Assembly: GCF_000949635.1 (NCBI RefSeq)
Contig: NZ_BAFN01000001.1
Location: 744,001 to 808,000, forward strand
Source: Candidatus Brocadia sinica JPN1
Lineage (GTDB): Bacteria > Planctomycetota > Brocadiia > Brocadiales > Brocadiaceae
DNA: 64,000 nt
Reading direction: 5' to 3'
The notes beneath the pieces were generated by a model that did not search any database, was not told the origin of the DNA, and saw nothing but the letters and a program-made list of their open reading frames with translations. Shown here in pieces: positions 1-64,000 of this stretch. The number at the start of each line of letters is the position of its first letter. The first letter of the stretch is position 1. A program made the position numbers and the translations under genes.

Positions 1-2
1 TG

Positions 3-2240
3 ATGGCTCCTCTAAAATATATGCTCGTAAACGCGATGATAACTGTTTATATAGTAATTGCACTAATCTTCACATTGTTCGTTATTTTTGTAAAAAGGGT
101 GGTGCAACCTCTTCGCATTATATCTGATGCTGCTAAGGATATTGCCAGTGGAAATTATGATGTTGTCATCCCAGTTCAAACGCGTGACGAAATCGGGATG
201 CTTTGTAACTCCTTTAATAATATGTCCCATGATATTAAAACCAGAACATTATTGCTTACAAGGAGTGATGCCCGCCTTGCCGAGGCTCAGCGAATTGCTC
301 ATATTGGAAGCTGGGAGTGGGATATTGTAAAAAATGAATTGTGCTGGTCCGATGAGATCTATCGTATCTTTGGACTTTCACCCCGGGAATTTAATGCAAC
401 CTATGAAGCGTTTTTAGATTGCGTTCATCCTGACGATAGGGACTTTGTAAAAAAATCCATTAATGAAGCTTTGTACAAGAATACGTATTACGATATTGAT
501 CATCGGATACTTCTTAAGGATGGAACAGTCCGAATTGTTTATGCAAAAGGAGAGATTTTCATTGATGATACAGGAAGGGCTATTCGAATGGTGGGAACGG
601 TTCAGGATATTACCGAGCGCAAACGGATGGAGGATCAGATGAGAAAATTATCTTACGCCATTGAACAAAGTACAATCGCAATTGTTATTACCGATACAAA
701 CGGCAACATTCAATATGTAAATCCAAAATTCACACAATTAACAGGTTATACCTCAGAAGAGGTAATGGGGAAAAACCCGTGTATCTTAAAATCAGGGAAA
801 ACACCACCCGAGGTATACACGCGGTTATGGAACACGATTACCGCTGGTGGTGAATGGCAGGGAGAATTTTGCAATAAGAAGAAAAACGGTGAATTTTATT
901 GGGAGCAGGAACGTGTTTCTTCGATAAAAAACCAGGAAGAGGTTATTACCAATTTTATTGCATTTAAGGAGGACATTACCTTGGTCAAGCAGGCAGAAGA
1001 GGAGCAGACAAAATTGAGAGAACGGCTTGAACGTGCTTCCAGATTAGAATCCATTGGCAAGCTTGCCGGGGGTATTGCCCATGATTTTAACAATATCCTC
1101 ACCGTAATAATAGGATATGGAAACTTATTAAACAAGGAAACAAAAAAGGGCAACCCATCAATGGAATACGTTAAAAAGATACTTACCTCAGCAGAGAGGG
1201 CAGCCCAACTAACCCAGGGTCTTCTTGCTTTTAGTAGAAAACAGATAATCAACCAAAGGCCAGTAAACGTAAACGAGTTCGTAAAAAAGTCTGAGAGCCT
1301 TTTGTCGCGGCTTATTGGCGAAGATATAGAACTCAAGACGATACTGATGAACAGAGACGGTATTGTGATGGCAGATAGCGGTCAGATGGAGCAGGTATTG
1401 ATGAATCTCACCACAAATGCAAGGGATGCCATGCCTGAGGGAGGAGATATCATCATACGTACAGAAATAGTGGAATTGGGCAATGAATATATAAAGGCAC
1501 ATGGTTATGGTCTGATAGGGAAGTACGTTCTTTTGTCTTTTTCAGATACGGGTGTAGGTATGGATGAAGAAACGAAAAAAAGGATATTCGAGCCGTTCTT
1601 CACGACCAAGAAGGTAGGAAAGGGTACCGGGCTTGGCCTTGCGATTGTATATGGGATAGTGAAACAACACAACGGATACATAAATGTCTATAGTGAAACT
1701 GACAAAGGCACAACATTGAAGATATATTTACCACTGGTTGAGTCAATGGCTGACAAGTTAAAACCAGACACGAGTGCACCCGTTACCCTTGACGGCACAG
1801 AGACAATACTGTTGGCAGAGGATGAAGAGGAGGTAAGAACTCTTGGGAAAAAAGTGCTTGAAAGATTTGGTTACAAAGCCATAGAAGCAGCAGATGGAGA
1901 AGAGGCGATACAGAAGTTTATGGAAAATAAAGACGATATCAATCTTCTTGTCTTTGATGTGCTCATGCCGAAAAAAAGCGGCAAAGAGGCATATGATGCA
2001 ATAAGGAAGATAAGACCAGATATGAAAGTCCTTTTTATGAGCGGTTATAGTGAAGATATTATCCATAAAAAAGGCATTCCTTTTAAAGGAGGATTAAACT
2101 TTGTTTCAAAACCTATTTCCCCCAAGAGGTTTTTGGTGAGGGTGAGAATGGTGCTGGATAATGCTCTTTCTGCAACATACAAATTGCCTGAAAAATACTT
2201 AGAGAATAAAGAGAAGAGCCAGGTAAATGTTATCTCCTGA
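3..2240 (+). CDS. Hybrid sensor histidine kinase (HAMP-PAS-PAS-HisKA-HATPase-REC), 5'-truncated by window edge
   Basis: A membrane-linked hybrid two-component kinase. The 745 visible residues start with a transmembrane segment (about residues 8-32) and a HAMP linker, so the extracellular sensor part probably lies upstream of the window and the first ATG at base 3 need not be the true start. Two PAS/PAC domains follow (about 85-210 and 215-335). The HisKA phosphoacceptor is His360 in GGIAHDFNN. The ATPase domain shows its N box ([10 protein letters not shown]), DTGVGMD and [11 protein letters not shown]-terminal receiver has Asp652 in VFDVLMP, with the conserved Thr/Ser replaced by MSGYS and the Lys in SKP. 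The adjacent HD-GYP regulator is a plausible partner, by proximity only. Family assignment is firm; the signal is unknown. Confidence 0.93.
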
Positions 2241-2436
2241 TATGAAACAACTGGGGTTATTGTCATTAAATACTTTATATCTGATTTGTCTTCACAAATG
2301 AGTCAAGTTTTAGATGTACGATATACGATGCATGAGAATGGCTGAGTGGTTATATGGCTGGATAGTTTTTTAACCATTTAATGTCAAAGAAATTCAAAGT
2401 CGCCGATGACTTAATTAACGACGGAAGCCTAATACA

Positions 2437-3558
2437 ATGAACAATAATGAGAAATATATTCTTGTTGTTGACGATGATTTAATTGTACTTGACTCTATTT
2501 CAATGTTACTTCGTGACAGTGGTTTTACGGTTTTTGCAAGTGGGCATGCGGCTGATGCCATGCTCAAATTACGGGAAAACAACATTGATGTTGTATTAAC
2601 GGATATTACGATGCCAGAAGTTACCGGAATAGAATTTCTTGAAAAGATTCACAATTATAGTGAGGAAATACCGGTAATTCTGATGACTGCATATGCGGAA
2701 TTAGACACGGCAATTGATGCGATAAAAAAAAGCGCCTTTGATTTTATAATCAAACCATTTAAAGCCCAGGATCTCCTCCAACGCATAGAAAGGGCGGTTG
2801 AATTTGGCAGACTCAGACAACTGGAAAAGGACTATAAATATGTGCTAGAAAATATGGTATACAAAAGAACACAGGAATTAGCTGAAGCACTGGCGTCGGT
2901 TAAGAAAACGAGCAATGAGATGATACAACGTTTAGCGACAGCAGCTGAATTCAAGGATCCTGAGACAGGCGCCCATATTTTAAGGATGAGCCTTTATCCA
3001 CAATTGATTGCACAGATCTTGAATATGCCGATTGATTTTATTGAAACAATAAAATTTGCAAGTCCTATGCATGATATCGGCAAGATAGGGATACCTGATA
3101 GCATCCTTTTAAAGCCGGGATCTCTTACAATTCATGAATTTGAAATCATGAAAACACATACTATTATTGGTGAGAACTTGCTCTCTGGTTCGTTACATTA
3201 CAATATACAAATGTCAGCATCTATTGCCTTAAATCATCACGAGCGATGGGATGGCACAGGATATCCACGCGGTTTGAAAGGAGAAGATATACCAGTTGAA
3301 GGCAGAATAGTAATGCTCTGTGACAGGTATGACGCCTTAAGAAGTGAAAGACCATACAAACCACCTTTAAGCCACAAAGAGGTCTTCGAAATAATAACAA
3401 AAGGTGACGAAAAAACAAAACCGGAACACTTTGATCCAAAAATATTAGGGATATTTATCGAAGTCGCTCCGAAATTTGAAGAAATATACAATGTACATGA
3501 AAATCTGTATTCAAATACCATAAAAAGTAGGATCATGGCTTTTGAGGACGCATTATGA
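2437..3558 (+). CDS. Response regulator with HD-GYP c-di-GMP phosphodiesterase domain (RpfG-like)
   Basis: A 373-aa two-domain protein. Residues 5-120 form a CheY-like receiver with the acidic pocket VVDDD, phosphoacceptor Asp56 in LTDITMP and Lys in IIKPF. A coiled-coil linker (about 120-160) joins it to an HD-GYP domain with the metal-binding pair in [11 protein letters not shown] and the signature [16 protein letters not shown]. This family degrades cyclic di-GMP in the cytoplasm when its receiver is phosphorylated. All diagnostic residues are present, so it should be active. It lies about 200 bp downstream of the hybrid kinase on the same strand. The four c-di-GMP riboswitches elsewhere in this window give it a plausible local readout; that connection is inference. 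Confidence 0.95.
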
Positions 3559-3636
3559 GGTGCATGGTCATAAGCAAGGTCACTGAAGGCCTGATTTAAT
3601 GGTAAGGAGATTCAATTACAGTTCTCCCACTGAGAG

Positions 3637-3673
3637 CCTTCCCTTGTGTCCCTTCTGGGGACACAGTGGAAGG
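3637..3673 (+). other. Long imperfect hairpin upstream of a secreted protein gene
   Basis: Arms 3637-3652 and 3658-3673 pair at 15 of 16 positions (one G-U, one mismatch) around a 5-nt loop. No U-tract follows, so it is not a typical intrinsic terminator of the HD-GYP gene. It lies about 45 nt upstream of the start of the secreted propeller protein and could be an mRNA leader structure. Function unknown. Confidence 0.5.
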
Positions 3674-3719
3674 AGTGTGTAAAAATGTCTCTAACACACC
3701 CTGAAAAAGAGATTGCCCA

Positions 3720-6700
3720 ATGAGCAGATTATGCATATTTTTTGTATTAATTATAGCCATGACAGAGGTATGGATACGTACGAAAGCTGGGTTTGGGATG
3801 GATGATACCTCTTCAGATGGTCTGGCATGGTATTTTGATAACAGCGTTAAATCGATATTTACAACAAATGGACGCGCCGTAAATATTCCGGCTCAGTCAA
3901 ATCGGTTGGATGAAGGCTGTCGCTCTAAACTTGTTTGTTCAAGCGGTTCAAACGGTTTAATTACACCGGTATCCGACGCTGCGTATACCGCCTATGGTAA
4001 ATTGCCTCTCTATTTCATACAGAATGACGGGCAGATGGATGAACGGGTAAAGTTCTATGAAAAGGGAAGCGGACACACTATGTATTTTACCGAAGAGGGC
4101 GTGTATGTGATGCTAATAGCAGCAAACCCCAGCATCAGCCCGGATGAACGCAGTCCGGATGAGATCTGTCCCGATTTTATTGGACAGGCAGGACGTACCC
4201 AACTATCCGGTTTAAACAGCTTAAACAGATCAAACAACAAATCTGCTTTGTCACCGCAAACCCTTGAGATGCCAGACACGTCTTGTTCAGATTCCGTCCC
4301 AAAACACGGACAAACAGAATTCGTCCGGGCCACCCAATCCCCGGCACCGAACACCGCAATTATAAGCCTCAGTTTCATCGGCGCTAATAAACACCCCAAA
4401 ATCGTTGCCGAAGGATTGCAAAAGGGAAAGATCAACTATTTTATCGGCAATAATCCGGAAGAATGGCGAACCAATATCCCCACTTATAGCGCAGTCGTTT
4501 ACAAGGAAATCTATGACGGCATTGACATAAAATTCTACGGCAACAACCGCCATCTCGAATACGACATTATTGTAAGACCCGGAGCAGACCCCTCACAGGT
4601 CAGGTTTGCGTATAAAGGGGGAGAAGACATGCGGGTAAACGAGAATGGGGACATGGAGATAATCGTAAGGAACAGTTCAAATGGTTTAAATGGTTTGAAC
4701 TGTTTAAATGCCTTAAATACCGAAGAAAAAATCATCCAGAAACGCCCATACGTGTATCAGGAGATAGATGGAGAGAGGGTTGAAATAGAGGGAAGGTTTA
4801 GGGTTTTGAGTTTAGATGGTAAATTCATCCACGGTTTTCACGTTACCTCCTACGATACAGCCCATACCCTCATTATTGACCCCATCCTCGAATATTCTAC
4901 CTACATCGGGGGGAATGTTTCTGACTTGAGCTATGCAATTGCCGTGGATAGCTCCGGCTCCGCATATATCACCGGGTATACCCAATCCAGTAATTTTCCT
5001 GTCGTGGGGACAATAACTGGTTATGCTACAAATACAGATACCTTCGTCACCAAGATTGGCACAGAGACGCCCATAACGCTTGCCTACTCCACCTACATCG
5101 GGGGAAGCAATATTGATTACGGCATTGGGATCGCTGTGGATGGCTCCGCCTCTGCTTACATCACCGGGTATACCTACTCCAGCAACTTTCCTCGTGTGGG
5201 GACATCAACGGGATTTGCAGGAGGTAGTTATGATGCCTTTGTCACCAGGCTTGGTGTATCGGGTGATACCCTCGAATACTCCTCCTTCATCGGGGGAAAT
5301 GGTGATGATCTTGGCCAAGGAATCGCCGTGGATAGCTCCGGTTCTGCATATGTCGTAGGATATACCACATCCGCTAACTTTCCCCGCGTGGGGACATCAA
5401 CCGCCAAAAAATCTGGTGAAGACGTCTTTGTCACCAGGCTCGGCACAGGGACTCCCCTTGCGCTTATCTACTCCACCTACATCGGGGGAAGTGGTAATGA
5501 ACATGGACGAGGAATCGCCATGGACGGCTCCGGCTCTGCATATATAACCGGGTATACTGCATCCTCCGACTTTCCCGTCGTAGGGACATCAACGTCAAAA
5601 AAATCTGGAGAAGATGCCTTTGTCACCAAACTCGGCACAGGGACTCCCCTTGCGCTTATTTATTCCACTTACATCGGGGGAAGTGATAATGATTATGGAC
5701 GAGGAATTGCTGTGGACGGCTCCGGCTCTGCGTATATTACCGGATATACCCAATCTAACAACTTTCCCCGCGTGGGGACAACGACTGGTTATGCTACAAA
5801 TACTGATGCCTTTGTCACCAAACTCAGTACAGAGACACCCCTTGCGCTTATCTACTCTACTTACATTGGTGGAAGTAGTAGTGATGCCAGCCTTGGAATT
5901 GCCGTGGATAGCTTCAACTCTGCCTATATCACCGGGTATACCCAATCCAGCGATTTTCCCATCGTGGGGACAACTACAAGCAACGCCGGAGGTAGTTATG
6001 ATGCCTTTGTCACAAAGCTCGGCACAGAGACGCCCCTTGCACTTATCTACTCCACTTACATCGGGGGAAGTGGTAGTGATGTTGTACTTGGAATCGCCGT
6101 AAACGGTTCCGGTTCTGCCTATATCACCGGATATACCGACTCCAACGACTTTCCCCGTGTGGGGACAACAACGGGACATGCCGGAGGTAGTTATGATGCC
6201 TTTATCACTAAACTTGCCTTTACGCCTGGGGTAACGACGGGAGCGGCTTCCGGTGTAACGACCGGCGATACAACGCTCTCTGGTGTGTTTAACGGCTTTG
6301 GACTGTCTACCACGGCATTCTTCCAGTATGGCATAGCGAGCGGTGTCTACACCGGCACGTCATCAACTTCCAGCCTCACGGGCAGTGAGGGTGATGTAAC
6401 CGAGAAAACCGCTATCAGCGGTTTATCCGCTGGCACAACCTACTACTACCGCGCTGTTGCAAATAACGTTGCAGGGACGTCTGCCGGCAGCGAGGAGTCG
6501 TTTACCACAACCTCTTTGTCCGGCGGCGGAGGCGGAGAGACTGAAAAGCTTACCATCACTTCCACAAACCCCTCCAATGGTGCGACCGGCGTATCAGTGA
6601 CGACGTCGGTATCCGCCACCTTTAACATGTACGTAAATGGCTCTACCGTTACTACAGAGACCTTCAAACTGAGCAGTGAAAGCGGAGAAGTAGGCGGTTA

Positions 6701-7583
6701 TGTGGCAACGAACGGCAAAACGATTACCTTCATCCCGTCTGAAATCCTTTCGTATAATACAGAATATACGGCACGGGTTACCAAAAAAATCCAGGCGGCA
6801 AATTTTGCGGGCACAACGATGGAGTCGGATTATACGTGGAGCTTTACCACGGAAAGTGAATATGCCGTTACACCAACGCCCGTACCCTCGCCGGTGGTTT
6901 CACCCATGCCGTCACCGGTAGCTTCACCCGCACCGTCACCCATAGCTTCGCCAATGTTTACACCACCGCAGACCGGCAGAATTGCGGGGCAGGTAACTGA
7001 CGCTATTACCGATACCGGTATCAACGGCGCTACGGTATCCCTTGATACAGGCGAACAGGCCGTCACCGGGACACGGCAGGGTCAAAATGGCGCCTATGAG
7101 TTCACGAATGTGGCCGCAGGAGAACACACAGTGACTGCCTCGTCAACGGGATATATTCAGGGTGCAAAGGCCGTTCTGGTAACTGCCGGCGGCACAGCAG
7201 ATGGAAGGATTGCATTGGCGCCACTACCACCGACACCTTCACCGGTGACTTCACCAACGCCAGCACCTGAATTATGCGAGGCGACAAAATTAGATGCTGA
7301 ACCGGAAGTCCTGAAGCTCAGGCAAAACAGGAAAAAGCGGAGTGGCGTTGTAACGGTAACGGTGACAGGTGAAGAAGATTGCCCGTCTGCTAAGGTGGAA
7401 ATAACGGCAGTGATCGCGAAGGGTAAGCAGCGTGTATCAGTCTCACCGTCAAAGGCTTTTACGGATGCCAACGGTCGAGCAAAGTTTACCATCAAAGCGA
7501 AAAAGGGAACCACTGGTAAAGCAAAGGTCAGATTTGAGGCGGGCGGCTTGAAGGATACGGTGACCGTGGTGGTAAGAAAGTAG
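3720..7583 (+). CDS. Secreted SBBP beta-propeller protein with fibronectin/Ig-like and carboxypeptidase-regulatory-like domains
   Basis: A 1287-aa exported protein. Residues 1-25 look like a signal peptide. Residues about 90-390 match the N-terminal domain common to SBBP proteins (marker strings QNDGQMDERVKFYEKGSG and YGNNRHLEYDIIV). About eight beta-propeller repeats of the form YSTYIGGS...GIAVDSSGSAYITGYT...FP follow (about 395-830). Then come a fibronectin-like domain (YYYRAVA), a Big_5-like Ig domain (TSTNPSNGATGVSV), a Pro/Ser/Thr linker, a carboxypeptidase-regulatory-like domain (GRIAGQVTDAITDTGINGATV), a second Pro-rich linker and a last Ig-like domain. It is probably a cell-surface or S-layer-associated adhesin. 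It lacks the C-terminal module shared by the 49-57 kb proteins and has no c-di-GMP riboswitch upstream. Confidence 0.85.
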   Translation: MSRLCIFFVLIIAMTEVWIRTKAGFGMDDTSSDGLAWYFDNSVKSIFTTNGRAVNIPAQSNRLDEGCRSKLVCSSGSNGLITPVSDAAYTAYGKLPLYFIQNDGQMDERVKFYEKGSGHTMYFTEEGVYVMLIAANPSISPDERSPDEICPDFIGQAGRTQLSGLNSLNRSNNKSALSPQTLEMPDTSCSDSVPKHGQTEFVRATQSPAPNTAIISLSFIGANKHPKIVAEGLQKGKINYFIGNNPEEWRTNIPTYSAVVYKEIYDGIDIKFYGNNRHLEYDIIVRPGADPSQVRFAYKGGEDMRVNENGDMEIIVRNSSNGLNGLNCLNALNTEEKIIQKRPYVYQEIDGERVEIEGRFRVLSLDGKFIHGFHVTSYDTAHTLIIDPILEYSTYIGGNVSDLSYAIAVDSSGSAYITGYTQSSNFPVVGTITGYATNTDTFVTKIGTETPITLAYSTYIGGSNIDYGIGIAVDGSASAYITGYTYSSNFPRVGTSTGFAGGSYDAFVTRLGVSGDTLEYSSFIGGNGDDLGQGIAVDSSGSAYVVGYTTSANFPRVGTSTAKKSGEDVFVTRLGTGTPLALIYSTYIGGSGNEHGRGIAMDGSGSAYITGYTASSDFPVVGTSTSKKSGEDAFVTKLGTGTPLALIYSTYIGGSDNDYGRGIAVDGSGSAYITGYTQSNNFPRVGTTTGYATNTDAFVTKLSTETPLALIYSTYIGGSSSDASLGIAVDSFNSAYITGYTQSSDFPIVGTTTSNAGGSYDAFVTKLGTETPLALIYSTYIGGSGSDVVLGIAVNGSGSAYITGYTDSNDFPRVGTTTGHAGGSYDAFITKLAFTPGVTTGAASGVTTGDTTLSGVFNGFGLSTTAFFQYGIASGVYTGTSSTSSLTGSEGDVTEKTAISGLSAGTTYYYRAVANNVAGTSAGSEESFTTTSLSGGGGGETEKLTITSTNPSNGATGVSVTTSVSATFNMYVNGSTVTTETFKLSSESGEVGGYVATNGKTITFIPSEILSYNTEYTARVTKKIQAANFAGTTMESDYTWSFTTESEYAVTPTPVPSPVVSPMPSPVASPAPSPIASPMFTPPQTGRIAGQVTDAITDTGINGATVSLDTGEQAVTGTRQGQNGAYEFTNVAAGEHTVTASSTGYIQGAKAVLVTAGGTADGRIALAPLPPTPSPVTSPTPAPELCEATKLDAEPEVLKLRQNRKKRSGVVTVTVTGEEDCPSAKVEITAVIAKGKQRVSVSPSKAFTDANGRAKFTIKAKKGTTGKAKVRFEAGGLKDTVTVVVRK

Positions 7584-8210
7584 AAAGGCCGTGCAGTGTG
7601 ATAATGGTTACTATTGGGATATAGCATAGTGGCAAGTTTGAAATTAACCCTGTCAGGGTTGACTCACAAATTTCGTGCTATAGTAAAAATTTGTAATCTT
7701 TCGCTGGTTCAGTCGTCCCCGATCGAACCAAAACGTTTGGTATTGTTTATTGTTTGCGGTCTGTAACAGATTAACGCCAATCAATCGGTTCAAACTATCT
7801 GGTCCAATCTGCAAGATTGAACCGGCCTGTAGAGCGAAGCGATGCTTCGCTCTACATATATTGCATTGCTGTTGCGCACAGAAAGACTTTTTGAACAGCC
7901 CCCGCCCTGTGAAATTTACACCCTAACCCGTGGAAATGATACCATAGAATCATTTCCTTCCGGGATATATTAAACATCCGGTATTTTTACATAGCCGGAA
8001 GAAGATTGATTTCAACATCCTGTTTTTTCAAGAGATATAACTTATTCAAAAAAATCTTTTTATTAAATGTACGAGGCATAACTTTTGTTATCACATATGA
8101 TTTAAATTAATCCTTCGTTGGTTCAATCGTTCCCGATTGGCGTGCCCAGCGAAAGGTAGCGCCTTCTAATGGGTAAGAGTACCGTCATGGACATAAGACA
8201 GAACTAGATC
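7584..8210. other. Intergenic stretch without a gene
   Basis: About 620 bp with no credible open frame on either strand. It contains a perfect 13-bp-stem hairpin at 7828-7856 with a 3-nt loop, which could terminate transcription but has no U-tract. The flanking text has several short GATCGAACC/GATTGAACC-like repeats of unknown meaning. Confidence 0.5.
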
Positions 8211-8651
8211 GTTGGCTATAAGTCATTATTACGTATGGTGGGTAACAAAGGAGAACTAATCAGTCCTATCACCTTTCTTGGCATTGCCGAGCACTGCAGT
8301 TTCATCAGGGAAATTGACCGTTGGATAGCACGCCGGGCTATCCACTTCGCTACAGAGCAACGACTTACCGAGAGAGGATTATTTCTCGAGGTCAATCTCT
8401 CCGACAGATCACTGACAGACCCGAAATTGTTGCCGCTGATCAAACGGACGTTTGCCGAAACTGCGATTAATCCACAAAGCCTGGTATTTGAAATCACAGA
8501 AACTGCCATTATCGAGAGCATATCAGTAGCACAACGTTTCATTGCCAATCTTAAAGCAATGGGCTGTTATTTTGCCCTCGATGATTTTGGTATCGGTTTT
8601 TCCTCATTCAGCATTTTGAAAAATTTAATTAATGTGATATCCCATGAATAA
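8211..8651 (+). pseudogene. Fragment of an EAL-domain (c-di-GMP phosphodiesterase) gene
   Basis: The frame after a stop at 8205-8207 reads VGYKSLLR, where an intact EAL domain has its catalytic EALLR-type motif; the metal-binding Glu is replaced by Lys. It continues through recognisable EAL sequence (ISPITFLGIAE, EVNLSDRSL, FEITETAI, ALDDFGIGFSSFSILKNL) and then loses the family pattern and stops. Both the N-terminal beta strand and the C-terminal third of the domain are missing, so this is a non-functional remnant of about 145 codons. The next gene overlaps its end by 8 bp. An open frame can be called from ATG 8235, but I do not think a working protein is made. Confidence 0.7.
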
Positions 8652-9369
8652 GAAAATTATATCTGTATTTTCGCAGAATCTTACAATGTATTTTAAAAAT
8701 AAAATTACACACGACGGCGAAAGGATTATTCAACGTCTTTCGTTATTCATGATTGTGGTTGCTTCAGGTTTATGTGTTTCAATCCCCTTTTTTCCGTGTG
8801 TGAAAATTGAAAGGATTAATAGTTTTGCAAGACTTGAAAGTCCCGGATACATGCAGGACATTGAGCAACTCTGCCACACCGATGTAGATGAAAGACGGTG
8901 GGAATACATAGTCATCCATCATAGCGCTACTGAAAAGGGGAATGCGGCCCGGTTCGATTATTATCACCGGAAAGTGAAAAAATGGGAATATGGCCTCGCT
9001 TATCATTTTGTGATTGGGAATGGAACATTTTCGCGGGATGGTGAAATTGAGGTTGGTGAGCGATGGAAAAAGCAAATTCACGGTGCTCATACGGCAAACA
9101 TGAACTGTAATCGTGTGGCAATAGGAATTTGTCTGGTCGGTGATTTTGAAAATGGCGGTCCCCCATCTGAAAATCAACTCGAATCACTTGTCAGACTTAT
9201 TCAATATCTTTCAAGAAAATATCATATCTCTTCATCTAATGTATTACAACATAAGCAGGTACATCAGAGATGCACAGCTTGTCCTGGAAAATATTTCCCA
9301 TTTGCAGAACTGAAAACAAGGTTGATGCAAATTGCGACAAAAGAACGGAATCACATCCAAGAATTATAA
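8644..9369 (+). CDS. N-acetylmuramoyl-L-alanine amidase (amidase_2/PGRP family)
   Basis: A 241-aa protein with a membrane-anchor or signal segment at about residues 28-48 and an amidase_2 domain at about 80-235. The zinc-site pattern is visible: IHHSAT (first His), a distal LQHKQVH (second His) and TACPGKYFPF (Cys ligand). The family cleaves the amide bond between N-acetylmuramic acid and L-Ala in peptidoglycan, so the enzyme probably acts at the outer face of the membrane. Anammox planctomycetes do have peptidoglycan. It starts inside the end of the EAL remnant, which suggests a rearrangement joined them. The exact start is uncertain; ATG 8644 is the first one. Confidence 0.85.
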   Translation: MNKKIISVFSQNLTMYFKNKITHDGERIIQRLSLFMIVVASGLCVSIPFFPCVKIERINSFARLESPGYMQDIEQLCHTDVDERRWEYIVIHHSATEKGNAARFDYYHRKVKKWEYGLAYHFVIGNGTFSRDGEIEVGERWKKQIHGAHTANMNCNRVAIGICLVGDFENGGPPSENQLESLVRLIQYLSRKYHISSSNVLQHKQVHQRCTACPGKYFPFAELKTRLMQIATKERNHIQEL

Positions 9370-9975
9370 AATTTTCAATGTCAAGAGTAAAATTAAAACA
9401 GAAGGCAAAATGTTTTACACTTGATGTCAAACAAAATGCATAAAATTATTAAATCATTTTTCAGGCTAAAAAATTTGCGGAAAAAAATACATTTAAGAGA
9501 CATAAGAAATTATGGTATATTGTCAAAAAGTGTGCCATAAGTAAGAATAAATGGTTCATTGCATGAATTTCATCAGAAAATATTTGTATATCGGTTATTA
9601 CGAGAGGTGAAAATGTGCAGTCAACTCTTAGGAGAATAAGAAAAAAGTGTGACATGACACAGAAGTGTGACGCCACACAAGTGTGTCATGACACACTTGT
9701 GAATGACGATCGATTTAAAAAAAGAGAAAGATTACTTGGGTATAATAGATACAAGGCAAGTAACCAAAAGATTAGTAGATGATGAACGGTATCAGATACC
9801 ACTCATCTTGGTATAATCCCTTCTGCGTAGGTAAATCAATCTGACGATGAAGTAGTTTTGGGGAATAACATCATCACGATGATGCCCTTTGGGGGGGGGT
9901 TCGCTTGTCCTTCGGCCTCATCTGCCTGGACAGGAGACTTTCACCCAAGCATTGCAACATGCACGGCACACACGA
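9370..9975. other. Intergenic stretch holding palindromic elements
   Basis: About 600 bp with no credible gene. It contains the 54-nt palindrome-rich element at 9645-9698 (listed separately). It also has a run of nine G at about 9891, followed by a 75-nt stretch (CGCTTGTCCTTCGG...GACTTTCACCC) that has a decayed relative at about 14430-14480. Confidence 0.5.
9645..9698 (+). repeat. 54-nt palindrome-rich dispersed element, copy 1
   Basis: Three successive AAGTGTG-type half-sites start at 9645, 9663 and 9679. The last forms a perfect 20-bp palindrome, AAGTGTGTCATGACACACTT, extended to 26 bp by its flanks. The reverse complement of 48950-49003 has the same length and the same 18-16-20 spacing. 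It could be a set of operator sites or a REP-like element. Confidence 0.6.
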
Positions 9976-10818
9976 TTAGCTCACTGTCGGGGATGAAGCG
10001 CCAGCGGAATCCCCGTTCAGTGCAGCATCTTGTTGGAAATTCATGTTTAGTTCTTGGCGAATCTGATCCCATTTTTTAGTGATCTCGGGATTGAGTTTGT
10101 TAAATACTTTTGAAGAAAGCAAACATCCTGCTGATGACTTAGCCGACTCGTATGCAACAAAGGCATCAAGTATTGTTGCAACGGCTCTTGGAGAGTTTTC
10201 GCTAATCTCGTGAAGAAAATGATAATGAAGTTGTTCGTAAGTATTCTCATGTCTGAAGCGCAGAACTTCAAGATTCATCCATTGAGCAATAATCGCTCCA
10301 GAAAACACTATTTGCGTAATCCAAGTTAAAATCTCCAAGTTATTATGCCGTAAAGCAAACGCTAGTACCCAAATAGCAACATACCCACTGGTAATAATGC
10401 GTTTTGAACATAACATACTTGCGACCACTTCTTTGCTAAAAAGAGCATTTTCTATTGTATTTGCACCAAGACGGTTAACAGATGGAAGATACTCATTGTT
10501 GTAATACAACGATGTCTTGTCATGGGAAAGATTGGTCCCGAAAGCATCTGAGATCATTTGCTTTCTTCGCATCCTTTCCGCTCTGGGAATAAGATAAAAT
10601 CTGTTGATTTGAGAAGTTGCGAAGTGTGCTATTACAAAAACAATAAAGACAGATTGCAGAATATTTTGAAAATGCACCCCCAACTTTTCTGAGAAAGGCA
10701 TATAAAGTGAAAGCAATGCAGTTACCCAAAAAAGCAGAAAAATAACAAATCCTATTTGAGCCGCAGGCTTGTAGTATTGTGAAACTTCATCGACTCTTGT
10801 TTTTCTTGTCATGTTCAT
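9976..10818 (-). CDS. S-4TM-type putative pore-forming effector of a CBASS-like system
   Basis: A 280-aa protein with four hydrophobic segments (about residues 20-42, 50-70, 145-165 and 175-190) and a soluble C-terminal helical region. It fits the S-4TM family described as membrane effectors beside CD-NTase (SMODS) nucleotidyltransferases. By analogy it would perforate the inner membrane when bound by the cyclic nucleotide its partner makes. The start overlaps the partner's stop by ATGA (10815-10818), which implies translational coupling. Since the partner has an internal stop, the effector may be poorly expressed or unregulated. The family call rests on the topology, motif flavour and neighbour. 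Confidence 0.75.
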   Translation of the reverse strand: MNMTRKTRVDEVSQYYKPAAQIGFVIFLLFWVTALLSLYMPFSEKLGVHFQNILQSVFIVFVIAHFATSQINRFYLIPRAERMRRKQMISDAFGTNLSHDKTSLYYNNEYLPSVNRLGANTIENALFSKEVVASMLCSKRIITSGYVAIWVLAFALRHNNLEILTWITQIVFSGAIIAQWMNLEVLRFRHENTYEQLHYHFLHEISENSPRAVATILDAFVAYESAKSSAGCLLSSKVFNKLNPEITKKWDQIRQELNMNFQQDAALNGDSAGASSPTVS

Positions 10819-11600
10819 AGTATTGGGACGATTTTTTTAATTTCATCTTCGGCGGAGAAAGGCATATTGTTGTCTTCGTACTGTTTCGCTTGGGCCGCAT
10901 ACCTCTTAGCCCTTTCAACTTTATCTTTGATGTATTGTGCAGTATCATATGAGCAGCTAAAGTCAGACCAGAAATTATAGAAATAGTCTTTGAGGACGGT
11001 ACATGACCAGAAGTATTTACCTACAATATACTGCTCAATAGAAAAGGATGTAAATGGGTGCCCTTGTGTAGCATTCCAATATTTAATGAGTCGAACCAAT
11101 GGTTTTATTTGGTAGCTTTCTGCTTTATTTTTATCCTGAATTGCTTGATTTGCAGCTTTCGGATCTGTAAATATCCATTCTGTCTAAGAAGATGCAGGTG
11201 ATGGGATTTGGTATCCATAGTTGTTTAAGGCGGGTACAAGTTCGAACTTGGTGTGATTTAGAGAAAGAACAATTGTAGGATTTGATTGTGATATTTCAGA
11301 GGTTGAATATTTCGTTTCCGAGAATTTTTTAAGTCTATCAAGATAGGCTTGTGGCTTCTTCTGACCATCAGACGTATCAAAAACAACCATATAGTCAATA
11401 TCAGAATTACTGTCCGCCTTGCGAGGCAAGATTGTGCCACGTGTATTTGATCCAAATTGAAAACGTTCTGTTATATTACTTCCAAAATATGCGTCAAGTC
11501 TTGATTCCAAAGTTGTGATGGATGCTGAGATACTCGATTTCTCAGAATCGGAAAGAACTAGGTTACTTGCCAAATCTGCAAGATGTGTGTTTACTGACAT
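10815..11600 (-). pseudogene. CD-NTase (SMODS nucleotidyltransferase) interrupted by one in-frame TAG
   Basis: A 138-codon frame from 11600 ends at an amber codon (11184-11186). The same frame then continues without interruption for about 122 codons to 10815, so one point change splits a gene of about 261 aa. The first part has the nucleotidyltransferase core: GSNTRGT with Gly50-Ser51, the metal pair Asp67/Asp69 in SDIDYMVVF and a third acidic residue, Glu120, in FELVPA. The second part resumes TEWIFTDPKAANQ and ends in a charged helix. In CBASS such enzymes make cyclic oligonucleotides that trigger the adjacent effector. Suppression, sequencing error or real inactivation are all possible; the rest of the frame is undamaged, so the change is recent. 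Confidence 0.8.
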
Positions 11601-11718
11601 TTTTTACTCTTTCTGATTTTTCAACATTGATTAGATTGATCCGCGTAATATGCGGAATACAAGTTTTTTGTCCATACAATATGCCTTTGATATGGTAAAT
11701 ACTATCGTGATAATCACT

Positions 11719-11860
11719 TCAGACTGCCACTTGTGTCTCTTTGCACTTGTTACCATGTCGTTTATACATATCAATATAAAATCCTCTTGTTTCATTTGAT
11801 CCAATGACGATAAGTCTGTTCCGTGCGGCTGCTGTAATGACGAGAGGATAGTAGGAAATT
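11719..11860 (-). pseudogene. Decayed N-terminal piece of a tyrosine recombinase (IntI/XerC-like)
   Basis: One minus-strand frame contains SSRHYSSRTEQTYRHWIK, the usual core-binding-domain motif of integron-type tyrosine recombinases. After a stop, a second frame continues with RGFYIDMYKRHGNKCKETQV, the next part of the same domain. No catalytic domain is found nearby. A frameshifted relic; the rest of 11601-12036 holds nothing else I recognise. Confidence 0.5.
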
Positions 11861-12036
11861 GCTTTTTCTTTAAAAGGGATGATAATAAAAAAATGAAGAA
11901 GAATGCAAGCTTTTTTCTGGGGAAAGAACGGGAACGAATCTTTCCAGGTTGTCTGAGAATAAGTGTTTTTAGCAAATTTTTGTGTCAGAATTTCTTTAAT
12001 GTCAATAACTATTAGCCGTAACAATATTTGTCACAC

Positions 12037-12341
12037 TTATACTGTAAGAGGGGTCTCTTTTATAATCCAACGAAATGGTTTGGCATTTTTGTCATAGAGT
12101 CCAATGTATTCAATGATTTTTGCAACCATATCCTCTTTTGATCTAAAGACAACTCTTTTGGTTATCTTACGTGCATAAATACTGAACCATAGCTCAATTT
12201 GATTGAGCAAAGATGCGTGAGTTGGTGTAAAGTGGAGAAAATAGTTAGGATGTTCAGACAGCCCATCTTTTACTTTTTGATGTTTATGGACACTGAGATT
12301 ATCCACAATCAAATGAATCTCCTTGCCATGATGTCTAATAG
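12037..12341 (-). pseudogene. IS630-family transposase, C-terminal fragment
   Basis: About 100 residues match the C-terminal half of IS630/Tc1-like DDE transposases: the second Asp in HLIVDNLSVHKH, the Glu in LLNQIELWFS, and the typical end FRSKEDMVAKIIEYI. The N-terminal half with the first Asp is absent. The open frame continues upstream into sequence that looks like the end of a group II intron, so the fragment is joined to, or was interrupted by, that intron. Not functional. Confidence 0.7.
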
Positions 12342-13130
12342 GGGCTAGGGAAAGCAATCGCCTCCCCTCCCTCAGAACCGTACAGGCGGATCTCCCGCAA
12401 AGATCTCTCCAATCAATGGGTTCTACATCGGGATTAACCAATTATTATCTGAGTTGTGGTATATGTGAACAGCCCAATCTTAACAATGATGACAGCGTTT
12501 TCTCATCATTCATCTCCTACCGACTGTCAACAGTTACTCCACTCTAAGCCAGGTACAATCCTCTTTTCTGGACTTCTCTGATTTGCTTATGCATTTCTGC
12601 CACTCACATTGGTTTGACTTCATGCCTTATCCACTTCATACCTCCACCTTCCTACCTCCCTCTTACCTGTGTCCATTATTTATGGTCTCAGTATAATTCT
12701 ATCTCCAACCACCCATGGTGTCTCTATCGTCGTTTTCTCACGCTACCCCTCGGCTCGATAGACCTTCCTGATTGCTTCTGGGGCTGGACTTCGCCATTTC
12801 CTAACAGGCTCATCAACACCACAAGCTGCATTGAGTTCGTTATCCTATGGACTATCAGTTCACATCACATTGCTTCCCATCTCACGGTGACGCAGTTATG
12901 GACGGTTACAAAACGGAAAGCGTTTTTCCTTGGAGAGGACAAGTTTTCGTGTGCTCTTGTTAGTAATTGTCTCTGTCGGTTGACATACTTCTGTCGCTAT
13001 CTTGAGTCGTACTTCACCCGGTGTATGATTTGGCATTACAATTTCCTTTTAACCGCTTAAATCACATCCGATGTCTGCGAAAAGTAATGTCTTCACCTGA
13101 TGCATACATGGCAACAAATCCTATAGCGAC
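12342..13130 (-). other. Probable group II intron remnant (no reverse-transcriptase ORF)
   Basis: On the minus strand, 12342-12400 carries text typical of the 3' part of bacterial group II introns (TGTACGGTTCTGAGGGAGGG). About 700 nt upstream have no coding frame but purine-rich, structured sequence of the sort found in intron domain I. No intron-encoded protein is present. The boundaries are estimates. It abuts the IS630 fragment, so the intron may have landed in that transposase gene. Confidence 0.4.
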
Positions 13131-13252
13131 ACTGTACTCTATTTGCTAATATTCAGTTACTACAAGTCAGATACGGGTTTCGATAGTTATGGAAAGGATT
13201 GGAGAGATATCTAAGATGGAGTAATTAAGTGAGGAAATATGTAAGGTGTTCT

Positions 13253-14146
13253 CTAGAATTTGCTGGACTTCGTAGGTCTATCGTACTGGGTATGAGCCGC
13301 TAGACTGAGCTGCGTCTCGATCTGACCGGCTGCTCGCATTACCTGATACACGTCGATATGATCTATCGTTGTGTTCGCATTCACGAAGTTAGCCAAGTAA
13401 GTCTGCGACTTTGACTTTACACCATTACGTTCACACACTATGTAGGCAACCGACTCGGCCTCGAGTTCCTGCTGCGAGTGATCAAGGGCACGCCGCTCGG
13501 GGACGCCGAGCTTTCTGTCTGATCCGAGATGCCCAAGAAACAGGTGTCCCAGTTCATGCACGAGCGTGGCGAACTTGACGGCTGGATCATGGTTGCGGTT
13601 GATGTGGATTCGGTACTGCGTGGTATCCTTATCGCTTGATGCACGCAGGACTACTCGAATTGAGCCAGCATTCCGGTCTCCAGCATCGACAAAACACCAC
13701 TCGATGCTCTTCCTCTTTAGCAATGGCTCGAATGATCTCAGTTTGATCTCGTCGATTTCACCTCGGGCGAAGAAGCTTGCCACATCTTCAGGAAGCGGTT
13801 TACCCTTCGTATCCATTACGTCATATACCAGGGCAACTGGTCCAAACGGCCAGAGAATGAGCAGTGGCCGCGCGCCTTCCTTAGGCCAGCGGTCGAAGCG
13901 CTCGCGCCAGTCGCGAGCCGATGCGGCGTAGCTTAGTCCAGGTTTCTGCACTTGGAGCAGCATGGCGTTGAACGGCGCGAAGTTGCGTAGGAGGACAACG
14001 AAGTCGAGTAGGTCTTTATAGTCCCTGCTCTGCGTGTACAGCTTAGAGTCAGCTAGGAGCTGGTCCAGTAATGACCGAGCGTCTTCCGTCTCAAACGACT
14101 TCTGCTGCTTTGTCTGGTGGTCGGTTTTGTAGTCGCTCATGTACAC
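13253..14146 (-). CDS. ImmA/IrrE-family metallopeptidase domain protein
   Basis: A 297-aa protein with a zinc-metallopeptidase signature HELGHLFLGH at about residues 192-201 and a downstream acidic helix QELEAESVAYIVC that supplies the third ligand, as in ImmA/IrrE (DUF955) peptidases. The N-terminal 120 residues resemble the helical region found before DUF955 in mobile-element ArdC-like proteins (DARSLLDQLL, FAPFNAMLLQVQKPG). Such enzymes cleave or titrate repressors, or act in defence and anti-restriction on mobile DNA. It is more GC-rich than its AT-rich surroundings, which suggests recent acquisition. The substrate is unknown. The ATG at 14146 is first; an ATG two codons later is equally possible. 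Confidence 0.8.
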   Translation of the reverse strand: MYMSDYKTDHQTKQQKSFETEDARSLLDQLLADSKLYTQSRDYKDLLDFVVLLRNFAPFNAMLLQVQKPGLSYAASARDWRERFDRWPKEGARPLLILWPFGPVALVYDVMDTKGKPLPEDVASFFARGEIDEIKLRSFEPLLKRKSIEWCFVDAGDRNAGSIRVVLRASSDKDTTQYRIHINRNHDPAVKFATLVHELGHLFLGHLGSDRKLGVPERRALDHSQQELEAESVAYIVCERNGVKSKSQTYLANFVNANTTIDHIDVYQVMRAAGQIETQLSLAAHTQYDRPTKSSKF

Positions 14147-14577
14147 CTTAGACTTTCGAGGTCAATCCATTTTGGCGTATAAGGTTTAATTCCAGCATTT
14201 TCATTTGAATGAGTTGGCTCCGGAAGTCCTTCTCCATGATATAGATTTGTGCCTTCTCGTCTTTGTCCTAAACGATTCCGAACATAATCCTTGACTCTCT
14301 AACGATATATCGTTGATCATGTGTGATGGACAAGGTATATTCTTTACACGCACCTGACACTGCGGTTCGGTTTTTTAGGTATATTAAGTTCTTCTTCGTT
14401 TGACCTTACTCCAGAAGCATCTCATGATTATGCCTTGGGGTTTCACTCGTCCTTCGACCCAATTTGCTTGGATTGGAGATTTTACTTAAATTATTGATCA
14501 TTCTAATATGTATTGCACATCTACATCTGAAATTAGCAACGGCTATCATCCGCAAAGTACTTTGTTAAGGATTTTTT
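14147..14577. other. Intergenic stretch without a gene
   Basis: About 430 bp, AT-rich, no credible frame. At about 14430-14480 there is a decayed copy of the CTCGTCCTTCG...GGAGATTTTACTT stretch also seen at about 9885-9955. The two copies flank the CBASS/ImmA segment in the same orientation. Confidence 0.4.
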
Positions 14578-14994
14578 TTACTCAATTTCTAAAACTTCAT
14601 GGTTCATTCGGTTAGGGTCCTCAAAAGGAGGCTCATAAAAGACCGGAACGCCTGTGTCTCTAATTGCCTCCTTTAATCTCTTCGCCAAAGCCAGGCCTTT
14701 CTCATGGAAATCATCCCAAGGGAAATTAAGGTCTTCATCATTTGACATGAACCACCCTGACCATTCCTCTAGTTCCTTTTCTATTTGTGCAATCACCTCT
14801 CGTTCAGGGAAGTTATAGGACAATCCGATGCAGACCCCTTCCTGGTCCCATGCGTATGCATCACAATAGTCCGCCATAATCTTGATCTTTGTCAGGTGGT
14901 CTTTTGGCATTTTTCGTTTGCTTGACGGAAAATAAAGCGCACACTTGCTGCAAATGGAAATATCAACTCGGCATTCCCACAATGTGAGCCGCAT
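14578..14994 (-). CDS. Small hypothetical protein, acidic
   Basis: A 138-aa frame from ATG 14994, which begins 10 bp after the stop of the upstream small gene, so the two may be co-transcribed. An earlier in-frame start would overlap that gene. The N-terminus has a CxxC-like element (CSKCALYF). The rest is acidic and amphipathic, with the strings DYCDAYAWDQEGVC, LEEWSGWFMSNDED and FPWDDFHEKG. I do not recognise the family. Amino-acid composition and length suggest a real protein of accessory origin. Confidence 0.5.
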   Translation of the reverse strand: MRLTLWECRVDISICSKCALYFPSSKRKMPKDHLTKIKIMADYCDAYAWDQEGVCIGLSYNFPEREVIAQIEKELEEWSGWFMSNDEDLNFPWDDFHEKGLALAKRLKEAIRDTGVPVFYEPPFEDPNRMNHEVLEIE

Positions 14995-15004
14995 AAGCAC
15001 AGTA

Positions 15005-15274
15005 CTATGCCTCCTTGTTGCCAAAGAGCCTGCGAAGTTCCTCCTTGTGATTATTGCCGTAATCGAGAACACCCCAGATACGGTTCCATTGTGTTAATAT
15101 CCGCTTCGGATTCTGTGCCGCTTCCGCGATCTTCTCTTCCCTTCGCCGCACTTCATGCTGCTTCCATATTCCTTCCGCGTTCCGCCTGTACCCATTACAT
15201 TTGAAATAAACGTAACCACCATTAACGTGTTGAACGTATATGAAACTAATTTTGATATTCAAACGGAACCGCAT
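15005..15274 (-). CDS. Small hypothetical protein, possibly the 3' part of a broken gene
   Basis: An 89-aa frame with a beta-like start (SFIYVQHVNGGYVYFKCNG) and a strongly charged helical end (VRRREEKIAEAAQNPKR). It overlaps, in another frame, the JAB-like remnant upstream, so it may be the frameshifted tail of that gene rather than an independent one. No family recognised. Confidence 0.4.
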   Translation of the reverse strand: MRFRLNIKISFIYVQHVNGGYVYFKCNGYRRNAEGIWKQHEVRRREEKIAEAAQNPKRILTQWNRIWGVLDYGNNHKEELRRLFGNKEA

Positions 15275-15605
15275 TCAACGGAGACTCCTTTGTACAGTCT
15301 GCGGCAAAACAGTGGTACAAACCCAATATCTCCATTCCAAACATAGTAGCAAAATGCCTTGCTTTCTCAGATGCAGGCATAATATTGGCAAAACGGTCAA
15401 GGGATTCGTACCATCTGGCAGTCTTGCCTACCGGCAAAGCAGCCTTGATGGACTCAGGTTCGCGTGTGCCGATCAGGAATCCGTAACCCTCCAATGGATA
15501 AACAAGTGTACAGTGCTTGTAAATCTTTTTTAAAGCTCTTGATTCGAAGTCGACTGGTGTTGTCTTGAATGTGCACCTCTTGTTTTGTATGATAGTCTCG
15601 GAAAT
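15246..15605 (-). pseudogene. Possible JAB/MPN metalloprotease-domain remnant
   Basis: The open minus-strand frame reads ALKKIYKHC, then YPLEGYGFLIGTREP, and later EILGLYH, the layout of prokaryotic JAB (JAMM) domains. Where the HxHP zinc motif is expected the frame reads HCFAAD, and the frame soon shifts away from the pattern. No ATG is available upstream. I read it as a decayed gene; JAB proteins occur in ubiquitin-like, phage and type II CBASS contexts. Tentative. Confidence 0.35.
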
Positions 15606-15917
15606 CTAATAATACTATTAAATATGACTTTAATTTTTTTGAACTATAATAAAATAAATTGTTTTTTGCAAATTTATTTAGTTAAAAATACTTCTATTAC
15701 TAATATATATATTACTATCACATATCGTTTAATAAATGTATAGCCCCATTGTTTCAAACTGTAGTCAAATTGTAGTCAATTCTAGCGGAATCCAACGGAA
15801 ACCAACGGAATTGGCAGAATTAAATTTGTGTTGTAACTTTTTCTATGATAAAATATTGCGGTCATAACAGACACAGGATCAGTCAGTTATGAAAATTGTT
15901 AAAAAAACCCTTTTTAT
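15606..15917. other. AT-rich intergenic stretch left of the island boundary
   Basis: About 310 bp with no gene. It contains short repeated strings (GTAGTCAA twice, CAACGGAA-type triplets) at about 15762-15815, immediately before the att-like repeat. Similar text, GTAGTCAGATTGTGGTC, follows the right-hand att-like repeat, so these may be integrase arm sites. Confidence 0.35.
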
Positions 15918-15974
<57 letters not shown>

Positions 15975-15987
15975 GGCAAAACCGGTA

Positions 15988-16821
15988 TTATTCATTATTT
16001 GCGACCTTCGAATTGTATAGTTTTTGTATAGCTGGCTGTTGAGTTAAGATTTTATCGAGGGTGACTATTGCTTTCAGTTTATGACTTGGCGCAAGGTGAG
16101 AATATCTTAGGGTCATTTTCAAGTCTTTATGCCCTAGCAATTCTTTTACTGTAGTTATATCAATTCCAGCCATTACAAGATGACTTGCGAAAGTGTGCCT
16201 CAAATCATGAAACCTGAAATCCTTAATCCCTGCCCTTTTTAATGCTGTATTGAAGCTCCTCTTTACATTATCATACCGTTTACCAGTCAAAGGATTGTAG
16301 AGCACATGAGGAACATCTTCACGCTTTGGTAAAGTTTTTAATGTTTCCAAGAATGTTGGACTAATGTGTATTTCCTTCCGTTCTGAATTCTTGGTCTGGT
16401 CTTGGTTTAACAGGATAAATCCCGCTTTCAAATCAACATTATCCCACTTAAGCCCAAGTATTTCGTCTTTCCTCATTCCGGTGTTAAGTGCTGTAACAAC
16501 AATCGGCTTTAAATGGCTATCACATGAATCAATAAGCCTTTGACACTCCTCTGTAGATAGATACCTCAATCGCCTATTATTTTCAGGTAACAGTTTAACT
16601 TTCCTTATACGTTTCAAGGTTTCTTCTTCCACCATATCCCACTCAACCGCCTTAGTAAACATGTGTGAAATAGTCGCAATTAACCTATTAACCGTAGCAG
16701 GTTTTTTCCCCATGCTTAACCTGTCCGTTTGAAATTGTTCCAGTATCATGGAATTGAAACGTCTTAAAGGTATATTCCCAAAGGTCTCTGCTAATCGCAT
16801 AACAAGGCCCCTCTGTGTCAA
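15988..16821 (-). pseudogene. Tyrosine integrase, N-terminus removed by IS3 insertion
   Basis: The 277-aa frame contains the whole catalytic domain: Arg in TGMRKDEIL, HDLRHTFASH (His-x-x-Arg), GHKDLKMTLRYSHL with the second His and the nucleophilic Tyr. The core-binding domain is only partly present. The frame opens on a TTG inside the IS3 left terminal repeat (IS end at 16816), so the original start and about 60 or more residues were lost. It sits next to the left att-like repeat, as expected for the element's own integrase. Some recombinase folds may still form, but a normal promoter and start are missing. Confidence 0.8.
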
Positions 16822-16878
16822 TAATAGTTGGACACTTTCCCATATATAGTTTAGTGTAGGGTGGGAAGGAGAAGATCT

Positions 16879-17370
16879 ATGAAAAATAGTAGTCCAATAA
16901 GTCTAAAAACAGATAACCTGTCTGTGGAAACGGGAGGAGCCCGCAGGGCGACTGGAGTTTCCACAGACAGCGCAACCCAACGTGGTCATTTTTCTGATCC
17001 TGAGGTAACAGAGAAGGCTGTTCGCCGGAAATTCACCGCAAAATACAAACTCCGCATCCTTCAAGAGGCGGAGGCATGTACTACACAGGGTCAAATTGGG
17101 GCGCTTTTACGGCGTGAAGGACTCTACTCGTCCAATCTCACCACATGGCGTTGTCAACAGAAGAAAGGCGCCCTGGAAGCGCTTTCCCCAAAATATCGCG
17201 GCCCAAAGGCGAAAAATATCGACCCCTCCGAACGTCGTATTGCTGAACTGGAAAAGGAAAACCATCGGCTGAAAGAGAAACTCAAACGGGCAGAAATCAT
17301 TATTGACGTCCAAAAAAAACTCTCGGAAATACTTCAGATACCACTGGGTACAACAGGAGAGAAGATATGA
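16879..17370 (+). CDS. IS3 OrfA (transposase DNA-binding subunit)
   Basis: A 163-aa protein from ATG 16879, preceded by AAGGAG with 8-nt spacing; an upstream GTG at 16861 is less likely. Residues about 55-105 form a helix-turn-helix (FTAKYKLRILQEAEACTTQGQIGALLRREG split across helices), followed by a leucine-zipper-like coiled coil (ELEKENHRLKEKLKRAE). It would bind the IS ends and pair with OrfB. Its stop overlaps the orfB start by 4 bp. Confidence 0.85.
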   Translation: MKNSSPISLKTDNLSVETGGARRATGVSTDSATQRGHFSDPEVTEKAVRRKFTAKYKLRILQEAEACTTQGQIGALLRREGLYSSNLTTWRCQQKKGALEALSPKYRGPKAKNIDPSERRIAELEKENHRLKEKLKRAEIIIDVQKKLSEILQIPLGTTGEKI

Positions 17371-18350
17371 TGCGCGCCGCCGAATCTCTTGCTCAACATG
17401 TGCGCATCAAAAAGGACTGCAAGGCACTGGGTATCCCAAGAGCGAGTTATTATTACTACCAAAAGTGCAAAAAAGACCTTTCTTGCAAAAGGGTATCTTC
17501 GACGCCTCCACTGGCATTGTCAGAGCAGGAACAGCAATCGGTTCTTGATATCTTCCATAGCGAACGCTTTCTTGATAAGGCCCCGCATGAGATGTATGCA
17601 ACGTTACTTGATGAAGGGACCTACCTGTGTTCCACGAGAACCATGTACCGTATCCTGAAAAAACATGGTGAAGTACGTGAAAGAAGAAACCAGGCGCTCA
17701 GACCCAATTACCAGAAGCCGGAGCTTCTGGCAACGGCTTCTAATCAGGTATGGTCATGGGATATAACAAAACTCAGAGGACCTGCAAAGCGGACATATTT
17801 CTATCTCTATGTCATTCTCGACATCTTCAGCCGTTATGTGGTCGGATAGATGGTTGCGCACCACGAACAGGCCATATTGGCACAACGGCTTATCGCTGAT
17901 AGCTGTAAAAAACAGGCTATCAAGCCTGAACAACTGGTGACCCACGCTGATCGCGGCTCAAGCATGACATCCAAGCCTGTGGCGTTTCTTCTGTCTGATC
18001 TGGGAATAACAAAAAGCCATTCTCGTCCTTACGTCAGTAACGACAACCCCCTACTCGGAGTCACATTTAAAACCCTCAATTACGGGCCGGATTTTCCGGA
18101 TAATTTCGGCTCAATTGAGGATGCCAGGGTCTTTTGTAAGAACTTCTTTACCTGGTACCATAGAGGACATCATCATTCCGGCATCGGACTTTTGAAACCG
18201 GAAGACGTCCACTATGGACGTACGGACCAAATTATGAAAGAATGGAGTCTTGTCTTAAAAACCGCCTTTGAAAATCACCCTGAACGATTCAGAGGTATAC
18301 CGCCATGTATGCCTATGGCTGCCTGGATTAATCAACCAAAACAAGATTAG
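17367..18350 (+). pseudogene. IS3 OrfB transposase (DDE), broken by a stop and paired indels
   Basis: The frame has an HTH_21 region and an rve catalytic core: first Asp in VWSWDITK and second Asp in THADRGSSM. It is interrupted by TAG at 17847-17849 where relatives have Trp (YVVG-stop-MVAHHEQ), and the same frame then continues to 18350. In addition, DNPLLGVTFKTL stands where the family has DNPYSEsqFKTLKY. This is explained by one extra C in CCCCC and one missing T a few bases later, which restores the frame but removes the catalytic Glu. The transposase is therefore dead on two counts. Confidence 0.85.
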
Positions 18351-18403
18351 ACTCTGCCTTTAGAGTCTAAATTATTTAAAAAAGTGTCTAATTTTCATTG
18401 ACA

Positions 18404-19190
18404 TATTCCAGTTGTCCTTCTTTATTTACCTTCAAAGCCTTGGCGCCGGTGATTTTTACTTTTATCTCGTCTGGTTTTGCATTCGGCTTCACACAAAAGA
18501 GTTTTTCCACATTATTCCCATAAGTCTTCAACTTCAAATCTATCCCTTTATATACCTCTCCAAGAGCTACAACATCATAAGTTGATATATTGGACATCCA
18601 TCTTGATGGGGCTTCTCCCTTGAAATAATTGACCTTTGTTACAGCTTTGGCTAAACCTTGTATATTGTTAATCTTTCCGTCTACAAATTCTTCTTTCAAA
18701 GCAATAGCTTTTATATGATGTTTATCGGCGTTGGTATTGGGATTTGCAATAAGACAATAGGTACAATTTTGATATGAGATACCTGATGCACGATGCAGGA
18801 TGTTGAATCTGCATTGCGCATTTTGAATCATTTGCTCTGCGTTATAGAGATTATTTTGTAAGGAGCTTTCGCGGTTAATAAAGGTATTTTTCTTTCCGTC
18901 TGTTGAATTTGGCAAGGAATAGACAATCTCACCTTCCTCTGTTACAAATATTGTCCCCCCAAAGGTATTGGCATAAAATCTTACTTGATTGTTATTGATT
19001 TGTCCTTCATTGGCTATGAAGGGTAGCTGAAGCTTTTCTGTCTTTTGAATGAAATCTGCTTGTGATGGTTTATTTACATTTTTTGCTCTGCAAAAAGGGT
19101 TGTTCTAAAACATACTAGCGTCAAAAGAAGTGTTAAACACCAAAAGGGACAAAACGTATAGAAGCCGATTCCAGAAAATATTTTTTTCAT
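18404..19190 (-). pseudogene. N-terminal fragment of an SBBP-type surface protein
   Basis: It starts at ATG 19190 behind an AGGAGG ribosome site, with a signal peptide (MKKIFSGIGFYTF...). A frameshift near 19090-19110 follows, and then the N-terminal domain found in the window's intact SBBP proteins (LQLPFIANEGQINNNQVRFY, NTFGGTIFVTEEGEIVYSLP, KTYGNNVEKLF). It is cut at 18404 by the IS3 right end, before any propeller repeat. It is closest to the protein starting at 25082. Confidence 0.8.
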
Positions 19191-19209
19191 AATATTAAAG
19201 CCTCCTTTT

Positions 19210-19449
19210 CTACCTCAATAAGTTTTCTATCTCCTCATCGGTAAACCCAAATTGCCGAAAAATACGAAGAACATAAGGTGGTGAAAGCTCTCCCGCTCCC
19301 ATATCAATAGGTACAACCCTTTTCTTGCCTTCACAATGACGGATATACAACTGGTGATCCCCTTTACCTGTTCTGTAAAAAGCGCAACCTCCATGTTTTA
19401 GAATTCGTATTAACTCCTTCGGTTTAAGAGACGGAATATTTTTAGGCAT
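19210..19449 (-). CDS. hicA: HicA-like mRNA interferase toxin
   Basis: A 79-aa YcfA/HicA-type protein with the double-stranded-RNA-binding-like fold. It has LKPKELIRILKHGGC, the catalytic His in GKGDHQLYIRH, and the closing VVPIDMGAGELSPPYVLRIFRQFG. The family cleaves mRNA when free of its antitoxin. It overlaps the upstream hicB-like gene by 8 bp (19442-19449), so the two are translationally coupled with antitoxin first. Confidence 0.85.
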   Translation of the reverse strand: MPKNIPSLKPKELIRILKHGGCAFYRTGKGDHQLYIRHCEGKKRVVPIDMGAGELSPPYVLRIFRQFGFTDEEIENLLR

Positions 19450-19735
19450 GTACAGCCCTTAACTCGTATGGCTCCGAGGTAGGCTCTTTACCCTCGATTG
19501 TCAAAAACTCATGAAGTTCTTTTACTGACAACGGTGCCGTATAGACATCGCTTTCAGTTTTGTAAACAGCTTCGAAAGAATCGATAGCCTCTTTGAGTTT
19601 CTCAATTGCATCTTCTTTCGTAGTTCCTTGCCCAACTAATCCGTTTTCTAAACACAAAGCCACCCAACAGCCCTTACTTTCACGCAATACCACTGTATAA
19701 AAGTCCATTCTTAGCATCTCCCTATCTATAAACAA
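19442..19735 (-). CDS. hicB: HicB-like antitoxin
   Basis: A 97-aa protein with the HicB partial RNase-H-like fold: YTVVLRESKGCWVALCLENGLVGQGTT followed by KEDAIEKLKEAIDSF across two helices. It should bind and neutralise the HicA-like toxin. The C-terminal tail is short and shows no clear ribbon-helix-helix. MFIDREM could start nine residues later at MDFYTVV, preceded by GGGAGA-like sequence; both are possible. Confidence 0.8.
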   Translation of the reverse strand: MFIDREMLRMDFYTVVLRESKGCWVALCLENGLVGQGTTKEDAIEKLKEAIDSFEAVYKTESDVYTAPLSVKELHEFLTIEGKEPTSEPYELRAVHA

Positions 19736-19743
19736 AAGATTGT

Positions 19744-20145
19744 TCAGCTATTTCTGTAGCTCAAATATTCCTTTAAGCTTATAATCTTTATCCCTTTGTA
19801 TTCTCTCAGTATTAACATTTCTTTATCGCCCGTTACTATTGTATCGGCTTTACCAAATAAAGCACATTCAAGGATTCTGTTGTCGAGATCGTCTTTAAAG
19901 ACACGAATTCTTTTAGTTGGATTTATCACCTGAGCAATATCCGAAAGGTAAACTGCTACATGACTGATTGCCTCTCTATCACGGTGGAATTTTGTGGATA
20001 GCACTTCTAAGACCTCTTTAATGATTTCCCTGGAAATTAAGAGCGTATCATCGCCTTCAATTATTCTTAAGATTGCCTTCTCTGCCTTACTACCAGGGAT
20101 AACAAAGACAGAAATGAAGATATTTGAGTCAAATACGAGTTTCAC
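19744..20145 (-). CDS. PIN-domain toxin (putative ribonuclease)
   Basis: A 133-aa PIN protein with the acidic catalytic set: Asp in VFDSNIFIS, Glu in EIIKEVLEVL, Asp in DDLDNRILECAL and the last Asp in IVTGDKEML. Such proteins cleave RNA when released from a cognate antitoxin. It overlaps the upstream RHH gene by 4 bp, giving an antitoxin-toxin operon. Confidence 0.88.
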   Translation of the reverse strand: MKLVFDSNIFISVFVIPGSKAEKAILRIIEGDDTLLISREIIKEVLEVLSTKFHRDREAISHVAVYLSDIAQVINPTKRIRVFKDDLDNRILECALFGKADTIVTGDKEMLILREYKGIKIISLKEYLSYRNS

Positions 20146-20381
20146 TTTTTAAGATATTTCTCAAGGTCCTTCTCAGTGAGAATACCCTTTTCCTTTGCTT
20201 TGTGACTCCAATAACCCTGAATTTGATAGAATTCCTTTTTCAACCTTTCTTTCCTTGTAATCCTTAAGGCGTCTTGAATTACTGCGCTCAGGGTCTTCCC
20301 TTCTTCTTCGGCTATCATTTCCGCCTCTCTTGCCAGTTTCTCTGGAAGGGAAATAGTCTTTTTAATTGTTGTGGCTGTCAT
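20142..20381 (-). CDS. Ribbon-helix-helix antitoxin partner of the PIN toxin
   Basis: A 79-aa protein with an N-terminal RHH motif (TIKKTISLPEKLAREAEMIA, then GKTLSAVIQDALR) and a charged toxin-binding tail. An inverted repeat immediately upstream (20396-20422) fits autorepression by the complex. Confidence 0.85.
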   Translation of the reverse strand: MTATTIKKTISLPEKLAREAEMIAEEEGKTLSAVIQDALRITRKERLKKEFYQIQGYWSHKAKEKGILTEKDLEKYLKK

Positions 20382-20395
20382 AAATACACCTCCTA

Positions 20396-20422
20396 TTATG
20401 GTATGAAATAATCATACCATAA
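20396..20422. promoter_or_regulatory. Operator-like inverted repeat of the RHH/PIN operon
   Basis: A perfect 11-bp inverted repeat, TTATGGTATGA, with a 5-bp spacer (20407-20411) lies 14 bp before the antitoxin start. RHH antitoxins typically bind such repeats; binding here is inferred. Confidence 0.6.
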
Positions 20423-21159
20423 GTAATTTTGTAAAAGCAACTACTTCTTGTTATACATAAAACTATCAGTACTATACGCAAATTTTTTAGTTTATTAAGC
20501 CTTTTTAAAAATTTTTTGCGCTACCACGAAGAGACTTGATGGATTAAAACGACACGCACGCCTTGATAGGGGGTGGGGGTATAGTTTCCTATGCTCCAAA
20601 TAATTCCTAACACCTTAAATGTAAGGGATAACATGTTGATTTAAAGTTAGTTAGATTGTTCCTAACAGTCGTAACACTTTTTCAAGGTATACCATGGCGT
20701 GGCGGGAATCGTCTTAATTGTGTGTGTTTATCTATTGCACTTCGACACTTCCTTATCTTTCGTGACAATCGTCTAGATAAAGATTCCGGCAACATCTAGT
20801 GATATTTTTCTCAGTGTTTAGAGTCATCTAGGACAAAGAACCTGACTTTTTTCTCATATTGGCGTGAAATTACATGACGTGGTTTTCCTTTAAGCCTGCT
20901 ATTATATCAGCTATATCATAAGCCCCGAATCTTTTCTACAAAACTATGAATTCCTTCCTTTTTTTTCTGGTAATTTTTCATCCTTTTGTTAGAGTTTTTT
21001 AATTAAAAAACAGGTTTTCTTCATTGTATACTTTTTGTATATCTAATAAGAAAAAACAAGGGGTAACACCATATAAAATGCTACCCCTTAAAATTAATAT
21101 TTTCCAACAATATCAATTATTAGAGACCAACGGACAAAAAAATGAATACCCCCTAAAAA
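20423..21159. other. Non-coding right part of the island
   Basis: About 740 bp of AT-rich DNA without a supported gene. A short frame at 21024-21233 runs across the att-like repeat and has no family features. A hairpin-like GGGGTAACACC...GCTACCCCTT is present at about 21060-21090. Confidence 0.45.
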
Positions 21160-21216
<57 letters not shown>

Positions 21217-21486
21217 TGATTTCAAGCATTTAGCACTTCACACTTTTTCTCAACTGTAGTCAGATTGTGGTCGGCACAGCAGCCCGTTTCGAAAATTCAC
21301 CCCCTTGAAAATTAACGATTTCCTGGCAATGTATGCCTGAAAAATGACTTTTTTAAGCGCAAATTGCAAAAGCCGGGGGATGCTACTGGACCACAATTTC
21401 CAGATTTTTCCAAAAACTATGGAAATGGAAAGTGAAAATTTTGGTATAAAAAAGTCGATTTTGTTTCTGAATGGGTATGGAACTTG

Positions 21487-22242
21487 TTAAAAGTCAGACT
21501 GCTTGGCCCGGTCTGCATCAGTCTTCTCTGAAGGCCAGTAATAAGCATCCGGCGTATTACGGGCGCCAAAAATCGCTGTGCCGATGCGCACCATGTTTGC
21601 GCCTTCTTCAATTGCGATCTGATAATCACCCGACATACCCATAGAAAGATATTTCATGTGTACCCGGTCGATACCTTCTTTGACAACCACTCCATAGATT
21701 TCTTTTAACACCTTAAAACATTTACGGATTTTTACCTCGTCCTTGGTAAAGAGGCCGATGGTCATGAGTCCGTGTATTTTTAATGTATCGTATCTGGAGG
21801 CCTGTTTGATTAAGGAAATCGCCTCTTCCGGTGCAACGCCATATTTGCTCTCCTCATGTGAGGTGTTGACCTGAACCAAAATATCCAGGGAACGGCCTTC
21901 CTGCTGCAGTCGCTGGTCTAATTTTTCGGCGAGAGACAACCGGTCCACAGAATGGATCATGTCTGCAAATTTCAGGACGTCCTTAACCTTGTTGGTCTGC
22001 AGGTGCCCGATAAAATGCCATTCTGCATCTTCGTCTTTTAAGACCTCGTATTTTTTTAGCGCCTCCTGCACCTTATTTTCCCCGATAATGCGTCCACCGG
22101 ACTTAATGGCTTCTCGTATTCGCTCCGGATCCACCGTCTTTGTGGCCATGACCAGAATAATTTCTTCGGGCTTTTTGCCAACTCTTGCGGCAGCGTTTGC
22201 AATGTTTTTTTTCACCTGTTCCAGGTTTTCTTTGATTGACAT
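21487..22242 (-). CDS. YggS/PLPBP-family pyridoxal-phosphate homeostasis protein
   Basis: A 251-aa single-domain alanine-racemase-fold protein that binds PLP without known catalytic turnover and helps vitamin B6 and amino-acid homeostasis. The PLP lysine is Lys35 in LVMATKTV. Other family strings are IGENKVQEALKKYE, WHFIGHLQTNK, VNTSHEESKYGV, IHGLMTIG, LSMGMSGDYQIAIEEGANMVRIG and the end AIFGARN. An A/G-rich leader precedes the ATG. It stands alone, outside the island. Confidence 0.93.
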   Translation of the reverse strand: MSIKENLEQVKKNIANAAARVGKKPEEIILVMATKTVDPERIREAIKSGGRIIGENKVQEALKKYEVLKDEDAEWHFIGHLQTNKVKDVLKFADMIHSVDRLSLAEKLDQRLQQEGRSLDILVQVNTSHEESKYGVAPEEAISLIKQASRYDTLKIHGLMTIGLFTKDEVKIRKCFKVLKEIYGVVVKEGIDRVHMKYLSMGMSGDYQIAIEEGANMVRIGTAIFGARNTPDAYYWPSEKTDADRAKQSDF

Positions 22243-22593
22243 ATGTTCTCCTCAAATATGGAATGTCTCTGACGACTGTCAGTCGCATAACCTAAAATTT
22301 ATAAAAACACCTTTTCGATAAATGAAAATGAACATATCATATTCTACCTCTAAGAATCAAAAAAGAAAGTCTTAAAACTGGCATTTGATCAATGCAAACG
22401 GGTGAACATCCCAAACAAAAGAAAAAGGGACAATAAACAATTGGGGCATTTCTCCTTTGCATATGAAATCATATCCTTTTCGGATTTTTGCAAAATCCCT
22501 GTTGCATTTGGCGCTCAAACCATGTACCTTGTCAGTGATATACTACGTTAAGAATGGCAGATGGACAGCCAACCATTTTTAGGAAGAACCTTT
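22243..22593. other. Divergent intergenic region
   Basis: About 350 bp between the divergent YggS-like gene and the secreted fibronectin-like protein gene. It presumably carries both promoters. I see no riboswitch or strong repeat here. Confidence 0.4.
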
Positions 22594-24519
22594 ATGGGAA
22601 AAATACAGCAGAGTGTTATTTCATCTACAAACCTGAAATTCACGACTCCTTCCCGTTGTTTCATGGGAGTTTTGTTTGCCGTGGCTTTCATTTTTTGCCA
22701 GCCCGCATACGGTTCGCAACCGCATCATACGGAAAAGTCATCATTCTTTTTACCCGGAAAATCTTTCCATGTTAAAGCCTGTGACCGTTTAGACGGAAAG
22801 GGAGAAGCAGGCGAAAAAACTCATATGGAACCGGAAGATAGTCAAAATCCGCCTGCGGTTGCCCAGGTTCAAGAGTCCGGAGCATGGGACAGAATGTACT
22901 GCCAAAATACGCCCCCCGGAGATTATGATCCACAAACTACTGCCTACGGTCTGCAATCCGTCGCTACCGCCCCGACTGTAGCAACCAGTCCCGCTTCGAA
23001 TGTAACACATAATTCAGCATCATTGCATGGCACGGTAAATGCAAATGGATTGTCAACGACCGCATGGTTTCAGTACCGGATTGCCAACGGACCATCCAAA
23101 AGCACCTTTGCAACACAAACGGTAATTGGGACGATAGACGCGGAAATAGGTATCAGGATAATTATGCTGCTTCCGGGAACGACCTATTACTACAGACTTG
23201 TTGCAAAGAACGACGCCGGAACTACGTATGGAAGTGAGGTGTCATTTACTACGGCAGATATCAATACATCTGTCACCACTGAAATAACCCCACCCATTGG
23301 TGCGATAAGCATTAACAGCGGAGCTTACTGCACCAACTCTTTCACCGTTACCGCAAACCTTTCCGCTACTGATAATACCGGTGTTACGGGTTATTATCTC
23401 TCTACAAATGCCACGCCCCCTTCTCAATATACCACTGGCTGGATGTCTACAACACCGGCTACCACTTATAAAGAAGACGTCACCTATACTATAAGTAACG
23501 GTGATGGCAGAAATATGGTGTATGTTTGGTATAAGGATGCTTCCGGAAATATATCAGACGCAGCCGCTGCTTCTATTGTTGTGGATACAACCCCTCCAAT
23601 AATAACTATTACCGACCCAACGTCCGATCAAACCTATACAACCAAAAGTAACGTGGTAAGCATCAGTGGCAGCGCTTCAGACGATATCAATGAGATAAGC
23701 AGCGTGGTGTGGATTCATGATAAGGATACGAGCGGGACAGAAAGAAAGACCATTGGCTGGACTGTGCCAAATATTGGCTTAGTAAAGGGAGAGAATGTAA
23801 TAACCATAAAGGCTACAGATAGTGTTGGTAATACCGGAACGGCTACGATAACAATAACGTATGCCGAAGTCGATGCCACACCGAAGGTGATAACGGGACA
23901 TGCAACAAGTATAACAACTGACCTGGCTACCTTAAGCGGGACTGTTAATGCAATGGGATTGCCGGCAACGGCCTGGTTTCAATACGGCACGAGCAGCGAA
24001 CATTACAGCGGCACTTCATCAATACAAAGTATAGAAAATGGCTTGCATGAGGTACCCGTAAGCAACCGGATAAGCGGTTTGCAGGCAGGAACGGCATACT
24101 ATTACCGTCTTGTTGCACAAAATAGCGCCGGCGCTACGTACGGGAATGAAATAACATTCAACACGTTGCCGCCAAAAGGTAACATTTACGGAAATGTCGT
24201 GTCCTTTCTGAAGGAAGGGCCTGTTGAATCTGCGAAATTACAGCTCAAAGGAACAAAGGCAAGGAAAAAATCTTTCAAGGTAACATTTTCTGATGCACAT
24301 GGATTTTTCGAATTTAAAGATTTAGATGCAGATACGTATGATATCACAGTAACAAAAACTGATTTTAAGAGTATGAGTCAGACGGTTGAGATTGAAGAAG
24401 GCGAGAGAAAAAAGATTGGAATTATCTTGCAAAAAACAAAGGAGGAAGACAAAGGTCCACCAAAAGATGTCAAAAGTGATCAACAGAAGACAAACGAAAC
24501 TTCACAAATGCACGATTAG
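22594..24519 (+). CDS. Secreted fibronectin/Ig-like multidomain protein
   Basis: A 641-aa exported protein from ATG 22594, chosen because AGGAAG lies 7 nt upstream; an ATG at 22561 adds 11 residues. A signal peptide (CFMGVLFAVAFIFCQPAYG) is followed by a low-complexity region, a fibronectin-like domain (LSTTAWFQYRIANG, TYYYRLVAKNDAG), two Ig-like domains (DTTPPIITITDPT), a second fibronectin-like domain (LPATAWFQYGTSSEHYSGTS) and a carboxypeptidase-regulatory-like domain (GNIYGNVVSFLKEGPVESA) with a Lys/Glu-rich tail. The repeated domain resembles the one in the protein at 3720. Probably a cell-surface structural protein; substrate unknown. Its 3' end lies in a segment duplicated at 29036. 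Confidence 0.8.
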   Translation: MGKIQQSVISSTNLKFTTPSRCFMGVLFAVAFIFCQPAYGSQPHHTEKSSFFLPGKSFHVKACDRLDGKGEAGEKTHMEPEDSQNPPAVAQVQESGAWDRMYCQNTPPGDYDPQTTAYGLQSVATAPTVATSPASNVTHNSASLHGTVNANGLSTTAWFQYRIANGPSKSTFATQTVIGTIDAEIGIRIIMLLPGTTYYYRLVAKNDAGTTYGSEVSFTTADINTSVTTEITPPIGAISINSGAYCTNSFTVTANLSATDNTGVTGYYLSTNATPPSQYTTGWMSTTPATTYKEDVTYTISNGDGRNMVYVWYKDASGNISDAAAASIVVDTTPPIITITDPTSDQTYTTKSNVVSISGSASDDINEISSVVWIHDKDTSGTERKTIGWTVPNIGLVKGENVITIKATDSVGNTGTATITITYAEVDATPKVITGHATSITTDLATLSGTVNAMGLPATAWFQYGTSSEHYSGTSSIQSIENGLHEVPVSNRISGLQAGTAYYYRLVAQNSAGATYGNEITFNTLPPKGNIYGNVVSFLKEGPVESAKLQLKGTKARKKSFKVTFSDAHGFFEFKDLDADTYDITVTKTDFKSMSQTVEIEEGERKKIGIILQKTKEEDKGPPKDVKSDQQKTNETSQMHD

Positions 24520-24638
24520 AAAGTATACACCCTGTTAATCACCGTGTTTTCAACGGATGCGAAGCAGCTTCGCTTTTTTTGCCCTATTTCAGACACTTCT
24601 TTCTCCGCTCATTATATCCTTTTTTATTTGTTTGCGAA
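24486..24638. repeat. Imperfect direct duplication, left copy
   Basis: The end of the secreted-protein gene and the next 120 bp (GAAGACAAACGAAACTTCAC..., GTTAATCAC, CAACGGATGCGAA, CTTCTTTCTCCGCTCAT) recur at 29036-29150, where the right part encodes the C-terminus of the DinB-like gene. Here that part is a non-functional remnant. Confidence 0.65.
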
Positions 24639-24729
24639 TTATGGGTAATAGCAATGGTGGCTGAAAAAAAATTCGACTAAAGACATTATCTGATTTATAG
24701 GAAATTCTCGGAAAGAAAATAAATTTTTC

Positions 24730-24760
24730 TTGACAATATATATTTTATTTTGTTTACAAT
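24730..24760 (+). promoter_or_regulatory. Sigma-70-type promoter for riboswitch A
   Basis: TTGACA at 24730-24735 and TACAAT at 24755-24760 with a 19-bp spacer, placing transcription start near 24767, about 45 nt upstream of the aptamer. The spacer is a little long; the -35 is perfect. Confidence 0.55.
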
Positions 24761-24812
24761 AACAGTTATACACGTCCACATCCAAAAATCGCAGCAATAC
24801 GAAACGAAAAAA

Positions 24813-24935
24813 CATTACGATAAAGGTAAACCCTGAGTGATCAGGGGACGCAAAGTAACAGGGTCTTGAAACTCACAAGGATGTAGTTTGCAAAGACTTG
24901 CTTGCAATAAAAAAGATAGCCTTACTGCCGAAGAT
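24813..24935 (+). ncRNA. c-di-GMP-I (GEMM-I) riboswitch A
   Basis: Core strings of the class: AAAGGTAAACC, a hairpin closed by a GTGA GNRA tetraloop (CCCTGA/TCAGGG), GGGACGCAAAG, then a long variable arm and ACTGCCGAAG. GTAA (after CAAA) can pair with TTAC (before TGCCG). It lies in the leader of the 25082 surface-protein gene and is followed directly by a terminator whose 5' arm is the aptamer's own 3' strand. Confidence 0.85.
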
Positions 24936-24970
24936 GTTTAAAAAAATATCTTTGCAGTAAGGCTTTTTTT
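24918..24970 (+). terminator. Intrinsic terminator under riboswitch A
   Basis: Arms AGCCTTACTGC (24918-24928) and GCAGTAAGGCT (24954-24964), with further pairing inside the loop, followed by a seven-T tract. The left arm includes bases needed by the aptamer, so ligand-bound and terminated forms should exclude each other. Confidence 0.85.
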
Positions 24971-25081
24971 GTTCAAAAATCAAAAAATTGTCATTCCTGC
25001 GAAACATGCTCTCACAAGGGGGGGAAGTATGGGTTCATTCCTTTCATAAATTACACCACTTTTTTAAAAAGGAGCAGTAAA

Positions 25082-28000
25082 ATGAAAAGGAGAAGCAAAA
25101 TTTTTGCACTATCTGCCATGCTTTTATTAACAGTGTTGTTCGGAAATATTCTTTTGGCAGAAGATGAGGTTGTAAACAAACCATCACAGGAGGAAGTAAG
25201 GCAGAAAACCATGAAACTTCAGATGCCATTTATCGCCAACAAGGGGCAAACGGATGAAGGGGTGGCATATTATGCCAATACCTTTGGAGGGACGGTGTTT
25301 GTCACGAAAGAGGGCGAGATTGTCTATGTTCTGCCCATGAGAGATGGAAGCGCTCCAGGTTATGGAAACAAAGGGGAATTAGTGGAGGAAGGCGCTCAGG
25401 AACCAACGTCAGATGGGCAGCAAGAAGGAGAATCAGTCATACATGAGGATACCGTCAACGAACAATCGGGAGGAGTGGCGCTGAAAGAAGTGATTGTCGG
25501 GGGAATGGCAGGCAAGGTGAGGGGGGTGATGAGGTCAAGGACAAGGGTGAGTGATTTCCGGGGAAATGACCCATCGAAATGGAAGAAAAACCTTGCCACA
25601 TACGAGATTGTAAATCTTGGGGAGGTATATCCAGGGATAGAGGTTAAGTTGAGGGCATACGGGAATAATGTGGAGAAGTTATTCTATCTCAGCCCTGGGG
25701 CTGATCCTGGTGTAATAAGGATAAAGCTCCACGGGGCACAGTCCTTGCGGGTAGATGAGGAAGGCCGGCTTGAGGCAGATACGGCGTTGGGTCCGGTGAA
25801 ATTCACCCGACCTGTGGTCTATCAACTGGAAGACGCTTCATCTCGTCCGGGCAAAGGCAATTTTTCTCCATTCCTGTCGTCACGAGAAGGTGACGACATG
25901 GCGAAGGCGATAGAGGGAGAGTATGAAGTAAACGGGGACGAGTACAGCTTCAGACTGGGAGATTACGACAGATCAAAGGGGCTTATCATAGACCCACTCC
26001 TTGCATCTACATTTTTGGGAGGGCTTCCTAGCGATGATATTGGTAAGATTTTAGCTGTAGACTCGAGCGGGAATGTCTATGTAAGCGGAGAAACTAGTTC
26101 TTCAAACTTTCCCACTACTGTGGGCGCTTATGATACTTTGTATGGTTATACAGATGTCTTTATCTCCCGGTTCAGCAGTGGTTTAACGAGCCTTCTCGCC
26201 TCCACCTATTTGGGAGGGTCTGCTGCTGACTATGGCAGGTCTTTAGCCATAGACTCTGGCGGAAATGTCTATGTGACTGGGTATACGTACTCATCAAACT
26301 TTCCCACCACTGCGGGCGCTTATGATACTTCGTATAATAGTAATACAGATGTCTTTATCTCCCGGTTCAACAGCAGTTTGACAAGCCTCCTTGCCTCCAC
26401 CTATTTGGGAGGGTCTGGTTATGACTATGGCAATTCTTTAGCCATAGACTCTGGCGGGAATGTCTATGTGGCGGGGTATACTCCCTATACTACCTATTCA
26501 AACTTTCCCACCACTGTGGGCGCTTATGATACTTTGCTTAGTGGTCCTAGAGATGCCTTTATCTCCCGGCTCAACAGCGGTTTGACGAGCCTTCTCGCCT
26601 CCACCTATTTGGGAGGGACTAATTCTGACTATGGCAATTCTTTAGCCATAGACTCTGGCGGAAATGTCTATGTAACCGGGGATACTTGGTCACCAGACTT
26701 TCCCACCACTGTGGGCGCTTATGATATTTTGCTTGGTGGTAATAGAGATGTCTTTGTCTCCCGACTCAACAGCGGTTTAACGAACCTCCTTGCCTCCACC
26801 TATTTGGGAGGGACTAATTATGACTATGGCAATTCTTTAGCCATAGACTCTGGCGGGAATGTCTATGTAACCGGGGATACTTGGTCTTCAAACTTTCCCA
26901 CCACCAGGGGCACTTTTAGAGGTGCAGTAGATGTCTTTATCTCCCGGCTCAACAGCGGTTTGACGAGCCTCCTTGCCTCTACCTATTTGGGAGGGTCCGG
27001 TTCTGACTATGGCAATTCTTTAGCCATAGACTCTGGCGGGAATGTCTATGTAACCGGGTATACTAGATCGTCAGACTTTCCCACCACTGTAGGCGCTTAT
27101 GATACTTTGCTTGGTGGTGGTGAAGATGTCTTTGTCTCCCGATTCAATAGCGATTTTAGTCTCTTCCTCGCCTCCACCTTTATCGGAGGAAATAGTACTG
27201 ACTCTGGCTATTCTTTAGCTATAGACTCAGGCGGGAATGTCTATGTGACCGGAGATACTACCTCTTCAAACTTTCCCACTACTGGGTTTGCTTATGATAC
27301 TTCACATAATGGTGGTAAAGATGTCTTTATCTCCCGGCTCAACAGTGGTTTGACGAGCCTTCTTGCCTCTACCTTTTTGGGAGGGTCTGGTTCTGACTAT
27401 GGCAATTCTTTAGCCATAGACTCTGGCGGAAATGTCTATGTAACCGGGTATACTTCGTCACCAGGCTTTCCCACCACTTCAGGTGTGTATGATCGTTCGT
27501 ATAATAGTAATACTGATATCTTTGTCTCCCGGCTCAACAGTGGTTTGACGAGCCTCCTTGCCTCCACCTATTTGGGAGGGTCTGCTGCTGACTATGGCAG
27601 GTCTTTAGCCATAGACTCTGGCGGGAATCTCTATGTAACTGGGGATACTAACTCATCAGACTTTCCTATCGCTGGGGGCATTGTTTATGATACTTCGCAT
27701 AATGGTGGCAGAGATGTCTTTATCTCCCGGCTCAACAGTGGTTTGACGAGCCTTCTTGCTTCTAGCTATTTGGGGGGCGCTGGTACTGAATATGGCAATT
27801 CTTTAGCCATAGACTCAGGCGGGAATCTCTATGTGACCGGAGATACTACCTCTTCAAACTTTCCCACTACTGGGTTTGCTTATGATACTTCACATAATGG
27901 TGGTAAAGATGTCTTTATCTCCCGGCTCAACAGTGGTTTGACGAGCCTTCTTGCCTCCACCTATTTGGGAGGGTCCGGTACTGATTCTGGCAATTCTTTA

Positions 28001-28732
28001 GCCATAGGCTCAGGCGGGAATGTCTACGTGACCGGGTATACTTACTCAATGAACTTTCCCACGACTGTGGGCGCTTATGATACTTCGTATAATAGTGGTA
28101 AAACTGATGTCTTTATCTCCCGGCTCAACAGTGGTTTGACGAGCCTCCTTGCCTCCACCTTTTTGGGAGGGTCTGATATTGACTATGGCAGGTCTTTAGC
28201 CATAGAACCATTTAGCGGAGATGTCTATGTGACCGGGTATACTTACTCAACGAACTTTCCCACCACTGTGGGCGCTTATGATACTTCGTATAATAGTAAT
28301 ACTGATGTCTTTGTCTCCCGGCTCAACAGTGGTTTGACGAGTCTCCTTGCTTCTACCTATTTGGGAGGGTCTGGTTCTGACTCTGGCTATTCTTTAGCAA
28401 TAGACTCAAGCTGGGTTGTCTATGTAACCGGGTATACTTCGTCAACAGACTTTCCCACCACCTCAAATGCATATGACCGTTTTTATAATGGTAAAACTGA
28501 TGTCTTTGTCTCCGGGCTCTACGGTGATTTGACAAGCCTCATCGACTCCACCTATTTAGGTGGTTCTGGTGATGATCGTGGCAGTTCCTTAGCCATAAGA
28601 TCCTACGGGGATGTCTATGTGACCGGATATACTACCTCTTCAAACTTTCCATCCACTACAGGGGTGTATGATACTACGTATAATGGTGATAGTGACGCCT
28701 TTGTGTCAAGAGTAATAGGTAGTGGTTTTTAA
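25082..28732 (+). CDS. Giant secreted SBBP beta-propeller repeat protein under c-di-GMP riboswitch control
   Basis: A 1216-aa exported protein. A signal peptide (SKIFALSAMLLLTVLFGNILLA region) precedes the SBBP N-terminal domain (QMPFIANKGQTDEGVAYYAN, YGNNVEKLFYLSPGADPGVI). About 15 tandem propeller blades of about 55 residues then run to the C-terminus, each like LLASTYLGGSGSDYGNSLAI, DSGGNVYVTGYTSS, NFPTT, AYDTSYN and DVFISRLNSGLTS. The blades are also near-identical at DNA level, so blade number may vary by recombination. It is likely an adhesin or surface-layer component. It has no C-terminal Fn3-like module, unlike the 49-57 kb proteins. The GGAG ribosome site ends 8 nt before the ATG. 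A c-di-GMP riboswitch and terminator precede it. Confidence 0.88.
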   Translation: MKRRSKIFALSAMLLLTVLFGNILLAEDEVVNKPSQEEVRQKTMKLQMPFIANKGQTDEGVAYYANTFGGTVFVTKEGEIVYVLPMRDGSAPGYGNKGELVEEGAQEPTSDGQQEGESVIHEDTVNEQSGGVALKEVIVGGMAGKVRGVMRSRTRVSDFRGNDPSKWKKNLATYEIVNLGEVYPGIEVKLRAYGNNVEKLFYLSPGADPGVIRIKLHGAQSLRVDEEGRLEADTALGPVKFTRPVVYQLEDASSRPGKGNFSPFLSSREGDDMAKAIEGEYEVNGDEYSFRLGDYDRSKGLIIDPLLASTFLGGLPSDDIGKILAVDSSGNVYVSGETSSSNFPTTVGAYDTLYGYTDVFISRFSSGLTSLLASTYLGGSAADYGRSLAIDSGGNVYVTGYTYSSNFPTTAGAYDTSYNSNTDVFISRFNSSLTSLLASTYLGGSGYDYGNSLAIDSGGNVYVAGYTPYTTYSNFPTTVGAYDTLLSGPRDAFISRLNSGLTSLLASTYLGGTNSDYGNSLAIDSGGNVYVTGDTWSPDFPTTVGAYDILLGGNRDVFVSRLNSGLTNLLASTYLGGTNYDYGNSLAIDSGGNVYVTGDTWSSNFPTTRGTFRGAVDVFISRLNSGLTSLLASTYLGGSGSDYGNSLAIDSGGNVYVTGYTRSSDFPTTVGAYDTLLGGGEDVFVSRFNSDFSLFLASTFIGGNSTDSGYSLAIDSGGNVYVTGDTTSSNFPTTGFAYDTSHNGGKDVFISRLNSGLTSLLASTFLGGSGSDYGNSLAIDSGGNVYVTGYTSSPGFPTTSGVYDRSYNSNTDIFVSRLNSGLTSLLASTYLGGSAADYGRSLAIDSGGNLYVTGDTNSSDFPIAGGIVYDTSHNGGRDVFISRLNSGLTSLLASSYLGGAGTEYGNSLAIDSGGNLYVTGDTTSSNFPTTGFAYDTSHNGGKDVFISRLNSGLTSLLASTYLGGSGTDSGNSLAIGSGGNVYVTGYTYSMNFPTTVGAYDTSYNSGKTDVFISRLNSGLTSLLASTFLGGSDIDYGRSLAIEPFSGDVYVTGYTYSTNFPTTVGAYDTSYNSNTDVFVSRLNSGLTSLLASTYLGGSGSDSGYSLAIDSSWVVYVTGYTSSTDFPTTSNAYDRFYNGKTDVFVSGLYGDLTSLIDSTYLGGSGDDRGSSLAIRSYGDVYVTGYTTSSNFPSTTGVYDTTYNGDSDAFVSRVIGSGF

Positions 28733-28779
28733 TATGTTCTTTTAAGGTGTGGAAGGGATTCCAAAGTTGCCAGGCAGCG

Positions 28780-28811
28780 CTGAGGCACGAAATATTTTCT
28801 TCGTGCCTCAG
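28780..28811 (+). terminator. Hairpin terminator after the propeller gene
   Basis: A perfect 12-bp stem CTGAGGCACGAA / TTCGTGCCTCAG with an 8-nt loop, 48 bp after the stop codon. Only a weak T-rich stretch follows, so termination may be partial or bidirectional. Confidence 0.6.
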
Positions 28812-29035
28812 TAACTTTAATGAATGATTTTACCCTCTTTCAAGACGTTTCTTCCCCACTTTAATGGTTAAAACAGTTTAAAACGAGAAAAAAGTGGGCA
28901 ACATTCAAGGGTGCTTATCCATTTTAAAAATCAAAAGGTTCATTTGACCCACTCTGTTCGCTTCATCCACCCTACCTAAATAAGGCAGACAAAGATCAAG
29001 TACGGGATGGCAAAAATGGCCTACCGAAGACAAAC

Positions 29036-29150
29036 GAAACTTCACAAATTGTTAATCACTTTGTTTCAACAGATGCGAATCGGTTCTGCTTTTTGTTCTA
29101 TTTCAAATACTTCTTTCTCCACTCATCATATCGCTTCTTCATTTGATTGA
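29036..29150. repeat. Imperfect direct duplication, right copy
   Basis: The counterpart of 24486-24638. Here the segment includes the true 3' end of the DinB-like gene. The two copies bracket the riboswitch-propeller module, which suggests this 4.4-kb module was inserted or duplicated between them. Confidence 0.6.
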
Positions 29151-29595
29151 TATGTGCCGGTATATGTTCCTCATACACTTTCAACCAATCGTCCAGGGTA
29201 ACGGTTTCGTTCTCCATTGAGCCAACTGAGTTTAACCAAACCGGCTCAGGCAATGTCTTAATAAGGTTGTACGACGACAGACGAAGTCTCCTGAATAATT
29301 CCAATGCATCTTCAGCGCTTTGATCCTGATAATGAAACGCCGCAGACCATTTGTCCTGATCATAGGCTGCAATGGATTTCCCGGGTTCAGCAATCAATTT
29401 TCTGCACTTGATATATGCATTCGCCTCGCTGTCGGCAATATGCATGATAACTTCATGGATACTCCAGCGGTCAGGCGAAGGTTTGAATGACCACATCTCC
29501 TTCGGAAACTGTTTTAAAGCCTCAGTAAGCTGGACGTACCCCTTGCCATACGATTCGATTTTTTGCATCCGTTCTTCTCTCGTCATTACCATCAC
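29098..29595 (-). CDS. DinB-superfamily protein
   Basis: A 165-aa four-helix-bundle protein of the DinB/YfiT type, putative metal-dependent hydrolases or thiol transferases. Candidate metal ligands are His in SIHEVIMHIADSE and the pair in YEEHIPAHINQM. Other family features are PSPDRWSIHE near the start and WLNSVGSMENETVTLDDWL. MTREERM two codons after the first ATG is an alternative start. No operon partner; cas genes diverge from it. Substrate unknown. Confidence 0.85.
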   Translation of the reverse strand: MMVMTREERMQKIESYGKGYVQLTEALKQFPKEMWSFKPSPDRWSIHEVIMHIADSEANAYIKCRKLIAEPGKSIAAYDQDKWSAAFHYQDQSAEDALELFRRLRLSSYNLIKTLPEPVWLNSVGSMENETVTLDDWLKVYEEHIPAHINQMKKRYDEWRKKYLK

Positions 29596-29661
29596 CCTTA
29601 AGTTGTTTTATGATAAGAAATATAGTATTGATATTTTCTCCAAAAAGTCTATGATAACCAT

Positions 29662-29809
29662 AAAAAAAGCCCCTCGTTTCCGAGAGGCTTAATTAGGTGC
29701 CCCGACGGGTGCGGGGACATGGTTTTTTGCAGAGCCAGAAACCTGGATGCATATCCCGCAATACTTTATTATGGAAAAGCAGTGCAGGCATTTGTGTGGT
29801 ACACACTAT
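29662..29809 (-). ncRNA. tracrRNA of the Cas9 system
   Basis: On the minus strand, GTACCACACAAATGCCTGC (from 29802 to 29784) is perfectly complementary to 19 nt of the CRISPR repeat. After a bulge, CCATAAT (29774-29768) pairs, with two G-U pairs, with the repeat's GTTGTGG end. This upper and lower duplex with a bulge is the tracrRNA architecture. Two further hairpins follow (CCAG/CTGG and CCCCG/CGGGG), and an intrinsic terminator (stem 29669-29688, T-run 29668-29662) ends it. Length about 148 nt. It runs divergently from cas9, next to the cas9 start. Confidence 0.88.
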
Positions 29810-29815
29810 GGGAGT

Positions 29816-29845
29816 ATTATACCTATCCATTAGAATACATGTCAA
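29816..29845 (-). promoter_or_regulatory. Promoter of the tracrRNA
   Basis: On the minus strand, a perfect TTGACA (29845-29840) and a perfect TATAAT (29821-29816) are separated by 18 bp. Transcription would start near 29809, just before the anti-repeat. The -35 lies within 20 bp of the cas9 start codon, so cas9 and tracrRNA transcription may interfere. Confidence 0.8.
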
Positions 29846-29862
29846 TAAAAATGGAGGTGTTT

Positions 29863-32800
29863 GTGGAAAATTTCATTCTCGGTCTTGATCTGGGCACTAA
29901 CTCAATAGGCTGGGCGATAATCGGATGCGACGAAAATGCTAACCCTTCGCGTCTGATTGACGCAAACTCTCGCATCTTCCTCTCCATGATGGAGGCGGAC
30001 GGCAAAGCCCCGAAGAACAAACAGCGCCGTGACAAGCGACTCACACGCAGGCAAATCAGACGACATAAAGAACGTAGGGACAAACTACTTGAGATACTCG
30101 TTGACCAACACCTTCTCCCTGGAGAATTTCACCAGCCATCAGACTGGCCGTGTCTTCTCAACCAAAAGGGCAAACTTCCCAATGGCGAACTGAAAGACTT
30201 CCTTGCCAGCAACCCCTTTCTCCTTCGCTCAGAGGCGTTAGAACGCAACTTAACAAGACACGAGTTTGGACGCGTATTGATGCACCTTGCCAAACGGCGC
30301 GGATACAAAAGCAACCGGGGTATCAAATATCACGCACTGTTCCGCTATATTGAAGAAAACAAAATTGGCATCCGCTATGCCGTCCAAGGAGATGAAGAAC
30401 AGACAGAAACATCTGAATATGCCAATCAGCACGGCGACAAAAAAGAAGCCGAAGAAACCGGAAAGGTATGGGAAGGCATCCGTGTGCTTAAGAGGCAAAT
30501 GAGGTCAGATGAAACTATCGGACAGTTTGCCGTCAGGGTTGCACATAATGAAAAATGGAAAATTCCCCGCCGCTTGCACACCATAAGTATGGATGAAACC
30601 AAAATTCCCACAAAAGGCAAAAGTAAGGGACAGGGGAAAACTACCGCCTATCATTTGCACGCCACTCGTGAGTTATACGAGGATGAATTTTCGCGCATCT
30701 GGGATCGTCAGGCTGAAAACTTTTGCCACTTGCTGAGCCAAACACCGGCGCAAATTAAAACACTCAGAGAAAAAATCGAGCATGCCATTTTCCACCAGCG
30801 TCCACCACAACTGCAAAAGGGTAAGGTCGGCATGTGCACTATCAGACTCAAGAAAAAACGTGCGGCAACTGCCCTGCTTGAATCGCAGGAATATTTGTTG
30901 TTGCAAGATATTAATAATCTCAAATATGGCGAAGTTCGTGGCAGAGGCAAACGTATTCAGATGGATACCCACCAACCTTTGTCCGCCGGACAACGGCAGC
31001 AATTATTAAATGCATTATCCGACCACAAGCAAGTTAATGAGCAAAATACGCTAACATGGGATAGGGTTAGAGAAATACTTGAACTGGATGCATCAATCAA
31101 ATTCAACCTCGAAATCTCCAGCAATAAAGATAAAAGCGGTGAACAAATCAAGAGCGGTAAAAAGGGTATCACCGGTAACCGCACCGCTTTGGCGATTGCG
31201 CGTGTAATACCAGAAGAATGGAAAGTCTTTACCGCAGCGCAAAAGAAGTCGTTGGTAAATGACCTACTCAATATCCACGACAAAGTAGCTCTGTTTAACC
31301 GCTTGCGTAACCACTACCGGCTGCCACATCAACGCTGCCCCTGGCAATTCAGCGACCAACAGGCCTTCGAGTTAGCAACGCTGGAATTACCTGCCGGCTA
31401 TATGAAACATTGCTTTGAGGTTATTACTGAGTTGTTAAGGCATTTTAGACAAGGCATGATTTACAGCGAAGCTAAAAAAGAACTTGAAAAAGACCCTAAA
31501 TTCAAAAATCAATCAGAATCCGGTCAACCCAGGCACTTGGGGGAACCACCCGACATCGCCAACCCGATTGTACAAAAAGCATTGTATGAAATACGCCGTG
31601 TGGTAAACGCCATCATAGAGAAACAGGGATGCAAGCCCAAAATAATTCGTATTGAAATGGCGCGCGATATGAAGGCATCTAAGGTACACCGCGCAGAAAT
31701 GGAAAGCCGTAATATTGAAAACCGCAAGCTCAACGAAAAAGCTAAGGAAGCTATCCGCGACTGGAATCAGCACAACCCGCATCAAACCATGGGGCTAGAG
31801 CCAGCTAATATTGAGAAAATCAAATTATGGATCGAACAACGGGCAAAGCCGGATAAAGAAAGCACCACAAAAATCAAACTTTGGCAGGAGCAAAATCATA
31901 GATGCCTCTACAGCGGCAGATATATTTCTTTCCCACAGATTGCCGATGGAGAGGTGGATATAGACCACATCTATCCTCGCAGCCTTTCCGGCATGAATAA
32001 TTACCTGAACAAAGTGCTGGTGTTCAAGTCTGAAAATCTCGCCAAAGAACAAAAAACTCCCTGGCAAAAGTGGGGCAATAGCGAAAAATACAATCAAATT
32101 GTTAAACGCGCCCAGGAATGGTATGGTGGGAGTGACTCTCCTCTTAAAGCCAAACTATACAAAGTTAAAAACACATTAGACGAAACCTCATTCAAGGAAG
32201 AAATGCGTAAGTTCACCGAATCTCAGTTGAACGACACCCGCTACATTTGTGTTGCTGTTAAAAATTATTTGAAAACACTGGGCTACACCGACCAGGAAAT
32301 CCAGGTTTCACGTGGGCGTGCAACTGCTGATATACGCCGTTTGTGGGAACTGGGCAACATATTGCCCAGGGCGAAAAGAGATCAAGAAAGCAAAAATGAG
32401 GATAAAGAGACTGATGATAACGAGATTGATGAAGCCGAGGGCGATAAGACAAAGAAGGGGAAGAAAAAAGACCGTGGCGACCATCGCCACCATGCGATTG
32501 ACGCCATCATCACCGCCCTGACCGATAGAAGGACTTTTGCAGATTTACAGCGCCGTTATCGTTATTACGAACTCAACAGCAGTTGGCCTAATGCTCCACT
32601 TGAAAAACCAATGCGCGCAGACGGCAAACCTTGGGAGTCACTTCGTCATGATGTCGAGCAAATCGTGATGAACCGGGTAGTCAGCTTTAGCGCCACCCGC
32701 AAGGCAAGCGGCGGACTGCATGATGAGCAACCTTACGGGTTGGGTCACTATAAGGAAAAAATGCCAATCAAGAAACTGCTCAAGTCTCCGGACATTATCC

Positions 32801-33708
32801 GTACCTTGCCTGATAAAACACCTGGCAAGAAACTGGAGGATAGTAATACCTGGATTGCCGACGCCTTTTTCCGCCAAAAGCTCCTGGAATGGCTTGTCAA
32901 TTGGGAACGCGCAAAGTGTGTGAAAAATTTTCCTCCACCTCTCCTGCCTGACGGCAAACCTCTTGATACTGTTGCCGTGGCCCATCGTTGCTATGTCAAA
33001 CGCGCACCGGTTGTCGAAGCATTGAAACGGATTGAAAACAACCCCGGTAAGAAAACGTGGGTTGCCAATGACGAATTGCGAAATATTTTACGCAATTGGC
33101 TAAGGCAACCAGGCAATAGTGTTAAATCAGCCCAAGTTAATCCACCCACCATGCCTTCCAAAAACGGCAATGGCAACCCGATCCATACAGTTCGACTGGC
33201 ATCAGTCTCTACCGCTATGGTTCAATTCAAAGGCAAACCGCAGATTTTTGCAAAGGCCAGTAATCATCACGTCGCCATTTTCAAACGTATCGGTACGGTT
33301 GTCGAACGCAAAGGTATTTTTGTGGATATGTTGGAAGCAGCGAAACGCATCAGAAAACCGCCCGTCGTGCGAAAGTCGCCACAGGAATTGCTGGCGCTTG
33401 ATCCGGCTGTCAATCCAGCCGAATGGCAGTTTGAAATGTTCCTATGCAATAACGATATGGTATTGTGGGATGTTGATGATCCGGACTGGCAACAAAGAGA
33501 TAAAATATATTTGGATGAGAAGAATCACCATTTGCCAATTTACCGCTTGCAGAAAATGACGAAAGGAACACTTACTTTTCGTCATTTTTCGGTTACGTCC
33601 ACTGCTGATACGGACAATCGGGGAGTTCTTAGACGATCACCAACCAAGCTGCGCTGCAAGAAAATACGGATTAACGAATTAGGCAATTACAATATTTGCC
33701 ATGATTAA
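29863..33708 (+). CDS. cas9: CRISPR-associated endonuclease Cas9 (type II-C-like)
   Basis: An RNA-guided DNA nuclease of 1281 aa from GTG 29863, chosen because GGAGG lies 5 nt upstream; in-frame ATGs at 29839 and 29851 lack a ribosome site, and sequence further upstream is tracrRNA. RuvC-I has Asp9 in LGLDLGTNSIGWA. An Arg-rich bridge helix follows (KNKQRRDKRLTRRQIRRHK). RuvC-II has Glu598 in RIEMARD. HNH has His702 in DIDHIYPRSLSG with FKSENLAK. RuvC-III has His877 and Asp880 in HRHHAIDAI. All nuclease residues are intact. It overlaps cas1 by 8 bp. With no csn2 or cas4, the locus fits II-C, although the protein is longer than typical II-C Cas9s. The PAM is not visible. Confidence 0.96.
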   Translation: MENFILGLDLGTNSIGWAIIGCDENANPSRLIDANSRIFLSMMEADGKAPKNKQRRDKRLTRRQIRRHKERRDKLLEILVDQHLLPGEFHQPSDWPCLLNQKGKLPNGELKDFLASNPFLLRSEALERNLTRHEFGRVLMHLAKRRGYKSNRGIKYHALFRYIEENKIGIRYAVQGDEEQTETSEYANQHGDKKEAEETGKVWEGIRVLKRQMRSDETIGQFAVRVAHNEKWKIPRRLHTISMDETKIPTKGKSKGQGKTTAYHLHATRELYEDEFSRIWDRQAENFCHLLSQTPAQIKTLREKIEHAIFHQRPPQLQKGKVGMCTIRLKKKRAATALLESQEYLLLQDINNLKYGEVRGRGKRIQMDTHQPLSAGQRQQLLNALSDHKQVNEQNTLTWDRVREILELDASIKFNLEISSNKDKSGEQIKSGKKGITGNRTALAIARVIPEEWKVFTAAQKKSLVNDLLNIHDKVALFNRLRNHYRLPHQRCPWQFSDQQAFELATLELPAGYMKHCFEVITELLRHFRQGMIYSEAKKELEKDPKFKNQSESGQPRHLGEPPDIANPIVQKALYEIRRVVNAIIEKQGCKPKIIRIEMARDMKASKVHRAEMESRNIENRKLNEKAKEAIRDWNQHNPHQTMGLEPANIEKIKLWIEQRAKPDKESTTKIKLWQEQNHRCLYSGRYISFPQIADGEVDIDHIYPRSLSGMNNYLNKVLVFKSENLAKEQKTPWQKWGNSEKYNQIVKRAQEWYGGSDSPLKAKLYKVKNTLDETSFKEEMRKFTESQLNDTRYICVAVKNYLKTLGYTDQEIQVSRGRATADIRRLWELGNILPRAKRDQESKNEDKETDDNEIDEAEGDKTKKGKKKDRGDHRHHAIDAIITALTDRRTFADLQRRYRYYELNSSWPNAPLEKPMRADGKPWESLRHDVEQIVMNRVVSFSATRKASGGLHDEQPYGLGHYKEKMPIKKLLKSPDIIRTLPDKTPGKKLEDSNTWIADAFFRQKLLEWLVNWERAKCVKNFPPPLLPDGKPLDTVAVAHRCYVKRAPVVEALKRIENNPGKKTWVANDELRNILRNWLRQPGNSVKSAQVNPPTMPSKNGNGNPIHTVRLASVSTAMVQFKGKPQIFAKASNHHVAIFKRIGTVVERKGIFVDMLEAAKRIRKPPVVRKSPQELLALDPAVNPAEWQFEMFLCNNDMVLWDVDDPDWQQRDKIYLDEKNHHLPIYRLQKMTKGTLTFRHFSVTSTADTDNRGVLRRSPTKLRCKKIRINELGNYNICHD

Positions 33709-34585
33709 ACGAATTGTAGAAATCAGCAATCCTGCGCGGCTTTCCCTGAAAAACCAGCAAATGGTGGTTGACCGTGAAGGATTCGACTTAGCCGCAGTTC
33801 CTATAGAGGATATTGGCGTTCTTATTCTGGACCATCCTCAGATCACCCATACACAAGGGCTTCTTGCAGCTTGTTCTGAAAATAATGTCGCGTTGTTAGT
33901 CTGTAGTGAGAAACATTTGCCAAGCGCTATCCTCTTACCACTTGAAGGAAACAGCCTCCACAGCAAAATTATCGCGCAGCAGGCACAAGTTACCGAACCC
34001 ACTTGTAAGCGTTTGTGGCAGGCAATCGTTCGGGCAAAGATTCGTGAACAGGCAAAGGCGCTTCTCCTTTCCACCGGAGATGACAGTCCCCTTCCTGCTT
34101 ATGCTAAGAGGGTAAAAAGCGGCGATACAGAGAACATCGAGGGGCAGGCGGCTCGCATCTACTGGCAAAAACTCTTTGGACAAGACTTCCGCCGCGACCC
34201 CAATACCCCCGGTATTAACACCCTGCTTAATTACGGGTACGCCGTGATGCGCGCTGCAGTTGCCCGTGCAATCGTCAGCACGGGACTGCATCCCTCCCTG
34301 GGCCTGCACCACCATAACCAGTACAACAGCTTTTGCCTTGCCGATGACTTGGTTGAACCGCTCCGGCCTGTGGTAGACCTTAAGGTGTATGAACTTTGTA
34401 AAAAACTTCCGGAAGAACCGGCGCTGACAACCGAAAACAAACGGGTGTTATTGGAAACCTTGAGCGCAGATTGTGTCATGAATGGTCAACGGCTCCCTTT
34501 AATGACTTCGTTGCATCATTACGCCGCAAGTGTGCGAAAGGTAATCTGCGGCGAGCATAAGCGTATGGAGATCCCTGCATTATGA
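33701..34585 (+). CDS. cas1: CRISPR spacer-acquisition integrase Cas1
   Basis: A 294-aa Cas1 of the type II kind (MIKRIVEISNPARLSLKNQQ start). The metal-binding set is visible as Glu in NIEGQAARIYWQ, His in HPSLGLHHHNQYN and Asp in NSFCLADDLVEPLRP. With Cas2 it inserts prespacers at the leader-side repeat and duplicates that repeat. It overlaps cas9 by 8 bp and cas2 by 4 bp, forming one operon. It appears intact, which matters for the giant insert in the array. Confidence 0.96.
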   Translation: MIKRIVEISNPARLSLKNQQMVVDREGFDLAAVPIEDIGVLILDHPQITHTQGLLAACSENNVALLVCSEKHLPSAILLPLEGNSLHSKIIAQQAQVTEPTCKRLWQAIVRAKIREQAKALLLSTGDDSPLPAYAKRVKSGDTENIEGQAARIYWQKLFGQDFRRDPNTPGINTLLNYGYAVMRAAVARAIVSTGLHPSLGLHHHNQYNSFCLADDLVEPLRPVVDLKVYELCKKLPEEPALTTENKRVLLETLSADCVMNGQRLPLMTSLHHYAASVRKVICGEHKRMEIPAL

Positions 34586-34911
34586 GCTTTGGAGGCTACC
34601 GGAGCATGTGGATAATCGTCATGTTTGACCTGCCCACTGATACGAAGCATGCACGCAAGGCTTATCATGAATTTCGGGAGGAATTATTAAATGACGGTTT
34701 TACCATGTTGCAATTTTCCGTTTACGCACGCCACACACCAAGCGAGGAAAATGCCGTGGTTCACGAAAACCGGGTAAAAACGTTTCTACCGGAAGACGGA
34801 GAAGTGAGGCTGTTAAAAATCACAGACAAACAATTTGAACGTATGAAGATTTTCAATGGAAAAACGCGTAAGGAAACAGAAAAAGCGCCCAAACAACTCA
34901 GTTTTTTCTGA
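34582..34911 (+). CDS. cas2: CRISPR-associated protein Cas2
   Basis: A 109-aa ferredoxin-fold protein with the Cas2 start MWIIVMFDLPTDTKHARKAY (internal Met) and the later YARHTPSEENA and GEVRLLKITDKQFERM. It bridges two Cas1 dimers in the integrase. The frame begins at ATG 34582 within the cas1 stop overlap, and MSFGGYRS is a short N-terminal extension. The array starts 48 bp after its stop. Confidence 0.95.
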   Translation: MSFGGYRSMWIIVMFDLPTDTKHARKAYHEFREELLNDGFTMLQFSVYARHTPSEENAVVHENRVKTFLPEDGEVRLLKITDKQFERMKIFNGKTRKETEKAPKQLSFF

Positions 34912-34958
34912 ATTGTTCGGGCGCATCACGAAGAAATACAATAGGTTACAGAAAGTCT

Positions 34959-35985
34959 ATTGTACCACACAAATGCCTGCCCGCAAGCCACAACGGGTGA
35001 ATTGTCCATTGCTGTCAATTGCGCTATTGTACCACACAAATGCCTGCCCGCAAGCCACAACGTATGGGGGTGTGTTTATGATGTTCTTGATATTGTACCA
35101 CACAAATGCCTGCCCGCAAGCCACAACATACAACTCATTCTTGTTTGTCCTTGCCATATTGTACCACACAAATGCCTGCCCGCAAGCCACAACGGGTCGA
35201 TTGGGGGATTGTTTACACGTGGGATTGTACCACACAAATGCCTGCCCGCAAGCCACAACGAAATGGTTATCCAATTCAATCAGCAGTTCATTGTACCACA
35301 CAAATGCCTGCCCGCAAGCCACAACTTTTGGCCTTTGCTACGTATTATGCTATTGATTGTACCACACAAATGCCTGCCCGCAAGCCACAACGAAGGTAGT
35401 TAGAGGTGAGTTTGAGTCTGAATTGTACCACACAAATGCCTGCCCGCAAGCCACAACTCCTCCTCTTTGCGGGTAGTTTTTCTCTGCATTGTACCACACA
35501 AATGCCTGCCCGCAAGCCACAACATACAGAGGAAGAAGCCAAAAATGCGGCATATTGTACCACACAAATGCCTGCCCGCAAGCCACAACTCGATTTCTTC
35601 CCTAGTGTTTCTCCCTGTCATTGTACCACACAAATGCCTGCCCGCAAGCCACAACCTGACCAAGTAGGCAAATACATCGTTTTTGATTGTACCACACAAA
35701 TGCCTGCCCGCAAGCCACAACGATTCCTTAATGATCGAGTCTATTTCCTCTATTGTACCACACAAATGCCTGCCCGCAAGCCACAACAACCTCCAATAAG
35801 TTCCGTTCGTGATTGATATTGTACCACACAAATGCCTGCCCGCAAGCCACAACTTACCGGGTTGGAGATTGAGTTTCCCCAGCATTGTACCACACAAATG
35901 CCTGCCCGCAAGCCACAACCGGTCTTGATGTGATATACATTTGTCTTTGATTGTACCACACAAATGCCTGCCCGCAAGCCACAAC
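34959..35985 (-). CRISPR. CRISPR array, 16 perfect repeats and 15 ordinary spacers
   Basis: 36-nt repeats begin at 34959, 35026, 35092, 35158, 35224, 35290, 35356, 35422, 35488, 35554, 35620, 35686, 35752, 35818, 35884 and 35950. All look identical. Spacers are 30 nt (the first is 31). The tracrRNA orientation and the repeat end TGGTACAAT indicate transcription on the minus strand, towards cas2. That end is an extended -10 element, as in Neisseria and Campylobacter II-C arrays, so each repeat may start its own crRNA. A seventeenth perfect repeat lies at 39611 beyond a 3.6-kb insert. No spacer match to the insert was found by eye. Confidence 0.97.
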
Positions 35986-38900
35986 ACCTTCTGCGCATCT
36001 TTACCGAAACGCCCAATCTCTGTTGCCCAGACAAGCCTTGCTGCATTAACGGCATCCTTGAATCCCCTCTGCATGCCAAAGAGCATGGCCTTTGCCTCGC
36101 CATCTACTACGCCGGGAGTGTTGCCGTAGTGTGTCTTAGCTGCCAGGTACCGTTCCGGGATGCTGGCAAAGGCGGTGTAGAGGTTAGAAAGGAAGTTGGT
36201 GGTATGGGTTTGTGGGTTCGAGAGCAACCCGTTGATCCACGCCTCCAGGAAGATGTCCTGGAGGCGCCGGGTTACGGGCTTTGCCATTTCCCTGGTTGTC
36301 TCATCAATTTGCTCTTGTGACTGCAAAGAATCCTTTAATAATTTTAATTGCTCCGGTGATATCTCTCCACTTTTTAAGATTTCTAAAGCACGTAAAAATT
36401 CTTCCGTTGCAGGCGCCGCTCCGATTTGTATCTTCCCAGATTCAGTCATCCTCGCCGCTTCCGTACTTGACGCTCCCATCTTACTACCAAACATTGCGGC
36501 TCTTACCATTAGTATTGGCGCAATTTCTTTGAGGCTTTTGTTTTTGGGATTTAAAGCGCTAGCATCGATCACACTTGATGCTTCAAGAAATAATTGGTTT
36601 CGCATCATTCGTGCAGCTACTTGCTTAGCTGCGCTCGGCAGAATGGTTCCATGCTCCAACCCCATAACTTCATTATAGATTGTTCTTAATTCTTTAGATG
36701 CATCCTGGAGTAATTGTTCATGAGATACTTCTGTTTTTTCCGTGCCAGTTATCTCCCTTACGGCTTCTATCGCCGATACCATAAGCGTCTTCACGTCAAC
36801 ACCGGCATCTATTTTCACAAGATTCAACCCTTGCTCATCTAATGCTTTTTGTATTAACTCTTCTGGTTTTAACTCGCCATATTCCTTTAGTTTTTGCTTT
36901 ACAAGATTGTCGATGTCTTCTATTTTACTAGGTGCGCCGCCTTCGATCTTGAGATGCCTGGAGAGTCGTTCGATCTGTGCCTCTGTCTCGGCGATCTCCT
37001 GTTTGTACTTTTCTGCGTTTTGTTTATAGACGGCCTCTTTGATCTTGGCGGTGACAAGCATTTGTTCTATGGATGCCGTGTCTTTGTTCTGGATGCCTAG
37101 CTTTTCTACGGCGTTTTTGTAGAATTGCTTGACGGTATCCTCTGACCAATTATTTTGCGTTGCGATGTCGTTGATTTCTAAGGCGTCTGACAGTGAAAGC
37201 TTGTTGGTATCTGTGAGTGTCTTGAGGAATGGCGGTAGTTCTATGGCGGATTGTTGCAATTCACGCGCATACAGTTGTGCGTTCTTCCTCGCATCGTCAA
37301 CGCTTATGCCTTCTCCGGCCCTGAATTGTACCTTCTGTGCAAGCGAATGGTTGTAGAGTGCAGCTCCTTCGGGGGTTGTGACATATTTCCACCCGATAGG
37401 TTTTCTGTCAACGCCTCGTATATCAGGCGCATTTTTGGCGCTGATAAGTTCTGAATTAGAGGCGGTTTCTAGTTGTGGTTGCTGTGGTGTGGTTACTTCC
37501 TGGGAGATTCCTGTTTTTGTTGTTGTCGCTCTTTGATCCTCCGAAGCCCTTCCTTCACCCCCCTGAGCATTCCCTCCTCCTGATAATCGTAGGGATCGTC
37601 CGGCATCGGTGGATAATTCTCCTCCTTGTTCAATGAGGACTGGAGGCTGCCCTCTTTCGACGTCTGTTGAGTATTTTTCATAACTTGCCCATCCTTTCTC
37701 TTGTTTAAGGATATCATAATTTTTACCTGGCGTCAAGCCAAGATTTAATACATAATTTGGGTCAACAAATCTTCCTGTCTTCTGGAATCTCTCTACAGCC
37801 CTCTGGGCTGCCTTTCCAGGCGGTAAATCTATATAGTGCAGATTTACCTGATAACCATCACTAACAAGCCAATCCCTCCATCTTCTTACACGTTCAATGT
37901 TTTTCCCAACAATCGGAAGTACCATATTCATATTTTGTTTGATTGCCTCTGGCGTTACGATACTATCGACAATATCGCCAGATTCTTTATGTGTAGCCCC
38001 TGAATGTCGAATATCTCCAAGATATGGTTTTGCCTCATCGGCATCGATAACAAGGGATTTCTTTTCTTTCGATAAGGTATGGACAAAAGAAGATTTTCCG
38101 GAAGCAGGAAGTCCGATAACAATATCGGCTGTTTTGTTGTTTTCTACAGGCCCTCCAAAAACATCCTTTCCTTCCTGGTCTTTTTCAATAAATGACCCCC
38201 GGTTTAACAAGGTGTCGGCCACCTGTTTCCTTAATGTTTGTCTTTCCGGTGTATTAATTAAGTGTGTCTCCGGAATAGTCTTTTGTTCTTCTCGGGCCTT
38301 AATGATTTCAGGTGTATCGAATGACCCTGGCGGTGATATCTCTCCCTTCGGTTGCTCCTGGGCTTGTTGGGTTTGCTCACCCTTGGGTTGGTGGGCAGTG
38401 CCTACCCTACTTTGCTCTGACGTTTGTTGTGTTTCCTGCGTTACCCCCCTGGTAAAGGGATGAATGATGGCGCCGGTTGCAGGGCCTGCTATGGCCGTCT
38501 GGATGATGGTTCGTTTCCTGGATTGAGAAAGGTCGTTATAAAATTGTTTGAAGGTTTTTTGGGGATATTGCCGGGCATAGGTAATGGCGCTCTGGACGAT
38601 GGTGTTGATATCCTCACCAAATATGTCCTGGGCTGTGGATAGAAATATCCGCTTGGCGAAAGATATCCCTGGTTTTAACAGGGTGCTCATGGGCATGAGT
38701 TCGGTGCCTATTTCCGATATGGTATGCCCTGCTGCCGATAACCCCGCCTTTAGCGTTGATGCGCCTTCTGCTTTTGCCTCTCCGTATTCCTGACCACCCG
38801 ATAGAGCCCCCATGATGCCAAGCCCAACAAAGGGATTGCCCGTAGCAGCCGACAGGAAAACGGCAGGGATGTTTTGCCCTACCGATACTCCTGCCCCAAG

Positions 38901-39610
38901 CAGGTTTTCTTTGAATGAGCCAGGGGGAATTCCTTCGTAGATTCTGGCGAGTTCTATGTTTGACCCCTGGAAGACGTCCTGACCATATTGTTTTATTGAT
39001 TCCGATCCGGTGACGTCGCCAATGATCTGGGCGATACCACCTATTGAGCGCGTGGCAGCAAATGTGGTGGCTTCAGGGATTTTCTGAAAAACGGCAAAGA
39101 GGCTGTCGGTGGGATCGATTTCTGATTTTGGATTTTTTTCCCCTTGTTCCCCATCGCTGAGGGATTTCCTCCCCCCGCCCTCTCCAGAGGGGGACAAATC
39201 ACTGTCCCCCTCTGGAGGGGGTTGGGGGGAGGAGGTTTCTTCCTGCCCTGCCACCTGATAATCCTTCCTGATCTTCTCCACGGCATCCAGGGGTTCCATC
39301 TTCTTGTCGATGATGTAGGAATGGAATACCCTGAGCCATTTTGCCTTTTCTTCCTCTTCCAATATCCCGGCGAATTGCTGTTTGAAATCGAGGTCGAAGA
39401 GTTCACGGGCGGCCTTGTAGTTGGGGCGATTGGTGATCTCCTGGTTTCTTTGCAGTTCATCCATGGCCTTGTTTTTATCCGCAAGGGAGATGCCTTCTGC
39501 GGAGATGATGTCTTCTTGTTTTAAACTGTATGGGTCGGAGTTGATACGATACATGAGTTTGTTGTAAATATCCGGGTCGCTGATTTCTGGCTGGTTGCGT
39601 GCCCGGACGA
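35986..39610 (-). pseudogene. 3,625-bp insert between two CRISPR repeats: internal fragment of a large phage-type gene
   Basis: The minus strand is open across the entire insert (about 1208 codons) and enters and leaves through the flanking repeats with no start or stop of its own, so both gene ends are missing. The N-terminal part has an internal-virion-protein-like helical region with Gly/Ala-rich membrane-like segments (PAVFLSAATGNPFVGLGIMG). The middle has a zeta-toxin-like P-loop kinase domain (IVIGLPASGKSSF, LVIDADEAKPYLG). The C-terminal part has LLSNPQTHTTNFLSN and ASIPERYLAA, strings common in giant phage injection or polyvalent proteins. It also contains a MITE-like palindrome. It occupies a spacer position. 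Translation into the array would give a fusion, which I regard as artefactual. Confidence 0.8.
39165..39236. repeat. MITE/REP-like palindrome inside the insert
   Basis: Arms of about 28 bp (CCTCCCCCCGCCCTCTCCAG... and its near-complement) around a short centre; the sequence stays in frame with the surrounding phage-type reading frame. A related G/C-rich palindrome is at 57508-57580. Confidence 0.6.
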
Positions 39611-39646
39611 ATTGTACCACACAAATGCCTGCCCGCAAGCCACAAC
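39611..39646 (-). repeat. Isolated seventeenth CRISPR repeat
   Basis: A perfect 36-nt copy of the array repeat, 3,625 bp from the sixteenth. If the array is transcribed on the minus strand this is the first, leader-adjacent repeat. AT-rich leader-like DNA (39647-39720) lies next to it on the right. Confidence 0.95.
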
Positions 39647-39786
39647 GGAATGGGTAAACGAGAATTGTAAAAATTTAACAAAAAAACATCCATGAGTCAA
39701 CGAACAGAATTCATCATTAAAGCGCCGTCCACTCCTTGTGAATAATGATACGTGTGAAATGGAGAGAAGCCGTACAGGTAATTTGG

Positions 39787-39814
39787 TTGCGACTATGCAG
39801 CGCCATGTTATAAT
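39787..39814 (+). promoter_or_regulatory. Probable promoter of the octaheme cytochrome gene
   Basis: TTGCGA (39787-39792) and a perfect TATAAT (39809-39814) with a 16-bp spacer; the start would be near 39821, giving a leader of about 58 nt. Confidence 0.55.
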
Positions 39815-39878
39815 AACTGAGCAAATAAGTTTTGGACAATCATCTTATTGACACGGACTTATGGGGAGGAAGAGGTAC

Positions 39879-41330
39879 ATGAAGGGAATTTTGTCATTTG
39901 TTGGGGTATCAATACTTTTTGGTGTTTTGGGCGGCGTAATACAGGCTCAAAAACTGGACAAAGGGGTAGGGCCGTACGGTGAATTCTGGAAACCAATACC
40001 CACACAGAGATACTGGGCGCCGGACTATTTTTATTCACCGCCGGAAGAACCAAAAGGGATTTATACCGCCGATGAGTGCACGCTCTGCCATAAGGCATTA
40101 AATCCAGGCCTGGTAAAAGCATGGGCAGAAAGTAGCCATGCCAATCTGGACAAACTTCAGGGTTATCAAAAAGAAAAATTAGCCGAGATAGAAAAAAATC
40201 TTGGAAGAAAGCTTACCAAAGTGGGTTGCATCGATTGTCATGGAAAGGTTGGGGCAGAAAAACTGGATCATGCGAAAGAATTAGTAATGACCAGTTCCAC
40301 CCTTTGCGGTGAATGTCATAAACAAGAATATGAAGAGTTTGAATCTGAAAAACAGTATGGTATTCCGGACTGGAAACCGGGCAGGGAAAGCCACGCAAAG
40401 TCATACGATGCCAATCTGGACGTAGATGTATGGGCAGCAACAGATAAAAATGTCGTTCAAGGCTGCGACATGTGTCATAACATCCAGCACAAGTGTGACA
40501 GCTGCCATACCAGGCATGCCTTCAAGGCTTCTGAATCCAGGAGACCGGAGGCATGTCAAACCTGTCATAACGGACCAGACCACCCGGACATCGAATATTA
40601 CAGGGATTCCAAACACGGTTCTATCTATTTTATTGAAGGGCATACCTGGGATTGGAGCAAACAACTCAAGGATGCAAATTACATCTCTCCCACCTGCCAA
40701 TCCTGCCATATGTATTATAAAGGGCAGTATTCCCACAATATGGTCAGAAAGGCCATTATGGGTGAGGGCGATGTATTGTTTTATGACAACATCTTTAAAG
40801 GAATCAAACCAACGGATTATATTAAGAATAGCAAGGAATTAATGTCACGGCGAGAGGCATGGATTGAAGTCTGTGTAAAGTGCCATTCACCGAGATTCTC
40901 CCGGGATTATCTGGACTCCATGGATAAGGCCTCGGATTCGATTTTTCAATACGTGAGCGATGCCTATGCTACGATAAAATCCCTCTATGAAGAAGGGGCG
41001 CTTTATCCCATGCCCGAAAACAGGCCCAGGGCGCCTGCGCCGGTAACCGAAAAGTATCCTGATCTCCTGGGTGGTTTCTACGGTGAATTTTGGGCAAAGG
41101 ACGGCAATCCAAGCAGGATTGAAAAGGACTTTTTGTATATGTGGGAAAACGACGCATTTCTTGTCCGAAAGGGTTTGGCTCACATGAATCCCAACGGCTT
41201 TACCTATATTTCATGGTCAAACTTGCTCAAGAAATACGTGGATATCAAGAGTGAGGCAAATACCCTGCGGCGGTTGGCTGCACTGGAAAAGAAGAGAGTG
41301 CGGGCTCGGATCAAAACGAAAAACAAATAG
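39879..41330 (+). CDS. Octaheme hydroxylamine-oxidoreductase-like cytochrome c
   Basis: An exported protein of 483 aa from ATG 39879, which has GGAGGAAGAGG just upstream; the ATG at 39861 lies before this ribosome site. A signal peptide (MKGILSFVGVSILFGVLGGV) is followed by eight CxxCH haem sites in order: CTLCH, CIDCH, CGECH, CDMCH, CDSCH, CQTCH, CQSCH, CVKCH. This is the HAO/hydrazine-dehydrogenase pattern. NGPDHPD matches the catalytic Asp-His pair known from HAO, and SRDYLDSMD after the eighth haem holds a Tyr where oxidative members cross-link to the active-site haem. It probably works in the anammoxosome. Whether it oxidises hydroxylamine or hydrazine or reduces nitrite cannot be settled here. 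Confidence 0.9.
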   Translation: MKGILSFVGVSILFGVLGGVIQAQKLDKGVGPYGEFWKPIPTQRYWAPDYFYSPPEEPKGIYTADECTLCHKALNPGLVKAWAESSHANLDKLQGYQKEKLAEIEKNLGRKLTKVGCIDCHGKVGAEKLDHAKELVMTSSTLCGECHKQEYEEFESEKQYGIPDWKPGRESHAKSYDANLDVDVWAATDKNVVQGCDMCHNIQHKCDSCHTRHAFKASESRRPEACQTCHNGPDHPDIEYYRDSKHGSIYFIEGHTWDWSKQLKDANYISPTCQSCHMYYKGQYSHNMVRKAIMGEGDVLFYDNIFKGIKPTDYIKNSKELMSRREAWIEVCVKCHSPRFSRDYLDSMDKASDSIFQYVSDAYATIKSLYEEGALYPMPENRPRAPAPVTEKYPDLLGGFYGEFWAKDGNPSRIEKDFLYMWENDAFLVRKGLAHMNPNGFTYISWSNLLKKYVDIKSEANTLRRLAALEKKRVRARIKTKNK

Positions 41331-41362
41331 TATCTGTGTATATTTTGTTATAAATCACTGAT

Positions 41363-43654
41363 ATGGAAAATCTTACACAATGGCACCTCACTTTCGCCGG
41401 CATTGAAAATCTCTGGCTGCGTGTGCTTGTCTTATTTCTGGCGATTGCTGCGCTCTACTTTTCCTGGCTTGGCGTCAAAACGATCTCTCCCCTTGCCAGA
41501 CGATTGTTCCTCTTCACTCTCCGTTTTGCTGCTACAACACTTATAGTCATCCTCCTCCTCCAGCCGCAAATAGAACAGAAAGAAGTTCTTAAACTAAAAA
41601 ATAAAGTCGTATGCCTGCTGGATAATTCTGCAAGCATGACTCTGAAAGGAGGCGATACCGGCATCACCCGATTCCAGCTTGTGAATAAATTCTTCAAAGA
41701 CAATGCGCCTTTTATCGAAGAGCTGCAGAATAACTTTGATGTCGATTACCTATCCTTTTCCGATATCATCAAAGAGATCTCTTATAACGATATCGAAAGG
41801 GGTCTTGGTCTCGACGGCAAGAATACCGATATCATCCAGACGCTCAAGCTCCTGAAAAAACGCTATGAGGGTAAATCCGTCAGGGGATACCTGGTCTTTT
41901 CTGACGGCGCCGACACGACCGAACTTCCTTCAGGCGTAAACAAACTCGATATCATTTCCAGTCTTACAAGGGATCTTTCAGCCCCATTCTTTACGTTTTC
42001 ACCGGCCGGCAATATGGAGGCCAGAGATATCGCTATCAGCAATGTCTCTTACGACAGCTTCACCTTTGTGCGAAGTCCGTGGAAGGCAGATGTTGCCATA
42101 AAGATTTTTGGGTACAAAGACCTCAAATTCCCTGTTACGCTCAAACAAGGTAACGACATCATCTCGTCGAAGGTCTTAGATACGAGGAACGAAAGGGAAC
42201 TGCACATAGATCTGTCATTTACACCTCACACTACAGGAACATTCCTCTATACAATATCACTTCCCATCCAGCCCCATGAAGCCATTACGGAAAACAATCA
42301 GGTCAGTTTTCTGGTAAAGGTGGTACGCGATAAAATCAGGATTATGCATGTCTGTGGCCGCCCGTCCTGGGATGAACGTTTTCTGAGACGGGTATTAAAA
42401 AGCGACCCCAATATTGATCTCATATCCTTCTTTATCCTGCGGACGCCAACCGACGTCTCCGAGGCAAGAAATGAGGAACTCAGCCTTATACCTTTTCCCG
42501 TAGACGAACTGTTTACCCAGGTACTCAGCAGTTTTGATCTGATCATTTTCCAGAACTTTGATTATCGGCCCTACGATACCTCGTTCTTCCGATTTTCCCA
42601 TTACCTGGGTAACATCCAAAAATTTGTAACGGAAATGGGCGGAGGCTTTCTGATGATTGGCGGGGACATTTCGTTTTCACAAGGTGGATACGATGGCACT
42701 CCTATCGATGAAATCCTCCCCGTAAACCTCACCACGGGAAAAGATACCATTGATACAACCCGGTTAAAGGCAACCCTGACCAATGATGGGCTGAAACATC
42801 CGGTAACCGCCCTTGGCGCTGACACAGACAGAAATGTCGCTATTTGGAAAGACCTCCCCGAACTTGACGGATGCAATGTAACCGACGGGTTGAAGTCAGA
42901 TGCCGTACCACTGGCAACCTTTCCGGTAAAAGGAAATCCACCCCTTATTTCTGTTCGTGATGCAGGACAGGGCAGATGCATGGCCATTGCCACTGATTCT
43001 TTATGGCGATGGAATTTCCTTTCCGTTGGGAAAGGCGGAAGCAACAGGCATTATATAAAATTTTGGCAGAATTCCATAAAATGGCTCATCAAGGACCCTA
43101 CCTTAAACCCTATTCATATCATGGCAAACAAAGAAACGTTTTCCCCGGGTGAAGAAATACAAATTAAAATCGATGTTGTGGGTGGAAACTACCAGCCGCT
43201 GAGCGGCGTACAATTAGGAATAGACATCGCAAATGAATTTTCCGGGAAAAGCATATTCTCCGCAACCGGAGTCACCGGGAGTGATGGTCAATACAGATTC
43301 ACCGTCAAACACGACGGAGAAGGCTACTATATTGTGAAAGTGCTGGCAAAGAAAGAAAATGATGAAATCGGACAGGATTATGCCGTCTTCTGCATAGCTT
43401 TAGAAAACAAGGAATTCAAAGACCCTTCCATCAGAAGAGATATCCTTGCAAAACTTGCCGAGGTTTCCGGTGGAAAGCACTTTGACCTTCCCGCAACAAA
43501 TATCAGAGAAAAGTTTTCAATTGAAAATCCTCCTATTGTAAAACTCGTAGGCAAACGGCAAATCTCTCTGTGGGATAATGGTTACGTTTTTATGATGATA
43601 CTAACAATCGTTTCTCTCGAATGGTGGATACGAAAACGCCGTGGGTTAAGTTGA
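41363..43654 (+). CDS. Membrane-anchored VWA / glutamine-amidotransferase-like protein
   Basis: A 763-aa protein with two N-terminal transmembrane helices (about 18-37 and 48-68), a von Willebrand A-like domain starting VVCLLDNSASMTL (MIDAS DxSxS, about residue 86) and LVFSDGADTTELP. A class-I glutamine-amidotransferase-like fold (about 400-520) has FVTEMGGGFLMIGGDISFSQGGYDG. An Ig-like region (VGGNYQPLSGVQLGIDI) and a final transmembrane helix follow. Proteins of this layout are widespread in Planctomycetes and Bacteroidetes and have no settled function; surface or envelope assembly is a guess. It lies 32 bp after the HAO-like gene and may share its transcript. Confidence 0.8.
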   Translation: MENLTQWHLTFAGIENLWLRVLVLFLAIAALYFSWLGVKTISPLARRLFLFTLRFAATTLIVILLLQPQIEQKEVLKLKNKVVCLLDNSASMTLKGGDTGITRFQLVNKFFKDNAPFIEELQNNFDVDYLSFSDIIKEISYNDIERGLGLDGKNTDIIQTLKLLKKRYEGKSVRGYLVFSDGADTTELPSGVNKLDIISSLTRDLSAPFFTFSPAGNMEARDIAISNVSYDSFTFVRSPWKADVAIKIFGYKDLKFPVTLKQGNDIISSKVLDTRNERELHIDLSFTPHTTGTFLYTISLPIQPHEAITENNQVSFLVKVVRDKIRIMHVCGRPSWDERFLRRVLKSDPNIDLISFFILRTPTDVSEARNEELSLIPFPVDELFTQVLSSFDLIIFQNFDYRPYDTSFFRFSHYLGNIQKFVTEMGGGFLMIGGDISFSQGGYDGTPIDEILPVNLTTGKDTIDTTRLKATLTNDGLKHPVTALGADTDRNVAIWKDLPELDGCNVTDGLKSDAVPLATFPVKGNPPLISVRDAGQGRCMAIATDSLWRWNFLSVGKGGSNRHYIKFWQNSIKWLIKDPTLNPIHIMANKETFSPGEEIQIKIDVVGGNYQPLSGVQLGIDIANEFSGKSIFSATGVTGSDGQYRFTVKHDGEGYYIVKVLAKKENDEIGQDYAVFCIALENKEFKDPSIRRDILAKLAEVSGGKHFDLPATNIREKFSIENPPIVKLVGKRQISLWDNGYVFMMILTIVSLEWWIRKRRGLS

Positions 43655-43745
43655 GACAAAAAACACTTGCAATAAAATGCCTCATTTAGTATAGTTTATT
43701 TTTTGTTTTCCATACCTTAATCGGACGCTATTATAACGAGGGTAT

Positions 43746-44435
43746 ATGTATGATGGAAGAGGTTTTCACTTGATAATAGCGATTGATGGTCCCGCTGGTT
43801 CCGGGAAAAGCACCGTTGCCAGGATGCTGGCCAGACGGATGGGCTTTCGATATCTTGACACGGGCGCAATGTATCGGGCGCTTACGTGGAAGGCGATGCA
43901 GAAGGGTGTAAACCTCAATGACGAAAATGCCTTATGCCAGCTTATGGATAAAACTTCCATAGAATTCCACCAGAAGGACGGGAACTTACATGTATTCGTG
44001 GACAGCGTTAACGTCACGGAGGAAATCCGTTTACCCGCTGTCACAAATAATGTTCATTATATCTCAAATGCGCCCGGCATCCGGCATCGTATGGTAGAAC
44101 TGCAGCGAAAACTTGCAGGAGAAGGAAACACCGTTGCTGAGGGAAGGGATATGGGGACAGTTGTTTTCCCGCATGCAGAAAGAAAATTTTTTCTGGATGC
44201 GGAGATTGAGGTGCGCGCCAGAAGGCGCTATGGTGAGTTTAAGCCATCGGACCACGGACTCTCCTATGCCAATGTTATACAGGATATGGAAATACGGGAC
44301 AGGCGCGATACAACAAGAAACAACTCACCCTTAACAAAGAGCAACGATGCGATTTACATAGATACTACAGATTTGACTATTGAGGAAGTGCTGAATCTGA
44401 TATTGAAAGAAATCAGGTTCATCGTGAAGACGTAG
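43746..44435 (+). CDS. cmk: Cytidylate kinase
   Basis: Phosphorylates CMP and dCMP in the cytoplasm. The 229-aa frame has the P-loop IAIDGPAGSGKST, the CMP-binding YLDTGAMYRA, EGRDMGTVVFP, and the lid region EIRDRRDTTRNNSPL. Family members begin just before the P-loop strand, so translation may start at TTG 43770 (221 aa), which has GGAAGAGG 7 nt upstream, rather than at ATG 43746. It is followed by rpsA, the classical cmk-rpsA gene order. Confidence 0.94.
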   Translation: MYDGRGFHLIIAIDGPAGSGKSTVARMLARRMGFRYLDTGAMYRALTWKAMQKGVNLNDENALCQLMDKTSIEFHQKDGNLHVFVDSVNVTEEIRLPAVTNNVHYISNAPGIRHRMVELQRKLAGEGNTVAEGRDMGTVVFPHAERKFFLDAEIEVRARRRYGEFKPSDHGLSYANVIQDMEIRDRRDTTRNNSPLTKSNDAIYIDTTDLTIEEVLNLILKEIRFIVKT

Positions 44436-44520
44436 GGCTTTCGTACAGGGTCTAAGCGTATTTTATTTCATGAAACTTTTTTCGTTTATTTATTTTTTAT
44501 TTCGGAGAAATCATCAAATT

Positions 44521-46272
44521 ATGGATCGTGATATTTTAAAAGAGTACAATGTGAATTTAACCGACATTGAAAGAGAAGTTGAAGAAATTATGGGAGGCGA
44601 GGATACCAAAAAGAAGGTGGAATCTACGTATTATGATTCTATCCAGAATTTCGAAGTGGGCTCGGTTCTCAAAGGCCGTATCCTCAGCGCTCTGGGAGAT
44701 AACATTGTCATAGACTGCGGATATAAATCCGAGGGTATGATACCCAAATCTGAATTTGATGATCCCTCCGAAATAAGGATTGGCGAGGATGTAGAAGTTT
44801 TATTAGAAGCAGTAGAGGATGATTCGGGACTGATTAAATTATCCAAACGCAAAGCAGACCGCATACGTGGATGGGAAAGGGTTATTGCAAAATATAAAGA
44901 AGGCGACATCATAACGGGACGTGTTACGAGAAAGATTAAGGGAGGTCTCCTCGTAGATATGGGCGTGCCGATATTTTTACCAGCCTCACAGATTGATGTA
45001 AAGCCGCCTGGCGACATTTCTCAATACATCGGACAAGAAGTCACCTGCCGAATCCTTAAAATCGATGAGGCCCGGCAAAACATCGTTGTTTCCAGAAGAA
45101 AGCTCATTGAGGAGGAACGAGATAAAAAGAAGCAAGGGCTATTGGCGGAAATTGCAGTCGGACAAATCAGAAAGGGCGTGGTAAAGAACATTGCCGACTT
45201 CGGCGCATTTATTGATCTTGGCGGACTTGATGGACTCCTCCATATTACCGATATGAGCTGGGGCAGGATAAGCCACCCGTCAGAGTTGCTTGCCATAGAT
45301 GATGAAGTCGAGGTAAAAATACTTGACATCGATAAGGAAAAGGGGAAGGTCGCTCTGGGACTAAAACAAAAGTCTCAAAACCCATGGTTGCAGATAGAAG
45401 AAAAATACCCTGTAGGCTCGAGGGTGAAAGGCCAGGTTGTCAACATTATGTCTTATGGCGCATTCGTAAAGCTGGAAACGGGCATCGAAGGTCTTGTACA
45501 TATCTCAGAAATGTCCTGGACGCGCCGCATTAATCATCCGTCAGAAATGGTGGCTATCGGGGACATGGTAGAAGTTGTCGTCCTGAAAATAGATAAAGAG
45601 AAAGAGGAGATTTCTCTCAGTATGAAACAGACAGAGGTCAACCCCTGGACGGTCATTGAAGAGAAATATCCAGCCGGAACGAAGATCAAGGGTCGCGTCC
45701 GCAACCTGACCAACTACGGCGCATTTATCGAGATTGAAGAGGGCGTGGATGGCTTGCTTCACATATCCGACATGTCCTGGGCAAAGAAAGTAGGGCATCC
45801 CTCCGAAATTGTTAAGAAGGGAGACAAAATTGAGGCCATCGTACTTTCAGTTGACCGTGAAAAAAAGAGGGTTGCCTTGGGTCTGAAACAACTCTCCGAC
45901 GATCCATGGACAAAAGAAATCCCCGAAAAATTTAAGGTCGGCGATGTCATCACCGGCAAGGTTACCAAACTGACAAATTTTGGCGCATTTCTGGAACTCG
46001 GCAAAGGGATCGAAGGATTGCTGCATATCTCGGAATTATCCAGCGAAAAGGTCACCAATCCTGCCGATGTTGTCAATATCGGTGATGAACTGGAAGTCAG
46101 GATTATTCGTATCGAACCTGAAGCCAGAAAGATAGGGCTCAGCCTCAAAAAATTATCCGATGCAGAAGGGAGAGGCGCGGTAACATCACCTTCAAACGCG
46201 GGTTCTCAGCAGCAATCAGGCGGAGAAACTGCAGGCACATCAGAAAAGGATTCGGGCGTTACGAACGGTTAA
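44521..46272 (+). CDS. rpsA: 30S ribosomal protein S1
   Basis: 583 aa from ATG 44521 ([10 protein letters not shown]); an upstream frame extension to 44470 is hydrophobic and atypical. Six S1 RNA-binding domains are visible, each starting like [83 protein letters not shown] and [20 protein letters not shown]. The protein promotes mRNA binding to the 30S subunit. A Ser/Gly-rich tail ends it. The position after cmk is conserved widely. Confidence 0.96.
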
Positions 46273-46306
46273 TGATCCCATCGTACAGCAAAAAGGAGAG
46301 ATACAT

Positions 46307-47119
46307 ACGGAATCGGCTTTACAAATATATCTGAAAGAAATTAACCAAATTCCGTTATTATCTCCTGAAGAGGAAAAAGAAATAACAAAAAAAGTTGTGG
46401 AGGGAGATGAGAAGGCGCGGGAAAAACTGATACGTTCCAACCTGCGCCTGGTGGTTAGTATTGCAAAAGAGTATACCAACCGGGGGCTTTCCTTTTTGGA
46501 TCTGATCGAAGAGGGAAATATCGGTCTGATTCGTGCTGTTCAGGGATTCGACCCATCGACCGGCTATAAATTCAGCACGTATGCCACGTGGTGGATCAAA
46601 CAGGCAATCCGCCGGGCTTTAACGGATAAGACAAAAACAATCCGTATCCCCTCGTACATGATCCAGAAAATATCCAAACTGAAAACTGCATCGACCGGTC
46701 TCCTGGACAGGCTTGAAAGGCCTCCCAGCCGTGAAGAAATTGCAGAACAGATGGATATTACGGCAAAAAAAGTCGAATCCATAGAACACGCTATACGCTC
46801 AACGGGATCCCTCAGCAAAACGGACATTACTGGTTCCGACCTTATATGGGCTCTGGATAGTATTGTACCAGACAGCAGAACGCCTGCGCCTGAAGACGAA
46901 ATGGAAGAAGCTTATGAAAGGGAAAGTCTGGAAAGACTCCTGGAGGTTATTGATAAAAGAGAGGCCACCATCATAAAGCTGCGATATGGATTGATCGATG
47001 GTAAACCAAAGACGTTGGAGGAGATTGGCGCGCGGTTACGTATAAGCCGTGAGCGCGTGAGACAAATAGAGAAAGAGGTCATCAAAAAATTACATTATAT
47101 TTTGACAAAAGAAAAATAG
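46307..47119 (+). CDS. Primary-type sigma factor (sigma-70 family) with apparent ACG start
   Basis: An RNA polymerase sigma factor. From 46307 the frame reads (first residue)[21 protein letters not shown], region 1.2, then region 2 ([41 protein letters not shown]), region 3, and region 4 with the helix-turn-helix [20 protein letters not shown]. It is 270 aa. No ATG, GTG or TTG lies before region 1.2 after the rpsA end. AAAAGGAG at 46291-46298 is 8 nt before ACG 46307, so ACG or a sequencing error in an ATG is the likely start. The first standard start, GTG 46397, would delete region 1.2. Confidence 0.85.
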
Positions 47120-47127
47120 ATAAACCT

Positions 47128-47643
47128 ATGAATGATTTAAAAAAACTGATACGGGATATACCAGACTTTCCGAAAAAAGGCATTATTTTTAAAGATATCA
47201 CACCACTCTTGCAAAATCCAAAGGGACTGAGAGGCGCAGTTGAATCGATTTCTGATTATTACAAAGATAAGAAGGTCGATATCGTAGTTGGCGCTGAGGC
47301 GCGCGGTTTTATCCTGGCTCCAACCGTCGCCTTCAATTTAGGCGCAGGTTTTACCCCTATCAGAAAACCAGGAAAACTTCCCTATGAAAAGATTAGCATG
47401 AGCTACGCCCTTGAATATGGCACTGATATGCTCGAAATACACAAGGATGGCATTGCGAAAGGGCAGCAGGTGCTCTTGGTAGATGATTTGCTGGCAACCG
47501 GCGGAACCATGGCCGCCTGCTGTAAACTGGTCGAATCTCTTGGCGGGAACATTGTGGGATGTGCCTTTTTGATTGAGCTGACATTTCTTAATGGCAAGAA
47601 GGCCTTAGATAACTACGACATATTTTCAGTTATCAGATACTGA
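47128..47643 (+). CDS. apt: Adenine phosphoribosyltransferase
   Basis: Converts adenine plus PRPP to AMP in the cytoplasm (purine salvage). The 171-aa protein has family strings IRDIPDFPKKGIIFKDITPLL, VVGAEARGFILAPTVA, FTPIRKPGKLP, and the PRPP-binding VLLVDDLLATGGTMAA. It starts 8 bp after the sigma-factor stop and is presumably cotranscribed. Confidence 0.95.
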   Translation: MNDLKKLIRDIPDFPKKGIIFKDITPLLQNPKGLRGAVESISDYYKDKKVDIVVGAEARGFILAPTVAFNLGAGFTPIRKPGKLPYEKISMSYALEYGTDMLEIHKDGIAKGQQVLLVDDLLATGGTMAACCKLVESLGGNIVGCAFLIELTFLNGKKALDNYDIFSVIRY

Positions 47644-47710
47644 AAAACATTTCAAACCCAATCTTCTGATTCGTTTCCCAAGCCGCATGAAAAAAACTCT
47701 TTGGTCTCAG

Positions 47711-47974
47711 TTATTTTAAAGTTATTTCAATCGATTGGCCTTCCTTCCATATTTGATTGAATATCTTTGCATTCTTCAACGCATCCATTACCTGTTTTTC
47801 AATCCACATAACTACATCACTATAACCGCAGCTAAAACATCTTACCATCCATGGAACTTTCATCGTTTTTACCATTACTGAAACAGCTTCACCATCACAA
47901 TTCGGACATTTGGTTGAAGAAATGACTGCCTTATATTTTTCCCCGATTTCTTTATTCGAAAAATGTTCTGACAT
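47711..47974 (-). CDS. Small zinc-ribbon protein
   Basis: 87 aa from ATG 47974, which has AGGAG 7 nt upstream; the longer frame from 48007 lacks one. Four cysteines in CPNCDG and CFSCGY make a treble-clef or zinc-ribbon site. Function unknown. It converges on apt. Confidence 0.65.
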   Translation of the reverse strand: MSEHFSNKEIGEKYKAVISSTKCPNCDGEAVSVMVKTMKVPWMVRCFSCGYSDVVMWIEKQVMDALKNAKIFNQIWKEGQSIEITLK

Positions 47975-48115
47975 TTTTATACTCCTAGAGAAGGATTTGC
48001 ATATCAAATCGCTGTACTACACAACAAAACCTATCACTGAAAAGTTTCCGGCTGTCTATTTTTCTGAGCTTTTCATGTAAGTCTGAATCCTCAATGGTCT
48101 TTTCGGCAATAATCA

Positions 48116-48160
48116 TGGTGGGCGCTACTGGATTCGAACCCCTGATCCCTTGCGCGCGAA
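48116..48160 (-). other. tRNA 3'-end remnant, apparently recombinant
   Basis: On the minus strand the sequence reads AGGGGTTCGAATCCAGTAGC then GCCCACCA: a T-loop and an acceptor end with CCA. The T-stem halves AGGGG and CCAGT do not pair. The left half resembles the tmRNA-type att repeats at 16 and 21 kb, the right half a GCGCCCA-type tRNA. Probably the scar of an integration event. The rest of 47975-48350 holds no gene. Confidence 0.5.
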
Positions 48161-48352
48161 TTAATAAAAACCAGTTTAGCCGTTTTTAGGTTTAGTTTCA
48201 AGTAATTTGTTTTGTCTGACGGATAAGCAAAACCGGGAAAGGCTATTTTAAGCCAGTTTCCGGCTATTTTGTGATCTTGTGTTCACATCTTGTTCACACC
48301 CTTAAACGGATGTTCGCCTCAAGGCATTTCTCCATACATCTCGATTTTGTTC

Positions 48353-48381
48353 TTGACATACAACGATATTCGTGTTATGGT
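48353..48381 (+). promoter_or_regulatory. Promoter of riboswitch B
   Basis: TTGACA (48353-48358), a 17-bp spacer and TATGGT (48376-48381). The predicted start near 48388 is about 17 nt upstream of the aptamer. Confidence 0.65.
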
Positions 48382-48404
48382 ACGCCGGAAATTGGTGAAA
48401 AATA

Positions 48405-48507
48405 TACGATAAAGGCAAACCCTGAGTGATCAGGGGACGCAAAGTAACAGGATCTCTGGTATACCCGGCGAACTAGCGAACAGACAGACAGCCTTACTGC
48501 CGAAGAT
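48405..48507 (+). ncRNA. c-di-GMP-I (GEMM-I) riboswitch B
   Basis: CGATAAAGGCAAACC, the CCTGAGTGATCAGG hairpin with a GTGA tetraloop, GGGACGCAAAG, then a short variable arm and ACTGCCGAAG. It has the same layout as riboswitch A with a shorter variable arm. It controls the PqqD-like gene 87 bp downstream through the overlapping terminator. Confidence 0.85.
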
Positions 48508-48540
48508 GTTTGGAAAAAATCTTTGCAGTAAGGCTTTTTT
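48490..48540 (+). terminator. Intrinsic terminator under riboswitch B
   Basis: AGCCTTACTGC pairs with GCAGTAAGGCT, followed by six T. The 5' arm doubles as the aptamer 3' strand. Confidence 0.85.
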
Positions 48541-48593
48541 GTTTGGTTTTCCACTCTATACTCATCTGCGCCCAAAATGGAAATTTACAACAT

Positions 48594-48869
48594 ATGAACA
48601 CAACGAAACCTCTTCGTAAACCAGGCATTATTGTACAGGATATTGGACATGAGACCTTGCTGTACAATGTCCGGGGAAAGGCGGTGCATATCCTTAATCC
48701 CACCGCAAGACTTATCTGGGAACTGTGTGATGGTGTGCATACGGTAGCGGAGATAGAGCAGGCGATCAGATCGAAATTTTCTATGGTCAGTGAACATGCT
48801 GTGTCAGGAGATATTCAAAGAACATTGGAGGTCTTCGCAAGCAAAGGTGTGTTGGAGAATAAGGCATGA
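48594..48869 (+). CDS. PqqD-family peptide-binding (RRE-like) protein
   Basis: 91 aa from ATG 48594; the frame upstream to 48510 lies in the terminator and is not protein-like. The fold pattern is that of PqqD: GHETLLYNVRGKAVHILNPT, ARLIWELCDG, HTVAEIEQAI, and a wHTH end VFASKGVLENK. PqqD-like domains bind leader peptides for modifying enzymes. An HprK-like kinase and an NTase-like gene occur 10-15 kb downstream, partners often seen with PqqD-like proteins. It is controlled by riboswitch B. The client peptide may be one of the 40-aa peptides nearby; that is inference. Confidence 0.85.
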   Translation: MNTTKPLRKPGIIVQDIGHETLLYNVRGKAVHILNPTARLIWELCDGVHTVAEIEQAIRSKFSMVSEHAVSGDIQRTLEVFASKGVLENKA

Positions 48870-48949
48870 GGTTATCGTCCATGGTAAATACCGAAAACAA
48901 TAAGGCCCGTGCCGCAACTCCTGAGGTGTACTTTTACATCTTAGAGTAT

Positions 48950-49003
48950 AAGTGTGTCATGACACACTTATGTGTAGGCACACTTGTGTGACATGGCACG
49001 CTT
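48950..49003 (-). repeat. 54-nt palindrome-rich dispersed element, copy 2
   Basis: Inverted relative to the copy at 9645-9698, with the identical perfect 20-bp palindrome AAGTGTGTCATGACACACTT (48950-48969) and two diverged AAGTGTG-type half-sites at the same spacing. Confidence 0.6.
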
Positions 49004-49154
49004 TTTATCTATGTTGTTTGAATAATTCCATGGATGTTTGTTTTTGTCATTATGATCATAATTTATTTCAAAAAGAAGTCTTATAACTAAAAAGCTCATC
49101 AATACTCTTGCCTGTTTAAGTTTGGCCTTATTATTGCTAGTTAATTATTGAATA

Positions 49155-49275
49155 CATCACGATAAAGGTAAACCTTGAGCGATCAGGGGGCGCAAAGTAA
49201 AGGGTCTTTACAAGCCGCTTAAACGGTTTAAACAGTTTAAACCGTTTACTGAAAGACAGCCTTACTGCCGAAGAT
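49155..49275 (+). ncRNA. c-di-GMP-I (GEMM-I) riboswitch C
   Basis: ACGATAAAGGTAAACC, TTGAGCGATCAGG with a GCGA tetraloop, GGGCGCAAAG, a variable arm holding a self-complementary TTTAAAC-rich stretch, and ACTGCCGAAG. It precedes the first 40-aa peptide gene and the two secreted proteins after it. Confidence 0.85.
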
Positions 49276-49308
49276 GTTTGGAAAAAATCTTTGCAGTAAG
49301 GCTTTTTT
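49258..49308 (+). terminator. Intrinsic terminator under riboswitch C
   Basis: AGCCTTACTGC / GCAGTAAGGCT stem followed by a six-T tract; overlaps the aptamer 3' strand as in the other copies. Confidence 0.85.
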
Positions 49309-49460
49309 GTTTGGTTTTAAGGGAAAATTTAGCATAGAACGAACCATACGTAAGCAGTCAATGGTCAGCTATCAGTGGTCAGTTTGCAACGAAAAGGCTG
49401 GCTGGTGGCTGAAGGCTCAGATTGATCGAGAGAATTTTTTATCATAGAAAGGAGTATACC

Positions 49461-49583
49461 ATGGAAGACACAAAATTACCCGTGTACGAGGCGCCAGAAG
49501 TGATTACTTACACCGACGAGGAGATATTTGAGAAGCTGGGGCCTGCGCATACAGGCACACTTGGGGCAGATCGCGCGTTTTAG
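49461..49583 (+). CDS. 40-aa peptide, copy 1 (putative precursor peptide)
   Basis: ATG 49461 has AAAGGAG 8 nt upstream. The encoded 40-aa acidic peptide has an N-terminal YEAPEVITYTDEE and a C-terminal LGPAHTG followed by ...ADRAF. No signal peptide. It differs from copy 2 only by one synonymous change. YxxP in the N-terminal part resembles leader motifs bound by PqqD-type domains in some RiPP systems. It lies between riboswitch C and the secreted protein at 49735, and a conserved hairpin follows the stop. Product unknown; I infer a modified or exported peptide. It was missed by length cut-offs of usual gene finders. Confidence 0.75.
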   Translation: MEDTKLPVYEAPEVITYTDEEIFEKLGPAHTGTLGADRAF

Positions 49584-49597
49584 GAAGTTGGAGGAGC

Positions 49598-49638
49598 GTG
49601 GGTGTCTCTGGTGTGGTTTCGCCGCCATTGACACCCAC
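49598..49638 (+). other. Conserved hairpin after peptide copy 1
   Basis: GTGGGTGTC (49598-49606) pairs with GACACCCAC (49630-49638) around a loop that can itself fold (GGTGTGG...CGCC). No U-tract. The same structure follows the other two peptide genes. Confidence 0.6.
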
Positions 49639-49734
49639 CGCAAGGTTATGGCAATAGTTCTCCAGGTTGCAGAGAATGCGGAGAAAACAAATTAATGAAA
49701 AAAAGTATTGTCTTTTAATTGAGCGGAGGGGAAT

Positions 49735-51015
49735 ATGAGGCCAAAAAGTATGATTCTCGTGATTACCCTTGCAATTATTGGCGTATCGATGGCATTGAAG
49801 GGTAGTTTAATCGCTGGCTCCCTGACGTCGGTTGACATACAGAAAGGCACGGAGGCAATCGGGAAATTTCTCGATTGCGTAAACGATAAAATTAAAACAA
49901 AGGGAGCAATTGATATTTCCGATACCGTAGAGTGTCTGGAGGATTGCTGCACAGCAACACTCACGATGAGCGAAGATAGTGCACAAGCGGCTTGCTTTTT
50001 AGGGGGGGCCAACGGCACCGGCACCTGTCAACTTCCGCGGGTGATTCTGAAATGCCCCGGACCTCCCCAGATGGAGCTGTCATACCTGTTGTGTGGGACA
50101 GGCAGCGCGGGAGCTGATAACGTAATCGGCGGCAATCGGGTCGAAATCGGCGTTGTGGTGGGAGAAACCGGCAGCGGGACGGTGATGGTGATGGCTGATG
50201 TCCCGGTCCCTCCGGGCACAAGCAATAACATTGAAAATGTGATTAGCGTTGGCACCGCCACCTCCCGCGGCACGAAGGGATGCAACGCTTGTCATGGGGA
50301 CGCGGGTATGAAAGCCAATGTGGGAGAACCGCAGCTTTCTGAACGCATTGAGGCTTTTGGCACAATCGATGATCCGCAGAACGCACGGAATCCATCGTTC
50401 ATTATTGACACGGACGATTGCCAGGTGCAGGAGAAAATCAATGGCCTCCCTCTGGGGAACTTGAATGGCGTCGGCGTAAAGAAACAGACCCTTGCCGAGA
50501 TTTGCGACTGCATTGACATGGCGGCAATAGGCGGCACTGTGACGGCGCAGGTGAAGAATCTGTGCCAGGAGCTCGAAAATTATCAAAAAAACCGAGGCAT
50601 TTCTTCCGGGACTTGTACACCGTGTATATCACCGGCGCCAACGCCTTCGCCAACGGGCACCCCAACGGCCATTACCCTGGCTTACTTCAGCGCTAAGGCG
50701 GGCAAAAATGGCAGCGTTATTCTGACATGGGAAACAGTTACGGAGGTCGGCAATGCCGGCTTTAACCTTTACCGGGCAAAGACAGAGAATGGCGAATACA
50801 AGAAGATCAATGATACGTTCATCCCTGCCCAGGGCAATGCCGTATCCGGAGCCAGCTACAGCTATGCGGACATGCCGGGCAGAGGCGCTTTCTATTACAA
50901 GCTGGAGGATGTAGACGAGACCGGGGTAAACGCTATGCATGGCCCTGAAAAGGTGAGGGTGAAGTCGGGGACAGGAAATAATGTGTTGCACCGTTCAAAG
51001 AAAGCAAGGCGTTAG
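49735..51015 (+). CDS. Secreted protein with one haem-c motif and the shared C-terminal Fn3-like module
   Basis: A 426-aa exported protein with a signal peptide (MILVITLAIIGVSMAL). The Cys-rich middle has CLEDCC, CPGPPQ and one CxxCH site (CNACH, followed by GDAGM), which could bind a c-type haem. The N-terminal two thirds have no family I recognise. After a Thr/Pro linker (SPAPTPSPTGTPTAIT) comes the C-terminal module found in three neighbours: LTWETVTEVGNAGFNLYR, IPAQGNAVSGASYSY, FYYKLEDVDETG, then a basic tail. The module may be a surface-sorting or anchoring domain. It follows peptide copy 1. Confidence 0.75.
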   Translation: MRPKSMILVITLAIIGVSMALKGSLIAGSLTSVDIQKGTEAIGKFLDCVNDKIKTKGAIDISDTVECLEDCCTATLTMSEDSAQAACFLGGANGTGTCQLPRVILKCPGPPQMELSYLLCGTGSAGADNVIGGNRVEIGVVVGETGSGTVMVMADVPVPPGTSNNIENVISVGTATSRGTKGCNACHGDAGMKANVGEPQLSERIEAFGTIDDPQNARNPSFIIDTDDCQVQEKINGLPLGNLNGVGVKKQTLAEICDCIDMAAIGGTVTAQVKNLCQELENYQKNRGISSGTCTPCISPAPTPSPTGTPTAITLAYFSAKAGKNGSVILTWETVTEVGNAGFNLYRAKTENGEYKKINDTFIPAQGNAVSGASYSYADMPGRGAFYYKLEDVDETGVNAMHGPEKVRVKSGTGNNVLHRSKKARR

Positions 51016-51102
51016 TAGATGCGCTTTAGATGATGCTTGATAAAAATCAGCATAGGTCGGTAAGGGAAAACTACTAAACATTGGAAAAAGGAGAGTAAAT
51101 TT

Positions 51103-52716
51103 ATGAAAGAAGGTAAATGGAGAGCAATAAGGATGGCAGGGCTATTGCCGCTGGTAATTGGACTTTTAATATTCTTGGCCAGCCCGGCAGTGTCCGTTAA
51201 GGCCGCTGCCTGGCAGGTGGGGGATGTGTTTGTTGGGGTTAGCGGCGGGTCGTACCAGGTCTATGATAACACGGGAGTTTTTAAAGAGACGATTAGCGAT
51301 GGACTCGGTGGCTTTACTACCGGCTGCGCCTTCAATAATGCCCTTGACAAGCTTTATACAACGGATTTTTCCAGTAATGTAGTGGTTGTTTATGATATTG
51401 CTCATCCTCACAATATCTTGCAAACAATTAATACTACAGGGGCGGGTACGGCGAGTAATGAATCGATATTGTTTGATAATGCCGGGAACTTTTACGTAGG
51501 GCATGCCGACGGCAATGGAGACATCCAAAAGTATGATGCAGCAGGAAATTTATTGGATGCTTATGATGTTGCAACTGAAGATCGAGGGTCTGACTGGATA
51601 GATCTGTCCTCTGATCAACACACAATGTTTTATACATCGGAGGGAAGACTTGTTAAGCGTTATGATGTGGCTAGCAAGACGCAACTCGCTGATTTCGCTG
51701 ACGTTGGGGTCAGACCGTGTTACGCCCTTCGACTCCTCCCGCCAGGCGATGGAAGTGGGGGGCTTCTTGTTGCGGCCACTGGAGACATTAGACGTCTGGA
51801 TGGCGCAGGCAATATAATACAAACCTATGATGCGCCGGGCGAGGATTGTTGGTTTGCCTTAAATCTGGATCCCAATGGCACATCGTTCTGGAGCGGAGAT
51901 TTCTGTAGCAGTAATTTTTATAGGTTTAATATTGCAACAGGCGCAATCGAGGTTGGTCCCATCAACACAGGAACAGGAGGAAGCACCCTCTTTGGCATCT
52001 GCGTTGCCGGTGAGATCACCGTTGCAAAAGGGGAAAGCATTCAATTAACTCCCCTCTCTGCCACCAATCCTTTAGGCACAGACCATACCGTCACTGCAAG
52101 GGTGCAGGATGGCGATGGCAACCCTCTTGCGGGCGTTGTCGTGACCTTTACTGTCGTCTCCGGCCCGCATGCTGGGGTGACTGGCAATGATACAACGGAT
52201 GCGAGTGGACAGGCCACATTCACCTACACGGGTACAGGGAGTACAACCGGTACCGACGTTATCGAGGCAAGTTTTGTGAATGATGCAGGTGATACCATAA
52301 CATCAAATCAGGTCACGAAGACATGGGAAGAAGCTAATGCCATCGAACTCAAGTCCTTCAAGGCAAGGACGGGTTCCAACGGCAAAGTTGTCCTGACGTG
52401 GGAGACGGCCACGGAGGTAGACAACGCTGGCTTCAACCTTTACCGTGCCGAAAGTACGGACGGATCTTACGCCAAGATCAATAATACGCTGATTCCTGCT
52501 AAGGGCAATGCGGTCTCCGGAGCCGGATACAAATTTGTGGACAAGCCTGGCGATGGCGTATTCTACTACAAGCTAGAGGACATAGACTACAACGGGCAGA
52601 GCGCCTTACATGGTCCTATTGATAACGGTAAGCAGAAAACGAAACGGTCAAGACAGAAAGGTGAAACTGGCGCTGTCACTCCTGCATCGCCAGGTAAGGC
52701 CGGACTAGGTGATTAA
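51103..52716 (+). CDS. Secreted NHL-like propeller / Big_1 Ig / Fn3-like module protein
   Basis: A 537-aa exported protein with signal peptide (MAGLLPLVIGLLIFLASPAV). Residues about 35-310 form a six-blade-like propeller (YQVYDNTGVF, ESILFDNAGNFYVGHADGNG, ALNLDPNGTSFWSGD). A bacterial Ig domain follows (ATNPLGTDHTVTARVQDGDG), then the shared C-terminal module (LTWETATEVDNAGFNLYRAE, IPAKGNAVSGAGYKF, FYYKLEDIDYNGQSALHGP) and a basic KRSRQK-type tail. The ribosome site is AAAGGAG before ATG 51103. Probably a surface protein in the riboswitch C transcript. Confidence 0.8.
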   Translation: MKEGKWRAIRMAGLLPLVIGLLIFLASPAVSVKAAAWQVGDVFVGVSGGSYQVYDNTGVFKETISDGLGGFTTGCAFNNALDKLYTTDFSSNVVVVYDIAHPHNILQTINTTGAGTASNESILFDNAGNFYVGHADGNGDIQKYDAAGNLLDAYDVATEDRGSDWIDLSSDQHTMFYTSEGRLVKRYDVASKTQLADFADVGVRPCYALRLLPPGDGSGGLLVAATGDIRRLDGAGNIIQTYDAPGEDCWFALNLDPNGTSFWSGDFCSSNFYRFNIATGAIEVGPINTGTGGSTLFGICVAGEITVAKGESIQLTPLSATNPLGTDHTVTARVQDGDGNPLAGVVVTFTVVSGPHAGVTGNDTTDASGQATFTYTGTGSTTGTDVIEASFVNDAGDTITSNQVTKTWEEANAIELKSFKARTGSNGKVVLTWETATEVDNAGFNLYRAESTDGSYAKINNTLIPAKGNAVSGAGYKFVDKPGDGVFYYKLEDIDYNGQSALHGPIDNGKQKTKRSRQKGETGAVTPASPGKAGLGD

Positions 52717-52881
52717 GTGCATTTTTAAAGAACATTTAAGGGAAGTCAGATGCAGGAATCAAAATAGCGGAATAAAAAAACCGTAAGCGATCAGTTAGAA
52801 GCTGACGGTTACACAAAGAGTTTTGTAACATATGAAGGTTTATAAGCATTGAGCATTTTTCTTAAAGAAAGGAGGCATACC

Positions 52882-53004
52882 ATGGAAGACACGAAATTAC
52901 CCGTGTACGAGGCGCCAGAAGTGATTACTTACACCGACGAGGAGATATTTGAGAAGCTGGGGCCTGCGCATACAGGCACACTTGGGGCAGATCGCGCGTT
53001 TTAG
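52882..53004 (+). CDS. 40-aa peptide, copy 2 (putative precursor peptide)
   Basis: Same amino-acid sequence as copy 1, with AAAGGAGG before the ATG. Relative to copy 3 there are eight synonymous codon differences and a single replacement (Thr4 versus Ala4), the pattern expected for a translated and selected peptide. The alternative frame on the same strand is open in copies 1 and 2 but broken in copy 3, so it is not the coding one. It lies after the 51103 gene and about 320 bp before riboswitch D. Confidence 0.75.
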   Translation: MEDTKLPVYEAPEVITYTDEEIFEKLGPAHTGTLGADRAF

Positions 53005-53018
53005 GAGGTTGGAGGAGC

Positions 53019-53059
53019 GTGGGTGTCTCTGGTGTGGTTTCGCCGCCATTGACACCCAC
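53019..53059 (+). other. Conserved hairpin after peptide copy 2
   Basis: The same 9-bp stem (GTGGGTGTC/GACACCCAC) as after copy 1. Confidence 0.6.
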
Positions 53060-53321
53060 CGCAAGGTTATGGCAATAGTTCTCCAGGTCTCAGAGAACGC
53101 GGAACAAATTAATGAAAAACGAGAAGCGAAGAGCTGAAGCTTACAATGGTTTGTATCATATGCGCTTAAGGTTATACAGAGAAACTCTGCAAACCTTGCG
53201 GGCCACTTTGCTGTATCATGCGCCGACACTTCTTTTCATACTGCCAAGGCGTAAGAGGGAAGGGCTTCGGCAGCTTTGAATGTTCTTTTATTATCTTTCG
53301 ATAATGGAAGCGATAGAATGC

Positions 53322-53464
53322 ATCGCGATAAAGGCAAACCCTGAGCGATCAGGGGGCGCAAAGGAAAGGATCTTGGGCGCACAGGGAAGTGCGTCAACAA
53401 AAAGTGAATTTGTAAGACAACAAGGAAGTAGTCTCGGTTAAAGATAGCCTTGCCGCCGAAGATG
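53322..53464 (+). ncRNA. c-di-GMP-I (GEMM-I) riboswitch D
   Basis: GCGATAAAGGCAAACC, a CCTGAGCGATCAGG hairpin with a GCGA tetraloop, GGGCGCAAAG, a long variable arm and GCCGCCGAAG. It is slightly more diverged in the 3' strand (CCTTGCCG) than copies A to C. It precedes the propeller gene at 53528. Confidence 0.85.
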
Positions 53465-53497
53465 TTTGTAAAAATATCTTTGTAGTAAGGCTTTTTT
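53446..53497 (+). terminator. Intrinsic terminator under riboswitch D
   Basis: AGCCTTGCCGC pairs, with one mismatch region, with GTAGTAAGGCT, followed by six T. The imperfect stem may make it leakier than those under A to C. Confidence 0.75.
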
Positions 53498-53527
53498 GTT
53501 TGAACAATAGGAAGAAAGGAGAGTGAC

Positions 53528-55720
53528 GTGGGCACAGAATCTTGTTTAACAGTCGTTAAGCATGGTTTGTTATGCGCTGCGGCGGCTTGGGTTTCATTAG
53601 CGCCTCTGATGGAGGTGGCAAATAGCGCCTCTGCGGATACGAACTGGCAGACGAATACGGTTAATATCCAGGAGCGCTATGGCAAACTTCCCCTGCATTT
53701 TACCCAGAATAATGGGCAAATGGATACGAGGGTGCGGTTTTATGAGAAGGGGAGCGGGCATGCTACGTTCTTTACGGAAAGAGGGATGTATTTGTCTTTG
53801 GTGAATGCTGAAGTTGTAAGGCTTATCCCTTTAGGGGCCAGGAACAATCCGGAAATTACCGCAGAAGAATTGCTGGAGGGAAAAGTAAATTACCTTATTG
53901 GCAACGACCCTGGGAAATGGAAGACCAAGATACGCACTCATAAGGCAATTGTCTATAAGGATATTTATAAAGGCATAGACATGAAATTTTATGGAAACAA
54001 CCGCCAGTTTGAGTATGATATCATCGTCAATCCAGGCGCAAACCCATCCCGTATACAGCTTTCATACAAAGGAATAGAGGATGTAAAGATAACAGAAGAA
54101 GGAAACATGGAGATAGGTCTCAAGGAAGGAAAACTGATCCAGAAGAAACCGTATGTGTATCAGGAGATACAGGGGAAGAAGGTGGAGGTAGACGGAAGGT
54201 TTGTAATCCGTGGCCACCGGTCATTCTCCGGGAAAGTATCAGATAATATGGACGCAAGAAACGGGCAGGGACAATGCCACATCTACGGCTTCCAGGTAGC
54301 ATCCTATGATAAACGATACCCTCTCATCATTGACCCTATCCTGATCTATTCTACTTATCTGGGAGGAAGTCGTCCCGATTATGCCTATGGAATCGCCGTG
54401 GATAGCGCGGGGAATGCGTATGTTACCGGAAGGACATGGTCTCCGGACTTTCCCGTTGTAAATGCGATCGATAAAAGCCGCAATAAAAGTGAAGATGTTT
54501 TTATAACGAAACTCAATGCGGAAGGAACGGGCATTGTCTACTCCACCTACCTTGGAGGAAATGATCGGGATTATGGCTATGGAATCGCCGTGGATAGCGC
54601 GGGGAATGCGTATGTTGCCGGAAGGACAATATCTTCGGACTTTCCCGTCGTACATGCGATCGATGACAGCGGCAACGGAGAATATGACGCCTTCGTAACG
54701 AAACTCAATGCGGAAGGAACAAGCATTGTCTACTCCACCTACCTGGGAGGAAGTGATCGGGATCATGTTTATGGAATCGCCGTGGATAGCGCGAGGAATG
54801 CGTATATTGCCGGATGGACAATATCTTCGGACTTTCCCGTCGTACATGCAATCGATGACAGCGGCAACGGAGAATGTGACGGCTTCATAACGAAACTCAA
54901 TGCGGAAGGAACAAGCATTGTCTACTCCACCTACCTGGGAGGCAGTAGTTCCGATTATGCCAATGGAATCGCCGTGGATAGCGGGGGAAATGCGTATATT
55001 ACCGGATGGACATGGTCTCCGGACTTTCCCGTCGCACATGCGATCGATGACAGCGGCAACGGAAAATATGACGCCTTCGTAACGAAACTCAATGCGGAAG
55101 GAACAAGCATTGTCTACTCCACCTACCTGGGAGGCAGTAGTTCCGATTATGCCAATGGAATCGCCGTGGATAGCGGCGGGAATGCGTATATTACCGGATG
55201 GACATGGTCTCTGGACTTTCCCGTCGAGCATGCGATCGATGACAGTGGCAACGGAGTCGCAGATACCTTTATAACGAAGTTATTCTCTGAATCAGTTTCG
55301 ATTACTCCCACACCGACGCCGGCGCCATCGCCCGATCCAACGGTTACTCCAACGACAACAGGCACGCCAACGGCCATCACTCTGGCTTATTTCAATGCCA
55401 AAGCGGGCAAAGACGGCCGCGTTACCCTGATGTGGGAGACGGCCACAGAGGTTGGCAATGCCGGTTTTAATCTGTATCGGTCAAAGGATGAGGATGGCGA
55501 TTATGTCAAAATAAACAAAGACGGGATCATTCCTGCCCGGGGTGACGCTGTGTCAGGCGCAAGCTACAGTCTTGTGGATACGCCAGGCAAAGGCACTTTC
55601 TATTACAAGCTGGAGGACGTAGACGAGATCGGGGTAAGCGCCATGTATGGCCCTGAAAAGGTGAGGGTAAGGTCAGATGACGCCACAATAAAGGGTTTAA
55701 AGAGACAAAAACGCAAATAA
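53528..55720 (+). CDS. Secreted SBBP propeller protein with shared C-terminal Fn3-like module
   Basis: A 730-aa exported protein from GTG 53528, with GAAAGGAG upstream. Signal segment (LLCAAAAWVSLAPLMEVANS), SBBP N-terminal domain (YGKLPLHFTQNNGQMDTRVR; YGNNRQFEYDIIVNPGANPS), then about five propeller blades (YSTYLGGSRPDYAYGIAVDS..., NAYVTGRTWSPDFPV). A Thr/Pro linker follows, then the shared C-terminal module (ETATEVGNAGFNLYRSKDED, FYYKLEDVDEIG) and a basic KRQKRK tail. It combines the N-terminal half of the 3720 protein with the C-terminal module of its neighbours. Riboswitch D is in its leader. Probably a cell-surface adhesin. Confidence 0.87.
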   Translation: MGTESCLTVVKHGLLCAAAAWVSLAPLMEVANSASADTNWQTNTVNIQERYGKLPLHFTQNNGQMDTRVRFYEKGSGHATFFTERGMYLSLVNAEVVRLIPLGARNNPEITAEELLEGKVNYLIGNDPGKWKTKIRTHKAIVYKDIYKGIDMKFYGNNRQFEYDIIVNPGANPSRIQLSYKGIEDVKITEEGNMEIGLKEGKLIQKKPYVYQEIQGKKVEVDGRFVIRGHRSFSGKVSDNMDARNGQGQCHIYGFQVASYDKRYPLIIDPILIYSTYLGGSRPDYAYGIAVDSAGNAYVTGRTWSPDFPVVNAIDKSRNKSEDVFITKLNAEGTGIVYSTYLGGNDRDYGYGIAVDSAGNAYVAGRTISSDFPVVHAIDDSGNGEYDAFVTKLNAEGTSIVYSTYLGGSDRDHVYGIAVDSARNAYIAGWTISSDFPVVHAIDDSGNGECDGFITKLNAEGTSIVYSTYLGGSSSDYANGIAVDSGGNAYITGWTWSPDFPVAHAIDDSGNGKYDAFVTKLNAEGTSIVYSTYLGGSSSDYANGIAVDSGGNAYITGWTWSLDFPVEHAIDDSGNGVADTFITKLFSESVSITPTPTPAPSPDPTVTPTTTGTPTAITLAYFNAKAGKDGRVTLMWETATEVGNAGFNLYRSKDEDGDYVKINKDGIIPARGDAVSGASYSLVDTPGKGTFYYKLEDVDEIGVSAMYGPEKVRVRSDDATIKGLKRQKRK

Positions 55721-55959
55721 GTTGGAAGTTAACAGAGTAAAGAAATGTAAAATGTTTTGTCATTTTGAAAGAAAGATGGAACGATGGCGCAGTGCAGCAG
55801 TGCAGCAGTGACCTTAAAATGTATGAAAGGGAGGTGGTGACTGGCAAAGAAAAATGGTGTGGTATTGTTAATAGGGGAAAACACTAAACATTGAGTTTCT
55901 TTCAAGACCTGAAAATCCTTGCAAGAAACTCGCGTTGGAAAAAGAAGGAGGATAAATTT

Positions 55960-57423
55960 ATGAAAGAAGGTAAAGGGAGAGCAACGAGGATGGCAGTGCT
56001 TTTGCCGCTGATAATTGGACTTGGAATGTTCCTGAGCGGTTTGCCTGCGCAGGTATTATCGGGAGATACAAACATAACCCCTAAGAATGCATGTTTGAAT
56101 GGCGTTAAGCTGCCACTGGCGAAAATTGGAAAGAGCGATCATCTCTCGCCTGATTGTCCCGTGATCATCACCAATGGCGTTATTAAGATTGGCGTAAATT
56201 GTGAGGGTCACCTCAATGTTTATGGCGATAGTATTTCTAGTGGATGCTCTGGCACTGATGCTGTTGGTCTGCGCTATGTCCCAACAAACGGTGAAGCAAC
56301 GGCTCCCGGCTGTCTATGCGAGGGATGGGGTGTTGCCGATGCGAGCACAGATTTCTCTGGCTGGGCCTCTATCGCCACAGGTGGTGTTGTCAATGTAAGT
56401 GGAGAGAGCTTTGTATCCACCGCAAGCGAGGCGACCTCCATAGTTACTGTAGGTGGAATATTTCGTGTGACGCATGCGTATAAACCTTCGCCTGCGACAT
56501 CCAGACTGTACGAAGTAGAGGTAACGATAGAAAATATTTCCGGTTTACCAATTGGCGATCTCCGATACACACGGGGTATGGACTGGGATATATCGCCAAA
56601 CACGTTCAGTGAGTATGTTACGATTCAGGGTGTGGCGACAACCCCTAGTGTTCTTTATGCATCGAATAACGGTTTTACCATTGTGGATCCGCTTGGAGGA
56701 CGCAGCGATTTGGGCTTTACCGGAGACTTTGTTGATGCAGGCCCTGATGACCATGGCGCACATTTTGATTTTGGATTTGGCGCGCTTGATCCGGGGGCTA
56801 GTAAAACTTTCAAGATATTCTATGGCGGCGCTGGCAATGAGGCCGATGCGTTAGAAGCGCTTGGTGCGGTTGGCGCAGAGGTTTATTCCTTCGGTCAACC
56901 TGACTGGGATGGTAGTGGGGATCCTCTTACGTGCGGACCAAGTGGTGGAACGTTCGGCGCAACGACTGGCGAACCACATACATTCATCTTCGGATTCAAG
57001 GGTGTAGGCGGAGTAGTAATTGTCACACCACCACCCCCGACACCAACACCTGAGCCAACGCCAACAGGCACGCCAACGGCCATCACTCTGGCTTATTTCA
57101 ATGCCAAGGCGTCTGATGACGGTAGGGTTGCGCTGGCATGGGAGACGGCCACGGAGGTCAATAATGCGGGCTTTAACCTCTATCGCTCCGGGAGCGAGGA
57201 TGGCTCTTATAAGAAGATCAACAATACCCTCATCCCTGCCAAGGGCAATGCTGTATCAGGGGCTAGCTATAGTTTCGTAGATACGCCAGGCAAAGGCACT
57301 TTCTATTACAAGCTGGAGGACGTAGACGAGACCGGGGTAAGCGCCATGCATGGCCCTGAAAAGGTGAAGATGAAGTCGGGGAATAATGCGCTACACCGTT
57401 CAAAAAAGCAGAAACACAAATAA
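55960..57423 (+). CDS. Secreted protein with shared C-terminal Fn3-like module
   Basis: 487 aa from ATG 55960 (GAAGGAGG upstream); the frame upstream to 55891 is not needed. Its first residues (MKEGKGRATRMA) closely match those of the 51103 protein, so the two share a signal-peptide region. The Cys-containing middle (VNCEGHLNVYGDS, PGCLCEGWGVADAS, YTRGMDWDISPNTF, DPGASKTFKIFYGG) resembles choice-of-anchor-type extracellular domains. A Pro/Thr linker leads to the shared C-terminal module (ETATEVNNAGFNLYRSGSED, IPAKGNAVSGASYSF, FYYKLEDVDETG) and a basic tail. Function unknown; surface location likely. Confidence 0.78.
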   Translation: MKEGKGRATRMAVLLPLIIGLGMFLSGLPAQVLSGDTNITPKNACLNGVKLPLAKIGKSDHLSPDCPVIITNGVIKIGVNCEGHLNVYGDSISSGCSGTDAVGLRYVPTNGEATAPGCLCEGWGVADASTDFSGWASIATGGVVNVSGESFVSTASEATSIVTVGGIFRVTHAYKPSPATSRLYEVEVTIENISGLPIGDLRYTRGMDWDISPNTFSEYVTIQGVATTPSVLYASNNGFTIVDPLGGRSDLGFTGDFVDAGPDDHGAHFDFGFGALDPGASKTFKIFYGGAGNEADALEALGAVGAEVYSFGQPDWDGSGDPLTCGPSGGTFGATTGEPHTFIFGFKGVGGVVIVTPPPPTPTPEPTPTGTPTAITLAYFNAKASDDGRVALAWETATEVNNAGFNLYRSGSEDGSYKKINNTLIPAKGNAVSGASYSFVDTPGKGTFYYKLEDVDETGVSAMHGPEKVKMKSGNNALHRSKKQKHK

Positions 57424-57507
57424 AGTGGAGGTTAGAAGTGGGAGAAACAGGAGTTGGAATTTATCCTAGTTTAATGTCAAGGAATTTCAAACTTTCTGCT
57501 ACTGCCT

Positions 57508-57580
57508 TACACACCCCCAACCCCCTCTCGAGAGGGGATTAGAAAAGTCCCCTCCTGGGAGGGGATTCAGGGGTGGGTTT
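57508..57580. repeat. MITE/REP-like G/C palindrome
   Basis: ACACCCCCAACCCCCTCTCG... with its near-complement CCCCTCCTGGGAGGGG...GGGGTGGG; internally palindromic, similar in kind to the element at 39165-39236. Confidence 0.55.
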
Positions 57581-57733
57581 TATCTTATTTTGTACAAAGT
57601 CGCCGAAGGCCTAATTAAAGAAGGATAAGCGGTCAGGCAGAAGCTGAAGGCTGACGGCTTACACAAAGAGTTTTGTAACGTATGAGGGTTTAATAAGCAT
57701 TGAGCATTTTTTCTTAAAGAAAGGAGTTATACA

Positions 57734-57856
57734 ATGGAAGACGCGAAATTGCCCGTGTATGAGGCGCCAGAAGTGATTACTTACACAGATGAGGAGATAT
57801 TTGAGAAGCTGGGGCCTGCGCATACAGGCACACTCGGCGCTGATCGTGCGTTTTAG
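57734..57856 (+). CDS. 40-aa peptide, copy 3 (putative precursor peptide)
   Basis: Differs from copy 2 by Thr4 to Ala and eight silent changes, with AAAGGAG 9 nt upstream of the ATG. It is followed by the conserved hairpin and, 340 bp later, by the HprK-like kinase gene. Its position next to maturation-type genes, the protein-level conservation and the RNA hairpin after it argue for a functional peptide. Fate and modification are not visible. Confidence 0.75.
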   Translation: MEDAKLPVYEAPEVITYTDEEIFEKLGPAHTGTLGADRAF

Positions 57857-57870
57857 GAGGTTGTAGGAGC

Positions 57871-57913
57871 GCGGGGTGTCTCTGGTGTGGTTTCGCCGCC
57901 ATGGACACCCCCG
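57871..57913 (+). other. Conserved hairpin after peptide copy 3
   Basis: GGGGTGTC pairs with GACACCCC, with further GC pairs outside across a one-base bulge. Outer pairs differ from copies 1 and 2 but pairing is kept. The following 57914-58200 holds nothing I recognise. Confidence 0.55.
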
Positions 57914-58200
57914 CAAGGTTATGGCAATGGCTCGTTGCAGAGGACGGGATAAATGGTGAAAAAACAAATAAATACGGGGGATTTCCCCGCTTAATCGTAT
58001 GGATTGACTGACGACATATTATCCATTGGCAAAGGTTTAATAAGGGGTGATATGCGACCCAGCGCCCGATCATTAAGCGGCAAGGATTGAACTCAGCAAT
58101 TTGCGAGCATAACCTTTCAATTTTATGTTGAAAAGGGCATCATGTCTCTATAATATTATTCTATAGAAACTTTTTTTGGCATGATGCTTTGGTTCCGGTT

Positions 58201-59385
58201 ATGCTATGCTATGATATGAAATTGTCATCAAAAAAATTGATTACACAACAACTAAATCTGCGCTTTTTCGACCTGGATACCATTATCAAGTCGGACTCCT
58301 GCGATTTTATCAGGCTTTTTGCGCGGCTGTACCGCCGATTCCAAAAAGACGGCCCATCGCCAACGGCGCAATTACCGGTCGAGTTCGTACTGCTAGCCAA
58401 CCCTGATAACCCCTGGAGAAAGCCGGTTATGATTTTTGATGGAAAAGTTTGGCCAGTGAGCAACCCGGAATTTCTCGAAGGATACGCTTATGAAAGCATC
58501 CTTAGCGCATTGGTGACGAGAGTACGCAGCCACATGCTGGTTCATGCCGGCGCCGTTTCCCGGAGAGGTCAGGGTATAATTATTACCGCTGATACCGGAC
58601 ATGGCAAGACGACCCTGGTTTTAGAACTTATACGGCGGGGATTCAAGTTCCTTTCAGACGAAATGGCGGCGCTGGGACGGGCAGACCATCTTGTGCATCC
58701 GTTTCCCCGGAGCCTCTGGATCCGCAGAGGCGCCTTAGAAATGGCTGGTTTCCCGGGTCTAGCCAGCAGAGCTATCGAATGGATGGATAAGTTGCTTTTG
58801 GATATCGAGGAGATAAAACCTGGCAGCCTGGGAGAGGCAGCGCCTATTCGTCACATTATTATCTTGCAAGATCCTGCAGAGACGCAGGGAGAGATACAGG
58901 ACAATGCAGGGCAGGAGTTATGCGTCATGATCGATCGTCTGGACGACACTCTCCTCGCCACCGTTGGTCAAATTGAAGGCGTAACCGGGGTCCGGGTGGA
59001 GGCTGATTGCGGGTTTCCGATGCTCAGGCTTCGTGCAGTCCGCGCCAGTTTCGCGCTTTCCCGGATAGAGGCATTGTGCAGGGAGCGCCGGATATTAGTG
59101 CTGGACGTCATCAAAGGCGCAAGGGCGCGTCCTACGTTTGAAAGACCCGCCACACTCAAACCGATTCCGAAAAGTCAGGCCGTCATGGAACTATTGAGCA
59201 GATTTCAGGGAGGATATATGTCAGAACTCCTGCATAATGAATTTGGTGGCAGCTCCACGCGCCTGTTCATGGAGTTGTCCGGCATAATGGGTCAGGCAGA
59301 CTGTCATCAACTTTCCGTTGGACCCCTTCATGAGATGGCCGATTTGGTATGTAACCTGGCTAATGTATGCTCAAAAGGCTCATAG
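58201..59385 (+). CDS. HprK-related kinase-like protein
   Basis: About 394 aa from ATG 58201 (a TTG at 58189 and an ATG at 58216 are alternatives; no strong ribosome site). It has the Walker A IITADTGHGKTTLVLELIRR and, after a strand, the FLSDEMAAL motif typical of HPr kinase relatives, preceded by HAGAVSRRGQG. The C-terminal half is specific to the cluster and has no clear family. HprK-like kinases without HPr occur with PqqD-like and nucleotidyltransferase-like proteins in peptide-modification loci such as paeninodin-type lasso clusters. Here it follows peptide copy 3. It probably phosphorylates a peptide or protein in the cytoplasm; the substrate is unproven. Confidence 0.8.
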   Translation: MLCYDMKLSSKKLITQQLNLRFFDLDTIIKSDSCDFIRLFARLYRRFQKDGPSPTAQLPVEFVLLANPDNPWRKPVMIFDGKVWPVSNPEFLEGYAYESILSALVTRVRSHMLVHAGAVSRRGQGIIITADTGHGKTTLVLELIRRGFKFLSDEMAALGRADHLVHPFPRSLWIRRGALEMAGFPGLASRAIEWMDKLLLDIEEIKPGSLGEAAPIRHIIILQDPAETQGEIQDNAGQELCVMIDRLDDTLLATVGQIEGVTGVRVEADCGFPMLRLRAVRASFALSRIEALCRERRILVLDVIKGARARPTFERPATLKPIPKSQAVMELLSRFQGGYMSELLHNEFGGSSTRLFMELSGIMGQADCHQLSVGPLHEMADLVCNLANVCSKGS

Positions 59386-59425
59386 TTTGTGATGAAATTT
59401 CGACCAAAGGAGGAGGTTGTTCAAT

Positions 59426-62400
59426 ATGGCTGAGATTTTTAAGAAAGACCTGTTTTTCATTTTGTCGTTGATTTTGGGATGCTGTTCGCCGTCTCTCCTC
59501 ATGGCCGGGCCGCCGTCAGGAAATCATCTGAAAGTACTGGGCTCTGACGGACAGGCTGTCGTGCTTGAATTGAAGGTCGGCGACTTTCAGACCGAAACGA
59601 TAGAACACGAAGGACAGGTATACCACAGAATAATCATACCCGAAATGGCGCAAAGCGCCAGGGCGGGCGAACCACAGATTCCCCTCTGTGGCGCCATGAT
59701 AGGCCTGCCTTCTCCAGAAGGGGTTTCCGTGCAGATCGTTGATGCTAGCTACGAAACGCTAAATGGATATCGTCTTTATCCTGCGCCGGAAATGATCGCG
59801 AGGGGAGATAATTTCGATGATAACCTTACCGGCGACATAAAGCAAACCTTCGCCCTCAATAAAAATATCTACTCTACAAATGCCTTCTATCCTGGCGCAG
59901 TTGTTGAGATAGGATACACTGGATATATGCGCGACCAGCCAGTGGCTCAGGTACAATTCTATCCGGTGCAATATAACCCGGCAACGAGCGAATTGCGCCT
60001 TTACCGACGCATCCTTGCCAAAATCACCTGGAGCGCTCCTCTTTCAGGGGTGGTTCCTAAAATGCGAGGGGTCAGCCCTGCATACGAGAACCTGCTGAGA
60101 AACAGGATTTTGAACTATGATGTGTTAGAGCGGCCTTCAGTTGGAAGGGAAGCGCCACCCCACAGCGATATCAGGACCAAAGATATCGCTACAACCAGCA
60201 GTACTACTAACCTCAAGATCGGAGTAACAGAAGACGGTATATATAAACTCACTTACAGTGATCTCGCTGATGCGGGATTAAATTTGAATACTATAGACCC
60301 CAGCACAATCAAAATCAGCAATCAAGGCGCCGAGATTCCCATTTATGTGCAGGGTGAGGATGACGGTGCATTCGATGCCACGGATTATATCCTCTTTTAT
60401 GGCAAGGCCATAAACGATATTTATACCTCTAAAAATGTGTACTGGCTGCAGACAGACGGGGCCGATGGCAAACGTATGAATACGCTTGACGGCAGTCTCT
60501 CGGGCGGCGCTTCTGTGCCCGCGCATTTTACCGCCACACTGCATGCCGAGGAGGACACCTATTACTGGCAAACCATTCCTAATGGCAGTGGCCAGGACCA
60601 TTGGTTTTGGGGAGACAGGCTCAGCGCCCCCGGGTCAGAAGACTATTCCCTGACTCTCAATAACATTTCGACTTCGGCTGGCACAGCGACTGTGCACGTT
60701 AGATTGCAGGGACGCACCGATGTCCAGGCAAACCCCGATCACCATACAAAGATCTATCTTAACAGTGTTGTGATAGATGATCAATTGTGGAACGGCATGA
60801 ATATCTTCGATCATGAAGTGTCTGTGCCCCATTCCTACCTGAACGAAGGGGTCAATATCGTTCGCGTGGAGTCTGTTGGGGATACCGGGGCAAAGGTGGA
60901 TCAGGTTTTTGTAAACTGGATAGAGATTGGTTATTTTGATACCTATGTGGCGGAGAATAACGAACTACTCTTCAGCGCGCCAACAGGCGGCGCTTTTCAA
61001 TTTGAAGTCGCCGGCTTTAGCAGTGACGACATAGAGGTTTTCGACGTGACGGATCCTGCCAACGTAGGTCTCGTCATCAATACAAATATTTTAGCCAAAG
61101 GGGGCACCTACACGCTGCAATTTGAGGATACCGCTCAGGCGGGAACACGATACCTGGCGCAGACAATGGCACAGAGTAAATCACCGGCCAGCATTGAGGT
61201 CGATCAACCATCATCCTGGAAATCCACCACCAATGGGGCCGACTATATTATCATTACCCATGAGGATTTTTATAACGGCGCTCAAAAGCTGGCGCTGCAT
61301 CGGAGTAATTCGGGTTTGAGGGCAGCCACAGTCAAGATTACAGACATTTACGATGAGTTCAATTATGGCATATTTCATCCGCAGGCAATCCGGGATTTTC
61401 TGTTATATGCTTACAACAATTGGACTGCTCCGGCGCCAACGTACGTTTTGCTGATTGGCGACGCTTGCCAGGACTACAAGGACAATCTCGACACCGACAC
61501 CATGAATTACGTGCCCACCCAGCTTATTGAAACGGACATATTGGGAGAGACGCCGTCAGACAACTGGTTTGTCCTTGTAAGTGGCGATGACATCCTGCCC
61601 GATATGTTTATTGGCCGACTCAGCGCAGATACCAAATCGCAGGCAGATGACATTGTGGATAAGATCATCTACTATGAGCAAAACCCACCAAAAAACTCCT
61701 GGAACAAAAATGCCCTATTCGTGGCAGATGACGACGACTCTTCATTTGAAGAAATGTCGGAGCAGCTTGCCGGCCTTTTGCCGGATGACTACACTGCCAA
61801 CAAGGTTTACGTAAGCGAATACACATCGGGAGATCCCACAAAAGACATCATAAATTATATCAATGATGGAAGCCTTCTGGTCAACTACACCGGGCATGGA
61901 GCCGTGGAAAGGTGGGGACTGTGGAATGGCAGTAATTCAATACTGGGTCTTTCCGATATTAAATCGTTAAACAATACCCGCAAGTTTCCTGTGGTGACCG
62001 TTGCAGATTGCCTGAATGGATTCTTTACCGGAACAAAACCGCAGATTTCCGTTGCCGAAGAGTTTCAGCGGCTTCGGGACAAAGGGGCTGTGGCAGTCTG
62101 GGCGCCAACTGCCTTGAGCTATACCTCCGGTCACCAGATACTGATGAGTGAATTCTACAAGGCTCTTTTTCAGGATAAACAATACGGCATGGGCGCCGCC
62201 ACAACAGCTGCCAAGATCGCTACATACAGTCAAAACAGTTTCTGGGGTGAGTTGGTTGAAACCTTTGTGCTCTTTGGAGATCCCGTCACGGAATTAGGTG
62301 TCTCCGCCGATTCCGGATCTCCCTTGTCAGTGCTTGCTCCTAATGGAGGTGAAGTCATAGTCTCCGGGTCGACTTTTACCGTGCAGTGGACAGCGCCTGA

Positions 62401-62617
62401 TTCTATGGTAAAATTCAAACTCAGGTACTCCCTAGACAAGGGGCGTTCATGGAAAAAGATAGCAAAGAATGTAACAGATACAAGTTATGACTGGGACGTA
62501 CCGGACATAAAAAACACCAGGAAAAAGTGCCTCATAGAGGTGACAGGATTTGATGAATCCGGGAAAAAAAGAGGCAAGGACAGATCGGATTCTCCTTTTA
62601 CCATAGAGAAGAAATAA
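59426..62617 (+). CDS. C25-family cysteine peptidase (gingipain/PorU-like), secreted
   Basis: 1063 aa from ATG 59426, after AAAGGAGGAGG. A signal peptide (FILSLILGCCSPSLLMAG) is followed by an N-terminal propeptide-like beta domain and several beta domains. The C25 catalytic domain (about 600-890) has His824 in NYTGHGAVERWG and Cys862 in VTVADCLNGFF, preceded by YVLLIGDACQDY and DMFIGRLSAD. A C-terminal Ig-like domain (VLAPNGGEVIVSGS, RYSLDKGRSWKKIAKNV) ends it. Family members include Arg/Lys-gingipains and PorU, the type IX sortase. Four neighbours share a C-terminal module, so a sorting or processing role is attractive. The stop overlaps the next start (TAATG). Confidence 0.88.
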   Translation: MAEIFKKDLFFILSLILGCCSPSLLMAGPPSGNHLKVLGSDGQAVVLELKVGDFQTETIEHEGQVYHRIIIPEMAQSARAGEPQIPLCGAMIGLPSPEGVSVQIVDASYETLNGYRLYPAPEMIARGDNFDDNLTGDIKQTFALNKNIYSTNAFYPGAVVEIGYTGYMRDQPVAQVQFYPVQYNPATSELRLYRRILAKITWSAPLSGVVPKMRGVSPAYENLLRNRILNYDVLERPSVGREAPPHSDIRTKDIATTSSTTNLKIGVTEDGIYKLTYSDLADAGLNLNTIDPSTIKISNQGAEIPIYVQGEDDGAFDATDYILFYGKAINDIYTSKNVYWLQTDGADGKRMNTLDGSLSGGASVPAHFTATLHAEEDTYYWQTIPNGSGQDHWFWGDRLSAPGSEDYSLTLNNISTSAGTATVHVRLQGRTDVQANPDHHTKIYLNSVVIDDQLWNGMNIFDHEVSVPHSYLNEGVNIVRVESVGDTGAKVDQVFVNWIEIGYFDTYVAENNELLFSAPTGGAFQFEVAGFSSDDIEVFDVTDPANVGLVINTNILAKGGTYTLQFEDTAQAGTRYLAQTMAQSKSPASIEVDQPSSWKSTTNGADYIIITHEDFYNGAQKLALHRSNSGLRAATVKITDIYDEFNYGIFHPQAIRDFLLYAYNNWTAPAPTYVLLIGDACQDYKDNLDTDTMNYVPTQLIETDILGETPSDNWFVLVSGDDILPDMFIGRLSADTKSQADDIVDKIIYYEQNPPKNSWNKNALFVADDDDSSFEEMSEQLAGLLPDDYTANKVYVSEYTSGDPTKDIINYINDGSLLVNYTGHGAVERWGLWNGSNSILGLSDIKSLNNTRKFPVVTVADCLNGFFTGTKPQISVAEEFQRLRDKGAVAVWAPTALSYTSGHQILMSEFYKALFQDKQYGMGAATTAAKIATYSQNSFWGELVETFVLFGDPVTELGVSADSGSPLSVLAPNGGEVIVSGSTFTVQWTAPDSMVKFKLRYSLDKGRSWKKIAKNVTDTSYDWDVPDIKNTRKKCLIEVTGFDESGKKRGKDRSDSPFTIEKK

Positions 62618-63186
62618 TGGCTGAACGGAAACCCATGCAAGGGGCCATCATCGAAGCGGCGCTCGGCATATGGGGCGAGATGGGGAAGCAGCGCCTTATC
62701 CCCATTACTGGCCGAAGCATGCTTCCCCTTATCCGGGATAGCGATCATGTATTGGTAATGCACGGCAGCGTCGGTATAAGACGGGGCGATGTGGTTGTTT
62801 TCCGGCGTAAGGGCAAACTTTTCGCTCATCGGGCGCTAAGTATTTACGAAAGCAATGATGGCATCACATTCATTACCAAAGGGGATAATGTCCTCCAATT
62901 CGATCCCCCCTTTGGCAGTAATGAGGTCATCGGACGTGTGATCGGCATCAAGAGAGGGGGCAGGCAAATATCTCTTGAGACCGCCACGTGGCGAATAGGG
63001 GGATGGCTCATTGCTGTTAGCACCCTGGCTTTGGCAAAATTGCGCAGTTGCGGTCGGATCTTCAATCATAAACCCTTGGAGCGCAGGCCGGGTCAATTTA
63101 CCGTTTTTCTGCGACGAGGCATGCGGTTTTTTTCGCTGCTTATTCGCAGAGTTGTCTTTGCAGCTCTCTGCCGTTGGAAAGAATGA
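62617..63186 (+). CDS. S24/S26-type signal peptidase-like protein
   Basis: A 189-aa protein with the S26B (SipW/Sec11-like) arrangement: Ser34 in TGRSMLPLI, His71 in FAHRALS and Asp90 in TKGDN, plus RRGDVVVFRR. It has no N-terminal anchor; a hydrophobic segment at about 128-142 and a basic C-terminus follow. It may process the nearby exported proteins or the 40-aa peptide. It overlaps the C25 stop by one base, so it is translationally coupled to the protease. Confidence 0.82.
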   Translation: MAERKPMQGAIIEAALGIWGEMGKQRLIPITGRSMLPLIRDSDHVLVMHGSVGIRRGDVVVFRRKGKLFAHRALSIYESNDGITFITKGDNVLQFDPPFGSNEVIGRVIGIKRGGRQISLETATWRIGGWLIAVSTLALAKLRSCGRIFNHKPLERRPGQFTVFLRRGMRFFSLLIRRVVFAALCRWKE

Positions 63187-63225
63187 TTTATTTTCGCCGA
63201 GGGAACAAATGAAAAGGATGAAACG

Positions 63226-64000
63226 ATGAGACCGGAAGATAAACTTCTCTTTGCCTGCTCCCGGCAAAACTTTCTCTCTACACACCGGGAAACCGTGCTC
63301 GATATAGGCAATAAAGAAAAAATTTGCTGGGATGTTGTTTATTCTGCGGCGATGTTGCACGGCGTTGCCTCATTGATTTATGCTAATTTGCTGAAGTGTA
63401 TTGCGAACGCGAATCTTAGGATGCCTCAAGATATTATCGATAAATTTAAACTCTGTGTTGCAACCAATATTGTGAGGAAGGACCGCCGGGCGGAAAAAAT
63501 CGTGGAAGTGTTATCCTTCTTTAAAAGGAAGTCCATCGATGTCATGCTGATAAAAGGGGCTGCGCTGGATATTCTCGTGTACGATCAGCCCTGGTATATG
63601 ATTTCCAGCGATGTTGATTTAATTGTAAGACGTAGAAGAGAAGATATGGCTAAAGAAGATAAAAAAGAAATCGCGTCATTGCTCCATAATCTCAGCATTG
63701 AGTGTGAATACTTTCGGCATCATGATGTTGATATGGATAGAGTTTTACCGATAAACTTTCAAAAAATTTGGGACAATGCGACCAGAATTACATGGAGGGG
63801 GTGCGATGTATTTGTGATGTCGCCGGAAGATATGCTTCTGTCGGTATGCATCAACAGCTGTAGAAAGAGATTTTTCAGGCTGAAAGCGCTCTGTGATATT
63901 GCAGAAATTATTAATAAATATCGTGACTTGAAATGGGAGGAACTTACAAGGAATGCCAGGGAGTATGACTGTAACAATATTATTTACGCTGCAATTCTGA
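63226..64000 (+). CDS. Nucleotidyltransferase-family protein (NTP_transf_5-like), 3' truncated by window end
   Basis: At least 258 codons from ATG 63226, open to the window end. It has the fold strings VMLIKGAALDILVYDQP and SSDVDLIVRR (an Asp-x-Asp nucleotidyltransferase site), preceded by helices typical of the uncharacterised nucleotidyltransferase family found beside PqqD/HprK-like proteins in lasso-peptide and polysaccharide loci. It is 39 bp after the signal-peptidase-like gene. The transferred group is unknown; it may modify a peptide, sugar or small molecule. Confidence 0.75.
   Translation, partial: MRPEDKLLFACSRQNFLSTHRETVLDIGNKEKICWDVVYSAAMLHGVASLIYANLLKCIANANLRMPQDIIDKFKLCVATNIVRKDRRAEKIVEVLSFFKRKSIDVMLIKGAALDILVYDQPWYMISSDVDLIVRRRREDMAKEDKKEIASLLHNLSIECEYFRHHDVDMDRVLPINFQKIWDNATRITWRGCDVFVMSPEDMLLSVCINSCRKRFFRLKALCDIAEIINKYRDLKWEELTRNAREYDCNNIIYAAIL

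Follow-up and report, generated by a model that had tools for sequence, protein, structure and literature searches.

A phage gene fragment of 3,625 bp lies between two perfect repeats of a type II-C CRISPR array in Candidatus Brocadia sinica

The length of spacers in CRISPR arrays is generally attributed to a ruler mechanism together with trimming. In Candidatus Brocadia sinica JPN1, one interval between two perfect repeats measures 3,625 bp where ~30 nt is expected, which raises the question of how such a unit, spacer-like but not an ordinary spacer, came to be there. The window (the whole stretch of 64,000 nucleotides that was analysed) belongs to a genome of 4.08 Mb in three contigs, and the locus is a type II-C CRISPR-Cas system: cas9, cas1 and cas2 abut or overlap in one operon, without csn2 or cas4, and the array comes after cas2. 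The 36-nt repeat, ATTGTACCACACAAATGCCTGCCCGCAAGCCACAAC, occurs 17 times in the genome, all copies being perfect and at this locus. Sixteen are regularly spaced at 34959–35985 and enclose 15 spacers (one of 31 nt and fourteen of 30 nt); the 17th lies beyond the long interval, at 39611–39646, so that the arrangement described in the initial annotation is borne out. We infer that the crRNA sense is the minus strand, on which the repeat reads GTTG...GTGTGGTACAAT. No Rfam match to a tracrRNA was obtained. The features are as follows.

29719–33708, plus strand: cas9 open reading frame, type II, with its true start probably further in (PADLOC Cas9 models, E 2e-85)
29784–29803, minus strand: candidate tracrRNA anti-repeat, a 20-nt exact match to the repeat, 5' of cas9
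33701–34585, plus strand: cas1, type II (PADLOC Cas1_II, E 2e-110)
34582–34911, plus strand: cas2, type II (PADLOC Cas2_II, E 1e-46)
34912–34958, no strand assigned: leader on the cas2 side, with conserved AAATACAAYARSTTA at 34934–34948 (62-nt flank comparison, six genomes)
34959–35985, minus strand: regularly spaced portion of the array, with 15 spacers between 16 repeats (from repeat and spacer positions)
35458–35487, minus strand: spacer 8, matching at 29/30 nt the insert's phage gene family in Brocadia G007, with protospacer 3' flank AGAAAATTGC
35986–39610, minus strand: giant insert, an internal piece of a podovirus internal virion protein gene, sense to the crRNA (1,207 open codons)
39611–39646, minus strand: terminal perfect repeat beyond the insert, ending in the extended −10-like TGGTACAAT
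39669–39720, plus strand: 52-bp segment past the terminal repeat that shares 88% identity with a 688-bp insert in Brocadia WS118, at the array-side end of that insert

The Cas9 of the window (29719–33708) is only about 30–40% identical to that of WS118 (L058 11887–14952). Since the two differ little in Cas1 (86% alike), Cas2 (95%) and the repeat, cas9 seems to have been exchanged beneath a conserved adaptation module.

The insert occurs once in the genome as a whole, and both its borders fall exactly at complete repeat ends. Its minus strand is open for 1,207 codons, as compared with a longest frame of 232 codons in 200 shuffles. Within this frame Pfam recognizes a Zeta_toxin domain (PF06414; 37740–38144, minus strand; E 2.4e-11, above the cut-off). 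The insert's own PHROG matches are to kinase-like parts, while the G007 homologue hits the PHROG ‘internal virion protein’ at 2e-28. Among phage records, the matching proteins are internal virion proteins from podoviruses of Pelagibacter, Roseobacter and cyanobacteria. In WS118, a longer copy of the gene comes after a second gene of this class (3e-29). Podovirus internal virion protein D (Pelagibacter phages, Syn5, P60) is homologous to the family in its C-terminal part, although the identity is only 27–35%. Homologues extend past the insert by ~310 aa on the N side (WS118) and by at least 130 aa on the C side (B. pituitae, G007); the insert is therefore an internal gene fragment, and phage-type DNA in one open frame with both gene ends missing, as had been proposed, is what the comparison reveals. 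By homology, the insert is assigned to a podovirus-type internal virion protein gene with a Zeta-toxin domain, and its phage origin is clear. Middle domains vary among copies of the gene; those of B. sinica and B. pituitae are different and toxin-like. The family is present in 5 of 62 genomes of the order, and in three of the five it is joined to the 36-nt repeat. The intact parent gene that the initial annotation hoped to find was not detected in the viral collections searched, either as part of a Brocadia phage or by queries with the insert and the alignment, nor was it present in the genome itself.

The ends of the insert have no direct repeat in common, in agreement with the earlier argument against a simple single crossover, and no terminal inverted repeat (9/40 positions). 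Insertion of a transposon or casposon was rejected, as terminal inverted repeats, transposase and casposase are all lacking; a prophage at an att site was likewise rejected, the insert being one truncated gene without an integrase or a complete gene set. Inside the insert, Rfam matches were below threshold and lay over a palindromic repeat. This repeat is dispersed across the Brocadia chromosome and is in frame within the insert (window 39139–39233); other copies of the gene carry different low-complexity inserts in the same linker.

The locus is flanked by a multihaem cytochrome gene on one side and a DinB-like gene on the other, and three sister genomes have both neighbours with no CRISPR between them. 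A repeat copy at the position equivalent to the terminal repeat was found in three genomes (G004, G008 and G006). In Ca. B. pituitae (complete genome AP021856), cas9 has been lost, but one repeat is kept here with two mismatches, followed by the homologous gene joined at the same point as in B. sinica. In Brocadia MAG_8, one perfect repeat is followed directly by a broken copy of the gene that starts much further inside it. The locus of Brocadia WS118 looks functional and carries a phage-like insert of 688 bp that separates the terminal repeat from its neighbour; parts of this insert recur by another virion-gene fragment on the same contig. The array state in relatives, suggested earlier as a check, includes a decayed locus in G005 that retains a single repeat and lacks an insert. 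A copy of the phage gene in G007 extends into the degenerate last repeat of another kind of array, GTTTCAATTCCTTATAGGTTCAATGAAAG (L056 1–477), which is separate and weaker evidence. In B. pituitae (L055 8770–12528), the 3' end of the gene stops beside a short dispersed inverted repeat, past which come a leader resembling a SAM riboswitch and a gene resembling threonine synthase; neither the array nor the cas genes persist there.

These comparisons bear on whether the interval is an artefact. The B. sinica assembly was built from 454 reads, 3-kb pairs and fosmids, with no long reads (PMC4400429), and a misassembly through a shared repeat or spacer had been raised. Against this, 454 reads far exceed the repeat in length, and the same repeat–gene junction is found in the separately assembled, complete genome of B. 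pituitae, making the artefact very improbable indeed. Long virus-derived pieces occur at this repeat in related species too, so the event is read as natural and recurrent.

The age of the unit within the array depends on polarity. The 62 nt of the array flank on the cas2 side are 69–84% alike in six genomes, above shuffled sequences, whereas similarity of the other flank in the same comparison did not exceed the shuffled level. Part of the cas2-side similarity is the end of cas2 and its terminator, and a motif closer to the repeat is conserved too. In WS118, the repeat past the insert has the ancestral G while the other repeats (8/8) share an A, a pattern that fits array growth at the cas2 side. 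Type II-C adaptation in Riemerella anatipestifer and Campylobacter jejuni, with the same cas9-cas1-cas2 order and 30-nt spacers, likewise proceeds on the cas2 side (PMC6008519). Given a conserved leader on that side, the insert probably occupies the oldest, leader-distal position, and not the newest, leader-proximal one that had been assumed. At the far end from the leader, a spacer acquired by the integrase fits only if it was among the first acquired.

Exact repeat borders, in several species and with different inserts, point to a process that respects repeat ends, either Cas1-Cas2 integration or spacer-seeded recombination; they would not arise through random insertion or transposition. Integration of an over-long fragment, one of the options listed initially, stays in play. 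We favour it, while putting it somewhat short of an even chance: Cas1-Cas2 would have captured an untrimmed phage fragment as a very long spacer-like unit. The integrase would have joined the untrimmed podovirus internal virion gene fragment, by both its ends, to the opposite ends of one repeat, leaving a copy of that repeat on either side, just as when a normal spacer is acquired. The oldest position of the unit would place the capture at a time when the array had one or very few repeats, and the repeat–gene junction kept in both species would place it before B. sinica and B. pituitae split. Normal 30-nt spacers would have been added afterwards on the cas2 side. The last 20–24 nt before the repeat at 35950–35985 could serve as one ordinary Cas9 guide, and the extended −10-like end of the terminal repeat could plausibly drive sense transcription into the insert.

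Several observations are consistent with capture: the same junction in B. pituitae, now without cas9, and phage-derived DNA that starts exactly at the same terminal repeat in MAG_8 and lies between two repeats in WS118. We know of no Cas1-Cas2 that integrates kilobases in vivo. Capture should also not favour the oldest position, unless the array had a single repeat or one ancestral event was later remodelled. In Streptococcus pyogenes type II-A, trimming sets spacer length, and Cas1-Cas2 without Cas9 trimming integrates unprocessed DNA (PMC8034620), but this was seen in vitro with substrates far below kilobases and in a type that has Csn2. In R. anatipestifer, reported new spacers are of 30–31 nt only, unlike the 3,625-bp insert (PMC6008519).

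Spacer-seeded recombination accounts for the exact borders equally well. Here, two ordinary spacers from the same gene would have been acquired and the repeat between them swapped for the intervening segment, through homologous recombination or break repair with an infecting phage. The match of spacer 8 means that the array samples the insert's gene family, and shows uptake from the insert's gene. The flanks can be compared with the motif at this protospacer, AGAAAATT. Past the crRNA-3' end of the insert, homologues read GGAGAATG or GGAAAACG, similar to AGAAAATT, a motif inferred from a single protospacer and for which 5/8 matches arise by chance in about 3%. If a second spacer had seeded the exchange, a like motif might stand 30 nt inside the terminal-repeat end; the window insert has GCGACCCG there and MAG_8 has GAAGCATT, both unlike AGAAAATT. 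In WS118, the 30 nt that open the 688-bp insert lead into GGGAAAAC, which resembles the flank of the spacer 8 protospacer. The motif would thus mildly favour a single capture in B. sinica, while WS118 leans the other way. Further, comparison of B. sinica with B. pituitae shows no higher conservation in the first 30 nt of the insert than in the next 34 nt, and an arm of 30 bp is near the lower limit for RecA recombination. We regard spacer-seeded recombination, which corresponds to the double crossover listed initially and is the chief rival to capture, as fairly unlikely. Searches for other protospacers (three spacers against IMG/VR, the array against phage records) gave nothing useful, and an order-wide search returned only spacer 8 and a weak partial match of spacer 9.

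One ancestral event could also underlie all cases, a large phage insertion at the terminal repeat, perhaps made by recombination with a repeat-carrying element, being trimmed or overwritten later, differently from species to species, through deletions and exchange with related phages. In its favour, the terminal repeat is the site in every case, one junction is found in both B. sinica and B. pituitae despite their different toxin-like middle domains, and the 52-bp segment is common to the flank in these two species and to the WS118 insert, where its orientation relative to the repeat is opposite. The inserts of MAG_8 and WS118, however, differ and yet start exactly at the repeat end, which would take repeated lucky deletions, and no copy of the 36-nt repeat was found in the viral contigs searched. 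A single ancestral insertion is accordingly placed slightly below spacer-seeded recombination, as unlikely.

The state of the reading frame bears on what followed. B. sinica and B. pituitae stand near synonymous saturation, yet the frame is still open; synonymous distance failed as a clock for this reason. A neutral ancient capture does not explain an open frame at near saturation, so later host selection or re-supply by phage is needed. The fragment could also have been retained as a domesticated gene, with expression driven by the terminal repeat's promoter-like end and a benefit to the host such as antiphage action by a protein with a kinase-toxin domain; this would be compatible with capture. 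The 1,207 open codons, a dN/dS of about 0.15 against B. pituitae in the 5' part, and the sense orientation in three repeat-joined homologues fit such a role. Against it, there is no convincing start codon with a ribosome site, the fragment lacks the two ends of the gene, the copy in MAG_8 is broken, and the constraint may stem from a phage phase; we consider domestication improbable.

A precedent exists in Sulfolobus solfataricus, where an 899-bp pNOB8-like plasmid fragment, foreign DNA likewise far above spacer length, lies between two repeats of CRISPR locus F (PMC4390879). That case is archaeal, 0.9 kb long and the only one reported, whereas the Brocadia case is type II-C, 3.6 kb and of phage gene origin, and is both common to and recurrent in several species; it is a recurrent bacterial variant, four times longer, of the known 899-bp case. 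A broader proposal is that type II-C adaptation repeatedly captures kilobase phage fragments as giant spacers in nature, perhaps at the single-repeat stage, and that such units last on the time scale of species and can give rise to new genes expressed from a promoter carried by the repeat. We offer this tentatively, as possible but well short of probable. If true, natural kilobase captures with exact repeat duplication would show adaptation failing without trimming, and phage genes would have a route into defence loci. A link would also be drawn from CRISPR integration to casposons, the presumed ancestors of Cas1, which integrate long cargo. Two distant Brocadiales genomes carry the exact 36-nt repeat in identical one-repeat arrays beside cas2 (L062 4439–4474; L063 2423–2458), possibly a naive state.

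A second copy of the gene in the B. sinica genome (L017 9491–13424) is broken and stands beside an insertion sequence and a C-terminal fragment of cas1, about 7 kb from a 136-repeat array of the type seen in G007; a dispersed motif beside this copy was followed and then dropped. A third fragment of the gene (L018 7926–8321) lies within an apparent restriction-type defence island.
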